Shown: positions 1 to 64,000 of the stretch, in pieces | Layout of the letters: the number at the start of each line of letters is the position of its first letter | Position numbering within the stretch: the stretch's first letter is position 1 | NCBI GenBank assembly: GCA_020433455.1 | Contig: JAGRCP010000023.1 | Location: 1 to 64,000 of the forward strand | From: Caldilineaceae bacterium | Lineage (GTDB): Bacteria > Chloroflexota > Anaerolineae > Caldilineales > Caldilineaceae | DNA: 64,000 nt | Direction of reading: 5' to 3' | Translations under genes and position numbers: made by a program | Notes under the pieces: model-generated | Databases searched by the model: none | What the model was told of the DNA's origin: nothing | What the model saw: only the letters and a program-made list of their open reading frames with translations

Positions 1-1009
1 GTGCAAAATCATCGAAACTCGAGTCATTATTTACAAGCGCTTTTTCAAACGTTGGACGGATAAATCGATATAAATAACCCTCTGGTGGTTGTACGAAAGT
101 TCCATCTGGACATTCAATCAGATATTTCTGATTTACATTTGTCGAGTTCGTACGCCATGCAAAATCTTTTTCTCGATATTTACCTTGACCATCTTCCAAC
201 TTGTATTCTTCAACGGCTTCTGGTGAGAGAGGCGCGTATAGTGTTGGAAGGGCACTAATGTCACGGGTATAAAATAGTGCATATTCGTGATTTTGCACTA
301 CATGTTTAGGGCGGATTCCACCTGCTGTGGATGAGTTCCAAATAAATTGTGTTACTCGATTTTCTTCTCCGAAAATTTCATCAAGTATTGTACGTAGATT
401 GCCAACTTCTATTTCATCGATGCTGATGCAAATAACGCCGTCTGGTCTTAATAAATTTTTTGCCAGCTTAAGACGCGGATACATCATGTTTAGCCAATTA
501 GTATGGTAGCGGCCAGAGCTTTCCGTATTCGATGAAAATTTCAGCCCTTCTTCACTCTTCTGACCGGTATAGCGCAGATAAGTATCAAGATTGTCCTGAT
601 AATTGTCGGGATAGATGAACTCTTTGCCGGTATTATAGGGAGGATCAATATAAATCATCTTCACGCGGCCAGCATAGCTCTTTTGCAGCAACTTCAGCAC
701 TTCCAGATTGTCACCCTCGATAAAGAGATTCTGGGTACTGTCCCAATCTACGCTCTCTTCCGGGCAAGGGCGCAGTGTGCCGGTGGAAGGGGTCAGTGCA
801 ATCTGCCGTGCCTTCTTTTTGCCATGCCAGTTGAGGCCAAATTTCTCCTCGCCCTCATCCAGCACTTCAGCATCACCCAGCAACTGGCGCAACACAGCAA
901 AATCAACGCCATCCTCGGTAAATGCTTCAGGGAATATCGTCTTTAGCTGCTGAAAGTTCTCCTGCACCACATTCAGACTCTCACCATCCTGTACTGTTAC
1001 CTGCTCCAT
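1..1009 (-). CDS. Adenine-specific DNA methyltransferase, type III Mod-like (partial)
   Basis: N-terminal 336 codons of a site-specific DNA methyltransferase; the gene runs off the left edge. The catalytic motif IV, DPPY, sits at about residues 122-125 in the context MIYIDPPYNTG, and the preceding LFIEGDNLEVLKLLQ block is the usual lead-in of type III Mod and related beta-class N6-adenine enzymes. By family knowledge it would transfer a methyl group from SAM to adenine in a specific site. The start ATG at 1009 lies 1 nt after the stop of the upstream unknown gene, so it is translated in the same operon. A matching restriction or helicase subunit may lie beyond the edge. No frameshift was seen in the visible part. 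Confidence 0.88.
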   Translation of the reverse strand, partial: MEQVTVQDGESLNVVQENFQQLKTIFPEAFTEDGVDFAVLRQLLGDAEVLDEGEEKFGLNWHGKKKARQIALTPSTGTLRPCPEESVDWDSTQNLFIEGDNLEVLKLLQKSYAGRVKMIYIDPPYNTGKEFIYPDNYQDNLDTYLRYTGQKSEEGLKFSSNTESSGRYHTNWLNMMYPRLKLAKNLLRPDGVICISIDEIEVGNLRTILDEIFGEENRVTQFIWNSSTAGGIRPKHVVQNHEYALFYTRDISALPTLYAPLSPEAVEEYKLEDGQGKYREKDFAWRTNSTNVNQKYLIECPDGTFVQPPEGYLYRFIRPTFEKALVNNDSSFDDFA

Positions 1010-1010
1010 A

Positions 1011-1691
1011 CTACGCTTCCCTTCTATCTTCACTGGCACCGACAGACCAGAAATACATATCAATGAGTTTCATGTCCGGATAATCCAGACCATAAGCAGA
1101 AATTTGCCGTTGCGCTTCCAGAAAATCAGCCCGGTGGCGCAGGCAATACGCAATCAGCGCTGAGAAATTCTTCCTGTTGAGATACGAATAGCTCAGCCCG
1201 CTTTTCTTAATGCCGCTAATTACATACCGGTCATAAGCCGGGACACAGCCCAGCGTACCCAGCAATATCTTAGTCGCCAATGTATCCGTGACATTTGCCC
1301 TACCCTGTACTTCTCCGGTAGTTGCGGGGTAACATTCTTTGATCCAGGCAACCAGTTCCAGAATCATTTGGATCAGTGCCGAGCCTCGCTCAGAGCCAAG
1401 ATCAGCCAGCGACACCGCTCGAATAATATCATATTGGGGCCGTAGAATTTCCTCCACAACCGGCAGGTGAATCCGGTAATCCTTCTGAAGCAGAAAGCTC
1501 GAACCCCGATACATACCCCAGCTGGCCAGATAAAACCCCAGATGTAGGCTTGCCAGATCGGTATCATCCGGTCGTTTTGAGAAGAATTGATAGCAATGTT
1601 CCCAGGAACGGTAGCGATGATGTGCATCGTCAAGCAGTTCCCGGTGAAAGTGAAGAATGTGGGTCCCTATCGGGCTGGATGTACCATTCAT
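1011..1691 (-). CDS. Conserved protein of unknown function in defence operon
   Basis: 226 residues, no signal peptide. I do not recognise a named domain. A central segment with WGMYRG followed by SSFLLQKDY has the look of a conserved core and recalls hypothetical proteins found next to restriction-modification and helicase genes, but that memory is not a database result. It starts 7 nt after the stop of the DUF4391 gene and ends 1 nt before the methyltransferase, so it is embedded in the operon and probably works with the system. It could be a specificity, regulatory or accessory subunit; the sequence does not say which. Confidence 0.7.
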   Translation of the reverse strand: MNGTSSPIGTHILHFHRELLDDAHHRYRSWEHCYQFFSKRPDDTDLASLHLGFYLASWGMYRGSSFLLQKDYRIHLPVVEEILRPQYDIIRAVSLADLGSERGSALIQMILELVAWIKECYPATTGEVQGRANVTDTLATKILLGTLGCVPAYDRYVISGIKKSGLSYSYLNRKNFSALIAYCLRHRADFLEAQRQISAYGLDYPDMKLIDMYFWSVGASEDRREA

Positions 1692-1698
1692 GGGCCTT

Positions 1699-2457
1699 CT
1701 ACAGCGCTTCCTGCATCTCTTTCATCTGGGCCGAAAGCTGATGAATCTCAGAATTCAGCGTCACCTGCCGCCCCATCTGTGTTTCTTTCTTCAGCCGGTT
1801 GCGCAGTTCTGCCTGCTGCTGCTCTACCTTTTCAATCTCTCGCAGCAACTGCACCCGGTCCGGCTGGGCAGCTCCCTCACTAGTACGGACTTCATAGCGC
1901 CCACTATATCTGGCACAGTTCAGCGCCATCACCCGCGCACAATAATCCTGATAGAGCGCAAGGAAATGCACAAAAGAGAGCCGCTTCAACGACAAATCAT
2001 CCAGAAATTGCTGCTGGATGGGTGTCAGCTCGTTCAGGTCAATCCATTCCGTCTCAAGGCTGGTCTCAATGACCAGCTTTTCCCGGTCTGCCTGATTGAT
2101 GCGCTTATCGGCCAGAGAAAACGCCACCCTGTCCTCATGACCAAAAATCAGCATAAGCGGATAGGGAATAGCCCGCTGCATGAAATCCGCAATCCGTTTA
2201 ACCCGCGTGCTACTCGCCAGCGTGACCAGCAAGATGGCCACCTCGGGATAATCCCGCTGCTGATCCACATAGCGCGGGATGTTGATCGTCGCGGGCTTGA
2301 GTGTGTAAAGCCAGCGTATCTCAGCAACATCATCTTTAAGGGCCTTCTTGTCCGTCGCATCAAGCCGGACATTTTCTTCAAAGAGCTTCTTAAAGACCCG
2401 CTTATTCAGAGCACAGCTGTCAGGAATCTCCAGCCGCTGCACTAAAGACGAGATCAT
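1699..2457 (-). CDS. DUF4391 domain protein
   Basis: 252 residues. The body resembles DUF4391, a family often encoded beside SNF2-type helicases and type III-like methyltransferases; its biochemical role is unknown. The C-terminal 50 residues are rich in Glu, Gln, Lys and Leu in a heptad-like pattern and probably form a coiled coil. The start ATG overlaps the helicase stop in an ATGA junction, indicating translational coupling and a physical or functional partnership with the helicase. Confidence 0.75.
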   Translation of the reverse strand: MISSLVQRLEIPDSCALNKRVFKKLFEENVRLDATDKKALKDDVAEIRWLYTLKPATINIPRYVDQQRDYPEVAILLVTLASSTRVKRIADFMQRAIPYPLMLIFGHEDRVAFSLADKRINQADREKLVIETSLETEWIDLNELTPIQQQFLDDLSLKRLSFVHFLALYQDYCARVMALNCARYSGRYEVRTSEGAAQPDRVQLLREIEKVEQQQAELRNRLKKETQMGRQVTLNSEIHQLSAQMKEMQEAL

Positions 2458-5400
2458 GTCATATCTCCCAGCAAAATCAGATAGCTGACAACCTCAAAAT
2501 CTTCCAGACCATGGAAATGATCCTGTGTCAGCACCGTGCCTCCGCGGCTGAACAGGCTCTCAACACCCTTTTCTTCGGTCTTGCCGACAATACTGCCTAT
2601 CGCCCGCTCCAGCAAAAACTGATAATGCCCCATGTCACGATGCTGGCGCGTGGCCTTTGCCAGCGAAGCTTCAGCCTCTCCGTTAGCGCTCTCCTGCATG
2701 GCACAAAGCTTCTTGAAGATATCCAGGCTTTTCTTCCCCTGAAGATGATTGAAGACAATCTCCCCATCATCCGCCACATAGACCAGATAGTAAGGGGCCA
2801 GCGCATAATTCACATCATGCTGCACTTTGTCATGGATATCTCGCAGGCAGAAGATAGCGCCAGGCACAATCTCCTCAGCAATAGACGGCATATTAACGGC
2901 ATAAAACCCGCTGGGTGACTGTTCCAGCAGCTCAAGATGCTCTTTCATAAAGACCGACAAATCCATGCGGAAATCATTGAGCGTCATATCGGTAATGGAG
3001 ACGCTGCCCTCCATATCTTCCAGGTCAATGACCGTCTCCTGCAATTGCTTCATCTGCCTGCGTCGGTAATCGAGGTCATTCATCTGTTTCTTTTCATCAT
3101 ATTCGATGACATTTTCCTCACCCGTAGCAGATATATCAAGCAGCACCATGCGTCCACTCACCCGTGCTTCCAGATTGATATATTCATCCAGCTCCATATT
3201 GGGCCAGAAATTCGCCAGCTGGATGGCGCTGTTACGTGAGCCAAGCCGGTCAATCCGCCCAAAGCGCTGGATAATCCGCACCGGATTCCAGTGAATATCG
3301 TAATTGATGAGGTAGTCACAATCCTGAAGATTTTGCCCCTCGGAGATACAGTCGGTGGCGATGAGGATATCGATCTCTGCGTGAATATCGGGATAGACCT
3401 TCTCCCGTTCCTTGGAGACGGGAGAGAAGTGGGTGAGGATACTGTTTAAGTCCTTGCTGATACCCTTCATCGTGCTCTGGTTGCTCCCGGCACCCCTCAC
3501 AAGCGCAGAATGCAGCCCGTGCTCTTCTGCGGCCCAGGAGGCAATCTCCTGATAGAGATAGCTGGCAGTATCAGCAAAGGCCGTAAAGATAATGACTTTG
3601 CGGTTTCCGGCATTGACCGGCTGGCGAAGTTTATCAGAAATCACCTGTTTGAGCCGGGCCAGCTTGGCATCCCGTGCTGCATCCACCGCCCTGGCATCGA
3701 CCAGCAGCGCAGCCAGATGCTCCCTGTCTTCCTGCAAATCCTGCCGCCAGCGCACGCGGTCAATATCCTGAATCAGCACTTTGACCTTATTGCCAATCAG
3801 GTAATCATCAAATTCCGGGGACTCTGTATCCACCTCCTCAATGGATAGTTCCTCAAATTCACCCTCACTATGGGCATCAATTCTGGCGATCAGGTCGTCA
3901 ATCTGGCCCAGAATCTTCTCAACGGTCAGCGCAAAGGAATTGATCGAGCTTTCCATGCGTTTCAGCATATTAACCCGCATCAGATGGATCAGGCTGCGTT
4001 CCCGGTCTACCTGGCGTAGTACCGAACCGCTCTTGACCGTCTGATCGTATTTCCGGCTATATTCTTCCTTCTTATCCAGTCTTACATACTCCAGCGGCGC
4101 ATAGGCGGAAAGGTTCAGCCTGCGAATGGCAAGGTTGATTTCTTTAAGAGGCGGAAATGCCCCGGTCAGGTCAATATCCGCCTTGAAGTTCTTGGGCTTG
4201 AGCCGCTCCGGGAATTTGCCGATCTCCCGGCTGTCATAATATTTCTCAATATGCTTGCGTGACCGGGCAATGGTGAACAGATCAAGCAGCTTGAAATAGT
4301 CGAAATTCAGCGCCTCAAGCAGTGAGGCCGTGGTGCGCTGGCGATCCTCCAGCTTGAGCCACTGATTGAATCTGGTCTGTGCCCGGCGCAGCGTATTCTC
4401 GATACTGGGAATGCCGTAATCAGCCAGGGCAGAATCCGTACCTTCAGTAATAAAGGCAACCTGGTTTTTAAGATCATTCATCCGGCTGTTAACCGGCGTG
4501 GCAGATAGCATCAGCACTTTGGTTTTCACACCGGAGCGGATAATCTGCTCCATTAACCGGCTATAACGTGTAACCGTCGTGGTCTTAGTCTCGTTGTTCC
4601 TGAAATTGTGAGACTCATCAATTACCACCAGATCGTAATTGCCCCAGTTGAGTGTCTCAAGATTGATCTCGCCCGACCTGCCCCGTTCACGGCTCAGATC
4701 GGTATGGTTCAGCACATCATAATTGAAGCGATCCGCGGCCAGCAGGTTGCGTTTGTCATTAACCGTGTAAACCGTCCAGTTGTCCCTCAGCTTTTTGGGA
4801 CAAAGCACCAGCACCCGGTCATTGCGCAACTCGTAATATTTGATGACGGCCAGCCCCTCAAAGGTTTTACCCAGCCCCACACTGTCGGCAATGATGCAGC
4901 CATTATATTTTTCCAGCTTGTCAATGGCACCAAGAACACCGTCCCGCTGAAATTTATAAAGTTTGTTCCAGACAACCGTATCCTTAAACCCGGTTTTGGA
5001 ACGGATGATTTTTTCCTCATCAATCTCATCCAGAATCTCCTGAAAGAGATGATAAAGGGTGAGGAAATAGACCAGCCGCCCCGGTTGATCGGCAGCGAGA
5101 TAAGCAAGTTCTCGTTCTACTTCCTGCTTGATATCTCGTGTTACGGATGCATCATTCCACAGCGTATCAAACCAGTGCAGGAGCTGCCCGGCGACTGCCG
5201 CTTCCCGAATGCCCATATTCATCTCCAGAGCCGGAGATTTCACAGTGCCAAGACCGACAGCCGTAAAATGCGAACTGCCCTGAATAGCAAATGCCCCATC
5301 TTCCCCATTATCAATATGGAACATATTTTGTGTCGGTGCGATCATGCCAAGGAATGCTTTCACCTCGACATCTTTGCCCATCCAGTTCAGGCAATCCCTG

Positions 5401-5651
5401 GCAATGCGTTTCTGATCGAGCGCATTCTTCAAGCGCTGTTCAGTCACAGACCCCGCAATAGCAGCCCCCTGCCCCTGCACCCAGTTGGACAGCAGCAGAC
5501 GAATACCCCTGGTATGACTCAACTCCTTTTTTAGCGCGGAGTAGCCATAGATCGAAAAAAGACCCGACAGAATCGCCAGCCGAGAATCCGGCGTCAAACC
5601 ATGAGCCAGTTCTTCAGCAACCTTCCCATGGTTCTTGTTGTCAATCAGCAT
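2454..5651 (-). CDS. SNF2-family helicase with N-terminal phospholipase-D-like domain
   Basis: 1065 residues, first gene of the defence operon. Residues 90-135 match one half of a PLD-like nuclease fold, ending in GSSHFTAVGLG where active families usually have GSSNFT. Helicase motifs follow: Walker A DSVGLGKT at 256-263, motif II DESH at 345-348, motif III LMLSATPVNS, and in the second lobe EGQNLQDCDYLINYD and the arginine finger RFGRIDRLGS. By family knowledge it is an ATP-driven double-stranded DNA translocase. The HxK pair expected before the GSS motif is not visible, so the nuclease part may be inactive or only bind DNA. It overlaps the DUF4391 gene by 4 nt. Confidence 0.88.
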   Translation of the reverse strand: MLIDNKNHGKVAEELAHGLTPDSRLAILSGLFSIYGYSALKKELSHTRGIRLLLSNWVQGQGAAIAGSVTEQRLKNALDQKRIARDCLNWMGKDVEVKAFLGMIAPTQNMFHIDNGEDGAFAIQGSSHFTAVGLGTVKSPALEMNMGIREAAVAGQLLHWFDTLWNDASVTRDIKQEVERELAYLAADQPGRLVYFLTLYHLFQEILDEIDEEKIIRSKTGFKDTVVWNKLYKFQRDGVLGAIDKLEKYNGCIIADSVGLGKTFEGLAVIKYYELRNDRVLVLCPKKLRDNWTVYTVNDKRNLLAADRFNYDVLNHTDLSRERGRSGEINLETLNWGNYDLVVIDESHNFRNNETKTTTVTRYSRLMEQIIRSGVKTKVLMLSATPVNSRMNDLKNQVAFITEGTDSALADYGIPSIENTLRRAQTRFNQWLKLEDRQRTTASLLEALNFDYFKLLDLFTIARSRKHIEKYYDSREIGKFPERLKPKNFKADIDLTGAFPPLKEINLAIRRLNLSAYAPLEYVRLDKKEEYSRKYDQTVKSGSVLRQVDRERSLIHLMRVNMLKRMESSINSFALTVEKILGQIDDLIARIDAHSEGEFEELSIEEVDTESPEFDDYLIGNKVKVLIQDIDRVRWRQDLQEDREHLAALLVDARAVDAARDAKLARLKQVISDKLRQPVNAGNRKVIIFTAFADTASYLYQEIASWAAEEHGLHSALVRGAGSNQSTMKGISKDLNSILTHFSPVSKEREKVYPDIHAEIDILIATDCISEGQNLQDCDYLINYDIHWNPVRIIQRFGRIDRLGSRNSAIQLANFWPNMELDEYINLEARVSGRMVLLDISATGEENVIEYDEKKQMNDLDYRRRQMKQLQETVIDLEDMEGSVSITDMTLNDFRMDLSVFMKEHLELLEQSPSGFYAVNMPSIAEEIVPGAIFCLRDIHDKVQHDVNYALAPYYLVYVADDGEIVFNHLQGKKSLDIFKKLCAMQESANGEAEASLAKATRQHRDMGHYQFLLERAIGSIVGKTEEKGVESLFSRGGTVLTQDHFHGLEDFEVVSYLILLGDMT

Positions 5652-5976
5652 GAGTAAACCAGTTTCTAGTGAGAACCTTGCCCATTCTCATGTCTAACAT
5701 TGCTTTTGTCGTTGCTTTCCACGTCGTCAAAAGCAGGGTGTGATCTGTCGACTCTCCCATATCGCCACTGCCGGATGTGCAAACAGCTGAGCCAAGCGAT
5801 TGGCCTGCCGTGTGTTGACAATAGCAGGTAGTTTCGATGGATGAATGCGAGTAGTATAACGTGGCTACTAAACAATACCAGATGGAACGGATCATCAAAA
5901 ATGCAATCTATCAGCAATGCACCGTCAAAAAGGGATGACGGAAAAGCATACAGCGCGTTACGTTTCACATTTCGCC
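5652..5976. other. Intergenic region between defence operon and cyd operon
   Basis: About 325 nt without a supported gene. It must hold the promoter of the helicase operon, reading left, and the end of the cyd transcripts, also reading left. I see no strong hairpin terminator after cydC and no convincing promoter hexamers, so read-through from the cyd operon into the defence operon is possible. Confidence 0.5.
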
Positions 5977-7641
5977 CTACCCCACCCGCACCACCCCATC
6001 CACCCGCGCGGCTTCCAGCGGCTTATGGCTGATAATGATCGTCGTGCGCTCGGCCATGAAGCTATCCAGGGCCTGCCAGAGGGCCTGCTCGGTGAGGGGG
6101 TCCAGGTGCGCGGCGGGTTCGTCCAGAATGAGGATGGGCGCGTCTTTGAGGACGGCCCGGGCGATGGCCAGGCGCTGGCGTTGGCCGCCGCTGAGGAGCA
6201 GGCCGTTCTCGCCCACCAGGGTGTCGTAGCCCTGGGGCAGGCTCCCGATCCAGTCATGGAGTTGGGCCAGACGGCAGGCGTCGATCAGCGCCTCTTCGCT
6301 CGCGTCAGGGTCGGCCAGGTAGAGGTTCTCCCGCAGGCTGCCGTTGAAGAGGTAGACCTGCTGGGGCGCCACGCCCACCAGCCGCCGCGCGTCGTCCTGG
6401 GTCAGGGTCCGCAGGTCCGCGCCGCCCAGCGTGATGACGCCCCCTTCATACGCCCAGAAGCGCAGCAGCACGTTGATGAGGGAGGATTTTCCCGACCCGT
6501 TGGGACCCAACAGCGCCACGCGCCCGCCCGCGGGCACGTGAAAGGTGAGGCCGTCCAGCACAAGCGGCGCGTCCGGGCTGTAGCGGAAGCGCAGATGGTC
6601 CACGTCCAGCGCGAGGCCGCCCTGGGCTGCAGGCGCAACCGCGGGCGCGGGCGGGTCCGTCACCGGGGGCGGCGCGTCGGCCAGCTCGAAGAGACGCCCG
6701 GCCGCGGCCCGGCTGCTCGCCAGCATCTGCGCGGCCTGGTTCATGGGCTGGACCGCCTCCAGCGCGGTCATGGCGGTCAGGGGCAGCATGGCCAGGTAGA
6801 CGCCGTTCAGGTCGCCGCCGGTGACCAGGGGCACGGCCAGGAGCAACAGGGTCACGCCGGCCAGCCCGGCCAGCAGCGCGGAGAGAGCATTGCTCAGCCC
6901 GCGCACGCCGGCCAGTTGCGCTTGCGCCGCGTGCAACCGCGCGCTCAACGCGCCGGTGCGGGCCTGATAACGTCCGGCCTGGCCGAAGATGAGCAGATCC
7001 GCGCCGCCTTCCAGTTCATCGACCAACGCAGCGTTCAGCGCCGCGCGCAGGCGGATGGTCTCGGCCGCGGGCCCGCGGCTCAGACGCAGGTTGACCCAGG
7101 GCAGGAGGACGCCGGTGATCAGGGCGAAGAGCAGCAGCGCCCAGGCCAGCCGCCGGTCGAAAAAGCCCAGAAAGAGGCTCGCAGCGAGGATGACCAGGGC
7201 CGCGGCCAAAGGCGGGATCACCACCCGCAGGTAGAAATTTTCCAGCGTCTCCATGTCGGCCGCGATCCGAGTGAGCAGATCGCCGCTGCGGTAGCCCTGC
7301 AGGCGGGCGGGGGCCAGGGGCTCCAGCGCCCGGTAGAACCAGACCCGCAGCCGGGTGAGGATGCGGAAGGTGGCCAGGTGGGTGACATAGCGTTCGGCGT
7401 AGCGCAGACCCGCCCGGGCCAGAGCGAAGAAGCGCACGCCGGTGATGAGCAGGGAAAGGTCGCTGCTCTCCCTGACCAGCGCGGCCTTGGAGATGAGGTA
7501 GGCCGAGACGGCCAGCAGCCCCACATTGGTCAGGCTGGTCGCCGCGCTCAGGAGGATGCCCAGAAGCAGCCAGCCCACGTAGCCGGGCGCGCCGGATTTC
7601 CGCCCCGGCCAGAGGGTGAGGGCCAACAGCCGGCGCATCAC
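5977..7641 (-). CDS. cydC: Thiol reductant ABC exporter subunit CydC
   Basis: 554 residues. Six hydrophobic segments in the N-terminal 300 residues form the transmembrane domain. The ATPase domain has Walker A LLGPNGSGKSS, signature LSGGQRQR and Walker B ILILDEPAAHLD, and ends with the H-loop region IIISHKPLEAARVDG. CydDC exports glutathione and cysteine to the periplasm and is needed for assembly of cytochrome bd. It follows cydD with an overlapping junction: GTG at 7641 or ATG at 7638 are both possible starts, and the cydD stop TGA lies inside. Fragments related to its 3' end occur at 12201-12345 and about 17414-17460. Confidence 0.93.
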   Translation of the reverse strand: MMRRLLALTLWPGRKSGAPGYVGWLLLGILLSAATSLTNVGLLAVSAYLISKAALVRESSDLSLLITGVRFFALARAGLRYAERYVTHLATFRILTRLRVWFYRALEPLAPARLQGYRSGDLLTRIAADMETLENFYLRVVIPPLAAALVILAASLFLGFFDRRLAWALLLFALITGVLLPWVNLRLSRGPAAETIRLRAALNAALVDELEGGADLLIFGQAGRYQARTGALSARLHAAQAQLAGVRGLSNALSALLAGLAGVTLLLLAVPLVTGGDLNGVYLAMLPLTAMTALEAVQPMNQAAQMLASSRAAAGRLFELADAPPPVTDPPAPAVAPAAQGGLALDVDHLRFRYSPDAPLVLDGLTFHVPAGGRVALLGPNGSGKSSLINVLLRFWAYEGGVITLGGADLRTLTQDDARRLVGVAPQQVYLFNGSLRENLYLADPDASEEALIDACRLAQLHDWIGSLPQGYDTLVGENGLLLSGGQRQRLAIARAVLKDAPILILDEPAAHLDPLTEQALWQALDSFMAERTTIIISHKPLEAARVDGVVRVG

Positions 7642-9494
7642 GGGACGCCTCCCGTCACGAGGTCTGCGGAAGGCCGGACCTCGTCCGGCGCGTCCTGATC
7701 TGCACAGTCACCGGTGTAAGCCCGCAAGAGCGCGCGGTAGGGGCCGTCTACGCTCGCCAGTTGCCCGTGGGGTCCGCTCTGGACCGCGCGGCCGCGGTCC
7801 ATGACCACGATCCGGTCCGCGGCCCGGGCCAGTTCCAGCCGGTGGGCGGCCAGCAGCACCGTGCGGGGGCGGCCGTCGCCGGTGCGGCCTGCCCGCAGCA
7901 GAGTTTCCAGCGTCCCGCGTACCAGCGCCTCGCTCTCCTCGTCCAGGTTGGCGGTGATTTCGTCCAGCAACACCAGGGGCGCGTCTTTGAGAAAAACACG
8001 GGCCAGGGCCAGCCGTTGGCGCTGACCGCCGCTCAGCCCCGCGCCTCCTTCGCCCAGGCGCGTTTCGTAGCCCTGGGGCAGCTGGGTGATGAACTCATGC
8101 GCGTGCGCGGATTGGGCCGCGGATACAAGCTCCTCCGGCGCGGCGTCGGGCCGGGCCAGGCGGATGTTATCGGCGACGGTGCCGTGGAAGAGATGGGGCT
8201 GTTGGGGCATCCACGCGATCTGCCGCCGCCACGCCTCCATCTCCAGGCGGGCCAGAGGAACGCCGCCCACGCTGAGCTGCCCGCTTTGGGGCAGGACAAA
8301 ACCGGCCAACGCGTTGATCACCGTTGACTTTCCCGCACCGCTCGCGCCCACCAGAGCCACGCTCTGCCCCGCTTCCGCCGTGAACGAGAGGCAGCGCAGC
8401 GCGGGCGGCCGTTCCTCTCCGCCGTCCGCGCCCGGAGGATAGCGCAGGGTCACGCCCTCAAAGCGGATGCGCATGGGCAACTGTTGGGGATCGGGCCGGG
8501 AGTCGAACCGGGGCGCGGCGGAATGCGTCCCGGCGGGCGCGGCGGGCGCGGGCGTCTCCAGCACCTGGTTGATGCGTTCCAGCGCGGCCTTGCCCGCCGC
8601 GCCCATGTGATACTTCACGGCAAACTGACGCAGGGGCAGAAAGAACTCGGGCGTGAGGAGCAGCAGGGCCAGCGCCCGCTCAAAGGGCAGCACGCCGTTC
8701 ATCAGGCGCAGGCTCGTCTCCAGGGCCACCATGGCCGTGGCCGCGGTGGCCGCCCACTCCATGACCAGGGAACTCTGGAAAGCGGTGGCCAACACCTCCA
8801 GCGTGCTCTTGCCGTAGGCGCGGCTGATCTCCTCAATGGTCTCGGCCTGCTCCCGGCTGCGCCCGAAGAGCTTGAGAGTAGGCAACCCCCGCAGCAGGTC
8901 CAGAAAGAAAGCGCTCATCCAGCTCAGTTCGGCAAAGCGTTGCCTGGTCAGCGCCTCGGCCCGGCCGCCGATGAGGGCCAGCAGCAGGATGAGCATAGGC
9001 CCGGTGAAGAGCAGAATCAGGCTCGTCCACGGGTCCAGCAGGAAGACCAGCAGCAGGATGAAGAGTGGCAGCAGCCCCGCCAGGTAGCGGGCGGGCAGGA
9101 ACTGGGTGAGATAGGCGTCCAGGGCCTCTACCCCCTCCACCGCGGCATTGACCAGGTCGCCGCTGCGCTGGGTGCGGGTGTAGGCGGGCCCCAACGCGTA
9201 GAGGTGGTCTGTCAGTTGCGTACGCAGAGCGCTTTTGACCTGACCGGCCGCGCGCTGGGCCCAGATCTCCTGCAGCCAGAGGCAGAGCGCGCGCAGGAGC
9301 AGCAGCCCGATCACCCAGCCCAACAGCGGCGCGATCCGCGCCGGATCCCAGCCCCGGCGGAAGACCCGGTCAATGATGAGGCTCAGCAGGACCGACTGGC
9401 CGGCCAGCAGCGCGCCCGCGCCGAAGCCGGCCGCGGTCGCGCCGAACAGAAGCCGGCGGGCGGGGCCGCGGATGGAAAGTCGTTCCCGGGGCAA
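7638..9494 (-). CDS. cydD: Thiol reductant ABC exporter subunit CydD
   Basis: 618 residues with an N-terminal six-helix transmembrane domain and a C-terminal ATPase carrying Walker A LVGASGAGKST, signature LSGGQRQR and Walker B LVLLDEITANLD. It is the partner of CydC in the heterodimeric exporter. The start used is TTG at 9494, six nt after the cydB stop; no good Shine-Dalgarno is visible, so translation is probably coupled to cydB. A slightly later start cannot be excluded. A low-complexity Ala/Pro linker near residues 320-335 separates the two domains. Confidence 0.92.
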   Translation of the reverse strand: MPRERLSIRGPARRLLFGATAAGFGAGALLAGQSVLLSLIIDRVFRRGWDPARIAPLLGWVIGLLLLRALCLWLQEIWAQRAAGQVKSALRTQLTDHLYALGPAYTRTQRSGDLVNAAVEGVEALDAYLTQFLPARYLAGLLPLFILLLVFLLDPWTSLILLFTGPMLILLLALIGGRAEALTRQRFAELSWMSAFFLDLLRGLPTLKLFGRSREQAETIEEISRAYGKSTLEVLATAFQSSLVMEWAATAATAMVALETSLRLMNGVLPFERALALLLLTPEFFLPLRQFAVKYHMGAAGKAALERINQVLETPAPAAPAGTHSAAPRFDSRPDPQQLPMRIRFEGVTLRYPPGADGGEERPPALRCLSFTAEAGQSVALVGASGAGKSTVINALAGFVLPQSGQLSVGGVPLARLEMEAWRRQIAWMPQQPHLFHGTVADNIRLARPDAAPEELVSAAQSAHAHEFITQLPQGYETRLGEGGAGLSGGQRQRLALARVFLKDAPLVLLDEITANLDEESEALVRGTLETLLRAGRTGDGRPRTVLLAAHRLELARAADRIVVMDRGRAVQSGPHGQLASVDGPYRALLRAYTGDCADQDAPDEVRPSADLVTGGVP

Positions 9495-9500
9495 CGGAGA

Positions 9501-10520
9501 TCAGTAACTTTGCGGGGTAAGCTGCACCTTGCCCCGGAAGATGTAGTAGACGCCCCCGGTGTAGAGCAGCACAAAAGGCATGCCCAGGAGCGCCATCACC
9601 AGCATGACGACCAGCGTGTTGGGCTGGGACGCGGCGTTGAAGATGGTCAGATTATAGGTTGGATCCAGGGTCGAGATCAGCAGATTGGGATAGAGCCCCG
9701 CGGCCGCGGAGAAGAGCAGCCCCGCGATCATGGCGGCGGAGAGGAGAAAGGCCCGGAAGTAATGCCCTCTGCGCACCATGAGCCAGCCGGCCGTCACCGC
9801 CAGGAAGGCCGCGCCCGGCAGGACGATCAGCAGCGGGTGCGCCAGATAGCGCTCGGTGATGAACTCGTGCATGAGCAGGGCCGCGGCCAGCAGCGCTGTG
9901 TTGAGGATGAAGAAGACGATCATCAGCCGGGGAATCGCGCGCTTGATGCGCGCCAGATACGCGCCGTCAGCCTTCATGCTCAGGTAGATCGCGCCGTGGG
10001 TCGCCAGCATGAAGACGGTGGTGACGCCCACCAGCAGGGCAAAGGGGTTGAGCATGCTCAGGAGATTGCCGCCGATGGTTCCGCGCGCGTCCAAGGGCAC
10101 GCCGGCCATGATGTTGCCGAAGGCCACGCCCAGCAGCAGGGCAATGCCCAGGGAGGCGGCGAAGAAGACCCAGTCCCAGGCCGCGCGCCAGCCGGGCGAA
10201 GGCCGCTTGCTGCGAAATTCGATCGCCACCGTGCGCAGGATGAGCACCAGCAGCACCAGCATCATGGCCGTGTAGAAGCCGGAAAAGAGGGACGCGTAGA
10301 CCATGGGAAAGGCGGCAAAGAGAACGCCGCCGCCCAGCACCAGCCAGACCTCGTTGCCGTCCCAGACCGGGCCGATGCTGTTGAGGGAAATACGCCGATC
10401 CTCGTCGCTTTTGGCCAGAAAGGGGTGGAGAATGCCCACGCCCAGATCAAAGCCGTCCATGATGAGATAGCCGGCGATCACGACGACAAAGAGAATAAAC
10501 CAAACAACGTTGAGCCACAT
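9501..10520 (-). CDS. cydB: Cytochrome bd oxidase subunit II
   Basis: 339 residues, multi-spanning membrane protein beginning MWLNVVWFILFVVV. The early block GYLIMDGFDLGVGIL and the following GPVWDGNEVWLV are hallmarks of CydB. It pairs with CydA to form the high-affinity quinol oxidase in the membrane. The open frame continues upstream into palindromic repeat DNA, but the ATG at 10520 fits the family and has an AGGAAAGAG stretch upstream, so the upstream extension is rejected. cydA lies 172 nt upstream; that spacer is filled by repeats. Confidence 0.95.
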   Translation of the reverse strand: MWLNVVWFILFVVVIAGYLIMDGFDLGVGILHPFLAKSDEDRRISLNSIGPVWDGNEVWLVLGGGVLFAAFPMVYASLFSGFYTAMMLVLLVLILRTVAIEFRSKRPSPGWRAAWDWVFFAASLGIALLLGVAFGNIMAGVPLDARGTIGGNLLSMLNPFALLVGVTTVFMLATHGAIYLSMKADGAYLARIKRAIPRLMIVFFILNTALLAAALLMHEFITERYLAHPLLIVLPGAAFLAVTAGWLMVRRGHYFRAFLLSAAMIAGLLFSAAAGLYPNLLISTLDPTYNLTIFNAASQPNTLVVMLVMALLGMPFVLLYTGGVYYIFRGKVQLTPQSY

Positions 10521-10539
10521 AAAGCAGATCTCTTTCCTT

Positions 10540-10684
10540 GTAGGGCGCGACCCTTGCGGTCGTCCGATGCAATCCCCCGTAGGGCGCGACCCTTGCGGTC
10601 GCCCGGCTTGGCGCCCCTGGGAGCGCCAAGCTGGAGCTTGGCAAGGGTTGCCGGACTGGAGTCCGGCGCTCCCGGCAGGATCAA
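10540..10684. repeat. Mosaic of small palindromic repeats between cydA and cydB
   Basis: A 23-nt unit beginning GTAGGGCGCGACC occurs twice in direct orientation at 10540-10562 and 10579-10601; each contains the inverted pair GCGACC/GGTCG. It is followed by two stem-loops of the form word-TGGA-reverse-word: GCCAAGC/GCTTGGC near 10625-10642 and GCCGGAC/GTCCGGC near 10650-10667, flanked by GGAGCGCC and GGCGCTCC. The block resembles REP-like intergenic elements. On the cyd mRNA it would fold into several hairpins between the two oxidase subunits and could change mRNA stability or relative expression. Confidence 0.8.
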
Positions 10685-10692
10685 GGCAAATC

Positions 10693-12087
10693 CTACGCGC
10701 GGGCGTGGCGGCGAAAAACGTCACGGAAGCTGTCCGGCAGGGACGCGATGGGGGTCGTCTCTTCCACCGGCTCGGGACCGTGCATGATCTTCTCGTTGAG
10801 CAGATAGATAAAGAGGACGAAGAGCAGCGTGTAGAGCAGGACGAACATGGCGTTGGAGAAAAGCAGTTGCCCCGTGGTCAGGTTAGGCGAGACCGCGTCC
10901 TCTACCCGCATGAGCCCCCACACGATCCACGGCTGGCGTCCCAACTCCGCGGTCCACCAACCCGTCATGGTCGCCAGCTCGGTGAGAAAGATAGTGGAGA
11001 CGAAGGTCCGCAACAGCCAGCGGGTGCGCCAGATGCGCTCGCCCCAGACCGCGAAGAGAAGCCCCAGCAGGCCGATGCCCACAAAGAGCCCGCCCAGGAC
11101 AATCATCAGGTGATAGGACTGGAAGACCCATCCCACCGGGGCCCACTCATCCCGGGGAACCGAGTTGAGGCCCTGGATCACCGTGTCCGTGCTGCCGCCC
11201 GCCAGCCAGCTCAGCAGACAGGGGACCTTGAGACCGACCGTGCGTTGCGTCTCCGGTTTGACCCAGCCCGCCAGCGTCATGGGCGCGCAGGCCGTGTCCT
11301 CCCAGACGCCTTCCATGGCGGCCAGCTTTTCCGGCTGATAGTCGGTGACATTCTCCGCCGATTGGGGCCCCAGCAGCGCGGCCTGGACAATGCTGAAGAC
11401 GACGAAGACGGGCAGCGCCGTCTTGAAAGCCGCCCTGGCGCTCTCTTCAAAGCGCCCTTTGAGCAGATAATAGGCGCTCACGCTGAGCACCAGGGACGAG
11501 CCCACCAGCCAGGACGCGACCAGGGTATGCCAGAGACGCGCCAGAAAAGAGGGCGTCATGATCACCTGGGGAAAGCTGGTCATGAAAGCCAGCGTGCCGT
11601 ACTGGGTCTGGGCCAGCTCATAGCCCGCGGGCGTCTGCATCCACGAGTTGGCCATGATAATCCAGGTGGCGCTGAAGTGGGCGCCGAAGACCACCATGAC
11701 GATGGAAAAGAGCCATAGCCGCGGGCCGACCCGGTTGCCGCCGAAGAGCATAAGCCCCAGAAAGCCGCCCTCCAGAAAGAAGGCGAAGATGCCCTCCGCG
11801 GCCAGCAGGCTGCCGAAGATATTGCCCACAAAGCGGGAATATTCGGACCAGTTTGTGCCGAACTCGAATTCCTGGACAATGCCGGTGGCTACCCCCAGGG
11901 CGAAGACCAGACCGTATATTTTGATCCAGAAAAAGGAGAGCCGCCGCCAGACGGGGTTTTGGGTGCGTACATAGAGGATGCCCATGATCACCAGAATGAG
12001 CCCCAATCCCATGGAGATGGGCGGGTAGATAAAGTGGAAGCTGGCAGTGATGGTGAACTGCAGACGGGAGAGAAATTCAGGATTCAT
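10693..12087 (-). CDS. cydA: Cytochrome bd oxidase subunit I
   Basis: 464 residues. The start at 12087 gives the family N-terminus MNPEFLSRLQFTITASFHF with the heme b595 ligand His18; a longer frame upstream reads through non-coding and fossil DNA. An AGAAGG ribosome site precedes the ATG. The second His-containing segment LWHTLVASWLVGSS, the methionine in SYHLMIVLGG and the GRQPW motif in AELGRQPWIVWG are visible. The Q-loop is short, so this is the short type of bd oxidase. It oxidises quinol and reduces O2 at the membrane. It is the first gene of cydABDC. Confidence 0.95.
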   Translation of the reverse strand: MNPEFLSRLQFTITASFHFIYPPISMGLGLILVIMGILYVRTQNPVWRRLSFFWIKIYGLVFALGVATGIVQEFEFGTNWSEYSRFVGNIFGSLLAAEGIFAFFLEGGFLGLMLFGGNRVGPRLWLFSIVMVVFGAHFSATWIIMANSWMQTPAGYELAQTQYGTLAFMTSFPQVIMTPSFLARLWHTLVASWLVGSSLVLSVSAYYLLKGRFEESARAAFKTALPVFVVFSIVQAALLGPQSAENVTDYQPEKLAAMEGVWEDTACAPMTLAGWVKPETQRTVGLKVPCLLSWLAGGSTDTVIQGLNSVPRDEWAPVGWVFQSYHLMIVLGGLFVGIGLLGLLFAVWGERIWRTRWLLRTFVSTIFLTELATMTGWWTAELGRQPWIVWGLMRVEDAVSPNLTTGQLLFSNAMFVLLYTLLFVLFIYLLNEKIMHGPEPVEETTPIASLPDSFRDVFRRHARA

Positions 12088-12200
12088 GACAAGCCCTTCT
12101 ATCGGGGGAACCCTGCGCGCTGAAGAATGTGAATTTTTACACAAATCATTATGGACCGGTTTGAATACCGTGTCAACCTGGGGAAAGTTACAAAATACAC

Positions 12201-12345
12201 CCCAACCGCGTGGTATCCAGCGGCTTATGACCGATGGAAATCGTTGTGCGGCCGGGCATGAACCGGTCCCGAGCAGGCCCTCCGGCATGCGCGGGAGGGG
12301 GGAGCAGGTGAGCGACGGGGTTCGTCCAGGATGAGAAGGAGGGTA
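12201..12345 (-). pseudogene. Fossil of an ABC ATPase 3' end, CydC-like
   Basis: Read on the minus strand, the right part encodes LLLILDEP and the left part encodes GRTTISIGHKPLDTTR in a different frame. Both align in order with the last 50 residues of CydC, ILILDEPAAHLD and ERTTIIISHKPLEAAR. At the DNA level, stretches such as TCCAGCGGCTTATG and GGTTCGTCCAG are shared with cydC at 6015-6028 and about 6119-6130. The frame is broken and no start or stop is kept. It lies in the cydA leader, between cydA and the HD-domain gene. It is a decayed ABC gene end, not a working gene. Confidence 0.75.
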
Positions 12346-12353
12346 ACGCGGCT

Positions 12354-13070
12354 TTATCCCGCGCGGCTTAGCCTTGCCGCCAATCGCGCCAGGTTGGTCC
12401 GTGCCTGCTGCTCAAACCGATCCCGGAACTCGTCTGTGGCGTAGATGCTCGGCCGCACCAGAAAGGAGCGCAAGACCGCCGCCCGTCTTCGCGCGTATGT
12501 ATTGCGCGGCGTCCACCAGTACTCTGCTCGTATTTGGCGCTCAAACTCTTCGAAGCGCTCCGGCGGCGCGCCAAGGATGGCCAGATCGATATCCGAGACT
12601 AACGCGGCTTGGCGTGAATAGCGCGACAGGGATTCAATCGCTCTATCACTGGCAAGAAGTACATCAAGATTTCTGTCAGAATTTACCGGTTGGCGGGGCG
12701 CATCTGCCGGCGGAACCCCGTGACGGGTGGCCATGATCAAGGATTTGACCCGCTCTGTCGCCTCCGCACTTGCCCCGCTTTTTCGGAGCATTTCTTCCGC
12801 CCAGTTGGCGCTGCGCTCCTCGTTCCGCGACGAAAAGGTGTTGTAGATTGCGTCATGGAACCACAGCGCATACTCGACATAGGCGTTCCCTGCTTCAGGA
12901 TACCGTGTGGCATCCAGGTGCATCAGGCAGGCGTTGATGTGACCGGCGTTGTGGTATGTCCGATGCGTCTGCGCATACTTTTCCTGCAGCTGGCGGAAGG
13001 TATCCGCTTCTGCGCTCAGGCCCACTCTATCGCAGAGCTTTTGCCAACGGGCTTGATTCAAAGCTTGCAT
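12354..13070 (-). CDS. HD-superfamily predicted metal-dependent phosphohydrolase
   Basis: 238 residues from the ATG at 13070, which has GGGGA upstream; the longer frame upstream has no family support. Motifs are RTYHNAGHI in the first third and ALWFHDAIY, the HD pair, followed by an Ala/Glu-rich helix and a second His at ATRHG. DIDLAILGAPPERFEEF matches the conserved C-terminal core of the COG4339 family. About 20 residues, roughly 150-170, look inserted before that core relative to my memory of the family. Substrate unknown. It is monocistronic and follows a hairpin terminator. Confidence 0.8.
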   Translation of the reverse strand: MQALNQARWQKLCDRVGLSAEADTFRQLQEKYAQTHRTYHNAGHINACLMHLDATRYPEAGNAYVEYALWFHDAIYNTFSSRNEERSANWAEEMLRKSGASAEATERVKSLIMATRHGVPPADAPRQPVNSDRNLDVLLASDRAIESLSRYSRQAALVSDIDLAILGAPPERFEEFERQIRAEYWWTPRNTYARRRAAVLRSFLVRPSIYATDEFRDRFEQQARTNLARLAARLSRAG

Positions 13071-13240
13071 GGTGATATTCCCCGCCGACGGGCAGTATGG
13101 TTTGCCGGATGTGTATTCGATAGTGCTCACAGTTTTTTGCTCCCACTTCAATGATGCGGTTATTTTATCACGTTGCTCACAGTTCGCGGAGTGAATCGAA
13201 TATGCAACCATTTCCCCGACCATTGACACAACCAACGACA

Positions 13241-13285
13241 AGCAAAAGGGGACGGATGCAGATCATCCGCCCCCTTTTGCTTTTT
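13241..13285. terminator. Intrinsic terminator after the large secreted-protein gene
   Basis: Hairpin with arms AGCAAAAGGGGACGGATG and CATCCGCCCCCTTTTGCT around a 5-nt loop, one mismatch and one bulge. It lies just past the stop at 13310 of the minus-strand gene; on the plus strand it is followed by a T-run. Confidence 0.8.
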
Positions 13286-13309
13286 ATCCTATCCGTTTAT
13301 TAACCGCAC

Positions 13310-16300
13310 CTACTTCTGAACGACGGGCAGGTAGACGCTCATGCTCTCGCCGTCGGGCGGCACGTTTTGCTGCGCCACCTTGACGATCGCGGTCCGGGCC
13401 GGATTGGCCGGATCGCGATAGGTGTAGACGCCCTCTTCATCGAACCGTATCGTGTGGGACTCGCCGCTGAGCAGCAGCCCGCTGTCCCAGCTGACGGCGT
13501 CAGCGGAGGCCGCGGTTACGGCGCTTTCCGCGGTCTGGGTTCCGGCCATATCCAACCCGACGTTGAGCCACTCCACCGTGGCCCCGGGCGCAACCTCCAG
13601 CATGGCGGGCAGGAAGCCGTCCTCGGTAATCTGCACCACGGCGGATGGCTGCGTTCCATCAGCCGTCAGCGCGGGCGGCATGCCGATGTTGAAGCCGCTG
13701 ATGGGGCCCCGATCCCGGAAGGGACCGGCGCGGTAGCTCTGGTAGCCGGGCCCGCTGACGACCAGGCCATAGCGGCCCTGGGGCACGATGTAGCTGAACG
13801 CGCCCGTCGCGTCGGTGGTCTGGGGATTGCTCTGGCCGAAGGCGTCGGCTTCCCACAGCATAAATTGGCCCGCTTCGGCGCCGGCATTGTCACCCTGGGC
13901 GCTGCTGTTGGCCCGGAAGAGTTGAACCGTCATGCCCGGCAGGGGATCGCCCGTCTCCGCGTCCTGGACCAGGACCGGCGTTACGGGAATCATCTTGCCC
14001 GCGGATGCGGCGCTTTGGACGCCGCAACTGACCGCAAGCTCGGCGTCAAGCGCTTCATCGCCAACCTCCGGCGTGAAGAGCGCCGTGAAGTAGCCGTCGC
14101 CGTCATCATCCTGGAAGCTCACCTCCTGGTTGGCATAGCGGAGACTCGCCGCGCCGCCGCTCTCACAGAACAGCTCTACGCCCAGCTCGATCTCCTTGCC
14201 CGACCAGACGGGCATGCGCCAGTTGCCCAGTTCCATGCGCCCCGCGTCATCGGCAATGCCCCACGGGCCGCAGGTGTCGTCGTCCTGGGCCGCGGCCGCG
14301 CCTTGCAGCTCCGCCAGGGAACTCCGCGTGTAGCCGAAGCTGTTGGGGTTCCAGATGAGGGTGCGGTCCACGGTCAGGCTCAACTGCTCGCCATACGCCT
14401 CGCCCGCAGCGTTCAGATCGGCGGCCTGCGCGCCGGCCGCGGCCACCGTGCAGGTGAGGCAGCCGGTCCAGCCCAGCTCGATCTGGTGGATGCCGTCGGG
14501 CAGGAAGGCGTCGATCTGCCAGAAGCCCTGCTCATCCGCGAGTGCGCTGTAGTCGCTGTCGTCGAAGGCGTCGCTCAGGAGCGAGACCGTCGTGCCCGGC
14601 TGGGCAAAACCCTTGAAGGCCACTGTGCAGGTGAGACAGCCGGTCCACTGACCCGGCGCGGGCGCGGTGATGACCGGTTCCCGCAGCAGGCGCAGGGCGC
14701 GTCTGACGGCTGCGTTGTTGCCCGTGTTGGTATCGTTCTCGCTGCTGACGGACGCCCGGAACTCGATTCCGTCGCCTGCGCCGGTGCAGCCTGCACTGTT
14801 ACAGTCGGCGTAGTGCATGATCAGTTCCATGGGCGCGCCGGGCGGGATGTCGCCCAGCTGGATCTCCAGACGGCAGGCGTCGCCGTTGCAGACTTCCTCC
14901 ACCGGCAGATCCAGTGCGGCTCCCTGTCCGGCCGCCGGGGTTGAGCGGTTGGCCGCGGCCACCGTACAGGTGAGGCAGCCGGTCCAGCCCAGGGTCAGGT
15001 CATCGGGTATGCCCAGGTAAGGATTCATTTCGATGGTGAGCAGTCCGGCCCTGGCCAGACGGTCGCCCCGGTTGCGAATGCGCAGCTTGAGCGCTGCCAC
15101 GCCTTCCTCCCAGCCGTCGGCGGCCGCCGCGCTGACTTCCGCCGCGGTTGCTCCGCCGAAATCGCCCTGGATGACGGCCTCAGCGTTCAGGCTGAGATCG
15201 GCGCCGATGCCGCCGGGCGCGGCAATGGCCGCCTGGGGCACGTAGAGGTAGTCTTCGGTCTCGCCCCAGCGGTAGCCGGTTGCGGGCCCCTGGCCGTCAC
15301 CATATTCCACCGGAGGACGACCCGGATTCTGGTACTGGCCGGTCTTGACCGACGGTTCATCGCTGACCGTGACGCGCAGCCACATGGTTTCGCCTTCGCC
15401 CGTAGCGGGCACGGGCAGATTATTCGTGGGCGCGAGGAGGCTCAGCGTTCCCGCCGCGGCCGGGGCGATCTCCTGGTCGATGACGATGTGCTCGACCGCG
15501 GTGAGCATGTCGCAATTCAGCGAGTCTTCCCAGTCGCCGTCGTGGTTGCCGTCCAGCCAGACGTTGAGATACAGGGGCGCATCATTCTCATTGACATAAT
15601 CGACCGCCTGTTGCGTAACCGTCACGTCAAAGGGGATGGTTGTGGGCACGCAGTGGCTGAAGTTAAGCGTGTTGGGGTCTACGCCGTCGTCGTGCAGATC
15701 CAGATCGGCCAGTTCGTTGGGCGGATCCAGGTTGCGACGCAGGCCCAGGTCAACGAAGAACTCGCCGCTGACCCGCTGGCCCAGGTGCAGGGGAATGCCG
15801 TTGTGATGCCTGGGGCCCTGGGGCAAGCCGGTAGCCGGGTCAAAGACGGTGGGGAAGCGGCCGTCGATGCCGGGATAGGCGGGGATATTCTCGTCAGGCG
15901 CGGTGAAGTGATTGGTGCTGTCCGGCGCGTCGCCGAAGTCGCTGAGCAGAATCAGCAATGCGACGAGCCGGCTGAAGAGGGGCTGCTGCTGGAGCAGGCT
16001 CTCGATGAAGGCCAGCCGGGGCGCAACAGCGTCTTCCGCCTGCTGGGCGGATGCCGCGGCGAGACCTTCGGCCGTAAAATCGGTTCCGCCGGGCGCGGCG
16101 GCGGTACTGTAAGCCTGGGCCTGTCCCTCCAGGGCGCAGTCCGGCTCGCCCACGACCTGGGTACGGGTCCGGGTGATGCTGGTTTCGCCGGGGAGCGTGC
16201 GCACCAGGAATGCGTAGGTAAAGCTCTCTTCTCCCTGGAACTTGTCACCCAGCGCGCTGACGGGGACGGAAAACCCGCGCCCCTGGACAACCGACGAGGC

Positions 16301-17017
16301 GACGGGTTGCAGCATGCAGCGCGATTCGCCGGCCGTTCCCGTTCCTTCGCTCGGGGCCATCTCATCCACCAACAGCGTGTAGACAGTGGCGGGGCTGTTG
16401 TTGGTCAGGCGCAGCTCCATGCCTACCTTCTGGCCGGGCAGTGCCTCTCCATTCTCACCTTCGGTCAGACCGGAGCCGTCGTTCCAGAGCAAAACTTTTG
16501 AAAACGAAAGATCGTTGGGATTCAGGTCGTAGGCGTTGACCGTTACGGTCGCTGACGCGTTGACCACCGGATCGCCGTCAACCGGGCCGGCCGCGCCGCT
16601 GAGGGTGATGGCCTGGTCGATGGGCGCGGAGCGGGCCGCGACGGCAAAGACCAGCTTGCCGCCGCTTGCCAGCCCGCCCCGCCAGACGATCCGATTGGCG
16701 CTGCGACGGACGCCGTCTACCCTGACGCCTGTGGTTGCTTCAGTATCCGGGATTATGCGCACCTGATCAACCTGGCCGTCCAGGGTCAGGACCAGCTGCA
16801 ATTGGGGTATGTTGGCTCCGCTGATATTCTCCATGGTGATTGTGAGATACGCGGGCGTATCCGGTTCAACGATTTCCGCGGCCGGGGAAATGGACAGGGA
16901 AACGGGCGGATCGTTTTGCGCGTAGGCCGGGGATGCCTGGGTAATCATGTGGACGAGAATTGCGCAGATAAGGAGCGCGCAAGAGAGCGCTATCCGTCGC
17001 AGCAGTGGGATCGTCAT
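13310..17017 (-). CDS. Large secreted protein with GEVED and cupredoxin-like domains
   Basis: 1235 residues. An N-terminal signal peptide ends near ASPAYAQ. Two immunoglobulin-like, DUF11-like repeats are followed by a block starting FGDAPDSTNH and ending YRWGETEDY, which is the GEVED-type domain often found in secreted proteins. More beta-sandwich repeats follow, then a carboxypeptidase-regulatory-like segment around PLPGMTVQLF and a C-terminal domain (about 1130-1220) with EVAPGATVEWLN, resembling plastocyanin. It ends in VYLPVVQK. The decapeptide WTGCLTCTVA occurs three times, near residues 677, 790 and 850, and looks inserted. Probably a cell-surface or extracellular structural protein; no enzymatic motif seen. 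Confidence 0.8.
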   Translation of the reverse strand: MTIPLLRRIALSCALLICAILVHMITQASPAYAQNDPPVSLSISPAAEIVEPDTPAYLTITMENISGANIPQLQLVLTLDGQVDQVRIIPDTEATTGVRVDGVRRSANRIVWRGGLASGGKLVFAVAARSAPIDQAITLSGAAGPVDGDPVVNASATVTVNAYDLNPNDLSFSKVLLWNDGSGLTEGENGEALPGQKVGMELRLTNNSPATVYTLLVDEMAPSEGTGTAGESRCMLQPVASSVVQGRGFSVPVSALGDKFQGEESFTYAFLVRTLPGETSITRTRTQVVGEPDCALEGQAQAYSTAAAPGGTDFTAEGLAAASAQQAEDAVAPRLAFIESLLQQQPLFSRLVALLILLSDFGDAPDSTNHFTAPDENIPAYPGIDGRFPTVFDPATGLPQGPRHHNGIPLHLGQRVSGEFFVDLGLRRNLDPPNELADLDLHDDGVDPNTLNFSHCVPTTIPFDVTVTQQAVDYVNENDAPLYLNVWLDGNHDGDWEDSLNCDMLTAVEHIVIDQEIAPAAAGTLSLLAPTNNLPVPATGEGETMWLRVTVSDEPSVKTGQYQNPGRPPVEYGDGQGPATGYRWGETEDYLYVPQAAIAAPGGIGADLSLNAEAVIQGDFGGATAAEVSAAAADGWEEGVAALKLRIRNRGDRLARAGLLTIEMNPYLGIPDDLTLGWTGCLTCTVAAANRSTPAAGQGAALDLPVEEVCNGDACRLEIQLGDIPPGAPMELIMHYADCNSAGCTGAGDGIEFRASVSSENDTNTGNNAAVRRALRLLREPVITAPAPGQWTGCLTCTVAFKGFAQPGTTVSLLSDAFDDSDYSALADEQGFWQIDAFLPDGIHQIELGWTGCLTCTVAAAGAQAADLNAAGEAYGEQLSLTVDRTLIWNPNSFGYTRSSLAELQGAAAAQDDDTCGPWGIADDAGRMELGNWRMPVWSGKEIELGVELFCESGGAASLRYANQEVSFQDDDGDGYFTALFTPEVGDEALDAELAVSCGVQSAASAGKMIPVTPVLVQDAETGDPLPGMTVQLFRANSSAQGDNAGAEAGQFMLWEADAFGQSNPQTTDATGAFSYIVPQGRYGLVVSGPGYQSYRAGPFRDRGPISGFNIGMPPALTADGTQPSAVVQITEDGFLPAMLEVAPGATVEWLNVGLDMAGTQTAESAVTAASADAVSWDSGLLLSGESHTIRFDEEGVYTYRDPANPARTAIVKVAQQNVPPDGESMSVYLPVVQK
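14437..14992 (-). repeat. Three in-frame copies of a ~31-38 nt repeat inside a secreted-protein gene
   Basis: Copies lie at about 14440-14475, 14619-14650 and 14957-14992. The first and third share about 38 nt with one difference; the middle one shares about 31 nt with two. On the coding strand each gives the peptide WTGCLTCTVA. Two copies sit in the same context, a Leu before and AAA after, as if the same DNA unit had inserted between Leu and Ala codons. The rest of the protein is poor in cysteine, so these residues stand out. Confidence 0.8.
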
Positions 17018-17190
17018 GGGTTGCCTCCTGGGTCATGTAATGAATGCAGTGATAGGTGCGATGCTGTTCTTGCGCCCTTGCGGGGGCGGCTCAGGGTACA
17101 GCATGGGCATACCATAACGGTTCTCCGTGCCCGGTACTGGCGTTGCCGGGCGTCTTTTCGGCTCAAAACGGCTCACGGACAAAGTTGATT

Positions 17191-17256
17191 GGGTGCGTTC
17201 AAACCCGGTTGGCGAAACACGGACGGCCGCAAGAGCACGCTCCCTGCCGCTTCAAC
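17191..17256. repeat. Intergenic repeat A, related copy at 51539-51594
   Basis: The unit starts GGGTGCGTTCAAAC and ends CGCTTCAAC. A second copy with scattered differences and a ten-base deletion lies at 51539-51594, upstream of fabF. In both places it adjoins a sequence ending GAACTATGATTTG, but the order of the two blocks is swapped. No protein is encoded. It lies in the leader of the large secreted-protein gene. Confidence 0.7.
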
Positions 17257-17280
17257 TGTGCGCCATCTTCGCGCGTAAAA

Positions 17281-17402
17281 GGTCTGAACTATGATTTGAT
17301 TGATTTGAGGAGGGACCATGAATTTTTGTTGTGCATGCGGCCTGATCTGTCGAAGGCGCAATCATAGTCCATCACGCAATCACAAAAATTATGGTTCGGA
17401 CT
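17281..17402. repeat. Hairpin-ended intergenic repeat element
   Basis: About 120 nt bounded by inverted ends: GTCTGAACTATGATTT at 17282-17297 and AAATTATGGTTCGGAC at 17386-17401. All 16 positions pair if three G-U wobbles are allowed, so the pairing is intact at RNA level. The type resembles the GTCTGAACCATGATTT elements that I know from intergenic DNA of several bacterial phyla. The left end abuts repeat A and the right end abuts an ABC gene fossil. Only the left-end half-motif recurs at about 51522-51539. Confidence 0.75.
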
Positions 17403-17413
17403 GCCACTGCTAA

Positions 17414-17460
17414 GCCATGAACTCGTCCAGCACCTGCCAGAGGACCTGCCGGCGCGTCCG
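17414..17460 (-). pseudogene. Second fossil of an ABC ATPase 3' end, CydC-like
   Basis: On the minus strand this encodes RRQVLWQVLDEFMA followed by a stop, matching the CydC segment TEQALWQALDSFMA. The DNA stretch CTGCCAGAGG is shared exactly with cydC, with about 75 percent identity over some 40 nt. It is cut off exactly where the hairpin element begins. Only about 15 codons remain. Confidence 0.6.
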
Positions 17461-17468
17461 TCCGGGAT

Positions 17469-17936
17469 TCAGAAATTTTCGCACGGGTAGCTCTCCAGCG
17501 CAGCCCGGTTGTGCGTGACGATTTGACGCGCGCGGAAGCGGCTCCAGTTCCAGGTGCGCCGGCTTGCCGGCGGCGCGTCTTCCGGCCACTGGGCCAGCAG
17601 GTGGCAAGCCAGCACGCGCCGGTCCTGGCCCGACACTTTCAGCAAGAGCATGGGCAAAGCCAGCATGGCCACCGTTACCAGCTCGAAAAAGCCGCGTCGG
17701 GCATATTCGGCTTGCAGCCACGTGTCGTTTGCGCTCAGGAAGCGTAATCCGCCGAAAAAGTAGCCGAACTGCACTGCCACAAAGGTGAGAAACAGCAGAT
17801 TCAGCAGGCCCAGAATCAGGCCGACTTCAATCGGGCCGAGGGCCAGCCTGCCGGGTTCCCGAAGGAGCTTTAGCCTGGCCGTATCCGGCGGGGGATTGAG
17901 GATCTGCATGAGCAGACCGGCTCCCAGCCAGGTAAA
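17469..17936 (-). pseudogene. C-terminal fragment of a DUF4173/DUF4153-type membrane protein
   Basis: About 155 codons with strong similarity by eye to the end of DUF4173 proteins: a helix around GLLNLLFLTFVAVQFGYFFGG, the family hallmark EYARRGFFEL, a second helix VTVAMLALPMLLL, and a tail with RTWNWSRFRA. There is no start codon of its own. Upstream, in another frame, the sequence switches abruptly to the ATPase fragment at 17939-18067. A full gene would be several hundred residues longer, so this is a remnant. Confidence 0.7.
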
Positions 17937-17938
17937 AA

Positions 17939-18067
17939 GGTCTTGCCCGTCCCCGCTCCGCCTGAGATCAGGCAGAGCCGCCCCGCCCTCTCCTGGGCTT
18001 GATCCAGCAACTGCTGGAGGCGCGCCATCTTTTCCGTACGGGCAAATAGCGTTGTTTCCTGGGTCAT
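17939..18067 (-). pseudogene. N-terminal fragment of an AAA/LuxR-type ATPase
   Basis: Starting at an ATG at 18067, 43 codons encode ARTEKMARLQQLLDQA, then LCLISGGAGTGKTF, the Walker A of large STAND/AAA signalling ATPases. The homology stops right after the P-loop and the sequence passes into the DUF4173 fragment in another frame. Only the first tens of residues of a protein normally near 1000 residues are present. It has a start but cannot make a functional ATPase. Confidence 0.7.
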
Positions 18068-18213
18068 GGTCTCGTCCGGCTATGGGTGGCATGGCGGCTG
18101 CTGGTTGGATTCCTGCGTTGCGGGCGTCTTCGGCGGGGAGCAAACGCCACGCTATTGTAGCCCAGGGCCGCGGCAGGGGCAACCGCTTTTTCGGCGCGCT
18201 GGCGCGGAAGACA

Positions 18214-18813
18214 TTACTCCTCGTCGCCTCTGTCGTCCCCGCCGCGTCCATTGGCGAATGGGCGCTTCCGCACCTCATACGTTAGGGTGACAAAAACGTC
18301 GCCATAGCGCTCCACATTGGTCAGCTTGAGAGGCGGTTCGGCCATGCGCCGGGGCAGCAGGGGCGCACCCGTCGCGAGCATGACGGGTGCAAAAGTGAGG
18401 ATGAGTTCGTCCAGCAGGCCGTGGTCGTGGAATTGGCCGGCCAGTTCGCCGCCGCCGACGATCCAGCTGTTTTTGCCTTGCGCGGCCGCGGCCATTTGGG
18501 CGTGGATCGGCCGGACGTCCCCCTGAACAAAGCGAATGTCTGCCCCGGGCACGGCCGGCAGCGACCGGCGACTGAAGACCCAGGTCGGCGCTGCATAGGG
18601 CCACTTCTCCGGTGCGTTGAGCAAATCTTCCTGGGCCATAATCCACTCATATGTGGTCGATCCCATGGCCAGTGCGCCGACTTCGTCCATGAAGCGGGCG
18701 TAGTGCTCCCCCATGCCGTCCACATCATCAAATTGTAAAAGCCAGCTCAGCGAATTTTCTTCATCGGCAATATAGCCGTTGAGGCTGGTTGCCGTGTAGT
18801 ATTGGGTCTTCAT
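18214..18813 (-). CDS. Dihydrofolate-reductase-fold protein (RibD C-terminal domain family)
   Basis: 199 residues from the ATG at 18813. The N-terminus YYTATSLNGYIAD, the ALAMGSTTYEW block, WVFSRR and the glycine-rich SWIVGGGELAGQF segment are typical of the YyaP/YwjB branch of RibD-C/DHFR-like reductases. These are presumed NADPH-dependent and soluble; the physiological substrate is not known. The acidic tail after GRGGDDRGDEE is unusual but short. It stands alone, with fossil DNA downstream and a palindromic repeat upstream. Confidence 0.85.
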   Translation of the reverse strand: MKTQYYTATSLNGYIADEENSLSWLLQFDDVDGMGEHYARFMDEVGALAMGSTTYEWIMAQEDLLNAPEKWPYAAPTWVFSRRSLPAVPGADIRFVQGDVRPIHAQMAAAAQGKNSWIVGGGELAGQFHDHGLLDELILTFAPVMLATGAPLLPRRMAEPPLKLTNVERYGDVFVTLTYEVRKRPFANGRGGDDRGDEE

Positions 18814-18875
18814 GCGGTATGCCCCCGTAATAAAATAGGTTCTCTGGCGGATTGTGGAGCAAGCAAGGGATGGGC

Positions 18876-18987
18876 GGCAGCGGTTAAAACCGCAGCCTGC
18901 TACGGGAAACCGGCTCAAAGCCGGTTCATTCAGCGGAGATTAACGTGCTTTAGCACGTTTCCCGTAGCAGGAGCCGAATTCATTCGG
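18876..18987. repeat. Nested palindromic repeat cluster
   Basis: Four adjacent stem-loops: GCGGTT/AACCGC, AACCGGC/GCCGGTT, AACGTGC/GCACGTT and CCGAAT/ATTCGG. The middle two are enclosed by a perfect 14-bp inverted repeat, CTGCTACGGGAAAC at 18897-18910 and its reverse complement at 18957-18970. The left 51 nt recur in reverse orientation at 53034-53084. The rest of the 353-nt gap between the DHFR-like gene and the ABC ATPase gene holds nothing else that I recognise. Confidence 0.8.
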
Positions 18988-19166
18988 CGGCTTGACCCCG
19001 CAAAACCTCACAGAGTCATAAAATGATTCCGTAATAAGACGCAGGTTCAAGAGGCTATGATACAATTTTTCGGTCGTTTGCAACCAATGACGTTTTGCAG
19101 CGTACTGTTGCCGAGAGCAGGCGCATCAATAAATCACAAACAATAAATCACAGTAGACAAAACGCA

Positions 19167-19850
19167 ATGAATCAACCAATCATTCTGGCTGAAGACGTTC
19201 ACAAGTCCTATCGTTCGGGCAAAATTGAGGTGCATGCCCTGCGCGGGGTTGGCATCAACATCGAAGGCGGCGAAATGGTCGCCATCATGGGGCCGTCGGG
19301 TTGCGGCAAGACGACCTTGCTCAACTGTCTCTCCGGGTTGGACGAGATCGACGGCGGCGAAGTGCGCATCGACGGCGAGGACCTGCGCGCCATGAGCGAT
19401 CGGCGGCGCACCCGTTTCCGGGCCGAGAGCATGGGCTTTGTCTTCCAGACCTACAACCTCCTGCCCGTCATCACCGCGGCGGAGAATGTGGAATTGCCCC
19501 TGCTGGTGAGCGGCGTGCGCCCGGCCGAGGCTCGGCGACGCGCGCTCACCGCGCTGGAGCAGGTGGGGCTGGCCGATCGGGCCGACCACCGTCCGGCCGA
19601 GCTGTCGGGCGGTCAACGCCAGCGGGCCACCATCGCCCGCGCCCTGGTCAACAACCCGGCCATTGTCTGGGCGGATGAGCCCACGGGCAACCTGGACTCC
19701 AAATCCGCTGATGACGTGCTCATGCTCATGCGCCGGCTCAATCAGGAGCATGGCCAGACCTTCGTCATCGTCACCCACGACCCCGTGATTGGCGATCTCT
19801 GCGACCGCATCGTGCATATGCAGGATGGAGAGATCGTTGAGAATGGTTAA
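19167..19850 (+). CDS. ABC transporter ATPase, LolD/MacB family
   Basis: 227 residues from the ATG at 19167, where family similarity begins ([13 protein letters not shown]). Walker [11 protein letters not shown], signature LSGGQRQR, Walker [13 protein letters not shown] and the H-loop VIVTHD are all present. This family drives FtsX-type permeases in mechanotransmission, lipoprotein release or peptide resistance. The next gene, 91 nt downstream on the same strand, is such a permease and is the obvious partner. Confidence 0.92.
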
Positions 19851-19908
19851 TGGGGAATGGTTAATTATTAACGGTTAACGGCGCGACCCGTCGTCTTCTA
19901 CTTGTACT

Positions 19909-19939
19909 TGCCACCTGCCACCTGCCACCTGCCACCTGC
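19909..19939 (+). repeat. Heptanucleotide tandem repeat before the FtsX permease start
   Basis: Unit CCACCTG repeated four times, ending directly at the ATG of the permease gene. No Shine-Dalgarno is visible in the last 40 nt, so the repeat occupies the place of the ribosome site. Copy-number change would alter the leader. The upstream 50 nt contain a TTAATTATTAA palindrome. Confidence 0.8.
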
Positions 19940-19941
19940 CC

Positions 19942-22900
19942 ATGTTTTCACTTACCAACTACGTTATTGCCCTGCTCGTTGCTGTGGGGCTGATTATTCT
20001 CTATTTTGCCTGGCTCTTCATGCGCAATCCCGTTCTGATCAAGGTTGGGCTGCGCAATATACCCCGCCGGCCGGCCCAGTCCGCGCTCATCGTGATGGGC
20101 CTGACCCTGAGCACCATCATCATTCTGGCCTCTCTGGCTTTGGGAGATACCCTCAACTATTCCCTCCGGCGCCAGGCGGTAGATGCTTACGGCGCCATTG
20201 ATGAGGTGCTGGCCCCACCCCTGATCTCTGCGCTTCTGGCCTCGGGCGGCGATGATGCGGCCATGCAGGAACTGGAGGCCCAGTTCGGCGATTTGACCGC
20301 GGGCGGGCTCGACACCGTTCTCTCCCTGGTAGACGGCGGCCTGCCCGGTATCAGCGAGGCCCGCTTTCGGGAACTCCAGGTTCAGGCCGAAGATGAGCCT
20401 CTCATCGACGGCGTAGCCGGTTCGATTCTCTTCCCCACGATTATTCGCAACGTGACCAGCGGTCAGGGCGAACCCTTCGGCTTCGTTTTCGCCGTGGACG
20501 AGGAATACGATAGTTCATTTGGCCTCTATACGACTGACGGCGAGCCGGCTGAGATGGAGCGTCTCCAACCCGGCGCAGGCAATATTTTTGTCCAGTCCAC
20601 CCAACTTTTTGCTACCGCGCGGGAGATGGGCGCACAGTTGGGCCTGGGCGAGATGAGCGTCTCCCAGGTCGCCACGCTGACGGCCGGCCTGGGCGCAATT
20701 TTGACCGGCGCCGCCGGCGGCGAATTTGATGTGGGTGCGTTGGAGATGGATGTGGCCACCCTGCGCAGTCTGGGCATAGACACCACCGCGCTGGAAGAGG
20801 CAGGCATGGAGACCCTGAGCCTGGATTCTCTGGCCGCGGCGTCGGACCTCCTGACCGGAGGCGGCGCGGGCGCGTCTGGCGCCGCGGGGGGCGCGGCCCA
20901 ATTGCCCCTGGATACTGAGTCCGTGCAGGCGCTGGCCACGGACCTGCTGGGCTCCCTCAACCTGACTACCGTGGGCCGGGAATTGGATAGCCTTCTGGGG
21001 CGCTACGGCTTGCAGGTGCGTCAGGGCGACGTCTACCTCAACCGCCTGGGTGCGGAGCGGCTCAACGCGCGGGTGGGTGACGTATTGGAAATTTATGTGG
21101 GGCCCATTCCTCTTCCCTATCGGGTTGCGGGCATCGTGGAGCAGGCCGGTCCGACCGCGGCCCTCGCGCCCGTGGCCGTCATGCGCCTGGATGAGGCCCA
21201 AAAGGTCTTTTTCATGCCCGACAGGGTGAACAATATTCTCGTCTCCAATCAGGGCGATGAGATGGAAGGCATGCAGCTGACGAGCGACGTGAACGCGCGT
21301 TTGCGCATCCTGGCGCTGGATGAGGAGGCCTTGGAAGAGGTGGTTGCCGTGCTGCGTCGCCCCTCCGTGGCCGCAGCCATTGCCCAGGCCGCGCCCGGCG
21401 GCGGCAATGACTTCCAGGAAGAATTTGATGGTCCCGCTTTCATCGGCGACTACGTTGCCGGTCTGTTTAACCTGGCTGAATTTAACAGCTTGCGCGCCGA
21501 GCTTCCCGCCGCGCTGGCAGAGCCCGGAATCAACGCGACCGTACGCCAGGCCCTGGCCAATACGGCCATGCGCGATTGGCTGCTGGGTCTGGATATCGCG
21601 CCGACCGATCGAGCCGATCTGTCGGCGGGGATGCGCAATCTGAACCAGTTCGATCTCATTGACCCCATCAACAAAGCGACCGTCGTGCGCGCCGCGGGCA
21701 TAGGCGGCACGGCCTTCAGCTCCATCTTTTCTCTCTTCGGCTTCTTCTCGATTCTGGCCGCAGTCCTGCTCATCTTCCTCATCTTTGTCATGCTGGCAGC
21801 CGAGCGGCGCAGCGAGATGGGCATGGCCCGGGCCATCGGCGTCCAGCGCAACCATCTGGTGCAGATGTTCACGGCCGAAGGGCTGGTCTACGATTTTCTG
21901 GCCGCGGCCCTGGGCGTGCTCATCGGCCTGCTGGTCTCCTACGCCATGGTCGGCTTTATCGGCGGCCTTTTCAATGACGCGGTGGGGCGCTTCAGCGAGT
22001 ACGGCGGCGTCTTCCGCTTCCGCTTCCGGGCTTCGCCTCTCCTGATTGCCATCGCCTACTGCCTGGGCGTCCTCTTCACGTTCATCGTGGTGACCCTGGC
22101 CGCGTGGCGCGTGAGTCGCCTCAACATCGTCTCCGCAATCCGGGATATTCCCGAGCCGGAGAAGTCGGGGCGTACTGCACGGCTGGGAGAAGCCGGGCGC
22201 CTGCTCTTCAATCTGCTTGTGGTCGGCGCCGGCGGGTATCTCGTCTATCTGGGCGTGAATGAGCGCTTTAGCCTGCTCCTGGCGGGTCTTTCGCTCTTGT
22301 TGGCCGGCATTATGTTCCTGACGGGCCAGTTGCTGGGCCGCACCCGGATGCGTCCTGAGCGTATTCAGCGCCTGATCTACAGCGTCATCGGGTTGGGGCT
22401 GCTGCTCATCTGGGCGCTGCCCTGGTGGAACATTCTGGGGACCGCGGGCGACAGCGTGGCCAATTTCGTAGCTGACGGCCCCTGGACGCTGATTCGCCTG
22501 GCCCTTTCCGGCCCGCTTATCATCCTGGGCGCGATTTTGGTAATTATGTTCAACGCCGACGCCTTTACCGGGTTGGTCAATCGGCTTCTGGGGGGCATCG
22601 GTGCGCTCACGCCGGTCCTCAAAACCGCTATCGCCTATCCCCTGAGCAGCCGCTTCCGCACGGGCATGGCTATGCTCCTTTTTGCCATGGTCATCAGCAC
22701 GGTGACGCTCATGTCCGTGGTGATTGATGCGACGCGCACCCTGGTTATGCCCGACGATGAGCGCTACGCCGGCTTTGAGATCGGCCTGTCGAGCACGCTG
22801 CTCAGCTTCTTTAACCCGATTGGGGATATGGATGCGGCCATTGCGCAAAACCCCGATTTTCCCGCCGATGAGGTAGCTGCTGTAGGGTCCGTCGCGACCA

Positions 22901-23979
22901 CGGAGGCCCTGGTCAGCCGGTCGGATCGTCCGGATGTGCCCGAATATTACCTTACCGTAGCCGGGGTGAACGATGGTTATCTGACCGAGGCGGCGGGAGC
23001 TTACCGCTTTGCCTTGCGCGCGCCGGGCTATGCTGACGACGCCGCGGTTTGGGAAGCCCTGCGCACTCGGGACGATGTGGGCATTCTGGCCCGGGATATG
23101 GTCTTCGCGACCGCGGAAGAGGCGGTCGCGGCCGGGGACGTGCCGGACTTTGCTACCCAGTTCGGCGATGCCGAAACCCAGGCCGAGCTGGAAGCCGAAA
23201 TTCAGGGCCGCCTCTATCTCTTTGATGACTTCACCCTGGACAGCGCTGAATTGCCGCCCCTGCGCCTTCAGCTGAACGTGCCCGGCGCAAGTCAGGCGCA
23301 GAGTGATCTGGCGGACGATGCCGTGGGTAATATCGAGATTATCGGCGTGCTGGAGAACCGTTCTACCCTGGCCGGCGGCGATATCCAGGTGGGCGCGCCT
23401 GCGTATGCCCGGCTGACGGGCGCGCCGTTCGCCGGCACGCGCTACTATCTGAAGGCCGCGGACGGCGCGGACGTTCACGCTGTGGCCCAGGCAGCGGAAC
23501 AGAGCTTCATCAGCAGCGGCCTCAATGCATCCGTATTGGCCGAGCAGAACGCGCAGGGACAGGCGTTGACCCGGGGGATTCTGCGTCTCTTTCAGGGTTT
23601 TATGGGCTTAGGGCTTCTGGTGGGCATTGCGGCTCTGGGCGTTATCATGACGCGCACGGTTGTAGAGCGTCGCCAGCAGGTAGGCGTCATGCGGGCAATC
23701 GGTTTTCAGCCGCGCATGGTTGCCTTGTCCTTCCTCTTTGAGGCCAGCTTCATCGCCCTGGCGGGTATCGTGATTGGGGCTTTTGCCGGCCTCTCCCTGG
23801 GGCGCCAGATGGTTCTCACCTTCTACGAAGCCTTTGCCGGGAATCAGGCGCTGCCCATCCCCTGGTTGCAGATTGGGGGCATTGTGGCCCTGGCCTACTT
23901 CTTCTCCCTGCTTACCACCATTATTCCTGCGTACCAGGCCGCGCGCATCGCCCCGGCCGAAGCGCTGCGCTATGAGTAG
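19942..23979 (+). CDS. Large FtsX-like ABC permease
   Basis: 1345 residues, far longer than the usual 400 or 800. One transmembrane helix at the N-terminus, then a region ending near GLRNIPRRPAQSALIVMGLTLS that marks the start of MacB/FtsX folds. A large extracytoplasmic part covers about residues 70-590. The first FtsX module (about 600-740) has the cytoplasmic motif SEMGMARAIGVQRN; two further helices follow, then a second module with a similar RRQQVGVMRAIGFQPR near 1240 and a C-terminus ending IAPAEALRYE. It probably acts with the preceding ATPase, exporting or extracting lipids, lipoproteins or peptides; the substrate is unknown. Gly/Ala-rich stretches near residues 300-325 look like linkers. 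Confidence 0.87.
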   Translation: MFSLTNYVIALLVAVGLIILYFAWLFMRNPVLIKVGLRNIPRRPAQSALIVMGLTLSTIIILASLALGDTLNYSLRRQAVDAYGAIDEVLAPPLISALLASGGDDAAMQELEAQFGDLTAGGLDTVLSLVDGGLPGISEARFRELQVQAEDEPLIDGVAGSILFPTIIRNVTSGQGEPFGFVFAVDEEYDSSFGLYTTDGEPAEMERLQPGAGNIFVQSTQLFATAREMGAQLGLGEMSVSQVATLTAGLGAILTGAAGGEFDVGALEMDVATLRSLGIDTTALEEAGMETLSLDSLAAASDLLTGGGAGASGAAGGAAQLPLDTESVQALATDLLGSLNLTTVGRELDSLLGRYGLQVRQGDVYLNRLGAERLNARVGDVLEIYVGPIPLPYRVAGIVEQAGPTAALAPVAVMRLDEAQKVFFMPDRVNNILVSNQGDEMEGMQLTSDVNARLRILALDEEALEEVVAVLRRPSVAAAIAQAAPGGGNDFQEEFDGPAFIGDYVAGLFNLAEFNSLRAELPAALAEPGINATVRQALANTAMRDWLLGLDIAPTDRADLSAGMRNLNQFDLIDPINKATVVRAAGIGGTAFSSIFSLFGFFSILAAVLLIFLIFVMLAAERRSEMGMARAIGVQRNHLVQMFTAEGLVYDFLAAALGVLIGLLVSYAMVGFIGGLFNDAVGRFSEYGGVFRFRFRASPLLIAIAYCLGVLFTFIVVTLAAWRVSRLNIVSAIRDIPEPEKSGRTARLGEAGRLLFNLLVVGAGGYLVYLGVNERFSLLLAGLSLLLAGIMFLTGQLLGRTRMRPERIQRLIYSVIGLGLLLIWALPWWNILGTAGDSVANFVADGPWTLIRLALSGPLIILGAILVIMFNADAFTGLVNRLLGGIGALTPVLKTAIAYPLSSRFRTGMAMLLFAMVISTVTLMSVVIDATRTLVMPDDERYAGFEIGLSSTLLSFFNPIGDMDAAIAQNPDFPADEVAAVGSVATTEALVSRSDRPDVPEYYLTVAGVNDGYLTEAAGAYRFALRAPGYADDAAVWEALRTRDDVGILARDMVFATAEEAVAAGDVPDFATQFGDAETQAELEAEIQGRLYLFDDFTLDSAELPPLRLQLNVPGASQAQSDLADDAVGNIEIIGVLENRSTLAGGDIQVGAPAYARLTGAPFAGTRYYLKAADGADVHAVAQAAEQSFISSGLNASVLAEQNAQGQALTRGILRLFQGFMGLGLLVGIAALGVIMTRTVVERRQQVGVMRAIGFQPRMVALSFLFEASFIALAGIVIGAFAGLSLGRQMVLTFYEAFAGNQALPIPWLQIGGIVALAYFFSLLTTIIPAYQAARIAPAEALRYE

Positions 23980-24003
23980 GGGCCGACGGCCGTGTGCGGT
24001 GTG

Positions 24004-24714
24004 CTATACCAGCTGACCTTCTGCAATCAGCTGGTGGATGCGCTCCTGAATTTCATTAAAGTGCTCCATGAGCAGTCGATGTGAGCGCTCCGCGTCCCTC
24101 GCCCGCACTGCCGCCATGATTTCCTGATGCTGACGCAGGGCAAGCGTCAGGTTCGTTTGGCGGATTGCATCATCATCAAATGTGCGAAATGCCAGCCAGA
24201 ATACTTGAAGCAGCCCATTCAGTGTGGGGTTCCCCAACGATCGATAGAGAATGGCGTGGAATGTTTCATCCAAATCAACGTGTGATTCATTCGCGGCCAG
24301 ACGTCGTTCCCATTCCTGCAGGAGCGCCTCTAACTCTTGAATTTCCTCTTCGCTTAATTGAGCAACGACCGTTTTGATCACAGCAGATTCCAGCCAGATG
24401 CGAATCTGGAAGACATTGGCGAACATCTGCGGATCAAAGCGCATGGCGTAGCTCAGCAGCTCCAGAATCGGGTCAAAATTGACCTGCCTCACATAGAGAC
24501 CATTGCCCCGATGAATTTCCACAATGCCCAGAGACTGGAGCGCCTTGACGGCTTCGCGCACCGAGCTGCGCCCCACGCTTAGCTCCTCCATCCAATACCC
24601 TTCGGGCGGCAACTGCGTGCCGGGGGGCAGGCGGTTGGTGAGAATATACTCTTTAATGAAGGAGCGAACCTCTTCAGCTACTGCCGGAGTACGCTGCCGT
24701 TGTGGGGTTGTCAT
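24004..24714 (-). CDS. GntR-family regulator with FCD domain, probable sialic-acid repressor
   Basis: 236 residues. The winged helix (about 10-78) shows RLPPGTQLPPEGYWMEEL, then SSVREAVKALQSLGIVEI, typical of FadR-type GntR proteins. The C-terminal helical FCD domain has the metal- or ligand-binding signature with Asp in VDLDETFHAIL and His in RQHQEI and LMEHF. It is divergent from the sialic-acid operon, and a 24-bp palindrome lies between them. By analogy with NanR of other bacteria it would bind DNA until sialic acid or a derivative binds the FCD domain; the ligand here is inferred. Confidence 0.88.
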   Translation of the reverse strand: MTTPQRQRTPAVAEEVRSFIKEYILTNRLPPGTQLPPEGYWMEELSVGRSSVREAVKALQSLGIVEIHRGNGLYVRQVNFDPILELLSYAMRFDPQMFANVFQIRIWLESAVIKTVVAQLSEEEIQELEALLQEWERRLAANESHVDLDETFHAILYRSLGNPTLNGLLQVFWLAFRTFDDDAIRQTNLTLALRQHQEIMAAVRARDAERSHRLLMEHFNEIQERIHQLIAEGQLV

Positions 24715-24776
24715 GGCTGACCGCTTTCATCATGATGATTAGCGTTTTAAGGGGAACAGGGATGGAAAAATGATGG

Positions 24777-24805
24777 TTGACGCGTGCCAGAAATTAGAGT
24801 ATACT
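24777..24805 (+). promoter_or_regulatory. Sigma-70 promoter of the sialic-acid operon
   Basis: The -35 box TTGACG at 24777-24782 and -10 box TATACT at 24800-24805 are separated by exactly 17 nt. The predicted start point is near 24811-24813, inside the palindrome that follows. The leader to the first ATG is about 207 nt. Confidence 0.7.
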
Positions 24806-24807
24806 CG

Positions 24808-24831
24808 GACACATCAGACGTCTGACGTGTC
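24808..24831. promoter_or_regulatory. Probable operator for the divergent GntR/FCD regulator
   Basis: Left half GACACATCAGAC and right half GTCTGACGTGTC form a 24-bp palindrome with a single mismatched pair; the central 12 bp are perfect. Half-sites of this kind are what FadR-like dimers bind. It covers the predicted transcription start of the operon, so binding would block initiation. Confidence 0.7.
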
Positions 24832-25018
24832 GTTGCCCTATTTTAGCAACTACATCAGTTCCCGTCAATCAACTCTTGCACAAGAGATGTGACGCTCCCT
24901 AATTCTGTCATTGATTGTGTAAAAGTCCGCTCAGCATTATCTCCATTCCCTTGCTGCCGAAGTCGGATACCGGCTTTTTAGGCTGTCTATTCTCTATATC
25001 TTTTACCAGGAGGAAAGT

Positions 25019-26710
25019 ATGTTGAAGCGAATTAGCCTCTTTCTGACATTTGCGTTGTTGCTGTTGCTAACAGCTTGCGGCGGCGCGACATCTACACCCG
25101 CAACAGGCGACGCCACAGCATCTGATTCTGTGGCGGAAGAGACGCCGGCTGGGGATGAAGGAACGGATGCGCAGGCATCGTCGTCAGATGCTGATGGCGA
25201 ACAAGTGCTCATCGGCGCCTTCGATGTGGGCCCCGGCGGCGCCCCGCAAACGGTGCTGTATATGAGCGGCGGGGGGCATACCTGGTACGCCAAGCTTTTT
25301 ACCCCGCTGGTCATGATGAATTCTGACTTTACCGAATTTAGCCCTGAAGGCGGGTTGGCTACTTCATGGGAGCCGAACGAAGATGCGACTGTTTGGACTT
25401 TCAAGCTGCGTGAAGGCGTTACTTGGCATGACGGCGAGCCCTTCACTGCACAGGATCTAAAGTTTACGACTGAGTTTGTCCATCATCCTGATTCTCCTGC
25501 GGTTTTTCCTCCCTTTCAGTTTTCCGGTGACATCGAGGGTCTGGACGCCTATACGGCCGGCGAAGCGGATGAGATCAGCGGTGTCGTTGTCGTTGATGAT
25601 ACGACTCTTGAAGTACACTTGACCCAGCCCAAGCCCCGCTTCTTTGCTGAGCTGCGTTGGTTCTACGCCCTGCCTGAGCATGCCATAGACTTTGAGCCCG
25701 GCGAACTGGATACGACTGATTGGTGGTGGGAACGTCCTATCGGCACCGGCCCGTTCAAGTTTAGCCGTTACGAAAAAGATCAGTTTATGGAACTGCTTCC
25801 TTACGAAGGATATTGGGAAGGCGCACCGTTGCTGGATAAGCTCGTTAATCGCTATTTCGCAGATGAGACGGCCGCTGTGCTGGCTTTAACTTCCGGTGAT
25901 ATCGACTTTACCTACGTAAGCGCCGATATTGTTGGTCAGTTCCAGGCAGATGCTGCGTATCAGGTATTTGAAGGCCCCAGCTTTGTCACGAATCTTTTCA
26001 ACTATAACTATAACCGAGATGTATGGCAGGATCAACGTGTGCGCCAGGCCATCCTGTATGGCGTGGATCGCGAGGCTATTCTGCAGGATGTCTTCAATGG
26101 GACCGCCATAGCTGCCCCTTGTCACGATCCGTTCCCGGCCTACTGGCCTGAAGGCGCGAATCCCTATGCCTATGATCCCGCTCAGGCCCGGGAGTTATTG
26201 GCCGCCGCCACCGCCGACGGCGTTGATGTGAGCGCAACGTTTGAGATTCCCACCTACTATACGTCCCAATTAGCCAAGGATGTCCTGACGGTGATTCAGG
26301 CCAATCTGGCCGATATCGGTATGAATGTCCAACCCACATTCCTGGACGTGACGACCTGGCGTCAGCTTGTAGACAACGATGCCGACTTTGACATCGCCTA
26401 TCGCGGCAACGGCTCATCCGCCCTGGCTTATGAGCTGGACAGCAGCTACGTTGAGGGCAATCAATGGGGGATTGCTGACCCCGAGTTTGATCGCCTCATA
26501 GAGGAAATGAACGACGCATTTACCCTGGAAGAGTACACAACTGCCCGTACCGCCCTCTGTGCGTATCAAAATGAACAGGCCACCTTCGGTTACTGGTGGG
26601 TCTCTACTCGTTACGGTGTTGCGGCTTCGGACCTGGTGGATTTTTACTTCTTCCCCGCCCCCGGCGGAGGTCCCTATGTGGATAATGCCCAACTATGGCA
26701 AAAGCCGTGA
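25019..26710 (+). CDS. Family-5 substrate-binding lipoprotein, probable sialic-acid or sialoside binder
   Basis: 563 residues. A perfect AGGAGG at 25008-25013 precedes the ATG. The lipobox LTAC puts the lipidated Cys at residue 20, followed by a Thr/Ser/Asp-rich linker. The body is an SBP family-5 fold, with TWKLREGVTWHDGEPFTA-like features (FKLREGVTWHDG) and RQAILYGVDREAI. Family members bind peptides, nickel or sugars. Here the context (sialidase, NanA-like lyase, epimerase) points to sialic acid or sialylated oligosaccharides, as in SAT-type transporters such as Haemophilus ducreyi SatABCD. Specificity is inferred from neighbours only. Confidence 0.85.
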   Translation: MLKRISLFLTFALLLLLTACGGATSTPATGDATASDSVAEETPAGDEGTDAQASSSDADGEQVLIGAFDVGPGGAPQTVLYMSGGGHTWYAKLFTPLVMMNSDFTEFSPEGGLATSWEPNEDATVWTFKLREGVTWHDGEPFTAQDLKFTTEFVHHPDSPAVFPPFQFSGDIEGLDAYTAGEADEISGVVVVDDTTLEVHLTQPKPRFFAELRWFYALPEHAIDFEPGELDTTDWWWERPIGTGPFKFSRYEKDQFMELLPYEGYWEGAPLLDKLVNRYFADETAAVLALTSGDIDFTYVSADIVGQFQADAAYQVFEGPSFVTNLFNYNYNRDVWQDQRVRQAILYGVDREAILQDVFNGTAIAAPCHDPFPAYWPEGANPYAYDPAQARELLAAATADGVDVSATFEIPTYYTSQLAKDVLTVIQANLADIGMNVQPTFLDVTTWRQLVDNDADFDIAYRGNGSSALAYELDSSYVEGNQWGIADPEFDRLIEEMNDAFTLEEYTTARTALCAYQNEQATFGYWWVSTRYGVAASDLVDFYFFPAPGGGPYVDNAQLWQKP

Positions 26711-26735
26711 CGGATAGAAGAGCGGTGATTTGATA

Positions 26736-26785
26736 AGCGGGCGGATTAAGTCAATATGAGGCAATTTGGCTCAATCCGCCCGCTT
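26736..26785 (+). terminator. Intercistronic hairpin between binding protein and permease genes
   Basis: Arms AAGCGGGCGGATT (26736-26748) and AATCCGCCCGCTT (26773-26785) pair perfectly; the inner part can extend the stem with wobbles. T-rich DNA follows. This fits a partial terminator or an mRNA-stabilising hairpin that gives more binding protein than membrane components, a common arrangement in ABC import operons. Confidence 0.75.
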
Positions 26786-26852
26786 TCCTCTGCTCTTCCT
26801 TTTCTTCTGATTACCCTTAGCCCCGTACAGGATCACCCGGAGACGAACGTTT

Positions 26853-27806
26853 ATGGACTACGCCATTCGTCGCATCCTGATCAACATTCCGATTCTTTTC
26901 ATTGTTACAGTTATTATTTTTTTGCTGGTTAATCTCGCGCCCGGCGATCCGGTTGATTTTTATGTAAATGAAGAGATGGGCGTAACCCGTGACGATTTGA
27001 CCCATCTTGAAGAAAAATTCGGCCTGAACGACCCTATCTATGTGCGCTATTTTAAGTGGCTGGGCGCAACTTTGCAGGGCGATCTCGGCTTCCGTTACAA
27101 AAATGGCGATGATGTGGCCGAGGTTCTTTTTGAGCGCCTTCAGCGCACCCTATTGCTCATGGGCGCCGCCTTGCTGTTGGGCGTCGTTATCGGCGTCACG
27201 TTGGGCATATACACCGGTTTGCATCAGTATTCGATTGCGGATTTTCTGCTGACAACCCTCTCCTTTGTCGGCATATCCATGCCTGCGTTTATTGCAGGCA
27301 TATTTGGTCTTTATTTCTTTTCGGTAAAACTTGGCTGGTTCCCCTCGGGCGGTATGCGCACAATTGGCAAGCCGGAAACGCTTCTGGATCTCCTGCACCA
27401 TCTTGTGTTGCCTGCCGGCACTTTGGCCATTATGTACGCCGCTAACTTCATGCGTTATCAGCGCTTTAGTATTTTAGAAGTGAAGCGCGCCGACTACATC
27501 CGTACTGCTCAGGCAAAGGGGCTTAAACCCCGGATAATTACCTGGCGGCATACTGTGCGTAACGCCATTCTGCCCGTGGTAACCGTCATCGGCGTAACCG
27601 TGCCCAATCTCGTCGCAGGCGCACTCTTCACTGAGACAATCTACAGTTGGCCGGGTATGGGATCCCTCTTTGTCGATGCCGTAGCCGCACGTGATTATCC
27701 TATGGTGATGGGCATTATGCTGGTGACGGCCGTGGTGGTCTTAGGCGCAAACCTGATTACCGATTTGACCTACTCGCTTGTGGACCCGCGCATCCGCTAC
27801 GATTGA
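26853..27806 (+). CDS. ABC permease, DppB family
   Basis: 317 residues with six predicted helices. The N-terminus YAIRRILINIPILFIV and the first loop with VNLAPGDPVDFYV are typical of DppB/OppB subunits. The EAA-like cytoplasmic loop is around RTAQAKGLKPRIITWRHTVR. It forms the membrane channel with the DppC-family gene 9 nt downstream. A GGAG sequence lies 12 nt before the ATG. Confidence 0.9.
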   Translation: MDYAIRRILINIPILFIVTVIIFLLVNLAPGDPVDFYVNEEMGVTRDDLTHLEEKFGLNDPIYVRYFKWLGATLQGDLGFRYKNGDDVAEVLFERLQRTLLLMGAALLLGVVIGVTLGIYTGLHQYSIADFLLTTLSFVGISMPAFIAGIFGLYFFSVKLGWFPSGGMRTIGKPETLLDLLHHLVLPAGTLAIMYAANFMRYQRFSILEVKRADYIRTAQAKGLKPRIITWRHTVRNAILPVVTVIGVTVPNLVAGALFTETIYSWPGMGSLFVDAVAARDYPMVMGIMLVTAVVVLGANLITDLTYSLVDPRIRYD

Positions 27807-27815
27807 GGCAAGCTT

Positions 27816-28727
27816 ATGAGTGCACATTCGACAACTGTGATTGATGATGAGCTGACATCTGAATTCGGGGTAATTAAAGCGGAGTCGCCTGCGGAGAAGG
27901 CGTGGCAGCGCTTCCGTCGTCATCCTCTGGCCCTTACGGGACTGATTTTAATAACTATCATTCTGGTTCTGACCATTGCCGCGCCCCTCATTGATCGCTA
28001 TCCGCCCAGCCAGTTGGCATTGGCCGATAAGTTTCAGAAGCCGAGCGCCTCCCACTGGTTCGGCACGGATCGCGTCGGGCGGGATATCTGGAGCCGTACG
28101 CTGCATGGCGGCCGCGTCTCCATTGTTGTCGGCGTCAGTGCAGCCTTGGTTTCCACAATCATCGGCGTTATTTTTGGCGCGTTGGCCGGTTACTACGGTG
28201 GTTGGGTAGACGGGCTAATCATGCGGTTTACAGATATTGTGATGACCTTTCCGCGGGTCGTGATTATCCTGACGGTCGCTACATTTCTGGGCCAGAATAT
28301 CCTTAACCTCATCCTGCTCATCAGTCTCTTCGGCTGGATGAGCACGGCTCGTCTGGTCCGCGGGCAGGTCCTCTCCATCCGCGAGGAGCAATTCGTGCAG
28401 GCTGTCCGCTCGCTTGGGGCCGGCGACATGACCATCATCTTTCGGCATATCATGCCTAATGTTATTGCGCCGCTGTTGGCTGCGGTTACATTTGCCGTTA
28501 ACGAGGCAATCCTGCTGGAAGCAGGCCTTAGCTTTCTGGGTATCGGCGTGCCCTTGCCCACACCCAGTTGGGGCAACATGTTGGAAACCGCCCGCAGCTT
28601 GGATGTCCTTCAATTCGGCGTATGGATGTGGATGCCGCCCGCTCTTTTTATCTTGATCACGGTGCTGAGCATCAATTTTATCGGCGATGGCTTGCGTGAT
28701 GCATTAGACCCGCGTCACATTGCATAG
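27816..28727 (+). CDS. ABC permease, DppC family
   Basis: 303 residues. A cytoplasmic N-terminus of about 45 residues precedes the first helix GLILITIILVLTIAAPL. The FGTDRVGRDIWSR motif and the EAA loop QAVRSLGAGDMTIIFRHIMPN are hallmarks of DppC/OppC. GAGG lies 8 nt before the start. It pairs with the preceding DppB-like subunit. Confidence 0.92.
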   Translation: MSAHSTTVIDDELTSEFGVIKAESPAEKAWQRFRRHPLALTGLILITIILVLTIAAPLIDRYPPSQLALADKFQKPSASHWFGTDRVGRDIWSRTLHGGRVSIVVGVSAALVSTIIGVIFGALAGYYGGWVDGLIMRFTDIVMTFPRVVIILTVATFLGQNILNLILLISLFGWMSTARLVRGQVLSIREEQFVQAVRSLGAGDMTIIFRHIMPNVIAPLLAAVTFAVNEAILLEAGLSFLGIGVPLPTPSWGNMLETARSLDVLQFGVWMWMPPALFILITVLSINFIGDGLRDALDPRHIA

Positions 28728-28769
28728 GATTGCTTTATTTTTCTTTCTTACCCATATTTGGAAACTGGC

Positions 28770-30824
28770 ATGGAGCCACTGCTCGAAGTTCGCAATTTGG
28801 TAACAAAATTTAAGACTGACGCGGGGATTGTCTATGCCGTGAACGGCATATCCTACTCCTTGGCGCGCGGCGAATCCATGGCGATTGTGGGTGAAAGCGG
28901 GTCAGGAAAATCCGTGGGTGTGCTCTCCCTGATTAAGCTGATTCCCGTGCCGCCGGGCCGTATTGACGACGGACAGGTTATCTTCAAGGGAAGAGATCTT
29001 CTTACGTTAGCGCCCGAACAGTTGCGTAAAGTTCGGGGGAAGGAGATTTCCATGGTTTTTCAGGATCCCATGACCTCCTTGAATCCCGTACTGACTATCG
29101 GCTTGCAGCTTACAGAGGCGCTTGAAGAGCATGAGCATATTTCGAGGGCTGCCGCACGTAAGCGCTCTGTAGAAATGTTAGAGCTGGTGGGCCTGCCTGA
29201 TGCTGAAAACCGCCTGAACGATTACCCCCATCAATTCTCCGGCGGGCAGCGCCAGCGTATCGGCATTGCCATGGCCCTGGCCTGTAAGCCGGATCTTCTC
29301 ATCGGCGATGAGCCGACCACGGCTTTGGACGTAACGATCCAGGCTCAGATTGTGGAGTTGATGAAAGAGTTACAAAAAGAACTGGGGATGGCTTTTATCT
29401 GGATTACCCATGATTTGGGCGTGGTTGCCGATCTGGTTGAGCAGGTAGCCGTCATGTATGCGGGCTTTATTGTGGAACTCGCTTCGGTAGATGACCTCTA
29501 CCATCGCCCCGGTCATCCCTATACGCTGGGCCTGCTGGAGTCTATCCCCAATATTGAGGGCAAGGAAGAGCGGCTGATCCCCATCGAGGGGCGTCCGCCC
29601 GATCTTCATCAGGAACCCCGTTCTTGTCCCTTTGCGCCCCGTTGTCGCTATGTTATTGACCGCTGTCGGGAGGCGGTTCCGCCTCTGGAAGAGCATAGTG
29701 GTCACCAAATCGCCTGTTTCCGGGCTGAGGAAATTCAAGACGCCCAGCGCGATCCTGTTAAGTTGGCTGCGCTTGTTACGCCTGCGAAGCAAGCGGCTAA
29801 AGCTGCTGTCGCCCGATCTGACGCTCCCTCCGCCCGGCAAAAGGTTTTGGTCAAAGTTGAAAACCTCAAACAGCACTTTCCTATTCGCCGCGGGATCATC
29901 CAGCGCCAGGTTGGCGCCGTGCGCGCGGTAGACGGCCTGGATTTTGAGATTTATCAGGGAGAAACTTTGGGTTTAGTCGGGGAGAGCGGCTGCGGCAAAT
30001 CTACAACCGGCCAGGCCATTCTGCAGCTATTGAAGCCGACCGCCGGACGGGTTTATTTTAAGGATAAGGAGCTGACCGGCGCAAGCAAGAAGGACATCCG
30101 CGCGGCCCGACGCGATATGCAGATGATCTTCCAGGATCCCTACGCTTCTCTCAACCCGCGTATGACGGTCGGCAGCATTATTGGCGAGTCTCTGCGCATC
30201 CACAATATTGGCGACAGGAGCAGTCGCCAGGAGCGGGTTGAACAATTAATGGCCCTGGTGGGGTTGAACCCCAATTTTATCAATCGCTACCCCCATGAAT
30301 TCTCCGGCGGGCAGCGTCAGCGAATCGGCATTGCCCGTGCGCTTGCAACCAATCCGGCCTTTATTGTGGCTGATGAACCCATTGCCGCGCTGGATGTTTC
30401 GATCCAGGCTCAGGTAGTCAATCTATTGGATGATCTGCGCCATGAGATGGGGTTAACTTACCTTTTCATTGCTCATGACTTGTCCATGGTGCGCTATATC
30501 AGCGATCGAATCGCCGTCATGTATCTGGGACGAATTGTGGAATTAGGCGAAGGAGATTCGATTTTTGTTCAGCCCCTCCATCCGTATACGCAAGCCCTGC
30601 TGTCAGCAATTCCTATTCCTGATCCCGACAGGGCAAGCCGACGGCAGCGAATTGTGTTGGAGGGCGATGTTCCCAGCCCGGCCAATCCGCCGTCCGGCTG
30701 TCGCTTTCACACCCGTTGCGCCTATGCTACCGAAATTTGCCGTCGGGAAGATCCGCAACTGCGTTCTTTCGGGAATGGCCTGCAGCACGTGGTGGCATGC
30801 CATCATGCGGAGCAATTCGTATAA
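28770..30824 (+). CDS. Fused DppD-DppF ABC ATPase
   Basis: 684 residues from the ATG at 28770; a TTG four codons upstream is an alternative. Two complete ATPase domains lie in tandem, with Walker A GESGSGKS near residue 41 and GESGCGKS near residue 410, each with [11 protein letters not shown] and DEP Walker B motifs. Each ends in the oligopeptide/dipeptide C-terminal region with the Cys-rich segments [11 protein letters not shown] and [11 protein letters not shown]. One polypeptide therefore supplies both nucleotide-binding sites of the importer. The sialidase gene starts 2 nt after its stop. Confidence 0.93.
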
Positions 30825-30826
30825 CC

Positions 30827-32848
30827 ATGACGGATTCTTATGCAAGCCATGATGTCACCCCCCTTCTGCACCTGGGGCCGGAGGCGTTGTGCAGGTTGAC
30901 AACCGGGCCGTTATCACTTGATACGTCCGGTTTGATGCATGCGCCCATTACCATCAGCTGTTGGATGCGCGTGACGGACAGTCTTCCGACTCAGGTTATC
31001 CTGAATCATGGTCATCAACGTTGGGATGAACCGGGGTGGTCATTATACCTTGATCAGGGGAAGCTGATTGTCGCCCTCCGCACTGAGGACGGTTGCGTCG
31101 TGCGTGCAGCGGATTACCCGTCTGACGATCAGCCGCATCACGTGGCCGTGACGATAGACCCAGCGCTAACATTCGCCCGGGCGTATTTAGACGGTCGTTC
31201 CGCCGGTTGGCGCATATCTGACGCTCTGCTGGATCCGGTAGGGGAGTTGCCCGCCCAAACCGGCCTTACGGTAGGCGGCTATACTGATGCCGCCGGCGGT
31301 CATTTCGACTTTACCTTCGGCCGCCGACTTTCTGATCGCCTTGACGAATTGGCGATCTGTGGTGGTTTTTTGCCGGACGATTTGATTGCCGAATTGGCAC
31401 GGCGAGGAAATCAGCCCCCGATTGCAAGCTTCTCGTTATTCGCCTCTGCAAAAAACGCCCCGACGTCTATACGCGTTGAGGCCGATGCTGTCTACCGCAT
31501 CGATCATGTTCAGGGCGCTCCTGTCAACTCTGAGGCGAATTACTTCTCTTTTCGCTGGTTACTGGACGGTATTTTTTGGGGGCAGGGCCCCTCCCTTACG
31601 CGCCAATTTGACTACGCCGGAACGCACCACATCCACTTGACTGTGATCAGCGCTGAACATGTGGAAGCCTCAACAGAACAAACTTTGCATTTGGACGGCG
31701 CGCAACCGCCGGTTTATTTCACGCCGGTTTTTATGAATGGCGAGGCGGGATACGCGGCCTTCCGCATTCCGGCGATTGTCACTGCGGCGGACGGCGCGCT
31801 GGTCGCGTTTGCGGAAGGCCGGGTCGAGAGCGTCAGCGATTCTACACAGACGATTCACATTGTTGCAAAACGCAGTGTTGATGGCGGCCGCACGTGGGGC
31901 GCATTGCATGTCGTCGCGCGCTATGAAGAGGATGGTAAGACATACGCTGCCATGTACCCCGCTCCCGTTGTCGATCGGGTGCAGGGAACAGGGCGTATTA
32001 TCTTGCTATACAACGGCAAATCCGTTTCCGAATGGGCTTTGGCTGAGGGCAAAGGCTCTTCCCGAATCTTCTGCGTAACGAGCCATGATCACGGTATAAG
32101 CTGGTCTGATCCCCGCGATATCTCCCCCCAGGTGCACCGTTCCCGGGTCTGGGGTGTTCAAATCCCCTCGGCCGGTCACGCTTTGCAGATGCGTAGCGGC
32201 CGCCTTTTTGTCAGCGGCAGCCATACCGTCAGCAATGATTCTGTCTTCGCGCAGTGGAATTATGCTTTCTGGAGCGACGATCTCGGCGCAACGTGGACCA
32301 TTGGACCTGATGTTCTTTTGCGCGCCGACGGCGCGTCCGCCCAGGGACTTAATGAAGCCATGGCGGCCGAACTGGATGACGGACGGATTGTCATCAATAG
32401 TCGTAACTATCGGGATGGAGAGCCGGCCGGCCTGCGTGCGGTGACGTTGGCGCATTTTGATGCCGCGGATCGGCTCATCTATCAGCCGACTTACGATGAC
32501 CCTGCCTTGATTGATTCCGGCGTTCAAGGCGCACTGCTTGCCTGTTTTGATCCTCGCACCGGACGCCGTCGCTTGCTTTTCGTCAACCCCGATCATTCCG
32601 CGGCTCGGATGAACCTTACCGTACGCGCCAGTGATGATCAGGGGGCGAGCTGGCCCATTGCCAAGGTTATTGATGCTGGTCCCAGCGCATACAGCGATCT
32701 TACATGCAGCGAAGCGGGCGGCGTTTCTGTTCTCTATGAGCGGGGTAACAACGGCGGTATCTGGCACGCTGGTTTTGATTTCGATTGGCTGGATGCAACA
32801 TCTGTGTCGCCTCGGGCATTGTTATCTTCAGGAGCCGCACCATGCTAA
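30827..32848 (+). CDS. nanH: GH33 sialidase with N-terminal LamG and PKD-like domains
   Basis: 673 residues. Residues 20-195 look like a LamG/concanavalin fold (PITISCWMRV, DGRSAGWRI). Residues 200-290 resemble a PKD domain. The sialidase propeller follows: FRIP arginine motif at 312-315, and Asp boxes SVDGGRTW (350-356), SHDHGISW, SDDLGATW and SDDQGASW. A Glu in NEAMAAEL and the nucleophile region VLYERG near the end complete the catalytic set. It releases terminal sialic acid from glycans. No signal peptide or lipobox is present with this start, so it seems cytoplasmic, acting on imported sialosides; an upstream in-frame extension also lacks one. It overlaps the next gene by 7 nt. Confidence 0.88.
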   Translation: MTDSYASHDVTPLLHLGPEALCRLTTGPLSLDTSGLMHAPITISCWMRVTDSLPTQVILNHGHQRWDEPGWSLYLDQGKLIVALRTEDGCVVRAADYPSDDQPHHVAVTIDPALTFARAYLDGRSAGWRISDALLDPVGELPAQTGLTVGGYTDAAGGHFDFTFGRRLSDRLDELAICGGFLPDDLIAELARRGNQPPIASFSLFASAKNAPTSIRVEADAVYRIDHVQGAPVNSEANYFSFRWLLDGIFWGQGPSLTRQFDYAGTHHIHLTVISAEHVEASTEQTLHLDGAQPPVYFTPVFMNGEAGYAAFRIPAIVTAADGALVAFAEGRVESVSDSTQTIHIVAKRSVDGGRTWGALHVVARYEEDGKTYAAMYPAPVVDRVQGTGRIILLYNGKSVSEWALAEGKGSSRIFCVTSHDHGISWSDPRDISPQVHRSRVWGVQIPSAGHALQMRSGRLFVSGSHTVSNDSVFAQWNYAFWSDDLGATWTIGPDVLLRADGASAQGLNEAMAAELDDGRIVINSRNYRDGEPAGLRAVTLAHFDAADRLIYQPTYDDPALIDSGVQGALLACFDPRTGRRRLLFVNPDHSAARMNLTVRASDDQGASWPIAKVIDAGPSAYSDLTCSEAGGVSVLYERGNNGGIWHAGFDFDWLDATSVSPRALLSSGAAPC

Positions 32849-33828
32849 ATGTCGGTATTATCGGCGCAGGCGATTTTGGCGCCCGTCACGCACTTGCCAT
32901 TGCCGAGTTGGATGAGGTCCAGCTCGTCGCTTCTTCACGCACCAACGCTGCTGCCCTGGCGGAATTCACCCGACGTTTTGGCGGCCGCGGCTACACTGAC
33001 TATCGGGAACTGGCGGGCGATCCCGCAGTAGATGCCGTTGTGATCGCCACCCCTCATCACCTGCATGTCGGCCCCGTGCAGGCGGCAGCCGCGGCAGGCA
33101 AGGCAATTTTTTTGGAGAAGCCCATGGCGCCCACGCGTGCGGAGTGTGACGCGCTGCTTGCGTCCGTTGAGCAGGCCGGCGTTCCTTTATTTTTGGGACA
33201 TATCAATCGCTTTTCGCCGGCGTTCCGTCAAGCCAAAGCCCTGTTGGCAAGCGGTGAAGCAGGGGAACCCGTGCTGGGCGTGAGTTACATGGTAAAGCAG
33301 TGGATGGAACCGAATCGGCGCGAATGGCACCTGGATCGCGAGACGGGAGGCGGGATGCTCATGACCGCGGGCATCCATGCCCTGGATCGCTTGATCTGGC
33401 TCGTGGATGCCCCGGTAATCAGCGTCTATGCCAGCCTGGCAACGCGTTACTACGAGCAGAAAGCAGACGATGCGTCGCTGCTTCAGCTAACCTTTGCCAA
33501 TGGTGCGGTCGGAAGCGTTGTCAGCGTTGGTTATAACCAGGGCGCATCCATTCATCAGACCCAATTGTGCTGCACGCAGGGCGTCCTGCGCATCGGCTAT
33601 GACCGCGTAGAAGTCGGGCGCGGAGAGCGCTGGCAATCTCTCCCTCCGCCTGAACAGGGAGAAGATTGGATGCATCAGGCGCTGATTAATGAGTGGCGCG
33701 CTTTTGTTGCTGCGGCCCACGGCGAGAGTCCGCCTGAAGTCTCGGGCGAGGATGCGCTGCACGTTATGGATGTGATTTTTGCAGCTGAAGAGTCGGCCCG
33801 TTCCCGCCGGGTCATTGCGGTAGGATAA
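32842..33828 (+). CDS. Gfo/Idh/MocA-family oxidoreductase
   Basis: 328 residues from the ATG at 32842, which overlaps the sialidase stop and has AGGAG upstream. The N-terminal Rossmann motif is VGIIGAGDFGARHA, and the catalytic EKPMA motif is around residue 93. The family uses NAD(P) to oxidise or epimerise sugars. In sialic-acid loci, related enzymes convert unusual forms such as 2,7-anhydro-Neu5Ac (NanOx) or other derivatives, but the overall similarity cannot be judged here. A role in modifying a sialic acid derivative is an inference from position. Confidence 0.85.
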   Translation: MLNVGIIGAGDFGARHALAIAELDEVQLVASSRTNAAALAEFTRRFGGRGYTDYRELAGDPAVDAVVIATPHHLHVGPVQAAAAAGKAIFLEKPMAPTRAECDALLASVEQAGVPLFLGHINRFSPAFRQAKALLASGEAGEPVLGVSYMVKQWMEPNRREWHLDRETGGGMLMTAGIHALDRLIWLVDAPVISVYASLATRYYEQKADDASLLQLTFANGAVGSVVSVGYNQGASIHQTQLCCTQGVLRIGYDRVEVGRGERWQSLPPPEQGEDWMHQALINEWRAFVAAAHGESPPEVSGEDALHVMDVIFAAEESARSRRVIAVG

Positions 33829-33838
33829 ATCATACGAT

Positions 33839-34768
33839 ATGGAACCATTGCACGCACAAGATATCCGCGGTTCCTGGGCAACAGTTCTTCTGCCCATTAA
33901 CGAGGATGAATCTATTGATATGGCGCGCCTCGCCGCGGAGATTGACTATCTGATCGCCGCGGGCGTACATGGAATGTACACCAACGGTACGGCTGGTGAA
34001 TTTTACGCTCAGACTGAAGGCGAGTTTGATCAGATCCAAATGATAGTGGCGGAACGATGCGAACAGGGCGCTGTGCCCTTCCAGATCGGCGCAAGCCACA
34101 TGGACCCGCTCATCATGCTTTCCCGAATTCGCCGCGCCGCCCAACTTGCACCCGCTGCAATCCAGATTATTTTGCCCGACTGGTTTCCCCTTAGCCAGGA
34201 GGAGCAGATTGACTTTCTTTTACAGGCGGCGGATATCGCCGATCCTGTCGGCCTGGTGCTCTACAACCCGCCGCATGCTAAGCGAGTGCTGACGCCGCGT
34301 GAGTTGGGCGTCCTGGCCGAGGCTGTACCCGCACTGGTTGGCGTAAAGACCGCGGGCGGCGATGCAACCTGGTATCAGAAGGCGGGTCATTATGCCCCGC
34401 AGCTCGCTGTTTTTGTGCCCGGTCATTATCTGGCTACGGGCGTCAGCAGGGGCGCACAGGGAGCTTATTCTAATGTAGCTTGCCTGTCACCCGGCGGCAG
34501 CTCTCGCTGGTATGATCTTATGCTCACTGATATGGCCGCGGCGCAGGAACTTGAGGGGCGCATCCAGGACTTTTTTGCGGAGTACATCACCCCTTTTATT
34601 GTGCAGCAGGGCTATGCCAATCAGGCTGCTGACAAGCTGCTGGCCGCGATAGGCGGTTGGGCTGATGTCGGTACGCGCCTGCGTCGCCCCTATCGCTGGA
34701 TTCCAGCTGAGGCCGCGGATAGTTTGGCGCCCATTGCGCGCGCAATGTTGCCCGAATTATTCGCCTAA
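33839..34768 (+). CDS. DapA/NanA-superfamily aldolase, first copy
   Basis: 309 residues. A class I Schiff-base aldolase: the catalytic Tyr is in LVLYNPPH and the catalytic Lys in LVGVKTAGG. The carboxylate-binding loop reads TNGTAGEFY instead of the GSTGE of true DapA and NanA, so its substrate probably differs from the second copy. Start ATG 10 nt after the oxidoreductase stop, with a weak ribosome site. It could act on another 2-keto-3-deoxy sugar acid or on a sialic-acid variant. Confidence 0.87.
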   Translation: MEPLHAQDIRGSWATVLLPINEDESIDMARLAAEIDYLIAAGVHGMYTNGTAGEFYAQTEGEFDQIQMIVAERCEQGAVPFQIGASHMDPLIMLSRIRRAAQLAPAAIQIILPDWFPLSQEEQIDFLLQAADIADPVGLVLYNPPHAKRVLTPRELGVLAEAVPALVGVKTAGGDATWYQKAGHYAPQLAVFVPGHYLATGVSRGAQGAYSNVACLSPGGSSRWYDLMLTDMAAAQELEGRIQDFFAEYITPFIVQQGYANQAADKLLAAIGGWADVGTRLRRPYRWIPAEAADSLAPIARAMLPELFA

Positions 34769-34797
34769 TATTTTATCCACTTTTAGGAGAACTGATG

Positions 34798-35745
34798 ATG
34801 TCAGAAAAATTCTGGATTACCGGTCTTGTTGCTGCCGTCTTTACCCCCATGCATGAGGACGGCAGCATCAATTTCGCGCGAATCCACCCCATGGTTGAGC
34901 AACTGTTGGCAGAAGGCGTATGCGGTCTCTATGTCTGTGGCAGCACGGGAGAAGGCGTTTCCCTTACGACGCCCGAACGCATGGACGTGACCGCAGCTTT
35001 TGTCAAGGCAAGCGCAGAACGCGCTCCCGTCATTGTGCAGGTAGGGCATAATAGCTTAGAGGAAGCCCGCAATCTGGCCGCGCATGCTGAGGAAGTGGGG
35101 GCTGACGCCATTTCCGCTACGCCGCCTACCTACTTCAAACCTTCTTCTCTCGACAACCTTATTGATTGCCTGGCTTACATCACGACCGGCGCGCCGGAAC
35201 TCCCCTTTTACTACTACCATATCCCGATTATGACGGGCGTACCGGTCGTGATTTCCGACTTCCTGCGCTCGGCTGCGCCGCGTCTGCCTTCGCTGGCCGG
35301 CGTTAAATTTAGCCACACAGCGGTTTTTGATCTGCAAGCGTCTATCGCAGTGGATGATGGGCGTTTCAATCTGCTCTTTGGCAGCGACGAAATGCTGCTG
35401 GGCGGGCTTGCCGCAGGCGCGCATGGTGCGGTAGGCAGCACCTACAATTTTTCTGCACCGCTTTTTACCCGCATTGAGGATGCGTTTGCGGCTGGTGATC
35501 TGTCGGCTGCTCAAGCGTTGCAAGGCCGCGCTGTGGAAATGATTGCGACCATTGTCCGGCATGGCGGTAATCCGGCGCTTAAGGCCGTCATGTCTCTTGT
35601 CGGACAGGATTGCGGTGCATCCCGTCTGCCCCAAATTACCCTGCCCCAGCAAAAGATTGATGCCCTGCGGATGGATTTGGAAGCCATTGGGTTTTTTGAC
35701 TGGGCACGTAATCCTGCCGCACTGGAAGGGCCTTTCCATGGCTGA
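34798..35745 (+). CDS. nanA: Probable N-acetylneuraminate lyase
   Basis: 315 residues. Carboxylate loop CGSTGEG near residue 50, catalytic Tyr in PFYYYHIP, Schiff-base Lys in LAGVKFSH, and the GSTYN motif; this set is typical of NanA. The reaction splits sialic acid to ManNAc and pyruvate. AGGAGA at 34785-34790 fits ATG 34798 best (7-nt spacing), although ATG 34795 is also possible. The stop overlaps the epimerase start by 8 nt, coupling the two consecutive pathway steps. Confidence 0.88.
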   Translation: MSEKFWITGLVAAVFTPMHEDGSINFARIHPMVEQLLAEGVCGLYVCGSTGEGVSLTTPERMDVTAAFVKASAERAPVIVQVGHNSLEEARNLAAHAEEVGADAISATPPTYFKPSSLDNLIDCLAYITTGAPELPFYYYHIPIMTGVPVVISDFLRSAAPRLPSLAGVKFSHTAVFDLQASIAVDDGRFNLLFGSDEMLLGGLAAGAHGAVGSTYNFSAPLFTRIEDAFAAGDLSAAQALQGRAVEMIATIVRHGGNPALKAVMSLVGQDCGASRLPQITLPQQKIDALRMDLEAIGFFDWARNPAALEGPFHG

Positions 35746-36955
35746 CCCTTCTGCCCAAGACGCCAATCCGCTTAACCGGACGCGGCTGGAGGCATTACGG
35801 CGCACCTATTGCGACGGCCTCCTGAAAGATGTGCTGCCGTTCTGGCTGACGCACGCTGTGGATCGTGATTTCGGCGGCTATATGACCTGCCTGAACCGCG
35901 ATGGCTCGCTGTTGGATACGGATAAAAGCATCTGGGCGCAAGGGCGCTTTGCCTGGCTTTTGGCCACACTTTACGATCAGGTTGAGCAGCGTGAGGAGTG
36001 GCTGGAGAACGCACGCAGCGGCATTGACTTTCTGCGCAGTTACGCCTTTGATGATGATGGGCGCATGTTCTTCACGGTGACTCGGGACGGTCGTCCCCTG
36101 CGTAAGCGTCGTTATGTTTTCAGCGAGGCTTTTGGCGTTGCCGCGCTGGCTGCCTACGCCAAGGCGGCAGGCGATGAACGCGCGCGGGATGAGGCCGAGA
36201 ACCTTTTTCGCCTGATGATACGGTATCTCACAACACCCGGGCTGCTGCCTTCCAAGAATATTCCTGGAACCAGGCCGACCAAGGGGCTGGCAGTGCCCAT
36301 GATCCTGATTGTTACCGCCCAGATTCTGCGTCATGTAGCCAAGGATCAGGCGTTCTGCAATGAGTGGATAATGCGTAGCATAGAGGAAATTGAACGAGAT
36401 TTCCTGCATCCTGAGTGGCGAGCGGTGCTGGAAAGCGTGGGCCTCGACGGCCGGTTTGTCGATCATCTGGATGGACGCATGCTCAATCCCGGCCACGCCA
36501 TTGAGGCGGCCTGGTTCATTATGCAGGAAGCGACACTGCAAAATAATGATGCGCACCTGCTTAAGCTGGGCACGACTATTCTGGATTGGATGTGGCAATG
36601 GGGCTGGGATGAGGAGTACGGCGGAATTTTTTATTATCGGGACGTGAAAAATCTACCGGTGCAGGAATACTGGCAGGATATGAAGTTTTGGTGGCCTCAA
36701 AATGAGGCGATCATTGCGACGCTTATGGCGTATTCCCTGACGAAAGACGTCAAGTATGCGCTTTGGCATACTCAGGCTCATGACTGGGCCTACAGCCATT
36801 TCCCTGATTCCGAATACGGCGAGTGGTTTGGTTATCTCCATCGCAAGGGTAGCGTGGCCCAATCGGCCAAGGGCAATATTTGGAAAGGCCCCTTCCATCT
36901 TCCGCGCATGCAACTGCTGGGTTGGCAGATAACGGACGGATTATTGCCCCGGTAA
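35738..36955 (+). CDS. N-acylglucosamine 2-epimerase (AGE family)
   Basis: 405 residues from the ATG at 35738. An all-alpha (alpha/alpha)6 barrel protein with the AGE hallmarks: FGGYMTCLNRDG near the start, WAQGRFAWLLATLY, LNPGHAIEAAWF and KFWWPQNEAI. It would convert ManNAc to GlcNAc without prior phosphorylation, the route known from Bacteroides and eukaryotes, replacing the NanK/NanE steps, which are absent here. It directly follows nanA with overlap. No GlcNAc kinase or deacetylase lies in the window. Confidence 0.92.
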   Translation: MADPSAQDANPLNRTRLEALRRTYCDGLLKDVLPFWLTHAVDRDFGGYMTCLNRDGSLLDTDKSIWAQGRFAWLLATLYDQVEQREEWLENARSGIDFLRSYAFDDDGRMFFTVTRDGRPLRKRRYVFSEAFGVAALAAYAKAAGDERARDEAENLFRLMIRYLTTPGLLPSKNIPGTRPTKGLAVPMILIVTAQILRHVAKDQAFCNEWIMRSIEEIERDFLHPEWRAVLESVGLDGRFVDHLDGRMLNPGHAIEAAWFIMQEATLQNNDAHLLKLGTTILDWMWQWGWDEEYGGIFYYRDVKNLPVQEYWQDMKFWWPQNEAIIATLMAYSLTKDVKYALWHTQAHDWAYSHFPDSEYGEWFGYLHRKGSVAQSAKGNIWKGPFHLPRMQLLGWQITDGLLPR

Positions 36956-37021
36956 AGCAGAAATTCAGCCTTGGCGGCCACGCCGTTCGCAGGTGCGCTG
37001 CGATCAGAATGTAACGGCCGG

Positions 37022-37060
37022 GGCGTAAAAGCTCCGGCCGAAGCGCTGCGTTATGAGTAG
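37022..37060 (+). pseudogene. Fossil 3' end of an FtsX/MacB-type permease gene
   Basis: Codons 37031-37060 encode APAEALRYE and a stop, identical to the last nine residues of the permease that ends at 23979. Over about 36 nt only transitions at synonymous sites and a few bases after the stop differ. Upstream of GVK there is no recognisable permease sequence. The remaining 60 nt back to the epimerase stop hold nothing identified. Confidence 0.65.
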
Positions 37061-37079
37061 GGTCGTATTTGTGAGAAGG

Positions 37080-37439
37080 CTATTTTCCCTTTCCGGCTTT
37101 TTCCCGCGCGGCGCGTAGCGCTGCCCGCCGGCCGCTCTCGGCCCAGCGCATCATCTCCGCTTCGTCTTCCAATGCCTCTTCAGGCGCCTCATAGTAAGAG
37201 GTCGTGACGGTTTTGTCCTTTCGCTCGAAGTGGAAGGGCTCCATTCCCCGCGCGGCAAATGCCGGTCGGTTTTCGGCGTCAGTTTTGAGGTATAGCCGCG
37301 AATCGCTCGTCAGCCCGAACATACGACCCTCCTGGAAGAGGCCGTACCCCCCGAACATGCGCTTGACCGTCACATCGCCCATAGACGACAGCAGGTCCAG
37401 AATGTGCTCCACGAAGGCGTATTCGCTTTCTTTCGACAT
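37080..37439 (-). CDS. TfoX N-terminal domain protein
   Basis: 119 residues. MGDVTVKRMFGGYGLFQEGRMF matches the start of the TfoX-N domain, followed by SRLYLKTD and a basic C-terminus ending KAGKGK. Full TfoX/Sxy proteins regulate competence in gamma-proteobacteria; stand-alone N-domain proteins such as this are widespread and have no assigned function. It sits alone between the sialic-acid operon and the demethylation operon. Confidence 0.88.
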   Translation of the reverse strand: MSKESEYAFVEHILDLLSSMGDVTVKRMFGGYGLFQEGRMFGLTSDSRLYLKTDAENRPAFAARGMEPFHFERKDKTVTTSYYEAPEEALEDEAEMMRWAESGRRAALRAAREKAGKGK

Positions 37440-37474
37440 AAGATGCGCCTGCTTTCATTCGCTGCCTGGTGAGC

Positions 37475-38923
37475 TTACCAAAACGATCGCGCGCGCCACT
37501 CCTGTTCCCGGGCCCGCTGCTCGCTGGGGCCGGCGGGCTGATCGCTCCGATTGTGTATGCCGCGCTCAAATTGCGCGTAGTCATGATGAGAAACGCGGGA
37601 AGGCTGCTTTGCCGACGCACGATTCACTGTGCGCATTCCGCGGCGGGGCCTCTCCAGGCTGGTCATGCTTCCAGGGCGGCGATTGTCGCGCCCGCGCGTC
37701 GGATGCGCCTGTTCCCTGCGCGCGTACTGCGTCACGTTGGAAAGCTCGCCGCCGACGCCAAAGTCGTAGCGTCCATGAAAACGATTGGCGGTGAAGGGTT
37801 CGATATTGTGGCGGCTGCGGCGATGCTGGGCCAGATCGGCCATGATTTCGCCGATGACGCTGGCAAACTTATAGCCGTGGCCCGTGCAGGCCGACGCATA
37901 AGCGACCTGGGGATATTGGGGATGGAGATCGATGATGAAGTGGCCGTCAGGCGCATTGGTAAACATGCATGCCTTGAGGGTCATGGTTGGGCCGGCCGCG
38001 TCGGGAAAGTACTTGGCCGTACACGCCCGCAGCGCCTCTTCATCCTCCCAATAGACGCCCTTGTCTATGGCGTCGGCCGGGCCGGTCTCGTTGAAGTGAT
38101 GATAAAGGCCGATCTTGAAGCCGGGAATGCCATATACGGGGAAGCCGTAGAAGCGACCCTCATCTACCAGTAAGTTAAAGACAGGAAAGCTCTCCGGCTG
38201 ATAGAGTGCAGGCTTCAGGGGCTGGAACCAGGCCAGCGCCTGGCGCTCGGGCACGGCCAGCCCGTTGAGAAAGCGCAGCTGCTGATCGTTCCATGCGCCC
38301 GCGGTGATGACCAGGCTGTCGGCTTCGTAGACGGCCCGGGTGGTATGGATCCGGACGCCTTCTCCCTGGCCCAGCGCCTCCCAGCGCAGGACCGGCTCTT
38401 GGCCGTGGATCTCCGCGCCCAGGGCTTGCGCGGCAAAGACGTAGGCCAGAATGGCCCGCTCGGGCGTGAGGAAGCCGCCTTCCGGCTGGAAGAGGGCCAG
38501 GGAATCCTGCGGTAAATTGTAACCGGGAAAGCGTTCCTTTAGCTCCTTGCCCGTGAGCACTTCGTGGGGCAGCTCATATTCCATGGCCGACTGGAGGGCC
38601 CCCTTAAAGACCCAACTGTCGGCCGGACCTGCGTCAACGGACCCGCAGAGGTGGAGCAGATGCTGCCCCGATGTGCGCTGGATCTCCCGCCAGAGTTCGT
38701 ACGCGCGCAGGAGCAACATGACATAAGAAGAATCTTCGTAATAGGGCAGGCGGATGATGCGCGTCTCGCCGTGGGAGGAGCCTTGATCATGGGGGATGTT
38801 GAACTGCTCCAGGCCCAGCACGCGTTGACCGCGCCGCGCCAGGTGGTAGGCCGTGGCGCTGCCCATGCCGCCTACGCCCACAATGATGGTGTCAAAGCGA
38901 TTCGGATAGACAAATGAATGCAT
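37475..38923 (-). CDS. FAD-dependent sarcosine/N-methyl amino-acid oxidase, extended tail
   Basis: 482 residues from the ATG at 38923. The FAD-binding motif IIVGVGGMGSATAYHLARRG lies near the N-terminus, followed by the GSSHGETRIIRLPYYEDSSY block. ACMFTNAPDGHFIID contains the Cys that carries covalent flavin in monomeric sarcosine oxidase and SolA. It would oxidise an N-methyl amino acid to formaldehyde or methylene-THF, amine and H2O2. Usual family length is 370-400, so about 85 extra residues after NRFHGRYDF, very rich in Arg and Gln, are unusual and may be read-through of former spacer. It follows the GcvT-like gene, 40 nt apart. Confidence 0.88.
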   Translation of the reverse strand: MHSFVYPNRFDTIIVGVGGMGSATAYHLARRGQRVLGLEQFNIPHDQGSSHGETRIIRLPYYEDSSYVMLLLRAYELWREIQRTSGQHLLHLCGSVDAGPADSWVFKGALQSAMEYELPHEVLTGKELKERFPGYNLPQDSLALFQPEGGFLTPERAILAYVFAAQALGAEIHGQEPVLRWEALGQGEGVRIHTTRAVYEADSLVITAGAWNDQQLRFLNGLAVPERQALAWFQPLKPALYQPESFPVFNLLVDEGRFYGFPVYGIPGFKIGLYHHFNETGPADAIDKGVYWEDEEALRACTAKYFPDAAGPTMTLKACMFTNAPDGHFIIDLHPQYPQVAYASACTGHGYKFASVIGEIMADLAQHRRSRHNIEPFTANRFHGRYDFGVGGELSNVTQYARREQAHPTRGRDNRRPGSMTSLERPRRGMRTVNRASAKQPSRVSHHDYAQFERGIHNRSDQPAGPSEQRAREQEWRARSFW

Positions 38924-38963
38924 GATCTCTTCCGGGATTGGATGGGGTTGGGTGGAATGCGCC

Positions 38964-40184
38964 TTATGGGCGGCGATCCGGCGGATCGTCATACTTGGCT
39001 CGGATGCGGGCCCCCGAGGCGTCAAAGAAGGGCGTAGCGGTTACCGTGGCCAGGATGGGCCGGCCGGCCGATGCGACGAGCACTTTGGCCCCGGGCCAGG
39101 TGTGGGTCGTGCGCAGATAGGCCATGGCCAGGGTTTTGTTGACCGAATAGCCGCGCACGCTCACCGTTACGCGGCCGATTTCCTCGCCCAGCACGGCGGC
39201 ATCTTCCTCTTCGCCCGCCTCGGGTCCGGAAAAGCGCCGGGCCCGAAAGGAGAGCATATCCGCCACTGCGTAGACCGGATCATCGGCGTTGACGGGCGTT
39301 TTGCTCTCCAGCATCAGGCCGGTCCAGCGTTGGTCAATGCCCATTTCCTGTACCTGCAAGAGCGCATCCCGGCCCGTAAATTCCCGCTTATCGAAGCGAA
39401 TCCAGCGGTCCAGCCCCACGTGAAAGGGCGTGACGTCGGGATGAATGTCTTTTCCGTAAAGGGGAAACGCCTTCTCTACGCGCAGGCTGTTCATGGCCGT
39501 TGCGCCGTAGGGCCGGATGCCGAACTCCTGCCCCCGATCCAGCAAATGTTCCCAGAGGGTTACGGCTTCATCCGCGGGCGCGTACAGCTCATAGCCCAGT
39601 TCGCCCGTGTAGCCGCTGCGCGAGAGAATCACCTCGATTTCGTTGATGCGCGCGGCGGTAAAGCGAAAGAAGCGCAGCGCCTGGAGATCGCCCTCATCCA
39701 GCACCGATTCCAGCAACGCTCTGGAACGCGGCCCTTGCACCACGGGAAGGGCAATGCCCCGGGAGACGTCGGTCACGTATGCTGCGGCGAGCCGGGCGTG
39801 TTCCCGGATCCAGTGGAAGGATTGGGCTCGGGGCCCTGAGCTGGTAACGACCATAAAGTGTTCGTCATGAAACTTGTAAAGGGTGACGTCATCAACGATG
39901 CCGCCGTCCTCATTGCACATGGTGGAATAGCGTAACTGGCCCGGCTCCATGGTGCGGATCTCATTAACCAACAGCCGGTTGAGCAGCCGCTCCGCGCCTG
40001 GCCCTTTGATGTCCACCTGCCCCATAGACGAAAGGTCCTGCATGCCCGCGTTGGTGCGTACGTTGATGTGCTCTTCCCGGGGCGAGGTGTAGGAATCCGG
40101 GAAGAGATATTCTCCCCCGCCCTTCACCAGCCGGCCGGCATGACGGAGATGATAATCATAGAGGGGACTGCGTCGCTCTGACAT
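38964..40184 (-). CDS. GcvT-family tetrahydrofolate-dependent aminomethyltransferase/demethylase
   Basis: 406 residues. The T-protein features NEDGGIVDDVTLYKF, SRSGYTGELGYELY, RVEKAFPLYGKDI and the C-terminal GRVTVSVRGYS barrel are visible. Members transfer one-carbon units from glycine, dimethylglycine, sarcosine or related methylated compounds to THF. Because it stands between an MttB-like methyltransferase and a sarcosine-oxidase-like enzyme, the likely role is catabolic demethylation rather than the glycine cleavage complex; no gcvH or gcvP is present here. Confidence 0.9.
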   Translation of the reverse strand: MSERRSPLYDYHLRHAGRLVKGGGEYLFPDSYTSPREEHINVRTNAGMQDLSSMGQVDIKGPGAERLLNRLLVNEIRTMEPGQLRYSTMCNEDGGIVDDVTLYKFHDEHFMVVTSSGPRAQSFHWIREHARLAAAYVTDVSRGIALPVVQGPRSRALLESVLDEGDLQALRFFRFTAARINEIEVILSRSGYTGELGYELYAPADEAVTLWEHLLDRGQEFGIRPYGATAMNSLRVEKAFPLYGKDIHPDVTPFHVGLDRWIRFDKREFTGRDALLQVQEMGIDQRWTGLMLESKTPVNADDPVYAVADMLSFRARRFSGPEAGEEEDAAVLGEEIGRVTVSVRGYSVNKTLAMAYLRTTHTWPGAKVLVASAGRPILATVTATPFFDASGARIRAKYDDPPDRRP

Positions 40185-40253
40185 GGTATAGCCTGTCCTT
40201 ACTTGCCTTGTGCGCTTTCACGCATCACGCATCAAATATTCGCGCATCATGCA

Positions 40254-41774
40254 TTACGCCTCAAACCCCAATTCCCGCTTGCGTGCGCGCATAAATTCCT
40301 GAAGCTGGACATCGATCGAGGGGTCCAGGGGCGGCGCTTCGTACGCGGCGAGTTGCGCCTTCCACCGGGCATTGGCTCGCTGACGCGCATCGAGTCCGCC
40401 GTTGATCAGCCACTGCTCGTAGGCGTTATAGTCGAACATCTCTCCCCGGTAAAAGGCCGTGCGGAAATTGCGCATGGTATGGTCTGTTCCCAGGAAGTGG
40501 CCGCCGGGCGGCACCTCTTCCAGCGCGTCCAGGGCGAACGCTTCGTCGCTCAGGTCGATGCCCCTGGCCCACGCGTGGACCATGCCCAACACTTCGCAAT
40601 CGAGTATGAACTTTTCGTACCCTGCAGCCAGACCGCTCTCCAGCCAGCCCGCGGCATGAAGCACGAAGTTGACCTGCCCCATGGCCGTGGCGGACATAAC
40701 CTGGGTTGCTTCGTAGCCCGCCTGCGCGTCGCTGAGCTTGGCGCTGGTGAAGGTTCCTCCGCTGCGGAAGGGCAGTTGATAGCGGCGGGCCAGTTGGGCC
40801 AGGGCCAGGAGCGTCAACTGGCTTTCGGGCGAGCCGAAGACCGTCGCGCCGCTCTGCAGGTCCAGATTTGTCATGAAGGAGCCGTAAACCACAGGCAGCC
40901 CCGGCGTGATCATCTGGCAGAGGGCGATGCCCGCCAGCGCTTCGGCATTTTGCAGCGCCATGGTGCCCGCCATGCTGGCCGGAGACATGGCCCCCGCCAT
41001 GAGGAAGGGCGTAATGATCATGGCCTGACCGGCCCGGGCATAGACCTTCATGCAGCCCAGCATGCGGTCATCATAGCGCCGGGGGCTGCTCACGTTGATG
41101 AGCGAAAGGAGAGCCGGCGTTTGGCGGATGGCGTCGCTCCCCAGCAGCAGCTCCGCCATGGCTACGCTGTCCGCTGCATTGACCGGATCCGTCACCGAGC
41201 CCATGAAGGGCTTGTCGCTATAGCGAATGTGGCTGTAGAGCATATCCAGATGGCGGGTGAGTACCGGCTCGTCGTTGGGTTCGACTACGGTGCCGCCCGA
41301 ATGGTGGAGCCACGGGCTGAGATAGGTGAGCTTGACGAAATTGTGGAAATCTTCCAGCGTGGCCTCTCTGCGTCCCCAGTCCAGATCAGTGACGAAAGGC
41401 GGCCCGTAGACTGGCGCAAAGACTGCATGATTGCCACCGATGATGACGTTATTGGCCGGATTGCGCGCTTGCTGGACAAATTGAGCAGGCGCTTTGCCTG
41501 CATACTCCATGACCGTGGCCTCGTCCAGATAGATCATGTCGCCCTGGACCCGCGCGCCGTGGGCCGCGAAGATCTCCCGCACTTCGGCATCGTAAAACGC
41601 GATGCCGAAGTCGCGCAGAATGGTCATTGCCCGGTCGTGGATTTGCTGGAGTTCCTGGGCGGAGAGGGGATCGTAAGGCGGAACATTGTAGGTGAACTGG
41701 CGCGCGGCGGACCGCGTCGGGGTCCGTTGTGTGCGTCGCGCTTGACGCCGTTCGTGGCTGCTTTCTCGGCTCAT
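40254..41774 (-). CDS. MttB-superfamily methyltransferase without pyrrolysine
   Basis: 506 residues. The core has SGGTVVEPNDEP, TPFLMAGAMSPASMAGT and SGGTFTSAKLSDAQAGYE, the last being the region around the Pyl site in archaeal and clostridial MttB. No in-frame TAG occurs, so it belongs with the non-pyrrolysine group that includes glycine-betaine methyltransferase MtgB. The N-terminus is basic (RRQARRTQR). It is upstream of the GcvT-like gene, 69 nt apart. No corrinoid-protein gene is adjacent, so the methyl acceptor is uncertain. Confidence 0.9.
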   Translation of the reverse strand: MSRESSHERRQARRTQRTPTRSAARQFTYNVPPYDPLSAQELQQIHDRAMTILRDFGIAFYDAEVREIFAAHGARVQGDMIYLDEATVMEYAGKAPAQFVQQARNPANNVIIGGNHAVFAPVYGPPFVTDLDWGRREATLEDFHNFVKLTYLSPWLHHSGGTVVEPNDEPVLTRHLDMLYSHIRYSDKPFMGSVTDPVNAADSVAMAELLLGSDAIRQTPALLSLINVSSPRRYDDRMLGCMKVYARAGQAMIITPFLMAGAMSPASMAGTMALQNAEALAGIALCQMITPGLPVVYGSFMTNLDLQSGATVFGSPESQLTLLALAQLARRYQLPFRSGGTFTSAKLSDAQAGYEATQVMSATAMGQVNFVLHAAGWLESGLAAGYEKFILDCEVLGMVHAWARGIDLSDEAFALDALEEVPPGGHFLGTDHTMRNFRTAFYRGEMFDYNAYEQWLINGGLDARQRANARWKAQLAAYEAPPLDPSIDVQLQEFMRARKRELGFEA

Positions 41775-42069
41775 GGGAAACTCGCTGGGTTTGAATAAGC
41801 CAATGCGGAAAATAAACGCTATAGTCGTTGTATCCGACCTTCTCTGTGGTTACGCGGTCGGCGTTGGTTGAGCCATGCGGCAGGTGCAGGGTGTGTGGCG
41901 CCTGCGCCAGTGGGAGCAATGGGCGCCCGTCCCTTCGGCGGGACGGTGTAGCGTGTGCGGATGCTGTGGCGAGGCCGATAACGCTGCTACTCTATGCGTT
42001 GGCGCTTTGGTTGTCAAGCGCGCGAAATGGGCGGTGTGACATCGCCACACCGCTCATCGTTTTTTTGAA
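41775..42069. other. Intergenic region before the MttB operon
   Basis: About 295 nt between the minus-strand LOG gene stop and the MttB-like start. It must carry the promoter of the methyl-compound operon. I could not identify hexamers, a palindrome of operator quality, or a riboswitch with confidence. Confidence 0.4.
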
Positions 42070-42903
42070 TCAACGTTCCCCGGATGGCGCATCGGCCCGC
42101 TCGCGTTCCTCCTGCTCATAGACCCGACGCGTCATCTCTCTGGCCGCTTCTTCCCGGTGCCCGACCAAATCGTCTTCGGCCATGGCCGTCAGAATCAAAT
42201 TCCGCACTTCCTCAGGCGAATCGCTGACCAGCATGAGGTCCAGATCCACAGGTGAAATTTTCCCGGCGGCAAGCATGGTGTTGCGCAGCCAGTCCAGCAG
42301 GCCCTGCCAGTAGGCGCTGTCATAGAGGATGACGGGAAAGTTGCGGACTTTGCCCGTCTGAATCAGGGTGAGCGCCTCAAACATCTCGTCCAGCGTGCCG
42401 AAGCCGCCGGGAAAAATCACAAATGCCTGGGCGTATTTGAGGAACATCATCTTGCGCGTGAAAAAGTAGCGAAAGATGACGGGAATGTCCACGTACTGGT
42501 TGAGGCCCAGCTCGAAAGGGAGTTCAACCCCCAGTCCTACGGAGACGCCGTTGCCCTCCTGCGCACCCCGGTTGGCCGCTTCCATAACGCCCGGTCCGCC
42601 GCCGGTGATGATGGACAAACCGGCCTCGGCCAGCAGGCGGGCCGTTTCGCGCGCGGCCTGGTAGAGCGGATCGTCAGGCTTGATGCGGGCTGAGCCGAAA
42701 ATCGTGACCGCAGGACCCAGGTCCGCCAGGCTTTCAAAGCCGTCCACAAATTCGCCCATGATGCGCAGGACGCGCCAGGGGTCCGTGTGGGTGAACGAAA
42801 CCTGACCCGGCTTGGCCAGGAGCGTCTCGTCCGGCGTGGCGGAATTTCGCCGCGAACGGCGTGCAGCCCGGGGCAGATACTGGTATTGGGCGGATTCGGT
42901 CAT
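42070..42903 (-). CDS. LOG-family nucleotide phosphoribohydrolase
   Basis: 277 residues. ITGGGPGVMEAANRGA and FPGGFGTLDEMFEALTLIQTGK are the two signature motifs of the LONELY GUY family, with the catalytic Glu in GTLDE. These enzymes cleave cytokinin riboside 5'-monophosphate or other nucleoside monophosphates. The first 60 residues, with basic RRSRRN, are longer than in the minimal plant type, as is common for bacterial members. Monocistronic. The physiological role in bacteria is not settled. Confidence 0.92.
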   Translation of the reverse strand: MTESAQYQYLPRAARRSRRNSATPDETLLAKPGQVSFTHTDPWRVLRIMGEFVDGFESLADLGPAVTIFGSARIKPDDPLYQAARETARLLAEAGLSIITGGGPGVMEAANRGAQEGNGVSVGLGVELPFELGLNQYVDIPVIFRYFFTRKMMFLKYAQAFVIFPGGFGTLDEMFEALTLIQTGKVRNFPVILYDSAYWQGLLDWLRNTMLAAGKISPVDLDLMLVSDSPEEVRNLILTAMAEDDLVGHREEAAREMTRRVYEQEERERADAPSGER

Positions 42904-43037
42904 GACAGCGTTGTCCTTTGGTAACGTCTCGTTGTTCCCGTCGCTGTCGACGGACGGCGGTTGGGGAACGGATGGATAAAGACGTCTATTTTAACACAAA
43001 CGTATTGTTGGCCGCAGGTTGAATTGCATTCCTGCCG

Positions 43038-43694
43038 TTACCCGATTGTTTTCTTGGCCTGACGACGCGTATGCAGCCAGGCCCGGGCCGGTCGCCGGTA
43101 TCTTCCCGCAAGGTAGAGCAGCAGCCCCAGGTCCAGCAGATGCTCGAAGGCCGCCCACTCCCGACCGTAATGCGCGGGATCCCAGTAGCTGACGGGGCTG
43201 TGAAAACGCCAACGCCAGTTAAGGGGAAAGAGGAGGAGCGGCCCGTCATCGGTATGAAGGGGAATATCCAGCAGCGTGTGGAACATGGCCGCGGCGGCCA
43301 GCCAGAAGAACCAATCTCCGCCGCGTATACCCCGCCGCCAAAGCCCATATCCTATCAGCAGGTAGAGAGCCAGCAGCACAGGGCTGTGAAAGAGGTTGTG
43401 GAAGGCGATGACCCAGGGGTTTTCGAAAAAATAGACGTCAAAGAGGCGCATGGTGAGGGAACTGCCGCCGCCCGCGCCGGGCGGCCCGTTTTGGATTTGA
43501 CGAAAGACGCCGCTCTGTATGTCCAGGGCGATGGCTGCGACCGTCATGAGAATGAGCGGCAGATCGGGCAGGAACGAGCCGATGAGCAGCGCGCCGGTGC
43601 GCACGCGCGGCCAACGGTTTGGTCGCCCATCGGCCAGCGCGCGGGCCGGCTTGATGAGCGCGGCCGTGATGACGGTGTGGGAATAAGTCTGCAT
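43038..43694 (-). CDS. Putative membrane-bound metal-dependent hydrolase (YdjM/DUF457-like)
   Basis: 218 residues with about four hydrophobic helices. Conserved His/Asp positions are visible: YSHTVITAAL at the N-terminus, SFLPDLP, FHNLFHSPVL, and FHTLLDIPLHTDDGP. This arrangement matches the YdjM/DUF457-like inner-membrane hydrolase group by eye. Substrate unknown. The gene is divergent from the HD nucleotidase, 78 nt away. Confidence 0.7.
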   Translation of the reverse strand: MQTYSHTVITAALIKPARALADGRPNRWPRVRTGALLIGSFLPDLPLILMTVAAIALDIQSGVFRQIQNGPPGAGGGSSLTMRLFDVYFFENPWVIAFHNLFHSPVLLALYLLIGYGLWRRGIRGGDWFFWLAAAAMFHTLLDIPLHTDDGPLLLFPLNWRWRFHSPVSYWDPAHYGREWAAFEHLLDLGLLLYLAGRYRRPARAWLHTRRQAKKTIG

Positions 43695-43772
43695 GGTTTA
43701 TGCGTGGAATCTCTTTTGGCGCTTGCGGCATTCATGCGACGCACCATCTGATTTTACAGATAGGGTCGAATC

Positions 43773-44447
43773 ATGAAAAATGGCGATATGGATACTCATT
43801 CTGCTTCTACTGCTTCTACTGCTTCTGCTCCAGCCGGCGGGAATGCCGGGATCGACGTTCAGGCGCTCGCCGCTGCGCTCGACTTTCTGCGCGGCGCCGA
43901 ACAGCTGAAGAGCACCCTGCGCTCGGGCTACACGGCAACCGGCCGCCGGGAGAGCGCGGCCGAGCACAGCTGGCGGCTCTGCCTCATGGCTATGCTCATG
44001 GCGCCCTATTTTCCCCATATTGATTTTACCCGCCTCGTCAAGCTCTGCATCATTCACGATCTGGGAGAGGCGATCGGCGGTGATATCCCCGCGCCGGAAC
44101 AGGCGGGCGTAGCGGCCAAAGCCCACGACGAACGGCGGGATTTCATCCGCCTGCTTGCGCCGCTGCCGCCCGAGCAGCAGGCTGAATTGCTGGCGCTTTG
44201 GGATGAGTACGAAGCGGCCCGAACGCCTGCTGCCCGGCTGGCCAAGGCGTTGGACAAGCTGGAGACCATCCTTCAGCATACGCAAGGGAAAAATCCGCCG
44301 GGCTTTGATTACCGCTTTAACCTTACCTATGGCGTGGAGTATACGCGTGACGATCCTGTCATCGTCGCATTGCGTCGCATGCTGGATGCTGCGACTGAGG
44401 AACGAGCCGATTCAGATGCGGGAGGTGAGATGAGTGACGGAGAATGA
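43773..44447 (+). CDS. HD-domain 5'-nucleotidase, YfbR-like
   Basis: 224 residues. The metal ligands lie in ESAAEHSWRLCL and CIIHDLGEAIGGDI, followed by the Asp in ALDKLETILQH, the pattern of YfbR/HDDC2 5'-deoxynucleotidases. It would dephosphorylate deoxynucleoside monophosphates in the cytoplasm. The N-terminal 25 residues carry a low-complexity SASTASTASAPA run encoded by a nine-base tandem repeat; an internal start is possible but not favoured by a ribosome site. Confidence 0.85.
   Translation: MKNGDMDTHSASTASTASAPAGGNAGIDVQALAAALDFLRGAEQLKSTLRSGYTATGRRESAAEHSWRLCLMAMLMAPYFPHIDFTRLVKLCIIHDLGEAIGGDIPAPEQAGVAAKAHDERRDFIRLLAPLPPEQQAELLALWDEYEAARTPAARLAKALDKLETILQHTQGKNPPGFDYRFNLTYGVEYTRDDPVIVALRRMLDAATEERADSDAGGEMSDGE
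43799..43832 (+). repeat. Nine-base tandem repeat in the HD nucleotidase N-terminus
   Basis: The unit CTGCTTCTA is repeated about three times with partial ends, coding for Ser-Thr-Ala steps. Because nine is a multiple of three, copy-number change would lengthen the N-terminus without shifting the frame. Confidence 0.7.
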
Positions 44448-44470
44448 GAAATGAGAAATGAGGAACGCGT

Positions 44471-44517
44471 AAACGGGAGAGGGTGGCGGAGATCATCTCC
44501 GCCCCCCTCTCCCGTTT
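44471..44517. terminator. Bidirectional terminator between convergent genes
   Basis: Long hairpin with arms AAACGGGAGAGGGTGGCGGAG (44471-44491) and its near-complement at 44497-44517 around a 5-nt loop. AAA and TTT ends on both sides fit termination in both directions, for the HD nucleotidase on plus and the large secreted protein on minus. Confidence 0.85.
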
Positions 44518-44544
44518 CATATCCGCTTTCTCAGCGGGTTGCTG

Positions 44545-47500
44545 CTACTTCATGACCGTCGGCAGGAAGATGAGGCTGCTGCCGCTGCTGCTCGGATCCA
44601 GGTAGTTGGGGATACCGTCGCCGTCATCATCACCCGTGCCTTCTTCGCTATCGGGGATGCCGTCGCCGTCGCTGTCCGTATCCTGGAAGTCGGGCGTACC
44701 GTCGCCGTCGGTGTCAACCGGTTCGGCAGGATTGTCGCCGGCTTCTTCGCTGTCGGGGATGCCGTCGCCGTCGCTGTCTGTGTCCTGAGCGTCGGGAATG
44801 CCGTCGCCGTCGGTGTCACCGTCGCCTTCTACGGCGTCGGGAATGCCGTCGCTGTCCGCATCCGGCGCACTTACGCGCAGGATCGAGTCGTTGATGATGA
44901 GGGATTCATTCTCGGCGCTGTCCTTAAACTGGGCGTAGACAACGCATTCTTCACCGGCTGCGCATTCCAGCGTCCAGGCCTTGGTCTGCTGATACGGCTC
45001 CCAGTCGGCGTCGCTCATGTCCGCCTTGTTGCTGATGCGCATCTCCTTCACGCCGCTCTGCTCGTTCTCAAGCGAGGTAACGCTGTGGGAGTAGGGTGAT
45101 GACGAACCGCTGGCCATGCCCTGAATGGGCGTGTCGGTTGCGTCCAGCGCCAGCATGACGTTGTTGCTCATCGTACTGGGGGCGCCCTGCTCGATGAGGA
45201 TGCCGCCGCTGGGGGCATCCGGATCCGCCTTGGGCCGGACCACGATAGCGTCGCTGGGCTTGCCTATGGCTTTCGACTCTTCATCGACGCAGAGTACACG
45301 CACATAGTAGTCGACGTTATTGGGCAGATTCGGCACGACCAGCGGATCCGTGGGGCCGAAGATGTAGCGCGTGCCCATCTCGTCCGCCTTCGTTGAGACG
45401 TAGACAACCATCTGCCGGCAGACTCGGCCGATGACGATTTCGCCGTTTACGGGGCGCACGTTGACGTGGCCCACGGGTTGCACTTTGTCATCGGCAGGCC
45501 ATAGCGGATTGCGGCCGCCGGAGACTTCTGAACCATCCGTTTCGCCGCCGTGGTCCGTATCCGCCTCACAGGGCAGCGTGCCCAGAAGCAGCTCTTGCCC
45601 GTTTGTGAGGCCGTCGCCGTCCTTATCGCCGTCGGCGTCGTTCTCGCCCACGATGAGGCCGCAGCGCAGCTCCCACGGGTCGGGCATGCCGTCCTGGTCT
45701 TTGTCGCCGTCCCAGGGCTCGTCGCCCTCGGGACCGTCGATCCAGAAGCCGCCGTTCCATTCGCGAATCAGGTTCGCGCCGGGCAGGGCCGGATCGGGGA
45801 TGGAGGCCAGGATGCGCACGTTGTAAGAGCCGCCCATGATAGCCTGGGTGTAGCGCCAGCCGTAGATGCCGTCGCCGGCTGCACCGTCGTTGTGGTTGCC
45901 GTCATCGAGCATGGGGATGACCTGCTGCGAGCCATCGGGCTTTTGCACCTGGGCCAGGATGAACGCGCCGGGCAGGAAGCCTTCCTTGCTCTGGACCGTC
46001 GCCACGATGGGCAGCACGTCGCCTGCAGTGGCATGGCCGTTGGTCAGGTTCAGAATGCGACCTTCCAGTGCGATATTGGTCTGTACCGAGTAGCTGGCCA
46101 GGAAGTTGAGCCCGCTGTCGTTGACCGTCTCCGGCGCATCAGTCGCCGTCACGGTTGCTGCATCGGATGTCTTTTCGCTGCCGTCCGCGGCGCAGATGTA
46201 GGTCCACTCCTGCACGCGCACCAGCCAGAAACCCTGCTGAGGGTTGGTCACGACCAGCACATCGTCATAGGTTGAATTGCGTACGTCCCAGCTATCCGGC
46301 TGCGTCCCGTCGGTGGGGCTGATGGGAATCCAGCGGCTGGGCTTGCCGGGATAGTACTCACCGTTGTCTTCGGCCGGGGGGGCGAAGGCGATCTCCACGT
46401 CGCGCTGAAAGCCGCCGCAGCCGCCGTTGTCGCCCCGGTTACCCGCCACGACAATGCGCAGCGTGTTGGCGCTTTCATCCACGAAGACGGGCGCGAACTC
46501 AATCCACTCATAGAGGGCGGCGTTTAGCTTTGGCTGGTAGAGAATGCGGGCCCCATCCTGGGCATCCGTCTCAAAGTCGTCATAGACTTCCACTAACCCT
46601 AACTGCTCGGGCAGGCGTTGGCCGGCCAGGGGAGCCTGTACGGCCAGGGGCGCCTGCATGGCGTTGAGGAACGCCATATCCGCGTCATTCGCTGCCGCGG
46701 CCTCGGCGCTGAGCAGCGCGCCGCCGCTGTCCGTCGTCGTCACCGGGCGATAGCGTCCGCCCGTATCGGCGGCGATTTGGGCCAGCTGCGTTTCCGGCGC
46801 TTCGGGTCCGAAAGCAATGGTGTTGATGATCACGCCCGAATCAATCAGCTCCTGGCGCACCTCGTTGTAAAGGGGCTTGACATTTTCCTCGCCGTCACTG
46901 AGGAGGAAGATGTGCTTGGGGTTGAGGGAGAACGGCGCGCTCAGCAGGCGGTTTTTCGCATCCTGCAGAGCCGGGCCGATGGGCGTCCATTCCCGGGCCG
47001 AGATGGTATCGATGGCGTTCTTGGCCGCCGTAATGTCTCCCGCATCATTGACCTCCGTGCGGGGGAAGATGCTGCGGATATCCAGCTGACAGTTGCCGGC
47101 GCCGCCGGGCAGGCCGCAACTGACGGGAATGTTGAAGGCCGAGAAGTCCGTCGCCAGCAGGCGATCGCCCATTCGGGCCAGATCAGCTACGACTTTGCCC
47201 GCGCGCTTGGCATTGAAGAGGCGCGTGCCCTCGCCGATCACGTCTTCTACGGCCATGGAGCCGCTGGCGTCAAAGACCAAGGCGATGTCCGAGTTGCCCG
47301 GCGGCACGTAGAGGAGCGCATCGGTCTCCGTATCGCACGTTCCGCCGCCGCTGAGACAGGCCTGGAAATCGACAAAGGATGTGCCGGCCGGCTTGACCGG
47401 GGCCATGATGGTGGCCCAGTATTCATCGCCCACCTGCTGCAGGCTGCCGGGCGCGACTACGGGCGCATCGCCTTCCGCGTCAAAGACGAAGGAGCTTTCT

Positions 47501-49086
47501 ACCAGACCCCGCACGGGCACGCCGTTGCTGGTTACGCTCAGGCGGGTGAGGAAGGAGATGGGGCTGGCCGGCTCGCCGACCAGGGCAAAGTTGCTCTGGC
47601 GCGGCTCCATAATGTTGATGGTCGGATTGACGCAGGTGAAGGTTACCGCGTAATCGTACATGGTCTGGAAGGCGTTGACGCTCGCCACGATGCGATTGTG
47701 TACGCCTGCGCCCGCAAAGAGACGCACATAGTCCTCGCCAATGTAGGCGGAACGCTGAACGCTGGTCGTCCCGCTGGTGTCCGCGGCCATGAGGTTGATG
47801 CCCAGGCGCGCGCCGGCTTCGCCGTCCACCGCGACTTCCACATACTTGCATTCGCCACCCGGGAAGACCTCGAAATATTCGGCCGCATAATCATCGGGCG
47901 CTGAGCCGTTCCACGCCTGCGCGCCGCTGTTGAGATTGGCCGTCTGGGTCATGGCGGGGGCGTTGTAGCTCGTTCCCGTACCGTCATCGTCGAAATAGAC
48001 CAGCTCTGACTGGGTAACGGGATCGGCCCAGCGGTCCGCCCAGAGCGAGGCGAAGAAGTTGAGGAAGAGTTCATCCTTGCTCCACTTGCCGCCGCTCAGA
48101 TTGGGGATGAGGGTGTTGAGGACGTAAAGGGAATCCTGATTGTCACACTCGACATAATGTTCGTACATGGGGTGGATATGCCACCACGGATCGTTGGGGT
48201 TGCCCAGAGAACCGAGCTGTTCGGTCATGTACTTGACGAAACGGTTGTTGTAGTTCTTGACGTACATGGACGTGGATGGATCGTAGCTCGTGCCCATGAC
48301 GTACGCAGCATCTACTCCGGGATCAACGCTGTCGGACCCCAGATCGGCGTAGCCTTCCGTGAATTCGGCGTTGCCTGCCGCCGAACCGCCGTCATAGTTG
48401 GCCTGAAGGTCGGCGTAGCAGCCGCTGTTGTACGAGTACTGGAGATAGTGCTGAGCCTCGTGATAGACGGTACGCTGGCCGCCGCCGTTGGCGACCATGG
48501 GCGCGTCAATGCCGATGCGGCAATTGCCCGAACTGGCCCAGTAGGCGATGCCCGCCCAGCCCACGCCGTCTTCAATCTGAACGTTGACGTTGTCGCCGCA
48601 GCCGGTATCAAAGAGGTGATGACCCGAATCCGTGTTATAGCGCACCCACGCGTCTTCAAACCATTCGCCTACCTGGACCGCCTGGGCGTCGTTCAGGATC
48701 CAGTGGCTCAGCGTGAGGGTGTTGCCGTTGTCCTGACGCTGGGCGGTGACCTGGTTTTTGGTATACCAGACCGTAACCGATTTGGTCGTGCCGTTGACGT
48801 CAAAGGTGTTGACGGTGCATTCGTCCAGCAGAATGCCGTCGATTGTAGGACCGCCGGCGCAGGCTGCATTGACGTCCGCGGGAGCAGCTGCGAGGGCGTC
48901 TTCCTGGGCCCCTGCCGGTGGGCGGATAACGGCAGTCGAGCCGTCAGGGGGCGTCGATTCGCCGCCGCGGCTGCCGTGGGCTGCCGCTTGCCCGGCAAAG
49001 AGGAGGGAGAGGGCGAGCGCCAATGTGGCGATCAGCACGCCCTGCCCCGGTACAGTGTGCAAAAAGCGTGATATTCGTGGTTGCAT
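44545..49086 (-). CDS. Giant secreted protein: metalloprotease-like, VWA and TSP3 calcium repeats
   Basis: 1513 residues from the ATG at 49086, with AAGGAG upstream and a signal peptide ending near AGQAAA. Residues about 100-400 contain YHEAQHYLQ (near 209-213), an HExxH zinc site, followed by FTEGYADL, suggesting a metallopeptidase fold. A VWA domain begins [11 protein letters not shown] near 606 with a full MIDAS DxSxS and FLLSDGEEN. Beta-sandwich repeats follow. Residues about 1250-1300 and 1405-1500 carry DxDxDG calcium loops of thrombospondin type 3. It ends FLPTVMK, like the other giant secreted protein. Likely an extracellular, calcium-binding adhesin or protease. Codons further upstream have no family support. 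Confidence 0.85.
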
Positions 49087-49348
49087 GAGATTCTCCTTGT
49101 CGATTGGAATGGTGCAACAGGCAGAGAATTGGGGTAAAACAGCGCTGTCCGGAGGTAGGGCCAGTGTAGCGAGACATGACCGGCGCGTGCTATGTTTCAG
49201 GTCACGGTCACACTGTGTTCCGGCGCACAGTATTTCAGGCCCGGGCGTGGTACGCTTCGGCGCGACGATCCGTGGTGGCGCATCCGCTATTTTCGACGCG
49301 TGCATATGCGTAGAAGCAACCGAATTCCCAATCTGTGAGGAATATCCT

Positions 49349-49915
49349 ATGAACAGCGACCGTACGACTCCCCCCTCTTCTCCCCCGCCGGCTCTGCCGC
49401 CCGACACGTTGACCCAGCGCATAGGCGTCCTGGCGCGGCGTGAAGTTGAAGCGCGCATCCTGGCCCCGGTCATTGACGCTCTGGGCGAGCGCTTCGGTCG
49501 CGAGGAGGTCATTGAGGTGGTGAAGCAGGTCATTATCGATACGGCCCAGGCCCAGGGCCGGGACCTGGCGGAGACCATGGGCGACAACGGCAGCATTGAA
49601 CTGCTGGACTCTCTCCAATATTGGACCCGGGACGATGCGCTGCATATCGACGTGCTGGCCCAGGATGAAGAGCGCCTGGACTTTAACGTGACCCGTTGTC
49701 GCTATGCTGAAATGTACCGGGCATTGGGGGTTCCCGAATTGGGGGCGGTCTTCTCGTGTAATCGGGATCAGGCGCTGGTGCAGGGTTTTAACGCGGGGGC
49801 GGAATTTTCGCGCACCCAAACGATTATGGACGGGGCTTCTTTTTGCGACTTTCGCTATCGTTTTCCGGCCGGATCATCCGCCGATACGCCACGCGGGAAT
49901 GAGGCGGACCCGTAA
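49349..49915 (+). CDS. L-2-amino-thiazoline-4-carboxylate hydrolase family protein
   Basis: 188 residues from the ATG at 49349, preceded by GAGGAA. The C-terminal core [19 protein letters not shown], then [27 protein letters not shown], matches the ATC-hydrolase family, including the three conserved cysteines. The named reaction opens the thiazoline ring in L-cysteine synthesis from ATC in Pseudomonas, but most family members are uncharacterised. The first 20 residues are Pro/Ser rich. Divergent from the giant secreted protein gene, with a 262-nt gap in which nothing else was identified. Confidence 0.85.
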
Positions 49916-50182
49916 ACGACGAGGGCGAATCAGCGTTCACGCATGGGACTTTGGCGGCTTTTCGTTCCATCAACAATCTGGTAAGATAGACCCGCGACAT
50001 ACGCTGGAACCAACATCCCCTCTCCATCGTTGCTCTGTCGTCCGCATTCCGTTGATTTGTCTTGTGGATATTTGGGCAAGTCATTTTCAACAGTTTTTTT
50101 GTCGGTTCATTTCCAAGCAGTACATTTCCGGTAATTTACACAAAAAACCCTCTATTACTCACTCGAAAGGAGTAACCCGCAG

Positions 50183-51355
50183 ATGCGAAAGCTGCTGCCC
50201 CTCTTACTTGCCCTTGTGATTGCGCTGATTCCGGCGACGCTGTTCGCCCAGGATTCAGACGAGCCGGTTGTCTTTTGCGGCGATCTGGATGACGCCCAGT
50301 GTGAGATTCTGACCGAAGCCGCCAGACTGGGAGAAGAGCAGACTTCCGGCTCTTATGACTCATTGATTACCATGCTGCTCTCCGGCATTCCCGAAGCGCC
50401 CTTTGACGAGATCGACGTCGTCTGGAATCAGATTGGCGCTTACGTGATGGACCCCGATTTTGCGGCTGAGATGAACGGCATGGAAGACGAAGAGATCATG
50501 GCCATGATGGGCGATCCTGAACAGTCGTTTGCATTGCTCATGGACCTCTTTGACATGACCGATATGGCGCATGAGACGAATATCGTATTGGGGCAGGAAA
50601 CCGCCGACCTTCTCTCCGCTAACATCGGTTATCCGATTCCCACTGAGATCAGCGTGCGCTACGTCGTTGTGGGCGGCAACGGCTACGTCAACCTGGATGA
50701 TTTGGCTGAATTCATCCCCGAGCTGAGCGGCTATAGCGGCTGGATCGGTACGGAGTTGCGCCCGGTGCTTGAGTACGTCATGGAGAACGCCGACATGGAA
50801 GCTGCCGGCGAAGACGAAATGGCCCAGATGCAAATGTTCGGCGGTATGTTCATGCCGAAGGCAAGCATGGAAATTTTCGGCGACTACATGGACATCGAGC
50901 AGATCGAAGAAGAGCCGGCCGTCTTCCACACCACCTTTGACCTGCCCGGCTTCGTGACCAGCCCCATGTTCATGGATCTGGTTGTCGCCGCGGTCGAGGC
51001 CAGCGGCGAGTCCATTAACCCCGGCGACCTGGCCCAGGTCCAGACCATGCTGCCCATGGTTGCCCCCATGATTTTCAGCGGCCTGGACGTCAGCACCGAT
51101 CTCGTTATCGACACCGATACCGGTTACGCGACTGAATCCGCTTCCACCTTCGAGTGGGACCTGTCGGGCCTGATTTCCATGGCCGCGATGGCCGGCATCC
51201 CGGCCGGACCCGCGGGCGTAGACTCCATGGTCGTCTTTAATACCGAGAATCTATATGGCGACTTCAACGCCATCGACGCCGTTGAGGCGCCGGAAAATGC
51301 GCTGCTGGTCCCCGGCGAGACCGTCGTTGACATGATCGAGGCATCGGCCGAGTAA
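50183..51355 (+). CDS. Acidic, methionine-rich secreted protein of unknown function
   Basis: 390 residues. The signal peptide LLPLLLALVIALIPATLFA is followed by a mature protein with no transmembrane segment. It is strongly acidic and methionine-rich: between residues 95 and 130 and between 205 and 245 nearly every fourth residue is Met, e.g. EIMAMMGDP and QMQMFGGMFMPK. An early CGD...QC pair could form a disulfide. I recognise no catalytic motif; a LppX/LprG-like lipid-carrier fold is conceivable but not shown. AAAGGAG lies about 11 nt before the start, and a strong terminator follows. It is monocistronic. Confidence 0.75.
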   Translation: MRKLLPLLLALVIALIPATLFAQDSDEPVVFCGDLDDAQCEILTEAARLGEEQTSGSYDSLITMLLSGIPEAPFDEIDVVWNQIGAYVMDPDFAAEMNGMEDEEIMAMMGDPEQSFALLMDLFDMTDMAHETNIVLGQETADLLSANIGYPIPTEISVRYVVVGGNGYVNLDDLAEFIPELSGYSGWIGTELRPVLEYVMENADMEAAGEDEMAQMQMFGGMFMPKASMEIFGDYMDIEQIEEEPAVFHTTFDLPGFVTSPMFMDLVVAAVEASGESINPGDLAQVQTMLPMVAPMIFSGLDVSTDLVIDTDTGYATESASTFEWDLSGLISMAAMAGIPAGPAGVDSMVVFNTENLYGDFNAIDAVEAPENALLVPGETVVDMIEASAE

Positions 51356-51424
51356 ATTCCGCACGCTTTTTATGGTGCATGTCGCAACACATACGGCGGC
51401 GCGGGATTGAATACGCACGCCATA

Positions 51425-51472
51425 ACAAAAAAGGGGGCCGGATTCATCACGAATCCGGCCCCCCTTTTGTTT
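51425..51472 (+). terminator. Strong intrinsic terminator after the acidic secreted protein
   Basis: Perfect hairpin with arms ACAAAAAAGGGGGCCGGATTC and GAATCCGGCCCCCCTTTTGT around loop ATCAC, followed by T-rich DNA. It is 70 nt after the stop. Confidence 0.9.
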
Positions 51473-51484
51473 GGGGCGATAACG

Positions 51485-51594
51485 CCAAGCGAAACACGGG
51501 CGGCCGCCTTCGCGTACAAGAGGTTGGAACTATGATTTGGGTGCGTTCAAACTCGGTTGACGCAACATGGGGGTACGCTCCCCACCGCTTTAAC
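51485..51594. repeat. Intergenic repeat block upstream of fabF
   Basis: Contains the left-end half-motif of the hairpin element (GAACTATGATTTG near 51527-51539), preceded by CGAAACACGGGCGGCCG, and then a copy of repeat A at 51539-51594. The same modules are at 17191-17298 in the other order. The rest of the 411-nt gap before fabF holds no gene I can support; a fabF promoter must be here. Confidence 0.7.
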
Positions 51595-51767
51595 TCATTT
51601 CGGACACACTCAAATGCACCCCTGTTTGCGCGACTCTGGCGGATTGTCCGGGTTTTGGTATACTGACAGTAACCTGTCGGCATACATTTATACACATTAT
51701 CCCACCGTACCGCCCGGCAAGCAGCCTCGCGGCGGTTGACACATTTGAAAGCAGAGGCGATCAAGCA

Positions 51768-53003
51768 ATGACGCGAGTTTTTGTAACCGGCATGGGGGCG
51801 CTTACTCCCATCGGTAATGACGTAGAAACCTTTTGGCAGAATCTCGTTGCGGGTAAGTCCGGGGCCGGACCCGTCACGTCCTTCGACATGGGGGAGATTC
51901 CCTACAACATGGCGTGCGAAGTGAAGGGATTCGATCCCATGGACTACATGGATCGCAAATTGGCCCGACGTACGGCCCGCTCTACCCAGTTCGCGATTGC
52001 GGCCAGTCATCAGGCGTTGGCCCATGCGGGCCTCACCGTTGATGAGAGCAACTGGTACAATGTCGGCGTCATGATGGCCACCGGCGGCGGCGGCATCACC
52101 GAAATCGAATATGCAACCCAGGTCATGGATGAGCGGGGCTGGCGTACCGTCGGTCCCTTCGTCGTGCCCAGCGCCATGGCCAATGCCGTGAGTTGCCTGG
52201 TCTCCATCGAGACGGGCGCGCGCGGCCCTGTCATGACCAGTACTGCGGCCTGCGCCAGCGGCCATTACTCGGTCATTGAAGCTTTCCACTACCTCCGGCG
52301 GGGCGAAGCGGACGTCATGATTGCCGGCGGTACCGAATCCGCCATCTCCGCGTTGACCATGGCCGCTTTTGGCCGTATGGGCCCCCTCTCCAGCCGCGTT
52401 GATGACCCTGGGCATGCCTGCCGTCCCTTCTCCATTGATCGGGACGGCTTCGTGACCGGCGAGGGAGCCGGCGCCTTGATTCTGGAGACGGAGGAGCATG
52501 CGCGGGCGCGGGGCGCGACCCTCTATGCCGAGGTGCTGGGAGGCAAGCTCACGGGCGATGCGTATCACATCACCGCGCCCGATCCCGAAGGCGACGGCGC
52601 GGCCCGGGCCCTCAGCGGCGCGATCCAACTGGCCGGCCTTGAGCCCGAAGATGTGGGCGTCGTTTTCGCCCACGGCACGGGAACCGTACTCAACGATGCA
52701 GGCGAATGCAAAGCCCTCAAGCGGGCCTTCGGCGAGGCCGCCTACACCATGCAGGTGACCAGCATCAAGAGCATGGTCGGTCATGCCCTGGGCGCGGCGG
52801 GGGCCCAGTCGGCCGTGGCCGCGATCTGTGCGCTGCGTGACGGCGTGGTTCCGCCCACCATCAACTACACGCCCGATCCGGCCATCGATATCAACATTGT
52901 GGGGAATGAGGCTCAGAAGACCGACGCCCGCTATGCGTTGGTCAACGCCTTCGGCTTCGGCGGACAAAATGTGGTCGCCGTTCTGGGCGCAGTCGAGGAA
53001 TAA
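51768..53003 (+). CDS. fabF: 3-oxoacyl-[ACP] synthase II
   Basis: 411 residues. The thiolase-fold enzyme of fatty-acid elongation: the active-site Cys162 is in STAACASGH, His302 in AHGTGT and His339 in SMVGHALGAAG, the complete Cys-His-His triad. The N-terminus RVFVTGMGALTPIGN is standard. It condenses malonyl-ACP with acyl-ACP in the cytoplasm. No other fab genes lie beside it, so it is not in a fatty-acid cluster here. Confidence 0.95.
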   Translation: MTRVFVTGMGALTPIGNDVETFWQNLVAGKSGAGPVTSFDMGEIPYNMACEVKGFDPMDYMDRKLARRTARSTQFAIAASHQALAHAGLTVDESNWYNVGVMMATGGGGITEIEYATQVMDERGWRTVGPFVVPSAMANAVSCLVSIETGARGPVMTSTAACASGHYSVIEAFHYLRRGEADVMIAGGTESAISALTMAAFGRMGPLSSRVDDPGHACRPFSIDRDGFVTGEGAGALILETEEHARARGATLYAEVLGGKLTGDAYHITAPDPEGDGAARALSGAIQLAGLEPEDVGVVFAHGTGTVLNDAGECKALKRAFGEAAYTMQVTSIKSMVGHALGAAGAQSAVAAICALRDGVVPPTINYTPDPAIDINIVGNEAQKTDARYALVNAFGFGGQNVVAVLGAVEE

Positions 53004-53033
53004 AGAGCGGGGCGGGGTAAATCGATCCAAATC

Positions 53034-53084
53034 AACCGGCCCAAAGCCGGTTTTCCGTAACAGGCAGCGGCTTCAACCGCTGCC
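53034..53084. repeat. Palindromic repeat, inverse copy of the 18876-18926 unit
   Basis: Stem-loops AACCGGC/GCCGGTT and GGCAGCGG/CCGCTGCC joined by TTCCGTAACA. Read in reverse, it matches 18926-18876 over about 51 nt with few differences, mostly in loops. It lies between convergent fabF and the ABC ATPase gene, where it could also help termination. Confidence 0.75.
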
Positions 53085-53194
53085 TGCGTCGTTATGCGAC
53101 TGGTTATTCTGTCTGTCCGCCACCAGGAAGCGCCGGACACCAGTTCGGCGGGCACGATCGCCAATGCTTACTTCTTTTCCTTGTCCGGGTTGCG

Positions 53195-54178
53195 CTATTC
53201 GTCGCGCAGTTGATACCCCGTGTAGGCCATAAAGACGTCGCCCAGGCTGGGTTTGGCCACCCGCAGCGAGCGGATGACAACGTCCGATTCGCTGATGATC
53301 TGAACGAGTCCGGCCAGATGCTCGTCGCCGTGATCAACGCCGATTTGCAGACGGCCCGTTTCGCTTTCGCCTTCTCCCGGCAAAGATTCCACGTTAGAAA
53401 CATACGCCACATCGCGCAGGATTTCCGCCAGCTTCGCCAATTCTCCGCTGCCGGTCAACTCCACCACGTCTGCGCCCATGGCCGCAATGAGATCACGCGG
53501 CCGCCCCTCAGCGACTACCTGCCCGTGATCGATGATGCCGACCCGGTCGGCCAGGGCTTCGGCTTCGTCCATGTAGTGAGTCGTCAGCAGCAGGGTGATG
53601 CCGCGCTCGTCGCGCAGGGCGCGGATGTAGCGCCAGATGTTGACTCGGTTCTGGGGGTCCAGCCCCTGGGTCGGTTCGTCCAGCACCAGAATGTCCGGCG
53701 AGGTCATGAGCCCCCGAGCCAGCTCCAGCCGTCGTTTCATGCCGCCCGAATAGCTTTTGATGGGGCGATCCAGCGCGTCGGTCAACTCGACCAGTTCGAC
53801 AAGATCGCGCATTCTCTCTGCCCGCTCGGCCTTGCTCATCCCGTAAAGGCGGCCGTGAAAATCCAGCGCCTGGCGGCCGGTCAGCTCTTCGTCCAGCACC
53901 ATCTCCTGAAAGGTAACGCCGATATGACGGCGCACCTGCGCGGCCTGGCTCACGACGTCGTAGCCCATGATTGCGGCGCGCCCCGCGGTGGGGAGCAGCA
54001 GGGTGGTGAGCATGGAGATGGTGGTGGTTTTGCCCGCGCCGTTTGGTCCCAGAATCGCGTAAATTTCGCCGCGCTGGATCTCCAGGCTTACCCCGCGCAC
54101 GGCATGGACCGGTTCTCCGCCCTTGCTTTCGTATACTTTTTCCAATCCTTCCGCCTGCATGGCGGCTACAGAAGTCAT
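53195..54178 (-). CDS. DrrA-family ABC transporter ATPase
   Basis: 327 residues from the ATG at 54178; a second ATG six codons later is possible. Walker A GPNGAGKTT, signature YSGGMKRRLELA, Walker B ILVLDEPTQGLD and TTHYMDEAEALAD are typical of DrrA/CcmA drug- or polysaccharide-export ATPases, with the C-terminal DUF4162-like extension ending KPSLGDVFMAYTGYQ. These ATPases work with an ABC-2 permease, but no such gene adjoins. The genes upstream are small four-helix proteins. Confidence 0.9.
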   Translation of the reverse strand: MTSVAAMQAEGLEKVYESKGGEPVHAVRGVSLEIQRGEIYAILGPNGAGKTTTISMLTTLLLPTAGRAAIMGYDVVSQAAQVRRHIGVTFQEMVLDEELTGRQALDFHGRLYGMSKAERAERMRDLVELVELTDALDRPIKSYSGGMKRRLELARGLMTSPDILVLDEPTQGLDPQNRVNIWRYIRALRDERGITLLLTTHYMDEAEALADRVGIIDHGQVVAEGRPRDLIAAMGADVVELTGSGELAKLAEILRDVAYVSNVESLPGEGESETGRLQIGVDHGDEHLAGLVQIISESDVVIRSLRVAKPSLGDVFMAYTGYQLRDE

Positions 54179-54213
54179 GAGGTTCCCCGTTACAGATTGC
54201 TTAAAGCCTAAAA

Positions 54214-54624
54214 TTAAAAGGTGCCTTGAATTTGCAGCACGCCCGCCAGAATAATCACGCCGGCGATGGCGAAAAAGAGGGTGCAGCGGGCAAAGCGCCC
54301 CGTCGCCGTGGGCGCGGCCTTGGCCCGTATCCAGCCCACGTGGACCGCGCCCGCGGCCACCAGCATGGTCGCGGGATGACGCCAACTGCGCAGGACGTCC
54401 GTTCCGTTCCATCGGGTCTCCAGGAGCCAAACCAGTACGCCCAGGGTCACGCCGATATCCACGGCCATGATGAAATAGACGGCGATGCGCTCATCGACGA
54501 CCTGCCACTCGCGTCTTTCCAGCCAGCCAATCAGCGATTTGCCGATAGCCAGCCCCGCGGTGATCAGAACGACGTAGCGCCAGAGGCCGTGTGCGTTGGC
54601 CAGGGCGGCCTGGAGCGTCTCCAC
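54214..54624 (-). CDS. Small four-helix membrane protein, tandem paralogue B
   Basis: 136 residues with about four hydrophobic helices. HGLWRYVVLI at the N-terminus and GWLERREWQ after the second helix align with the same positions of the upstream paralogue (HSGWRYVVLL and GWLAKSEWS). The family recalls b-type cytochrome-like hypothetical proteins of Bacteroidota and Chloroflexota, but no heme-binding His pair is clear. Starts 2 nt after the stop of paralogue A, and is followed after 35 nt by the DrrA-like ATPase, so the three genes may be one transcript. Confidence 0.75.
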   Translation of the reverse strand: METLQAALANAHGLWRYVVLITAGLAIGKSLIGWLERREWQVVDERIAVYFIMAVDIGVTLGVLVWLLETRWNGTDVLRSWRHPATMLVAAGAVHVGWIRAKAAPTATGRFARCTLFFAIAGVIILAGVLQIQGTF

Positions 54625-54626
54625 CG

Positions 54627-55019
54627 CTAGATTACGCCCGTGATGAGGGCAACGCCGATCCAGACCAATAGCGTGGAGATCCCCGTAAAGATTGTTGCGG
54701 TGCGATACTTGGCGCCGGAGGATGACGCCTTATTGACCCGGCTCAGAGTGATGTGGGCCGGCGCCAGGGCCAGGGTCATGGTGACGAGGTGTTCAATGTA
54801 GACCATGTTCATGGGCATCATGCGCATGATCCAGAGGACAATACCCAATAGCCACTGGATGGTCAGCACTGCGGCATAGGTGATGATCAGTTGGCGATCC
54901 AGCTTGCTCCACTCGCTTTTGGCCAGCCAGCCGTAGATAAATTTAATGAGGGCCACGGCCGAAACGAGCAAAACTACATAGCGCCAGCCCGAGTGGGCTT
55001 CAAACAAAATGGTATTCAT
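54627..55019 (-). CDS. Small four-helix membrane protein, tandem paralogue A
   Basis: 130 residues from the ATG at 55019; the longer frame upstream lacks support. Four helices; HSGWRYVVLL, GWLAKSEWSKLDRQL and LAPAHITLSR stand out, the last containing a His that is also present as AVHVGWIR in paralogue B. Same fold and order as the next gene, so a local duplication is the simplest explanation. Function unknown. The next 288 nt towards the CapA gene carry no supported gene. Confidence 0.75.
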   Translation of the reverse strand: MNTILFEAHSGWRYVVLLVSAVALIKFIYGWLAKSEWSKLDRQLIITYAAVLTIQWLLGIVLWIMRMMPMNMVYIEHLVTMTLALAPAHITLSRVNKASSSGAKYRTATIFTGISTLLVWIGVALITGVI

Positions 55020-55307
55020 CTTTATCTTTCCTGACCTTATCTGATATTTACTTGGTTTGTATAACAATACCTTCGCCAAAAGGGAGGAGGTATTCAAAAA
55101 AGGTAGGGCGATTGAGTAAGCTAGGGTTCTTTGCCGAGTGAAAGCAAAGGCTCGAGGCAAAGCCAATCACGCATGCTGGAAATTATCGCACTCATTCAAT
55201 GTTTAGACCAAAATGCAGGGAAACAACCCTCAACCAATTGGCCCGCATCATCATAGCTATGATGACCATGACGGAACGAGTAATCATGTTGAACATGTCC
55301 CGTATGC

Positions 55308-57140
55308 CTACCAATAACTCGCACCGAAAACCCGCTCCAGCATGGCCTGCCGTTCGTCGGCCGACATCCAGCGAGGCTGGCCGTAATCATAGATGCGGGT
55401 GGTCAATATCTGGGTGCTCAAATGGCGGCCGTCGTAGAGGGTGTGCTTGACGATCATGCCCTCTCGCGTGTCCTCCTGCCACATTTGGTCGAAGAAGAGG
55501 TTGCCCAGGCCAAAAAGGACCAGCTTGTCATCGGTGAATTCTACGGCCTGGGGCACGTGACTCTGCACGCCCGTGACGATATCCGCGCCCGCCCGCACCA
55601 GCGCGTTGAAGTCCAGCCGCTGATCTCCCAGGGGCTGGACGCCGTAGGATTCGTCATATTGAAGCTCGGGTAGAACCAGATCGGCCCGATCCTCTGTCTT
55701 GATGGTGCGGATCATGGCGGACATAATGGCCAGATCGAAGACCGCGCTGCCCGGCTCATTATCGGTGGCAAATGCAAAGTCGGGACCGTAGCTGTTGGCC
55801 CCCAGAAAAGCCAGCCGATTGCCGTTGTGTTCCAGATAGAAGGGCGCAAAAGCTTCCTCCTTGTTGCGCCCGCCCCCGTAGAGAGGGATATTCTCTTGCG
55901 CATAGAAATTGATAGACCCCAGCGCGTCTTCCCGTCCGAAATCATTTTGGTGATTGCCCGTCAGCCCCACGATATCCACGCCCACATCGCGTAGCGCTTG
56001 CAGGTATGCAGGCGGACTGCAAAAGTTGAAGTTGTCCATGCGCGTATCCGTCTCGCAGTCGGGGACGAAGGGCACCTCATTGCTGATGTGGGTGATGTCG
56101 GCCGCGGCCAGTTCCGGACCCACCACCTCAGCGATCCAATCCACGCCGCGTTCGTCTATTTCGGCCGCGGTCATGCGCACCATGGCCGTGACGCCCGTCA
56201 TGGCCAGTACCGTGAGCTTGTCTGGATCCCTATTGGCGGCAGGCAGTTGGGCCAGAAAAGCGGCCGCCTGCTGGGCCTGTCGGGCATTGGCCGGATCGAT
56301 CCTGGCGTAGAGCGTTGTCTTGAACGGATAGGCGCTCAGATCGAAGCGATTGGCGTTCTCTACCGGATTCTGCCCGTCAACCGCCAGAACGGTAAGCTGG
56401 GGCGTCAGTTCGTCAAAGGGAACCAGGGCCAGAGTGGGCGTCACGCCCCACGCAGCCTGGATGACCTCTTCCATACTCCCGTAGCCCTGGACCGTCGCGC
56501 CCGGCGCGTCCAGCAGGGTGACCAGGCCGGGCAGCGTGTCGCTGATGACTGCGATGGCCTCGAAAGCGGGCAGCGTGGCCGTGCCGGTGATGACGCCGCC
56601 GGCCGGGAGTTCAACCCTCTCTTCCGCTTGCGCCTCGCCCGTCCAGAGGGATGCAATCCGGGCTTGGGTTGTCAGGGGGATGATGGTGTCGAAACGGCTT
56701 GCCGCCGCGAAGATCACCTCCTGCACCGGCGTGTCGGTGACGTCATACGTCAGCTCAACCACCGGCGCGGCCGTGGGTGCGGTCGTGGTGAGGAAAAGCG
56801 ACTGGGAAACGGCCATGGTTGCAACAAGGCGCTGAAGCGCGGGCGGTCCCTGATCGACGCGCACGGTAATGGGCGGAATCTCCGCTTCAGCTGTCGCTTG
56901 AACTGTCGGCTCACTCGTTCCGGTTGTCGTAGTCGTGGTAACATTGATGGCGGACTTGGGAGACGGAGTCTGACTTTCCCTGACTACCCCTTCAATGGTT
57001 GAGGTCGCGCTGGTCGGATTATCGGCTGGGCCGCCGGCTGTCCCGCCGGTTAGGGCGGTGAAGGCCAGGGCAAAGCCGCCTATGAGCATGGCGGCGCTGA
57101 GCAGGACGAGCAATTGACGTGGAATGCGATCGAGCGACAT
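55308..57140 (-). CDS. CapA-like metallophosphoesterase-fold membrane-anchored protein
   Basis: 610 residues. One N-terminal helix ([18 protein letters not shown]) anchors or exports it, then a Thr/Ser/Pro-rich linker. Residues about 310-600 match the CapA/PgsA poly-gamma-glutamate-synthesis fold: [38 protein letters not shown] and [12 protein letters not shown]. Residues 130-300 look like an extra substrate-binding-like domain. In B. subtilis, PgsA takes part in capsule polymer synthesis, but most CapA-domain proteins are of unknown role. Some catalytic Asp/His positions of classical phosphoesterases appear changed (TGVT where GDV is usual). Confidence 0.82.
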
Positions 57141-57212
57141 AGGCCTGTTTGAAGGTGAGTATGAAACGAGACGACCGCACGAGTATAACGCAGCATGGCG
57201 GATTGAAATAAT

Positions 57213-58400
57213 ATGACCAATTTCGTTTTGTCGGCCGGGCCTGAGCCGACCGGGCAGAGTCCGTTTGCCGCGCGGCAGGCTCTGCGCTATTCAAAACTCT
57301 TCTATTTTTTCTTCTTTAGCGCAATGGGCGCCTTTGCTCCGTATTTCAACATTGTTCTCGCGGCCCGGGGCTTGACGGGGGTGGAAATCGGCTGGCTGGG
57401 CAGCATTCCGCCCCTTGTCAGCTTGGCGGCCGGACCTTTTTGGGGCGGCGTGGCGGACCGCTGGCAGGTTCACTCCCGGGTGTTGGCCGGATGCGCCCTG
57501 GCGTCGGGTCTTTTGTCGCTCTTTTTTCTGCGCACCATGGCGCTGCCGGCTCTCCTTCTGCTGGTGATTACCTTCTTTTTCTTCCGCACGCCGATTGCCG
57601 CGATCCTTGACGGCGCGACCATGGAGATCGCGACGTTGGCCCATTCCACATACTCGCGCCAGCGTCTATGGGGCAGCATTGGCTTTATCGTCGCCACGTT
57701 TCTTTTTGGCCGCCTCATCAGCGGCGGCAGCCTCAATTCAATTTTCTGGGCCAATAGTCTCCTGCTGGGCGTTCTCTGCACTTTGCTCAGCTTGCGCCTG
57801 CCTGCCGGCCGCTCCATGGAGCGAGTCAACCTGCTCAGCGGCTTGCGTGAGCTTCTGGCCCGCCGGACATACCGCACCTTTCTGGTCGCTTTAATCTTTT
57901 TGGGAATTGGCATGGCCGGGCTCATGAACTTTCTGGGCCTTCATATATTGGCCATGGGCGGGAGTGAGCGGCAGGTGGGCATGGCGTTTGCCCTGAACAG
58001 CATGGCTGAAATCCCGATTATGTTTTTCGGCATTTCCTGGTTCACCCGTTTTGGCAATGCCTTGCTCATGCGGTTGGGCGCGGTGGGGTTCGCCGTTACC
58101 TGGCTGCTTGTGGCTGTGGCTCAGACGCCCGGCCAAATTATCGGCACGACCTTCCTCATCGGAATTTTCTTCGGCTCTTTTTGGGTCGCGGCAGTCGGCT
58201 TTGCGGATGAGCATTCGCCCCGGTCTCTCCGCTCCACCGGCCAGGCCATCATGAATGCAGCGCTCTTTGGTTTGGGGTGGAGCATGGGCGCGATGTTAGG
58301 CGGTATCCTCTGGCAGCACACCAACGGCCACATTCTCTTCCTCTGCATGAGCGCGTGCGGCGTCATCGCCGCGGCCATTCTGTTTTTTGGCAAGCGCTAG
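57213..58400 (+). CDS. Major facilitator superfamily transporter
   Basis: 395 residues with about twelve helices in two halves. The N-terminus has [24 protein letters not shown] and the loop-2/3 motif WGGVADRW; the second half begins near [21 protein letters not shown]. It is closest in style to the MFS_1-like group (phenylpropionate- or nucleoside-type permeases). Divergent from the CapA gene, 72 nt apart, and upstream of an aminotransferase; substrate unknown. Confidence 0.87.
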
Positions 58401-58504
58401 CAAATTCTGCTTTTTGCCCTCTGCCGGGCCGATGGCACAATGGGAAACGGAATGAGATCCATATCAATCCGCCGCTTTTGCGGCCAAATTTACGAGAATC
58501 AATC

Positions 58505-59611
58505 ATGACCATTCGACCCAAGCCTCCGCAACGACTCTTTATTCCCGGCCCCACAGACGTTCTCCCAGAGGTGTTGGCCGCCCAGACCCGGCCCATGATG
58601 GGGCATCGCTCTAAGGAATTTGAAGCGCTTTTTGCCAAGTGTGAAGGGCAGCTTAAGCAGCTTTTTTACACCGAGAGCCGCGTCTATATCGTAGCCTCTT
58701 CCGGCACGGGTATGCACGAAGCCGCAATCCGCAATGCTGTGGGCGGCCGCGTCCTCAACTTCGTGAGCGGCGCCTTTGGCCGTCGCTGGTATGACGTCTC
58801 CGTGGGCTGCGCCAAAGAGGCCATCCGCGTGGATGTAGAGTGGAACACCGCGGTCAAAGCCTCTCACGTGGTTGAAGCGCTGGAAATTGCCCTCGACGAT
58901 GGTCCGGTGGACGCCGTTACCGTTGTTCACAACGAGACCAGCACCGGCGTTATCGCGCCCGTGGGCGAAATCGCGGCCGCGGTCCGGACCGTGAGTCCGG
59001 AAACGCTCGTCCTGGCGGACGCCGTTTCTTCATTTGGCGGCGTGAAGATTCCGGTGGACGAATGGGGCGTGGACCTCTGTCTGACTTCGTCCCAGAAGGC
59101 GTTGGCCTTGCCGCCGGGCCTGGCCTTCGCCGCGGTAAGTGATCGTCTGCTGGAGAGGGCGGCTGGGATATCCGGGCGGGGGTGGTATTTCGACTTCCTC
59201 AACCTGGAAAAGTCCCTGGTCAAGAATACGACGCCCGCTACACCCGCCATCTCGCTGATGAATGCCTTGAGCCTACAGTTGGACATCATCTTTGAGGAAG
59301 GACTGGAGGCCCGCTTTGCCCGCCATGCCCGCTGCGCCGGGCTGACCCATGAATGGGCGCTGGAGAATGGTTTTGCCCTCATGGCGGAAGCAGGATATCG
59401 TTCGCCCACCGTTACCACGGTGGCGAATAACCAGGGGGTGGATATTGCCGATCTGAATCGTTTTCTGGGCGAACGCGACATGAAGATTTCCAACGGATAT
59501 GGCGTGTACAAGGACAAGGCTTTCCGCATCGCGCACATGGGCGAAACGGATGAGGGGGATATGGCGCGCCTTTTCGTCGCCATCAACGCTTATTTAGGGC
59601 GCGAGGAGTAG
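58505..59611 (+). CDS. Class V aminotransferase (serine/alanine-glyoxylate type)
   Basis: 368 residues from the ATG at 58505. RLFIPGPTDVLPEVL at the start, GTGMHEAAIRN, NETSTGVIAPV, LADAVSSFGG and the PLP Lys in LTSSQKALALPPGLAF define the alanine/serine-glyoxylate and phosphoserine-like class V group. It probably moves amino groups between serine or alanine and glyoxylate. It is followed after 53 nt by a threonine aldolase, so both may handle glycine, serine and threonine. Confidence 0.9.
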   Translation: MTIRPKPPQRLFIPGPTDVLPEVLAAQTRPMMGHRSKEFEALFAKCEGQLKQLFYTESRVYIVASSGTGMHEAAIRNAVGGRVLNFVSGAFGRRWYDVSVGCAKEAIRVDVEWNTAVKASHVVEALEIALDDGPVDAVTVVHNETSTGVIAPVGEIAAAVRTVSPETLVLADAVSSFGGVKIPVDEWGVDLCLTSSQKALALPPGLAFAAVSDRLLERAAGISGRGWYFDFLNLEKSLVKNTTPATPAISLMNALSLQLDIIFEEGLEARFARHARCAGLTHEWALENGFALMAEAGYRSPTVTTVANNQGVDIADLNRFLGERDMKISNGYGVYKDKAFRIAHMGETDEGDMARLFVAINAYLGREE

Positions 59612-59664
59612 GAAGCGCCTGTTGTTTGCATAACATCAATTTCATACAAAGAGGAACGGAAGTA

Positions 59665-60753
59665 ATGACCAGAGTTAATCAGGCCGTTATCGATATGCGC
59701 AGCGACACCATTACCCGCCCCACCGACGCCATGCGCGAGGCCATGGCCCGGGCCGAAGTAGGAGATGATGTCTATGGCGAGGATCCTACCGTCAATCGGC
59801 TGGAGGCCATGGCGGCCGAAATACTGGGTAAGGAAGCCGCGGTTTTTGTGCCCAGCGGCACCATGGGCAACCTGATTTCGGTGCTTAGCCACTGCGGCCG
59901 GGGCGAGGAGATGATCCTGGGCGACAACGCGCACATTTTTTATTATGAACAGGGCGGCTCCGCGGCGGTGGGCGGCGTGCATCCCCGCACTGTGCCCAAT
60001 CTGGCCGATGGATCGCTGGATTTGGCGACGGTTGCGGCGGCCATTCGGGGCAATGACGAGCATTTCCCCGTAACGCGTCTTATCGCCATCGAAAATACCC
60101 ACAACCGACGAGGCGGTACGGTGCTCTCCGTTGAGTATATGGATGCCTTGGGCGCGTTGGCGCATGAACGGGGCCTGCTCCTCCATGTGGACGGCGCCCG
60201 CATCTGGAACGCAGCCGTCGCACTGGGCGTAACGCCCGCTCGCCTGCTGGAGAATGCCGATACAGTCAGCGCCTGCCTGAGCAAGGGGCTTGCCGCGCCC
60301 GTGGGCTCGGTTGTCGCGGGCGACCGTGATTTTATTCGGCGCGCGCGGCGCATGCGCAAGCAGGTGGGCGGCGGTATGCGCCAGGCCGGCGTCATCGCGG
60401 CCGCGGGCATTGTTGCGCTCGATGAGATGGTGGATCGTCTGGCGGAGGATCATGCCCGTGCCCGGGTGCTGGCTGCGGGCCTGGATGAACTGGACGGCGT
60501 CTCGGTAGACCTCGCGTCCGTCCAGACCAATCTGGTCTATTTTGACGTGACCCGGCCGGACATGACCGCACTGGACCTGGCAACGGCTTTGACGAGAGAG
60601 GGCGTTCGGGTCATCGCCACCGGACCCCAACGCCTGCGCGCTGTGACCCACTATCACATCAGCGGGGAGGATATTGAAACGGCCCTGGCCGCGGTTCCTG
60701 ACGTGCTGGCGCGTGATTCGTTTGAGAAGGGCGATGGGATCGTATACGGGTAA
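59665..60753 (+). CDS. ltaE: Low-specificity L-threonine aldolase
   Basis: 362 residues from the ATG at 59665 with GAGGAA upstream. DMRSDTITRPTDAMREAM, VFVPSGTMGNLIS, HVDGARIWNA and the PLP Lys in ACLSKGLAAPVGSVV identify the beta-eliminating lyase / threonine aldolase family. It splits threonine to glycine and acetaldehyde. Probably cotranscribed with the preceding aminotransferase; terminates at a strong hairpin. Confidence 0.93.
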   Translation: MTRVNQAVIDMRSDTITRPTDAMREAMARAEVGDDVYGEDPTVNRLEAMAAEILGKEAAVFVPSGTMGNLISVLSHCGRGEEMILGDNAHIFYYEQGGSAAVGGVHPRTVPNLADGSLDLATVAAAIRGNDEHFPVTRLIAIENTHNRRGGTVLSVEYMDALGALAHERGLLLHVDGARIWNAAVALGVTPARLLENADTVSACLSKGLAAPVGSVVAGDRDFIRRARRMRKQVGGGMRQAGVIAAAGIVALDEMVDRLAEDHARARVLAAGLDELDGVSVDLASVQTNLVYFDVTRPDMTALDLATALTREGVRVIATGPQRLRAVTHYHISGEDIETALAAVPDVLARDSFEKGDGIVYG

Positions 60754-60756
60754 TAA

Positions 60757-60790
60757 AAAGAGGGCGCCAATTTTTCGGCGCCCTCTTGCG
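60757..60790. terminator. Bidirectional terminator between ltaE and rpsA
   Basis: Hairpin AAGAGGGCGCC / GGCGCCCTCTT with an 8-nt loop, A-rich on the left side, between convergent genes. Confidence 0.88.
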
Positions 60791-60811
60791 TAAGCTGTCT
60801 GTTGTGGTTGT

Positions 60812-62164
60812 TTACGCTTCGCTGTCTTCTTCCGCATCTTGCGGCTCTTCTTCCAGGTCGTCTTCCGGCTCGACTGCAATCTCTACCTCGTCAAACTCGG
60901 GGAAGGCGCCATCATCCTGGATTTCCTCGTCCTCTTCGGCAATCTCCCAGAGAATTTCCTCTTCCTGGGGCTCGGCCGGCATCATGCTGAGGCCCAGCCG
61001 TTCGCGGCGCACGTCAATGCTGAGTACGCGAACTTTGACCGTCTCGCCCCGACGGACGATTTCCGAGGGCTTATTGGTAGCAAAGGTGGGCATCTCGCTC
61101 ACGTGGACCAATCCCTCTACGCCCACGGGTACGCGCACAAAGGCGCCGAAATCGACCACATTGGTGACGACCCCTTCCACCTCGTCGCCGGGCTGATAAG
61201 CGTCGGCGGCCATTTGCCACGGATTGGGCAGAACGGCCTGGCGGTTCAAGCTGATGCGCTCCCGATCCTTATCGATCTGTTCGATGAGCACTTCCACCTC
61301 ATCACCCGGCTGGAGGATTTCGGACGGATGGTTGACGCGGCGCCAGTCCAGTTTGGAAATGTGAATCAGCCCGCTGATGCCGCCCAAATTGACGAAAGCG
61401 CCAAAGTCGGTCAGATTCTCCACCGTTCCCTTGACGACTTCGCCTTCCGTCAGCTCTTCCAGGCGCTGCTTGCGGCGCGCCTTCTCCGCTTCCAGCGCGG
61501 ACATAACCAGGCGGCGGCGCTTGCGATCCACTTCGATGATGGTGAGGGGAAGCATGTCGCCTTCCATCTCTTGCTTCAGGCGATCGCGTTCCTCCGTGTT
61601 GCGGATATAGCGCAGGCTGGAGACGTGGGAATTGGGCACAAAGCCCCGCAGTTGGCGATATTGAACCAACATGCCGCCCCGATTCAAATTGATGATAGGC
61701 AATTCCAGCACAACGCCCGCTTCCATATCTTCTTCAGCCTGGATCCAATCCAGGGATTCCAACCCGCGTGAGAGGGAGACAACCAGTTCTTCCTCATCAT
61801 GAGGCGTGCTGCTGACAAAGATCGGCAGTTGATCGCCCACCTGGACGTTGGTCAGCCACTCTTCGTCCAGCCGTGACAGGTCGCTGGCAGGGACAATGGC
61901 GTCGCGCTTGGCGCCCACGTCCAAAACGATTGAATTGTTGGAGACGCTGAGCACTTCGCCGGTCAAGATGTCGCCCCGTTTGGGCACGTTAAAATCATAT
62001 TCATCCAGCAGCGCTGCAAAGGAATCAGAAGCGTCTTCGACGGGGAGATCGTCCGACACCGTTTGTTCCACGTCGATTTGCACTTCTTCTATTTCTCCCG
62101 GACTGCTCAAGGCAGCCGTTTCTTCCTGTTCCATTGCAGAATCTTCATTGTGTAAGTTACTCAT
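60812..62164 (-). CDS. rpsA: 30S ribosomal protein S1, four-domain type
   Basis: 450 residues. Four S1 RNA-binding domains at about 62-130, 147-215, 236-305 and 323-393, each with the VxGxVxxxxxxGxxVxxG pattern (e.g. VVKGTVENLTDFGAFVNLGG). The ends are acidic: 50 residues at the N-terminus and a Glu/Asp-only tail from about 400. The four-domain form is shorter than the six-domain E. coli protein and resembles those of Gram-positive and Chloroflexota lineages. Start at 62164; an internal ATG ten codons later is possible. Confidence 0.93.
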   Translation of the reverse strand: MSNLHNEDSAMEQEETAALSSPGEIEEVQIDVEQTVSDDLPVEDASDSFAALLDEYDFNVPKRGDILTGEVLSVSNNSIVLDVGAKRDAIVPASDLSRLDEEWLTNVQVGDQLPIFVSSTPHDEEELVVSLSRGLESLDWIQAEEDMEAGVVLELPIINLNRGGMLVQYRQLRGFVPNSHVSSLRYIRNTEERDRLKQEMEGDMLPLTIIEVDRKRRRLVMSALEAEKARRKQRLEELTEGEVVKGTVENLTDFGAFVNLGGISGLIHISKLDWRRVNHPSEILQPGDEVEVLIEQIDKDRERISLNRQAVLPNPWQMAADAYQPGDEVEGVVTNVVDFGAFVRVPVGVEGLVHVSEMPTFATNKPSEIVRRGETVKVRVLSIDVRRERLGLSMMPAEPQEEEILWEIAEEDEEIQDDGAFPEFDEVEIAVEPEDDLEEEPQDAEEDSEA

Positions 62165-62543
62165 AATCTCCGCTTGTCGGCTGATAGTGAATAGTGAAAT
62201 GATGAATAAAGGGGTACGGCAAACATAAATGTTAGTAGCCTACCTTAGTATACCATGAGATTGATTACTTTATTGGTTGGGGTGCGCACTTTTTTCTGAC
62301 GGCCGCGACATGGACAAAAGGGGCATCGTCTAATATTATAGGCATCTCTTGGGAGATTCGTCAATCTCTGGAAATGTATGACAGCAATCAGCGGTTGACC
62401 CAAGAAGGAAAAGACATTTCCAAGCGATTGATTAAGGAGAGACAACGCTGTTGTTTGGCCCGTTGTCTTCGGTTTGCTTCAGTAATACGAAAAGTCTGTG
62501 AAAGGAGTTGCGATCGATTTAACATAAACAAACGGGAAAGAAA
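62165..62543. other. Divergent leader between rpsA and the glmS ribozyme
   Basis: About 380 nt without a supported gene. On the minus strand a -10-like TATACT (AGTATA at 62247-62252 on plus) about 85 nt before rpsA is a weak promoter candidate. The plus-strand promoter for the glmS transcript should be in this stretch; no convincing hexamer pair was found. Confidence 0.45.
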
Positions 62544-62795
62544 GCGCATGGCCCAATGCAGGGCGAAGTTCGCCGCATTGGGTGACGAGGAAGGGGTTTC
62601 CGGTTATCGTACCGGACTAACCGGCGTCAATTGACGCCGGGAAAATCGACTTATCAGCGGATGCCCCCTGGTCGCTTCCACCGACTTGATCCGAAACGAT
62701 CTTCCGTTTTGGAGTAATCTTTCCCCACTCATCTCCTTGGATAAGCTGGCGTTGAAAGCCGTCCGGTAACGGACGGGACAAAGGCGTGCAGCAGT
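62544..62795 (+). ncRNA. glmS ribozyme (GlcN6P-activated self-cleaving riboswitch)
   Basis: Cleavage is expected between A62543 and the GCGC at 62544-62547. P2 is CCCAATGC (62552-62559) pairing with GCATTGGG (62575-62582), closed by an inner GGCG/CGCC hairpin. The near-invariant core TGACGAGG follows at 62583-62590, then AGGGG (62592-62596) pairing with CCCCT (62665-62669), with ATCGACTTATCAGCGGATG inside, close to the consensus TATCGA...TCGGCGGATG. P3 is TGGTCG/CGACTTG (62669-62688). A P4.1-like stem GTCCG/CGGAC (62761-62774) is followed by ACAAAGG. It lies on the same strand upstream of glmS. By family knowledge GlcN6P triggers cleavage and lowers glmS mRNA. The 3' limit is approximate. Confidence 0.85.
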
Positions 62796-62823
62796 GGAAT
62801 CGAATTGATCCGAATAGCAGACT

Positions 62824-62909
62824 CAGTGATGCCCGAAGCGGGCGGACGCGGCTGATGTGCGTACATCAATAGTGCGTATATCAAGCGGCTGCACCCGCCT
62901 GACTCACTG
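62824..62909 (+). other. Second structured segment in the glmS leader
   Basis: CAGTGA (62824-62829) pairs with TCACTG (62904-62909) and GGCGG (62841-62845) with CCGCC (62895-62899), enclosing further small inverted repeats such as GATGTGCGTACATC. It lies between the ribozyme and the glmS start. It is not recognised as a known riboswitch or terminator. From 62910 to the glmS start nothing else was identified except the ribosome site. Confidence 0.45.
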
Positions 62910-63074
62910 TCCATACGTTTGGAACCCATGCGGTCCGTTATTAAAACGTGATTTCCATGCATGGCGGAGCGTTCCTTCACGTATCGCGGTTCAAATATTC
63001 ACGTGGACTGCATCAGCCAACTGCATGAAATTCGGATGAACCACTCTTTTTCTGTAACGAATGGAGGAAACTCT

Positions 63075-64000
<926 letters not shown>

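Follow-up and report, generated by a model that had tools for sequence, protein, structure and literature searches.

A glmS ribozyme of enlarged build predicted upstream of glmS in a Caldilineaceae bacterium

Is the structured RNA in front of glmS in a Caldilineaceae bacterium a glmS ribozyme, and how is it built? The question is raised by a preliminary description of a 64,000-nucleotide stretch of the genome (the window), which placed such an element at 62544-62795 and named the host, correctly, as a probable member of the Chloroflexota.

Identity of the element and its place before glmS

A cmscan search of the window gave a single Rfam hit, a match to RF00234 (glmS ribozyme) at 62532-62802 on the + strand, with 49.3 bits where the gathering score is 37 (E = 1.2e-9 in a 4-kb search and 2e-8 for the whole window) and covering model positions 1-167 of 167. 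The preliminary description had named the lack of a significant RF00234 hit as the outcome that would speak against its call; the hit found is significant. The RNA has a minimum free energy (MFE) of -113.6 kcal/mol (z = -4.18), and none of 200 shuffled sequences folded equally well. Its catalytic core and the gene downstream were read as follows, with the cut marked by an arrow.

62543-62544, + strand: predicted scissile phosphate between A-1 and G1 (Rfam alignment; A↓GCG kept in aligned relatives)
62552-62582, + strand: P1 hairpin (both-side changes in 7/7 P1 pairs)
62584-62588, + strand: GACGA, with A62585 (Bsu A37), C62586 (C38), G62587 (Bsu G39, the catalytic guanine) and A62588 (A40); invariant in alignment A1, numbering after PMC11602151
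62586-62588, + strand: P2.1 5' strand, within GACGA
62593-62596, + strand: P2 5' strand GGGG (P2 pairs covary)
62646-62648, + strand: P2.1 3' strand UCG (UCG, loop ACUUAU and CAGCGG in canonical spacing)
62664-62667, + strand: P2 3' strand CCCC (P2 pairs covary)
63075-64000, + strand: glmS coding sequence, continuing past the window's end to about 64931 of the contig (Pfam GATase_6; TIGR01135, 777 bits)

The core residues are invariant over the 48 diverse relatives of alignment A1, as are the C-G, G-C and A-U pairs of P2.1 (62586-62588 with 62646-62648; 48/48). The catalytic stretch known from glmS ribozymes, Bsu A37, C38, G39 and A40 with C54 and G55 (PMC11602151), is intact in the window element. 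The landmarks lie where the preliminary description had put them: A62543↓G62544CGC at the cut, GACGAGG at 62584-62590, GGGG at 62593-62596 pairing with CCCC at 62664-62667, GCGGAUG at 62657-62663, and GACAAAGG at 62777-62784. By standard naming, its "P2 with inner hairpin" corresponds to P1. The location that it gave holds, but not the end, since P3.1 needs 62794-62799 and the element thus reaches about 62802. Every glmS ribozyme feature that can be tested in sequence was found in the element, which on this footing is a real glmS ribozyme, the observation being confirmed and the earlier interpretation supported.

The element lies on the correct strand before glmS, as had been claimed. The protein begins MCGIVGY... 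at the ATG at 63075, 272 nt beyond the ribozyme, with a Shine-Dalgarno (SD)-like GGAGG at 63064-63068. The 5.25-Mb genome holds one RF00234 element and one full-length GlmS (777 bits), and the ribozyme precedes that very glmS; an RNase J homologue is also encoded (585 bits, cut-off 400). The spacer at 62803-63074 is unusually long and structured (z = -3.47) and contains an extended hairpin at about 62838-62900. The GC-rich hairpin region at 62818-62920 has no repeat elsewhere in the genome, no sequence similarity was evident between the spacer and those of relatives, each of which has its own strong stem, and a promoter scan gave nothing above chance.

Further observations concern the surroundings. 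The stretch CGACTTGATCCGAA (62682-62695) recurs as CGAATTGATCCGAA (62801-62814) just past the ribozyme, and ATTCGGATGAA (63030-63040), near the glmS SD, is complementary to this repeat, so that alternative pairing is possible. Farther upstream, a hairpin at 60758-60787 between two convergent genes resembles a bidirectional terminator and gave a weak, non-significant CsrC hit.

A two-hairpin insertion, a shifted P2.2 and a leader clamp

The landmarks had been recognized, but a lineage-specific inserted domain, which makes up some 45 nt of the element as claimed, went unnoticed, and a shift in the P2.2 register and a helix named P0 here were likewise overlooked. The insertion lies in J2/2.1.

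62597-62645, + strand: inserted domain in J2/2.1, made of UU, hairpin 1 (62599-62616), linker CUAA, hairpin 2 (62621-62640) and GAAAA (bimodal J2/2.1 length; covariation)

The length of J2/2.1 is bimodal among the 115 parsed elements, being either 8-12 or 46-116 nt, and the longer segments follow the consensus GGUUC-hairpin-CUAAC-hairpin-GGAAAAUCG. In alignment A1, both-side changes were seen in 6/6 counted pairs of hairpin 1 (96.9% of cells paired) and in 4/4 of hairpin 2 (98.4%). For the whole structure, 93.8% of cells were paired, compared with 71.1% after shuffling and 34.8-44.8% with partners slid. The modest RF00234 score is probably due to the absence of this insertion from the Rfam model, whose alignment puts most of the extra length into two unaligned gaps. 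We rejected the Rfam placement of the 52-nt gap (after GUUUCC-G): the UCG-N6-CxGCGG spacing is constant, which sets the P2.1 3' strand at 62646-62648, with the insertion lying 5' of this strand. The insertion adjoins the GlcN6P-contact adenosine, A62645 just 5' of the P2.1 UCG, which we take to correspond to the ligand-contact A of the Tte and B. anthracis structures.

The pairing at the cut itself also departs from the textbook form.

62544-62550, + strand: P2.2 5' strand GCGCAUG, with C2, G3, C4, U6 and G7 predicted to pair with 62655-62659 and A5 predicted to bulge
62655-62659, + strand: P2.2 3' strand CAGCG, followed by G62660 (Bsu G67) (relatives' alignment and spacing)

Pair 6-53 (columns 15-148) is formed in 44/48 insertion-type rows, while the textbook pair 5-53 (columns 14-148) is formed in 11/48; the shifted P2.2 combines four invariant or near-invariant pairs with U6-A53 or U6-G53 in 44/48. 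The window has C4-A5-U6 opposite A53, and position 5-53 would be an A.A mismatch without the shifted register. A5 is thus probably bulged in the window element and U6 paired with A53, and the minority of relatives with A5A6, A5C6 or A5G6 may have A.A at 5-53. Mutational rescue in the glmS core had implied alternative P2.2 registers (Andreasson 2020, PMC7125110). The Chloroflexota shifts resemble these in that the bulge is moved from nt 6 toward the centre of P2.2 and the pairing compensated, but they are natural and fixed by lineage, with the bulge at nt 5, or at nt 4 in a subclass found at glnA.

The remaining domains, and the helix that joins one of them to the leader, are these.

62534-62541, + strand: P0 5' strand GGGAAAGA, in the leader directly upstream of the cut (8-bp perfect complement to 62718-62725; MFE fold; class covariation)
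62670-62686, + strand: P3 hairpin, with the P3.1 5' strand UUCCAC (62676-62681) in its loop (direct sequence reading)
62690-62713, + strand: extra hairpin within the P3 extension, found among members of the window's family (MFE fold; P0 strand offset)
62718-62725, + strand: P0 3' strand UCUUUCCC (MFE fold; class-wide pairing)
62745-62792, + strand: P4/P4.1, with a GUAA tetraloop (62766-62769) and the IL4 purines UUGAAA (62752-62757) and GACAAAG (62777-62783) (Rfam alignment; IL4 purine role taken from PMC11602151)
62794-62799, + strand: P3.1 3' strand GUGGAA (6-bp complement of 62676-62681)

The P3/P3.1 pseudoknot and the P4 features (UUCCAC/GUGGAA, UUGAAA/GACAAAG and the GUAA loop) are present in the window; across relatives, a covariation test of P3.1 gave 6.7 vs 6.3, with mis-anchored segments included. 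Throughout the class, leaders at about -10 to -3 from the cut complement a pyrimidine-rich stretch of the P3 extension, the offset of the P0 3' strand being about 41-45 in several family members vs about 15-18 elsewhere. Over 69 distinct leaders, in which relatedness was only partly removed, the longest Watson-Crick run averaged 6.55 with the leader's own partner and 5.16 when partners were swapped (2000 permutations, maximum 5.65). The signal persists in leaders that have no GGGAAA (6.08 vs 4.93, maximum 5.37), and the same swap test found no such pairing in the non-insertion group (4.28 vs 4.25) or in the other insertion group (3.75 vs 4.02). Compensated variants, such as GGAGAAGCA/UGCUUCUCC, GGGATGTT/GACATCCC with one G-U, and AGGGGAT/ATCCCCT, argue for genuine pairing despite the relatedness in the permutation test. 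The 5' cleavage product would probably be held by P0, as its complementarity suggests. Textbook glmS ribozymes require almost nothing 5' of A-1, so a helix that retains the 5' product is unexpected.

Distribution in the Chloroflexota and copies away from glmS

The preliminary description held the class to be best known from Firmicutes, with fewer examples elsewhere, which was too modest. Matches to RF00234 occur in 125/400 Chloroflexota genomes (111 above the cut-off), and GlmS is encoded downstream of 125 of the 133 anchored elements, at a median distance of 123 nt. A covariance model built from 48 insertion-type relatives (R1) matches 250/396 genomes of the window's class and, within its family, 20/46 genomes and 13/17 genera; the window element was in the training set, so that its Rfam score is independent evidence and its R1 score is not. 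Standard Rfam scans miss many members, and the class is probably spread more widely than present counts suggest. A full-text literature search that covered few subscription papers found no report of Chloroflexota glmS variants.

The insertion-type elements examined come from the window's class and from a second Chloroflexota group, to which Roseiflexus and Chloroflexaceae belong; in the remaining Chloroflexota, J2/2.1 is of the short form. A pattern specific to the insertion, run over 84,980 species genomes, matched at least 118 stretches; among the matches listed, nearly all are Chloroflexota or Anaerolineae, and two are metagenome-assembled genomes under other names (L271, L288), possibly through an error of binning or naming. 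McCown, Roth and Breaker reportedly described, in 2011 (RNA 17:728), Deinococcus-Thermus glmS variants with additional stems inside the catalytic core, which are a possible counterpart of the insertion.

Several members of the class carry a second ribozyme copy away from glmS. The largest set has the core A↓GCG[G/A]CUG and comprises 36 elements in related Chloroflexota genomes, of which 31 have a glutamine synthetase (Pfam Gln-synt_C) in reach, either directly or past ada-like and EamA transporter genes. As for the other five, three show an ada(-eamA) start at the edge of the view, the fourth lies before glutamate synthase, and the fifth before a gene judged by eye to be MOSC-like.

Loci with the A↓GCG[G/A]CUG core, upstream of glnA or ada-eamA-glnA: L205, L208, L215-L221, L223, L225, L229, L230, L235, L237-L242, L056, L059, L068, L069, L074 and others

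Among the parsed elements, none with this core stands directly before glmS, those being GCGC, and none turned up in the genome or the family of the window. The GCGG start of L227 was rejected as an artefact of the model start, the true start being GCGC. At L074 (genome G311) two copies lie about 2 kb apart, one before glnA and the next before glmS further downstream. In this subclass nt 4 must bulge for C5-G54 and U6-A53 to pair, and many members have (U/C)ACGAGG in place of GACGAGG and UCGGAU in place of UCGA. With a model built from glnA-type elements (R2), most of these score at least 107 bits, a few with disrupted 5' parts 82-90, glmS-type elements about 90 or less, and the window 43. As a separate observation, glnA-type leaders (L215-L243) have CUCCCUUCC in the P3 extension, matched in several by GGAAGGG further downstream, which suggests an extra long-range pairing.

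Copies with the GCGC core precede glutamate synthase at L197 and L198 (PF01645 for L198), and another lies upstream of a glutamate synthase-like gene at L224; others precede DegT/StrS sugar aminotransferase genes (L035, L081) or an FAD/Fe-S oxidase gene (L190). At L032 (ribozyme 1501-1736), ribozyme and glmS are separated by a gene, within about 1.3 kb downstream of the ribozyme, for a 402-aa protein that combines a GTPase (MMR_HSR1) region with a SIS domain, and at L366 glmS is about 1.6 kb away. McCown, Roth and Breaker are said to have found, in 2011, all but two of 463 glmS ribozymes in glmS mRNAs. No report of glmS ribozymes in glnA mRNAs was found, as judged by titles and abstracts, in a full-text search that covered few subscription papers. 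The nitrogen-assimilation subclass in relatives is a more surprising lead than the window element itself.

Predicted action, alternative readings and meaning

From the sequence, structure, covariation and gene context observed, we infer that the element is very probably a GlcN6P-responsive glmS ribozyme in the glmS 5' leader with a build specific to Chloroflexota, namely the J2/2.1 insertion and a P0 clamp found across the class. GlcN6P would bind beside the double-pseudoknot core (P2, P2.1, P2.2) and act as cofactor for cleavage at A62543↓G62544; the downstream product, with its 5'-OH, would presumably be degraded by RNase J, and this decay would lower GlmS and hence GlcN6P. Decay by RNase J is, to our knowledge, known from B. 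subtilis but not from Chloroflexota. P0 would clamp the P3 extension onto the leader 5' of the cut, probably stabilizing the folded RNA and retaining the 5' product. RNase J1 has been described as degrading the coding RNA once a glmS ribozyme has cleaved (PMC10594590).

The element shares with RF00234 ribozymes of the B. subtilis, B. anthracis and T. tengcongensis type the cleavage dinucleotide, GACGA with the UCG of P2.1, the P2/P2.2 double pseudoknot, P1, P3, P3.1, P4 with a GNRA-type loop and IL4 purines, and the site upstream of glmS. Unlike them, it has the two-hairpin J2/2.1 domain of about 45 nt, the A5-bulged P2.2 with U6-A53, an extended P3 with an extra hairpin, and a P0 helix formed from the leader 5' of the cut.

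These departures could be taken to mean that the RNA has kept the fold but no longer cleaves, and serves merely to sense GlcN6P as an ordinary riboswitch or to stabilize the mRNA by its structure, since an insertion beside the ligand-contact adenosine or a clamped leader could slow cleavage. This is quite improbable: the aligned relatives retain A-1, G1, GACGA, UCG and GCGG, a pattern not easily accounted for unless catalysis is under selection, and no clear alternative expression platform was found before the SD. The distinct core and different regulon of the glnA subclass, on the other hand, raise the thought that the glmS fold uses a different amine cofactor, at least in that subclass. We consider this highly improbable, as nothing computational points to another ligand, and the window element precedes glmS and has the GCGC core, with which the same cofactor is expected. 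A chance resemblance, or an unrelated structured leader, could draw on nothing except the moderate bit score, and is a negligible prospect already refuted by both E values, the correct gene and strand, the class-wide conservation, the covariation and the z-score of the fold.

With a GlcN6P-responsive glmS ribozyme as the preferred reading, we lean toward a history in which a Chloroflexota branch gained a ligand-adjacent core domain and a leader clamp, and its P2.2-shifted subclass was recruited to glnA operons, with further copies at genes for glutamate synthase and sugar aminotransferases. Amino-sugar supply would in this way be coupled with nitrogen assimilation, and the glnA subclass may differ in kinetics or cofactor. 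According to one review (PMC9971707), no riboswitch class other than the glmS ribozyme regulates sugar metabolism by sensing a modified sugar, and the ribozyme has been described as controlling glmS (PMC9971707, PMC2258182). The enlarged Chloroflexota form indicates that the ligand-binding core tolerates a whole domain inserted next to the cofactor, and its natural P2.2 register shift was only predicted by the mutational data of 2020 (PMC7125110). Cultured Bellilinea caldifistulae apparently has both a glmS and a glnA copy, a natural pair for comparing cofactor specificity. Through the glnA-associated subclass, the ribozyme would come to regulate nitrogen assimilation, a logical pairing given that glutamine is the substrate of GlmS.
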